Below are positions 1 through 7,157 of a stretch of DNA of 7,157 nucleotides, one piece after another. The notes beneath the pieces are model-generated. The model was given only the letters and a program-made list of their open reading frames with translations. It searched no databases and had not been told where the DNA came from. Position 1 is the first letter of the stretch. The number at the start of each line of letters is the position of its first letter. This DNA is from Clostridia bacterium. GTDB lineage: Bacteria > Bacillota_A > Clostridia > Christensenellales > Borkfalkiaceae. Location: NCBI GenBank assembly GCA_017507595.1, contig JAFWAM010000162.1:1-7157 (forward strand), written 5' to 3'. The position numbers were made by a program, and so were the translations under genes.

Positions 1-1405
1 AAAGTATTACGTTCATGACCGCAAGAAAAGCCGCAAGTATAATAAAGGTCTTTACGGGGTCTGTTGGGGCAAGCTTTGCAAGAAGCATCATCGGGAAGCC
101 AAACACGATGGCGGGAAGGTTTTGATAAACTAAATTTTCCTGCGCGAAGGAAGGCTTGTCCGTGACCTCTCTTAAAAGCATCATGCCCGTTGAGGCCGTG
201 CCCGTAAGCATGCCGTACATGGCCATGAACTGCTCGTCAGCGTAGTCGGGGAAGAACTTTCTTGCGATAAACAGATTGTAAAAATAAGTGGAAACTGCAC
301 CAACGACGCCCAGTATAAGAAGGACAAGCCAGTAATCCGCAAGAAGCTGAAGCTCTATTGCGGCAAAGCCGGCAACTATCATAAGGTCAAAGGCAAAGCC
401 GCTTATCCTGTCCATCAGGAAGTTGTTTACGTAATCCTTTTTGACGGCCCCGATCCTTTTCAAAAGCTTAATGACCACCTTGATAAGCAGAGCGCTTAAT
501 ACGCCGAACAGGAAGTTAAAGCCGTAAATGGTTGCCTGCATTGAGGGTATCAATTTTGAAAGCCCCCACATAAGCACGAAGGATAAAACGTAGCCGAGAA
601 GAACAAAGCCAAGCTGAAGTGAAAGCTTGTCAATGCTTTCAACGAAGGGGGTTTCGTTGGGGCCCTTGACGGATTGCTCTGAAAGGCCTTCGGAAAGGTC
701 CTCGCCCTTTGAGATGAGCTTGCCTTTCTTCTTCATAATATTAAGATAAATAACGCCGCCGATGCTTGCGCTTAAAAAACCCAGGGCCGCAACGGTAAGA
801 CCGAAGTTTGCGCCGCCCTCAAACTGATGGTCGGTCTGATAAACGGTACCCCAGTTAAGGGCCTGGCCCGTGCCCTGGCCGTAGCCAAATGGTAAAAGCA
901 CACCTGCCGCCTTGAAAAGATCGGGCATGACCGTATATGCTAAAAGTAAGGTTATGCCAAGACCCAAAACGGCTTGGATCAGATATGTTGCGACGGTGGT
1001 AACGCCCGTATTGAAAACCTCAGCGGCCCTCTTGTTGCCCTTGCCGGGCTTGGAGGACTTTAAGCTTGAAGCGATAAAGCCAATGGCAAGGCCGTGATAT
1101 GCTATTATGTATAATACCCTTAGGCCTTTGCCGCCGAAGAAAGGAAGGTTAAAGATATTCTCCCACGTGCCGTCGGGATTTTGGCCCCTTATCATGGTGT
1201 AGACAAAGGATATGATAAGAAGGATCACGCCGCCCAGAACTGAGGTTGGGATAAGTGACTTTTTCAAAAACCCCACGGTCTTTTTAAGGACGTTTGCAAG
1301 AATAAGGCTCACTAAAAGGGCGCTTAAAACCATCAAAAAGCCCCAGGCCTCAAAGTCCCAGAAATTTACCAATTCGTCCGTCGAATTTGTCAAGAGATTT
1401 ATCAT
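1..1405 (-). CDS. gltS: GltS-like sodium/glutamate symporter (ESS family), C-terminus outside window
   Basis: Integral membrane carrier, probably a Na+-coupled symporter of glutamate or a related acid. 468 residues are visible with no stop; the C-terminus runs off the window. The sequence is mostly hydrophobic helices, with a polar charged loop near residues 224-260 dividing two halves, as in GltS. Recognisable GltS-like segments are FLKKSLIPTSVLGG (46-59), matching the FLKKYTIPEPVAGG region of E. coli GltS; GYGQGTGQALNWG (174-186), at the place of the first re-entrant-loop GGHGTGAAW; and MLTGTASTGMMLLREVT (399-415), at the place of the second, GLGATPTAIANM. The GG pair of the first loop is replaced, so substrate may differ. 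The start at 1405 has AAAGGAG (1412-1418) at good spacing; an alternative ATG at 1333 would avoid overlapping the upstream gene by 56 bases. It is the last visible gene of a unit with the acyltransferase. Family membership is fairly sure, substrate is not. Confidence 0.82.
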   Translation of the reverse strand, partial: MINLLTNSTDELVNFWDFEAWGFLMVLSALLVSLILANVLKKTVGFLKKSLIPTSVLGGVILLIISFVYTMIRGQNPDGTWENIFNLPFFGGKGLRVLYIIAYHGLAIGFIASSLKSSKPGKGNKRAAEVFNTGVTTVATYLIQAVLGLGITLLLAYTVMPDLFKAAGVLLPFGYGQGTGQALNWGTVYQTDHQFEGGANFGLTVAALGFLSASIGGVIYLNIMKKKGKLISKGEDLSEGLSEQSVKGPNETPFVESIDKLSLQLGFVLLGYVLSFVLMWGLSKLIPSMQATIYGFNFLFGVLSALLIKVVIKLLKRIGAVKKDYVNNFLMDRISGFAFDLMIVAGFAAIELQLLADYWLVLLILGVVGAVSTYFYNLFIARKFFPDYADEQFMAMYGMLTGTASTGMMLLREVTDKPSFAQENLVYQNLPAIVFGFPMMLLAKLAPTDPVKTFIILAAFLAVMNVIL

Positions 1406-2597
1406 AATTTTCTCCTTTAGTCTCGTTAAGATAGTGATAGTACACGTTGGTGAAAATAAGCCCGTTAAAGTGCTTGTCGCCCTTTAACTGATATATCTTT
1501 CCGTCCTTATAAACATCCACCTTGTTGCGTCCAAGGACGGTTACCGCCGTTATCCCATCAAAGGGGAAAACAAGTCTTTCGTCCCCCACGGTGAACTCAT
1601 AACGGTCGGAAAAAAGCAATACGTTGCTGTTTTTTTCGATCACGACGCGCTTTTTGCCGTCCACAACGTCGTATAGGCAGACCCTGTCGTCCCACATGGG
1701 CGCGGTTAGATAATCCTTTATCTTAAGGCCGTTTAAAAACTCCGTCTGATAATCGTACCAGCCCTCAACGTATTCAAAGGGGAAGTCAAACCCGACCCCC
1801 TTAAGGACCTTGTCCTCTCCGTAAAGGACGGTGCGGTTACAGGTCGTGCAGGTAATATGATCGCCTTTTGCATAAAATCTTGAAAGCCCACAGTAGGGGC
1901 AGACGTACATTGCCCTGTCAAGGTATTCCGCCCGATTTTTGCCGGGATAATTACCCGTTGGGCGACCTTCGCTGACGTAAAGATTTTCCTTTATCACGTC
2001 GTAAAGGTCCTCGTCGGAAAGCTTTAAAAAATCCTCAGCCTCCACGACGGTCTTGACCGAAATATAAGTTTTACCCTTTCTGGTCTTGTCCGCCCAACGG
2101 GGCTGTGTGCCGTAGCCGCCTTCGATATTCATGATCACAAGGGGCAGCTTAAGGGTTTTGATAAGGCTGACGATAGACGGCTTTATAAAGCCCGTCTTGC
2201 CGCTGAAGGTCCTGTTGCCCTCGGGAAAGATAGCGATGCTTCCGCCCTCGTTTCTCACCTTTAGCATGGTCATGACGGCACGGATATCGGTCATGGATTT
2301 TTTAATGGGGATGGGCGCGACGGCAAAGGTCAAAAGCTTGGATAAAAAGCCCTTGGCAAAAAGATCCTCAGAGGCAACGTAGTACAGCGGGCGCTTGAAC
2401 ATAAGCCCCACGAAAAACTGATCGAAGGCCGTCTGATGATTGCTTATTATAAGATATTGCCGCTTTTTGCTGTCGTCAAAGTCACCCTTTTTAAAGCCGT
2501 ATTTGAGCTTTGCCCAAAGGCTGAATAAGGGGCGGACCAGGGCGGTAATCAGCTTATGGCGCCACTTTATCCATTTTTTCTTCTTTTTTGTCTTCAT
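1350..2597 (-). CDS. PlsC-type lysophospholipid acyltransferase with C-terminal zinc ribbon
   Basis: Predicted 1-acyl-glycerol-3-phosphate acyltransferase-like enzyme, acting at the inner face of the membrane and transferring an acyl chain to a lysophospholipid or similar acceptor. Of 415 residues, the first ~210 are the PlsC domain: a basic N-terminus (KKKKK, 4-8), catalytic NHQTAFD with H54 and D59, a PIPIKKS segment (95-101) at motif II, and FPEGNR (124-129), the acceptor-binding motif III. After it comes a four-cysteine zinc ribbon, C233-x2-C236 and C250-x2-C253, then about 150 residues of an unrecognised beta-rich tail. Typical PlsC proteins are near 240 residues, so the tail is a real extension. 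No good Shine-Dalgarno precedes the ATG, but an in-frame TAG five codons upstream excludes a longer start. It lies 81 bases after the small membrane gene and overlaps the transporter gene by 56 bases. The exact acceptor and the role of the tail are unknown. Confidence 0.87.
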   Translation of the reverse strand: MKTKKKKKWIKWRHKLITALVRPLFSLWAKLKYGFKKGDFDDSKKRQYLIISNHQTAFDQFFVGLMFKRPLYYVASEDLFAKGFLSKLLTFAVAPIPIKKSMTDIRAVMTMLKVRNEGGSIAIFPEGNRTFSGKTGFIKPSIVSLIKTLKLPLVIMNIEGGYGTQPRWADKTRKGKTYISVKTVVEAEDFLKLSDEDLYDVIKENLYVSEGRPTGNYPGKNRAEYLDRAMYVCPYCGLSRFYAKGDHITCTTCNRTVLYGEDKVLKGVGFDFPFEYVEGWYDYQTEFLNGLKIKDYLTAPMWDDRVCLYDVVDGKKRVVIEKNSNVLLFSDRYEFTVGDERLVFPFDGITAVTVLGRNKVDVYKDGKIYQLKGDKHFNGLIFTNVYYHYLNETKGENYDKSLDKFDGRIGKFLGL

Positions 2598-2678
2598 ATG
2601 ATCACGCCGTGTCTAAGCCTTTTAAATAAGGCCCTTATCTTTTTATCGCGGGGTTTTGTTTTGATCCCTTTGCAAGGC

Positions 2679-3050
2679 CTAAATCGCCCCAAGTGGGATA
2701 TGCCCGGATATTAAACTGACAACCTGATAAAAGGCTTGGTTTTGCTCGTTTGAAAAATATTTTAAAGCGCCCCAGGCAAATGCAACGCTTATTGCCGCCA
2801 CCGCAAAGCAGATGATCATTAGCTTTGACACCTTTTTAAAGCTGACAAAGGAAAGGATCGACGACGTGAGAAAAAGTGGTATCCTCACGGCTATCCACAG
2901 GGGTAAAAAGACCAGAAGCGTAAGGGCAACACCCTCCTCCGGGGCGGTGAGAACTTTAATAAAAAGCCCCCCGAATATACCGTTTGCCACCGCGGCCGCC
3001 AAGGTGACGACGATGGTGATTATCATTAAAATTTTTCTTCCTATGCTCAT
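2679..3050 (-). CDS. Small three-helix membrane protein, unknown function
   Basis: I do not recognise the family. The protein is 123 residues with three clear hydrophobic spans (about 7-31, 41-64 and 74-94), short basic linkers (RK after residue 4, KKVSK before helix three) and a C-terminal tail of about 28 residues ending SGHIPLGAI. No catalytic motif is visible. The start at 3050 is chosen because AAAGGAG (3060-3066) precedes it at normal spacing. A longer reading frame beginning at 3101 would place the promoter -10 box inside the gene and has no ribosome binding site. It is the first gene of the unit leading to the acyltransferase and the GltS-like transporter, with 81 bases between it and the next gene, so co-transcription is plausible. 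A role beside the lipid enzyme is only a guess. Confidence 0.7.
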   Translation of the reverse strand: MSIGRKILMIITIVVTLAAAVANGIFGGLFIKVLTAPEEGVALTLLVFLPLWIAVRIPLFLTSSILSFVSFKKVSKLMIICFAVAAISVAFAWGALKYFSNEQNQAFYQVVSLISGHIPLGAI

Positions 3051-3072
3051 CGGTGATTTCTCCTTTTTGATT

Positions 3073-3108
3073 ATTATATCATTAAAGAGTGAAAAAATCA
3101 ATTGTCAA
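3073..3108 (-). promoter_or_regulatory. Predicted sigma-A-type promoter of the membrane protein/plsC/gltS unit
   Basis: Two overlapping hexamer pairs are visible. TTGATT (3101-3096) is followed after 17 bases by TATAAT (3078-3073), preceded by TG in the TGn-extended -10 arrangement. A perfect TTGACA (3108-3103) lies 16 bases from TTTAAT (3086-3081). If the TATAAT box is used, transcription would start around 3066, right at the ribosome binding site, giving a leader of only about 16 bases. Upstream is a long AT-rich stretch that could act as an UP element. The position also supports the 3050 start of the downstream gene. Confidence 0.6.
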
Positions 3109-3231
3109 CTGAAAATTTTGATATTACTTAAGTGAAATTTATTAATATTCGTTAGATAATTAATATATAAATAAAATCTGCTTTAAAGCATGATTTTTAA
3201 ATTAATGCGTGCCTTTTTCTTGCAAAAATAT
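3109..3231. other. AT-rich gap between MarR gene and membrane-protein promoter
   Basis: No gene is visible here. The stretch is far more AT-rich than the flanking genes. It holds a perfect 12-base palindrome, TGCTTTAAAGCA (3179-3190), and overlapping TTAATAT/ATTAATA repeats (about 3139-3169). These could be protein-binding sites or an UP element for the promoter at 3073-3108, but in such AT-rich DNA short palindromes arise easily. Confidence 0.35.
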
Positions 3232-3261
3232 GGCGATAAACGACTTATAGGCCCACTTTTT
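3224..3261 (-). terminator. Terminator-like element after MarR gene; copy A of the 30-nt motif
   Basis: On the minus strand, 27 bases past the MarR stop, the sequence reads AAAAAGT, GGGCC, TATAAGTCGTTTATCGCC, then ATATTTTT. A weak stem can form (TGG-C with G-CCA, plus ATAA with TTAT inside, and the A-run with the T-run), ending in TTTTT (3228-3224). It is a poorer hairpin than the two related elements after the DUF2804 gene and after dut, but it shares the conserved loop sequence and lies in the same orientation relative to its gene. Termination is plausible rather than certain. Confidence 0.5.
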
Positions 3262-3287
3262 GCTTTAGCGACCTTTTGCCTGTCCAA

Positions 3288-3737
3288 CTATTTGCGATCG
3301 TAATCGCCGCAAATTGCTTCAAGATTGTCGCAAATTGAGGCAAGGCTTTTGTAAAGGACTTCTCTTGCATCATCGGAAACGAACCTTCCCGCGGCGGCCT
3401 CAATACGGTCAATTTTTTGGGCAAGTCTTTTGCCAAGATTGGCGCCCTTGTCCGTAAGACGGATGACGTCCTGGTATCTTTTTGCCTTTGAGGTGTTGCA
3501 ATAAAGATACCCCTCCCCCTCAAGATGCTTTATGGCACGGGAAATGTTGGACTTATCCTCAGAGCTTATGTCGCAAAGCTCCTTGGCGGTAATCCCACCC
3601 GTCTTATATAAATAATACAGACAGGTCACGTGGGAGCTTTTAAGGTTAAACTCCGCCATTTCTTCCGTTTTGATTTTGTGTATGGCCCTGCCGATTTTTG
3701 CAATCAGCACGGTAAAAGCCGTAAACCGTGTTTCCAT
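3288..3737 (-). CDS. MarR-family winged helix-turn-helix transcriptional regulator
   Basis: Dimeric DNA-binding repressor of the MarR family, 149 residues, the family's usual length. N-terminal helices (about 1-45) would form part of the dimer interface. The winged helix covers about 47-98: a helix with ITAKELCDI (49-57), recognition helix DKSNISRAIKHLEGEGYL (61-78), and the wing with basic residues K84, K86, R87 ending in VIRLTDKG (91-98), which is the classic MarR wing signature. C-terminal helices (100-149) complete the dimer interface. The start at 3737 has GGAG (3748-3745) seven bases upstream; a GTG start nine codons earlier would fall within the operator palindrome and lacks a binding site. 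A consensus promoter and a perfect palindrome over the transcription start imply autorepression. Cysteines at 39, 55 and 80 could sense oxidation, but nothing in the sequence proves a ligand. It appears to be a single-gene unit. Confidence 0.92.
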   Translation of the reverse strand: METRFTAFTVLIAKIGRAIHKIKTEEMAEFNLKSSHVTCLYYLYKTGGITAKELCDISSEDKSNISRAIKHLEGEGYLYCNTSKAKRYQDVIRLTDKGANLGKRLAQKIDRIEAAAGRFVSDDAREVLYKSLASICDNLEAICGDYDRK

Positions 3738-3750
3738 AATCCTTCTCCAC

Positions 3751-3770
3751 CTTGTTGTAATCACAACAAG
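3751..3770. promoter_or_regulatory. Probable MarR operator (perfect inverted repeat)
   Basis: CTTGTTGT, four spacer bases, ACAACAAG: a perfect 8+8 inverted repeat of 20 bases, the size and symmetry expected for a MarR dimer site. It begins 13 bases upstream of the MarR start codon and covers the predicted transcription start (about 3767), so a bound repressor would block the promoter at 3774-3802. I found no second copy in the window. Confidence 0.75.
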
Positions 3771-3773
3771 ATA

Positions 3774-3802
3774 AATATATCACACTTGGTAGCCGTTGTC
3801 AA
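3774..3802 (-). promoter_or_regulatory. Promoter of the MarR gene
   Basis: TTGACA (3802-3797), a 17-base spacer, then TATATT (3779-3774) preceded by TG (TGATATATT), an extended -10. This is a near-consensus sigma-A promoter at optimal spacing. The predicted start, about 3767, falls within the adjacent palindrome. Confidence 0.8.
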
Positions 3803-3868
3803 TATCTTTGATCGTCTTTTTTATTTTTTTATATAAAAGTTGTTGCGTTATCCTTGGTAAATGGGCGC

Positions 3869-3917
3869 AAAAAAACCGCCAAAAGACGTCGATAACCGAC
3901 CTATTGGCGGACTTTTT
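3869..3917 (-). terminator. Intrinsic terminator of the DUF2804 gene; copy B of the 30-nt motif
   Basis: Minus-strand hairpin with perfect arms CCGCCAA (3910-3904) and TTGGCGG (3882-3876), followed directly by seven T residues (3875-3869). It lies 16 bases past the DUF2804 stop codon. The upstream AAAAAGT run lets it work partly in the other direction too. The 21-base loop contains ATAGGTCGGTTATCG, the conserved core shared with the elements after the MarR gene and after dut. Confidence 0.88.
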
Positions 3918-3926
3918 AGTTTTTTA

Positions 3927-4958
3927 TCATTTGTTAAAGACCCTTTCGGCAAAGCCAAGCTTGTCTTTTACCTCAAGCCGTGTGCCATCGTCTAAAATAA
4001 CGAAGCCGTTCATTTTACCAAAGACCTGATGCTGCTTGCTGCAAAGAACGAGAAGATCAGTATTGTCACACCTGTCGATAATGGGCGTAAACTCAACGTT
4101 AAACCTGCCCTCGTTATCGGTAAAGGTCCACTTGGACATATAATCGTATTTTTTGCCGTCGGCGGTCTTGGGAATATTGAAGGTTACCTTGTCAAGCTTG
4201 TGACAAACGCCGTCTAAAAAGATCATATTTTCGGAGGCCTTTGAGGTATCCCCAAATCCGTAACCGATGTTCCAGCCGAATCTTCTGCCGTCGTCAAGGT
4301 AGCAGGAAAGGCTGCCCCAATACCAAACGTTTTTATAGGTCCACACCCCCCTGCCCCAATCCAGGGTACCAAGGGTGTCGTCAACTGAAAAGTTGTAGAC
4401 CTCGTCGCCGATGGAAACAAAGCCTTCGGCACGCATGCAGTTTATCTTGGCGTTGTAATAAAAATGCTTTGGCTTTAAAAAGGGCGTGGCAATAACCATT
4501 TTGTCGTGGGGCTCGTCAGTTAAAACAAGCTCACACTTAAAATCCTTGCCGGGCTGAAAATCCTTGTAGAAAAATTTAAGGATGCGGCGGGATTTTTCCT
4601 TGATAAAGCTGCCCTCAACCTTTTTGGACTTATAAAAAATATCTCCCTTTTCGTAAGAGGGCGGAAAGTTCAGCTTGCCCCGCGACATAAGCTTGATTTC
4701 GCTTTTGGTGGTGTAGGACGGGTTTTCAAAGTCCAGATAGCTTGCCGACGCCATGGACATATAGCTGTTGTCGTCAAGGGTAAGGGCCACCGCCCTTTTG
4801 CCGTCGGTTATCAGGTAATAATCCCACTCTTTGATGCGGAGCTTCCCTGCCTTTATCATTTTTCGGTCATAAATTTTAACAAGGCCCGTAGAATACCCTG
4901 CCTCACAAAGATTGCCTGCGTGATTTAAAAGATTGCCGGGCGTAAGCTTATGTTCCAT
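3927..4958 (-). CDS. DUF2804 domain-containing protein
   Basis: A 343-residue protein of the DUF2804 family, whose biochemical function is not established. The family assignment rests on the central Trp/Gly-rich block: LDWGRGVWTYK (199-209), WYWGS (212-216) and GWNIGYGFGD (228-237), followed by a C-terminal region with DRCDN (295-299), HQVFGKMNGFV (310-320) and GFAERVFNK at the end. The domain covers nearly the full length, and there is no signal peptide or membrane helix, so it is probably cytoplasmic. The start at 4958 is preceded by GGGGGG (4963-4968), an unusually G-only ribosome binding site; a TTG four codons upstream is less likely. It is a single-gene unit, with a promoter at 4983-5011 and a strong terminator after it, divergent from dut. 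The neighbourhood gives no firm clue to function. Confidence 0.9.
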   Translation of the reverse strand: MEHKLTPGNLLNHAGNLCEAGYSTGLVKIYDRKMIKAGKLRIKEWDYYLITDGKRAVALTLDDNSYMSMASASYLDFENPSYTTKSEIKLMSRGKLNFPPSYEKGDIFYKSKKVEGSFIKEKSRRILKFFYKDFQPGKDFKCELVLTDEPHDKMVIATPFLKPKHFYYNAKINCMRAEGFVSIGDEVYNFSVDDTLGTLDWGRGVWTYKNVWYWGSLSCYLDDGRRFGWNIGYGFGDTSKASENMIFLDGVCHKLDKVTFNIPKTADGKKYDYMSKWTFTDNEGRFNVEFTPIIDRCDNTDLLVLCSKQHQVFGKMNGFVILDDGTRLEVKDKLGFAERVFNK

Positions 4959-4982
4959 AATTCCCCCCAATGGTTTTTTATT

Positions 4983-5011
4983 ATTGTAACACGAAAAATC
5001 CTCTTTTGCAA
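4983..5011 (-). promoter_or_regulatory. Promoter of the DUF2804 gene
   Basis: TTGCAA (5011-5006), a 17-base spacer, then TACAAT (4988-4983) preceded by TGT, an extended -10. The -35 box matches the consensus at four of six bases and the -10 at five of six. The predicted start, about 4976, gives a leader of about 18 bases. Confidence 0.6.
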
Positions 5012-5017
5012 TACCGA

Positions 5018-5036
5018 TTTGAAAATTTTATTCAAA
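5018..5036. promoter_or_regulatory. Inverted repeat between divergent promoters, possible operator
   Basis: TTTGAA, seven spacer bases, TTCAAA: a 6+6 inverted repeat just upstream of the DUF2804 -35 box and about 70 bases upstream of the dut -35 box. It could be an operator, but the surroundings are AT-rich and no second copy was found, so this is weak. The rest of 5037-5106 holds only A/T-rich sequence with no gene. Confidence 0.25.
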
Positions 5037-5106
5037 ATAAGTTAAAAGAACGATAAAAGTCCTTAAAGTTATTTTTTAAAACCAGCTTTTAATTTTACTT
5101 AACCAT

Positions 5107-5136
5107 TTGACAAGCCCCTTGATTTATTGGTATAAT
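5107..5136 (+). promoter_or_regulatory. Promoter of dut
   Basis: Perfect TTGACA (5107-5112), an 18-base spacer, then perfect TATAAT (5131-5136) preceded by TGG, an extended -10. It is the strongest-looking promoter in the window. The predicted start, about 5143, lies just before TAGGAG (5144-5149), the ribosome binding site of dut, so the leader is very short (about 18 bases). Confidence 0.85.
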
Positions 5137-5160
5137 TTATACGATAGGAGCTTTATTTTT

Positions 5161-5607
5161 ATGATTGAAAAACACCCTGTGAAAATCAAAAAGTTGACCA
5201 ATAGGTCGATTATCCCCACTTTTGGCACGGAATTTTCCGCCGGGGCGGACTTGTACTCCGCCGGTGACGACGTCACTATTTCGCCCAACAAAACCGCCTT
5301 GATACCAACGGGGCTTTCGGTTGAAATACCCGTTAGCTTCGTGGGGCTTATCTTTGCGAGAAGCGGCCTTGCAACAAAAAGCGGCCTTGCCCCTGCCAAC
5401 AAGGTGGGCGTAATTGACAGCGACTACCGTGGGGAGGTGCTTGTCGCCCTACACAACCACTCTGACGAGGCGCGCACCGTAAAGTACGGCGACCGCGTTG
5501 CCCAGCTTGTCATCGTGCCCTATCTTACCCCGGAGTTTGTCTTGTCCGACGACCTTACCCAAACGGAGCGCGGCGAAGGCGGCTTTGGCTCCACGGGCAA
5601 AAATTAA
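5161..5607 (+). CDS. dut: Deoxyuridine 5'-triphosphate nucleotidohydrolase (dUTPase)
   Basis: Trimeric dUTPase that hydrolyses dUTP to dUMP and pyrophosphate, keeping uracil out of DNA and supplying dUMP for thymidylate synthesis in the cytoplasm. It has 148 residues, the usual length. All five family motifs are present in order: SAGADLYS (26-33), ARSGLA (66-71), GVIDSDYRGE (83-92) with the catalytic Asp at D86, GDRVAQLV (110-117), and the C-terminal RGEGGFGSTG (137-146) that closes over the active site. No inactivating change is visible. The start at 5161 follows TAGGAG (5144-5149); a longer frame opening at 5107 would start inside the -35 box and is rejected. It is a single-gene unit with a consensus promoter and its own terminator, convergent with pgk. 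Codons 10-19 overlap a copy of the 30-nt repeat found in nearby terminators. Confidence 0.97.
   Translation: MIEKHPVKIKKLTNRSIIPTFGTEFSAGADLYSAGDDVTISPNKTALIPTGLSVEIPVSFVGLIFARSGLATKSGLAPANKVGVIDSDYRGEVLVALHNHSDEARTVKYGDRVAQLVIVPYLTPEFVLSDDLTQTERGEGGFGSTGKN
5188..5217 (+). repeat. Copy D of the 30-nt motif, inside dut
   Basis: AAAAAGT, TGACC, AATAGGTCGATTATCCCC: the same layout as the elements in the terminators at 3869-3917 and 5678-5727. It shares the 14-mer ATAGGTCGATTATC exactly with the element downstream of dut, and CCAATAGGTCG plus a following CTTTTGGC with the DUF2804 terminator. It encodes the normal-looking dUTPase segment KKLTNRSIIP, so coding need may explain part of the similarity. 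Confidence 0.6.
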
Positions 5608-5609
5608 GA

Positions 5610-5629
5610 TTTGACCTTTTTTTGTCAAA
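5610..5629 (+). other. Small hairpin just after dut stop
   Basis: TTTGAC, an eight-base pyrimidine-rich loop (C then T's), GTCAAA: a 6+6 perfect inverted repeat starting three bases past the dut stop. It has no T-run after it on the plus strand, so it is not a classical terminator. It may protect the mRNA 3' end or be chance. Confidence 0.3.
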
Positions 5630-5636
5630 AACGGCT

Positions 5637-5657
5637 AAAAACGCCCTTTTTGGGGCG
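5637..5657 (-). terminator. Possible second minus-strand terminator in the dut/pgk gap
   Basis: Read on the minus strand, CGCCC (5657-5653), a short A-rich loop, GGGCG (5646-5642), then TTTTT (5641-5637). It would catch transcripts that pass the pgk terminator at 5795-5825. The stem is only five G/C pairs, so efficiency is uncertain. Confidence 0.4.
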
Positions 5658-5677
5658 AAAAAGCTTCAAAAATCATT

Positions 5678-5727
5678 AAAAAGTCCCTCTATAGGTCGAT
5701 TATCGCCCTTTTTTGAGGGATTTTTTT
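5678..5727 (+). terminator. Intrinsic terminator downstream of dut; copy C of the 30-nt motif
   Basis: Arms TCCCTC (5684-5689) and GAGGGA (5715-5720), then seven T residues (5721-5727); the upstream AAAAA (5678-5682) can extend the pairing with the T-run. The 25-base loop carries TATAGGTCGATTATCG, the conserved core. It stands about 75 bases past the dut stop, in the dut orientation. The remaining 5728-5794 is AT-rich with nothing recognised. Confidence 0.8.
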
Positions 5728-5794
5728 AATAAATCATCTTAATTTTCCATCATTAAAAATTATATTTTTGTCACGAAAAACCAATAACGTCATC

Positions 5795-5825
5795 AAAAAA
5801 GCGCGTCCAAGCATTTTGGACGCGC
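5795..5825 (-). terminator. Intrinsic terminator of pgk
   Basis: Perfect ten-base arms GCGCGTCCAA and TTGGACGCGC around a five-base loop, followed on the minus strand by six T residues (5800-5795). It lies 25 bases past the pgk stop. It is the strongest terminator in the window and does not carry the 30-nt motif, so that motif is not a general part of terminators here. Confidence 0.95.
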
Positions 5826-5850
5826 ATTGTTATTTACTAGCAAAAAGCTA

Positions 5851-7083
5851 TTATGCCTTTTCGTTTAAGCAAGCAATACCGGGGAGAACTTTACCCTCGA
5901 AAAGCTCTAAAGAAGCGCCGCCACCTGTGGAGATGTGGGTCATCTTATCGGCATAGCCAAGCTGTGCAACAGCCGCAGCGGAGTCGCCACCGCCGATGAT
6001 GGTCGTGCCGTTAGCTTCTGCAAGGGCCTGTGCCATTGCCTTGGTACCGGCGGCAAGGGTCGGGTTTTCAAATACGCCCATGGGGCCGTTCCAGATAACG
6101 GTTTTAGCGCTCTTGATAGCGGAAGCAAAAAGCTCACGGCTCTTTTCGCCGATGTCAAGACCCTGCATATCCTGTGGGATTGCGTCTGCGGAAACGGTTG
6201 TTACCTCAACGGGTGCGTCGATGGGGTTGGGGAAGTCCTTGCAAACTACCGTGTCAATGGGAAGAAGAATAGTCTTGCCTAAAGCCTTAGCCTTTTCAAG
6301 CATCTGGTTGCAGTATTCAATCTTGCTGTCGTCAACGAGGGAGTTACCAACTTCCTTGCCGACGGCCTTCATAAAGGTGTAAGCCATGCCGCCACCGATA
6401 ATAAGTGTGTCGCATTTTTCCAAAAGGTTGGAAATAACGTTAAGCTTATCGGCAACCTTTGCGCCGCCCAAAACTGCAACGAAGGGGCTAACGGGGTTTT
6501 CAAGGGCGTCTGCCATAACTGAAAGCTCCTTTTCGATAAGGAAGCCGCAAACTGCAGTATCAACGAAGCCGTATTCAACGATGGCGGCCGTTGACGCGTG
6601 GGAGCGGTGTGCCGTGCCGAAGGCGTCGTTTACGTAAACCTCTGCAAACTGAGCAAGCTTACGGCAGAATTCCTCGTCACGCTTTTCCTCGCCGGCGTTG
6701 AAGCGGGTATTTTCCAAAAGAACGATTTCGCCCTCGCCGATTTCAGCAACCTTTTGGCAAGCATCCTCGCCAACGGTGTCGGTGGCAAAAGCAACCTTAA
6801 CGCCGGGAAGAAGCTGCTTGAGTCTTTCAGCAACGGGCTTTAACGTGAACTTTTTAAAGTCCTTTTGTGCCTTTTCAATATACTGGTTGGTAGCGGCCTC
6901 TCTTTCAGCCTCGGGCAAAGCCTCAACAGCGGCCTTTTCCTTTTTGTTTAATTTTATTTTAGCGTCGAGAACGTTATGGGGCTTACCGAGGTGAGAGCAA
7001 AGTATGACCTTTGCGCCCTGGTCAAGCAAATACTTGATGGTGGGAAGGGCACCGTTGATACGGTTTTCGTCGGTGATTCGCAT
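5851..7083 (-). CDS. pgk: Phosphoglycerate kinase, N-terminus missing
   Basis: Glycolytic kinase passing phosphate from 1,3-bisphosphoglycerate to ADP in the cytoplasm. The 410 visible residues carry nearly the full family signature: SHLGKP (30-35), ENTRF (124-128), HRSHAS (159-164), GGAKVADK (206-213), GGGMAYTF (230-237), WNGPMGVFE (331-339), GGGDSAAA (364-371) and TGGGAS (386-391). Two oddities are visible. The protein opens at RITDENRI, so the preceding 20-25 residues of normal PGK, with the VRVDFNVP segment that binds 3-phosphoglycerate, are absent; stop codons TAA TAG lie in frame just upstream, and the DNA there encodes an IlvB fragment in another frame. Also, residues 36-78 are a charged helical insertion between SHLGKP and [10 protein letters not shown] not found in standard PGKs. 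The ATG at 7083 is merely the first available start and is probably not native. As written, the product would likely be inactive; a chimeric assembly is the simplest explanation. Confidence 0.93.
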
Positions 7084-7156
7084 TACCTATTACACGGTCA
7101 CTAAAACGTGCACCGAGGGTAATCAGTAAGTCACAGCTGGATATACCAAGGTTGGA
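7022..7156 (-). CDS. Acetolactate synthase large subunit fragment, joined out of frame to pgk
   Basis: In the minus-strand frame beginning at 7156, the translation has [17 protein letters not shown], which matches the highly conserved CDLLIA-GARF-DRVTG segment of acetolactate synthase (IlvB family; thiamine diphosphate enzyme making acetolactate for branched-chain amino acids). About 26 residues (7156-7079) look genuine, from the middle of a normally ~550-residue protein; the frame then runs into pgk sequence in the wrong frame and stops at 7024-7022. The 5' part, if any, lies outside the window. IlvB and PGK are not known as a fusion, so this reads as a junction between two unrelated genes, by misassembly or by rearrangement. 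Confidence 0.75.
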
Positions 7157-7157
7157 A

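Follow-up and report, generated by a model that had tools for sequence, protein, structure and literature searches.

A 36-bp element in helically phased DNA as a candidate chromosome-architecture site in a Clostridia family

In this study, we identified a 36-bp element with the consensus AAAAGTNSGNCTATARGYCGRTTAWCGnnnnTTTTT in genomes of some gut bacteria within one Clostridia family. In our best reading, its sites are hard-wired DNA architecture, for which an IHF-like protein or DNA gyrase is the candidate reader. Specifically, we propose, at a probability of roughly 40%, that the element acts as double-stranded DNA to bend or wrap the chromosome, at fixed positions that number up to several hundred and are densest between convergent gene ends, with a HU/IHF-like paralogue as the candidate reader.

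Distribution of the element

The window, the whole stretch of DNA analysed, is 7,157 nucleotides long and holds four copies of the element among four genes:

3225..3260, minus strand: element 1, 36-bp core, just past the 3' end of the MarR-family gene (exact core 3235-3248, 43.6 bits)
3288-3764, minus strand: MarR-family gene (Pfam)
3881..3916, minus strand: element 2, 36-bp core, in the gap that separates the MarR-family gene from the DUF2804 gene's 3' end (exact core 3891-3904, 40.5 bits)
3927-4970, minus strand: DUF2804 gene (Pfam)
5161-5607, plus strand: dut, holding element 3 in its 5' part
5189..5224, plus strand: element 3, within the dut coding sequence, sense strand, over the codons for KKLTNRSIIPTF (exact core 5201-5214, 35.5 bits)
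5679..5714, plus strand: element 4, intergenic, where dut and pgk converge (exact core 5691-5704, 43.3 bits)
5851-7083, minus strand: pgk, convergent, facing dut

The original prediction placed three copies at the 3' ends of transcription units. These three were found to match ATARGTCGNTTATC exactly, but a fourth exact copy lies inside dut, so the element set is not confined to transcription-unit 3' ends. The predicted AAAAAGT precedes the core at an equal distance in all four copies. Allowing up to two mismatches, the core has six matches in the window versus 0.23 expected from shuffles. A matrix derived from a relative also recovered the four sites; the next best match scored 12.6 bits, and the maximum over 200 Markov resamplings was 17.5 bits. 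Over the element 3 segment, the dut protein aligns without gaps with solved dUTPases (KKLTNRSIIPTF versus KKLSEKAVIPTR). The viral contigs searched gave no match to the element.

Across 61 genomes of the family, 14 contain 7-425 copies and 47 contain 0-2, and reversed-pattern controls gave 0 matches. We defined carriers as genomes with at least 7 matches, a threshold set after the counts were seen; the weakest carriers are G022 (7 matches) and G009 (14), and the next highest genome has 2. A genome-wide count had been suggested as a check of the original prediction, and the copies proved to be far above chance: with up to three mismatches, AAAAGTNNGNCTATARGYCGRTTAWCG matches 425 times in G001 and 344 times in G002, and the reversed pattern 0 times in each. 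The core comes in species dialects, AGCCCG being the commonest in G001, and AGCCGA and GGTCGA in G002.

No dispersed dialect comparable to the element was found by 10-mer searches of the non-carriers G016, G019, G058 and G032, and gapped-word searches of G016, G058 and G032 gave no comparable dispersed motif. Applied to G002, these searches did pick up pieces of the element, clearly with 10-mers and among other words with gapped pairs. The dialect searches covered stretches of 200, 80, 318 and 156 kb and may have missed a rare dialect. We rejected a TTTAAGNCGTTAG word family in G016, G058 and G032, which is like the element centre but one base shorter, and part of a longer, often clustered repeat. 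In the listed titles and opening lines of abstracts from openly licensed PMC papers, we found no description of the element in Clostridia.

Gene context was counted in two 400-kb samples (G001 and G002) with 248 copies in all, at a density of 0.27-0.36 copies per kb. Coding copies number 115 (74/142 and 41/106 by sample) and lie on both strands; the other 133 are intergenic, concentrated at convergent gene ends and rare in divergent regions. The density per kb was 2.87 in convergent, 1.34 in tandem and 0.28 in divergent regions, and 0.17 in coding sequences. In tandem intergenic regions, 44 copies were oriented with and 45 against transcription (p = 1.0), or 47 against when two partial overlaps are included (p = 0.83). 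The bias toward gene 3' ends that had been predicted was thus seen as convergent enrichment, but the accompanying orientation bias was not. Among coding copies, 75 are antisense and 40 sense (p = 0.0014), a bias that is unexplained. Pairs less than 150 bp apart are depleted in G002 (1 observed versus 12.2 expected) but not in G001 (7 versus 9.2), which gives no basis for an exclusion footprint. Several pairs are merely 98-102 bp apart.

To compare individual sites between species, we examined orthologues of G001 and G002, and found 17 coding copies with a common codon position and strand, with 10 and 15 unshared. In the shared pairs, identical residues are encoded by identical codons at a rate of 0.93-0.95 in the central bins versus an average of about 0.46 (range 0.33-0.65) more than 30 bp out. 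The shared coding copies are kept by DNA-level conservation at fixed positions between distant species. These data support a dispersed repeat that sometimes doubles as a terminator, as offered in the original prediction, and show it to be clade-specific, under selection and enriched at gene ends.

Phased flanks and a HU/IHF-like paralogue

We found that A+T content rises and falls around the core with a period of ~11.3 bp, past ±75 bp, a pattern not shared by matched control sites. The fitted period is 11.2-11.7 bp and the phased stretch is at least 150 bp. The amplitude was 0.081 and 0.072 in G002 and 0.107 and 0.096 in G001, compared with 0.011-0.031 at W/S-matched sites of G002 and three non-carriers. 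The flanks are symmetric and coherent in phase on both sides, and what the copies have in common there is phase and not a sequence. Periodicity near 11 bp also occurs genome-wide, away from the element and in non-carriers, and may be the source of part of the flank phasing. A phase test on pair distances was weak, with 28 distances pooled by hand and some loci possibly overlapping between the G001 and G002 stretches. The phased flanks point to DNA bending or wrapping, of which they are a signature.

Furthermore, a protein of a divergent HU/IHF-like clade (support 100/99) is present in 14/14 carriers and 8/47 non-carriers (Fisher p = 1.4e-8, uncorrected for kinship). The eight genomes with the paralogue and no sites are G016, G032, G047, G058, G023, G039, G051 and G061; three of them were sampled (G016, G058 and G032), and no site dialect was found. 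Among three paralogues scanned, those of G036 (a carrier) and G016 (a non-carrier) match the IHF-alpha model best. For the G002 paralogue, HU-beta is the best model by a small margin (57.9 versus 56.9 bits for IHF-alpha), and the best PDB match is single-chain IHF. The paralogues score well under the curated IHF cut-offs, and none of the three qualifies as an IHF alpha or beta orthologue (56.9, 71.4 and 66.3 bits to IHF alpha versus a cut-off of 111 for NF001401).

The IHF consensus, WATCAANNNNTTR, has a WAT-N7-TTR layout with an A-tract. The core layout of the element is IHF-like (A-tract, 7 nt, TATARG, 4 nt, TTA): compared with WATCAANNNNTTR and its upstream A-tract, WAT and TTR stand at the right spacing, and ARG takes the place of CAA. 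The core size agrees with the IHF footprint, and a HU/IHF-like protein co-occurs. The element differs from IHF and HU sites in its conserved GC-rich centre, RGYCGR, which is no part of the IHF consensus, in its long phased flanks, without which classical IHF works, and in a paralogue that falls under the IHF family cut-offs.

In the proposed mechanism, the divergent paralogue, encoded by every carrier, would bind the core and introduce a sharp bend, with which the curvature of the phased flanks would be in register. Such a site would set the apex of a supercoiled loop, or else a wrapped complex, at a point where transcription-driven supercoils meet. A minority of the intergenic copies would double as terminators. 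A wider reading, which we consider doubtful, is that this is an undescribed chromosome-organising system of Clostridia, in which a divergent HU/IHF-like protein co-evolves with hundreds of 36-bp sites in ~11.3-bp phased DNA that pin supercoils at gene ends, with positions kept between distant species and core dialects per species.

Alternative explanations

The foremost alternative, itself somewhat unlikely, is that the elements are hard-wired strong gyrase sites, cleaved with a 4-bp stagger at the core centre, with the flanks wrapped on the GyrA C-terminal domains, at gene ends where positive supercoils collect. According to a study in E. coli, the gyrase motif there is a symmetric 130 bp, with a 36-bp centre and flanks of 10.75-bp GC periodicity; it is degenerate, and its enrichment downstream of genes is transcription-driven, not hard-wired (PMC6379681). 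The element resembles it in the 36-bp size of its core and the symmetry of its phased flanks, and shares with gyrase sites (the E. coli Topo-Seq motif, the phage Mu strong gyrase site and BIME-2 repeats) a 36-bp centre, symmetric ~11-bp GC/AT flank periodicity and a place near gene ends. In contrast to the degenerate E. coli motif, its centre has a strong lineage-specific consensus and its individual sites are kept by selection. The flank period is also not 10.75 bp, the phasing extends past 130 bp, and the pairs 98-102 bp apart count against gyrase, too.

The main preferences of type II topoisomerases include -2A/+6T and +1G/+4C, and -4G/+8C is reported to be consistent across the enzymes tested (PMC12324340). 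With the dyad set by flank symmetry, the element matrix agrees with these at 3/6 positions: -2A/+6T and +1G are present at the centre, but -4G/+8C and +4C are not. In phage Mu, the right arm of the strong gyrase site was reported to be essential (PMC10052514). This arm is in the A+T phase of the element (r = 0.32, top 1.2% of Mu arms; phase 3.75 versus 4.76 bp at T = 10.75 and the expected dyad, with four periods and five dyad positions tried), but the left arm does not fit. With the full profile, the top position no farther than 8 bp from the annotated Mu cut ranks 1906 of 36578 (z = 1.65, not significant). Gyrase is near-universal, yet the sites are clade-specific. The carrier label takes two changes on a GyrA tree of 21 sequences and an acidic GyrA insertion occurs in just 7/11 carriers examined, so GyrA gives no clear support as a marker.

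DNA uptake offers another explanation, and an improbable one, in which the element would be a USS/DUS-like signal maintained by biased uptake of self-DNA, as in Pasteurellaceae and Neisseria. USS are described as numerous on both strands, favoured in non-coding DNA yet also common in genes, stable in position, not arising by insertion and flanked by AT-rich DNA (PMC1626085). The element shows the same distribution, with many copies on both strands, a preference for non-coding DNA yet many coding copies, AT-rich flanks, and positions stable between distant species. In dut, the sole gene checked, it is present without insertion, consistent with point mutation. ComEC is found in 57/61 genomes, including 13/14 carriers, but it is equally common among non-carriers. 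A search of the 61 genomes, which may be incomplete, found a full-length T2SSE/ComGA/PilB ATPase (PF00437) in 0/14 carriers: strong matches occur in six genomes, all non-carriers, and the carriers G004 and G038 have merely partial matches just above the cut-off (33 and 26 bits). ComEA (TIGR00426) passed its cut-off in 0/21 genomes, 11 of them carriers, a cut-off that just 5/14 control genomes passed. Weaker ComEA matches occur in 21/21 genomes; in each, the top match lies in an open frame of 440-759 residues, which we take for another protein. Thus, the uptake-type signal of the original prediction fits in genomic distribution, but it is weakened because no full-length pilus ATPase was found in the 14 carriers and no ComEA above the cut-off in the 21 genomes searched. 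For USS, the description is of a pair of AT-rich motifs to one side of the core (PMC1626085), unlike the element, whose flanks are phased on both sides over at least 150 bp. The element is also sparser, at 0.27-0.36 copies per kb versus about 1 per kb for uptake signals.

We regard it as very improbable that the element acts at mRNA 3' ends as a fixed-loop RNA element or intrinsic terminator. The terminator-like hairpins claimed for the DUF2804 and dut 3' copies are indeed strong in predicted folding energy (-18.6 and -18.8); folding is weaker for the MarR copy (-11.5) and for the one inside dut (-11.8). The enrichment at gene ends counts for RNA as well, and the arms of the 133 intergenic copies fold modestly better than swapped arms (mean -8.30 versus -7.17, sd 0.18). 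However, the arms of the 115 coding copies are no better than chance (-7.39 versus -7.25 when swapped, sd 0.20), and comparison with Rfam gave no match at E up to 1. An element of mRNA 3' ends, as first predicted, is rejected because nearly half of the copies lie in genes, on both strands, and the intergenic copies lack a strand preference. Together with the unpaired coding arms, these observations lead us to reject an RNA element as the primary role. In some intergenic copies, pairing of the arms as a terminator is a secondary function.

The least probable explanation is that transposition has spread the element as a small mobile repeat (REP or MITE): it is dispersed, clade-specific and multi-copy, with some pairs ~100 bp apart, but the dut copy lies in a gaplessly aligning protein, positions are common to distant orthologues, and outside the core the copies share flank phase and no sequence. 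REP/BIME repeats are likewise enriched at gene ends and able to act as terminators. In contrast to the extragenic-only placement of REP, BIME and MITE, 74/142 and 41/106 copies of the element lie in coding sequences, and the dut copy, the one checked, did not arise by insertion.

Implications for the lineage

If gyrase is the reader, the elements would be hard-wired gyrase sites across the genome, of which we know of no earlier case. If the HU/IHF-like reading is true, the HU family in Clostridia would gain a sequence-specific member. If up to several hundred hard-wired sites hold in this lineage, often kept at exact positions even within genes, the sequence-encoded placement of supercoils would become directly testable.

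Copies of the element in the window and among genomes

The original prediction described three copies of a conserved 30-nt element, suggested to be structured, at transcription-unit 3' ends. All three were confirmed as exact matches to the core ATARGTCGNTTATC of a 36-bp dispersed repeat, and a fourth copy was found within dut, where the encoded protein stretch aligns gap-free to solved dUTPases.

Element cores in the window, all exact matches to ATARGTCGNTTATC
3235-3248, minus strand, core 3' of the MarR gene
3891-3904, minus strand, core 3' of the DUF2804 gene
5201-5214, plus strand, core inside dut
5691-5704, plus strand, core between dut and pgk

A described RNA family, which the prediction had proposed to look for, was not found, as an Rfam search of the window matched none. 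Other features were also observed in this stretch. The inverted repeat TTGTTGTAATCACAACAA (3752-3769) overlaps the start of the MarR-family gene, and is possibly an operator for its autoregulation. The open frame at 2-1405 (468 residues) looks membrane-protein-like by eye, and a Pfam search gave no match at E up to 0.001. The pgk frame matches the PGK profile from position 26 on only; its first residues are either absent or lie in a different frame close to the edge of the window (7083-7157).

An iterated matrix found 157 elements above 9 bits in 400 kb of genome G002, compared to 5 in a Markov control of the same length; a score of 20 bits or more is reached by 142 of the 157. Read in order, the consensus consists of AAAAGT, some S-rich bases, CTATARGYCGRTTAWCG, four loosely conserved bases and then TTTTT. 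The same matrix finds the four elements in the window and 106 elements above 20 bits in 400 kb of genome G001 (0 in the reversed sequence). Extrapolation gives some 400-600 copies per genome in both. The commonest centre differs by genome: AGCCCG in G001 (53/106), AGCCGA (25/142) and GGTCGA (18/142) in G002. Close pairs tend to recur at a centre-to-centre spacing of 98-102 bp (roughly nine turns of the helix), usually with both copies oriented alike, on contig C1 of G001 (L280-L299) and at loci L018, L072 and L089.

Scanning bacterial and archaeal genomes with AAAAAGTNNNNNWATARGTCGNTTATC matched 108 stretches; the 80 matches listed all come from MAGs whose title is Clostridia bacterium or Clostridiales bacterium, and many of these MAGs derive from ruminant guts. 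Viral contigs gave 0 matches to the element. The genome-wide counts that the original prediction asked for lie far over the control in 14 of the 61 genomes of G002's family: AAAAGTNNGNCTATARGYCGRTTAWCG, with up to 3 mismatches, matched 7-425 times in these carriers, about evenly on both strands, and 0-2 times in the remaining 47 (non-carriers), and the reversed pattern gave 0 matches in all 61. The remaining carriers have fewer copies than G001 and G002, and G038 has degenerate ones, 29 of them in 176 kb. In an order-wide sample of 297 genomes, G002 had 344 matches, 4 genomes had 1 each and 292 had 0 (reversed pattern, 0-2). A separate, often clustered repeat family was observed in non-carriers G016, G058 and G032 (L130, L133, L183, L197, L213), consisting of TTTAAGNCGTTAG, approximately RCAAGC, AGGCTCG and the hairpin CTAACC-TTTTT-GGTTG; we take it to resemble integron attC sites somewhat.

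Gene context and selection

Gene context came from a simple purpose-written gene caller, which left two G002 contig-edge copies unclassified. Copies lie within coding sequence in 74/142 (G002) and 41/106 (G001) cases; pooled, 75 are antisense and 40 sense (p = 0.0014), an unexplained bias. Element density per kb, partial overlaps included, was 2.87 in convergent, 1.34 in tandem and 0.28 in divergent regions and 0.17 in CDS, and tandem intergenic copies numbered 44 along transcription and 45 against it (47 counting two partial overlaps). Therefore, the element prefers gene ends, shuns divergent (promoter) regions and has no strand preference in intergenic DNA. The expected 3'-end bias thus holds for position, but not for orientation. 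The re-paired arms are real: intergenic copies fold at -8.30 compared to -7.17 with halves swapped, whereas coding copies hardly differ (-7.39 and -7.25), so arm pairing is secondary and limited to some intergenic copies.

We compared 115 reciprocal best orthologue pairs of G001 and G002 (median protein identity 58%). Coding copies match in codon position and strand in 17 cases, with 10 found only in G001 and 15 only in G002. This sharing is far beyond chance, given about 0.2 coding copies per kb. The sharing pairs have 32-75% protein identity. Their nucleotide identity is 0.84-0.91 in two central bins against an average of about 0.54 beyond 30 bp, and the same codon is used for identical residues at 0.93-0.95 centrally against about 0.46, a contrast inflated because pairs were picked for sharing a site. 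Intergenic presence is also associated across 37 conserved neighbourhoods (both 4, single 2 + 2, neither 29; p = 0.003). Selection on the element at the DNA level is well supported.

Phased flanks and candidate readers

A+T oscillates on both sides of aligned cores, alike in coding, intergenic and other-genome copies. Measured 28-100 bp from the element centre, the amplitude was 0.081 and 0.072 in G002 and 0.107 and 0.096 in G001. In G002, control sites matched for the core's A/T-G/C pattern gave 0.031 and 0.011 (142 sites) or 0.014 and 0.013 (400 sites); such sites in three non-carriers gave 0.014-0.024. Across 248 pooled copies the phase stays coherent. The amplitude is 0.14 at around 30 bp and declines to about 0.03 by 190 bp, where the values furthest out sit at the limit of noise. 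Fitting gives a period of 11.2 to 11.7 bp, varying with the range fitted. An approximately 11-bp periodicity is present genome-wide off elements in carriers and non-carriers alike, and may feed the long tail.

An HU/IHF-family member was found in 42/61 family genomes; the lack of a match in 19 is unusual unless assemblies are incomplete. In a tree built from 46 of the 48 matches, after two partial ones were dropped, a divergent paralogue clade (support 100/99), with GFATF where GFGTF otherwise stands, holds a protein from 14/14 carriers and 8/47 non-carriers. Since carriers also cluster on the GyrA tree, where the carrier label needs two changes, this association is partly due to kinship. Three paralogues score 57-71 bits against the IHF-alpha model, below its cut-off of 111; the top-scoring model is IHF alpha for those of G036 and G016 and, marginally, HU-beta for that of G002, whose best PDB match is single-chain IHF. 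We tentatively suggest an IHF-like or another architectural protein as the reader.

DNA gyrase is a less likely reader. The E. coli motif, as described in PMC6379681, has a 36-bp centre and periodic flanks, a build like that of the element. However, only 3/6 of the centre preferences in PMC12324340 fit. The strong gyrase site of phage Mu gives a mixed picture: it ranks 1906 of 36578 by whole profile, and its right arm is in phase (top 1.2%) but its left arm is not. As a separate observation, 30-48 acidic residues are inserted in the GyrA C-terminal domain of seven of the 11 carriers examined (G004, G006, G025, G036, G041, G052, G062; L264-L270), and non-carriers G016, G032, G047 and G058 have a 7-8-residue insertion, in a different place of the domain.

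A DNA uptake signal is improbable; ComEC is present in 57/61 family genomes, full-length T2SSE (ComG/PilB-type) ATPase in 6/61, all non-carriers, and no ComEA was found over cut-off in 21 genomes tested. ComEC is widely retained although the ATPase is so rare and ComEA stays below the cut-off, and its open frames are 457-540 residues long in the 13 carriers having it.

Taken together, we consider that the element probably (about 70%) serves as a bending or wrapping site, whichever protein reads it.
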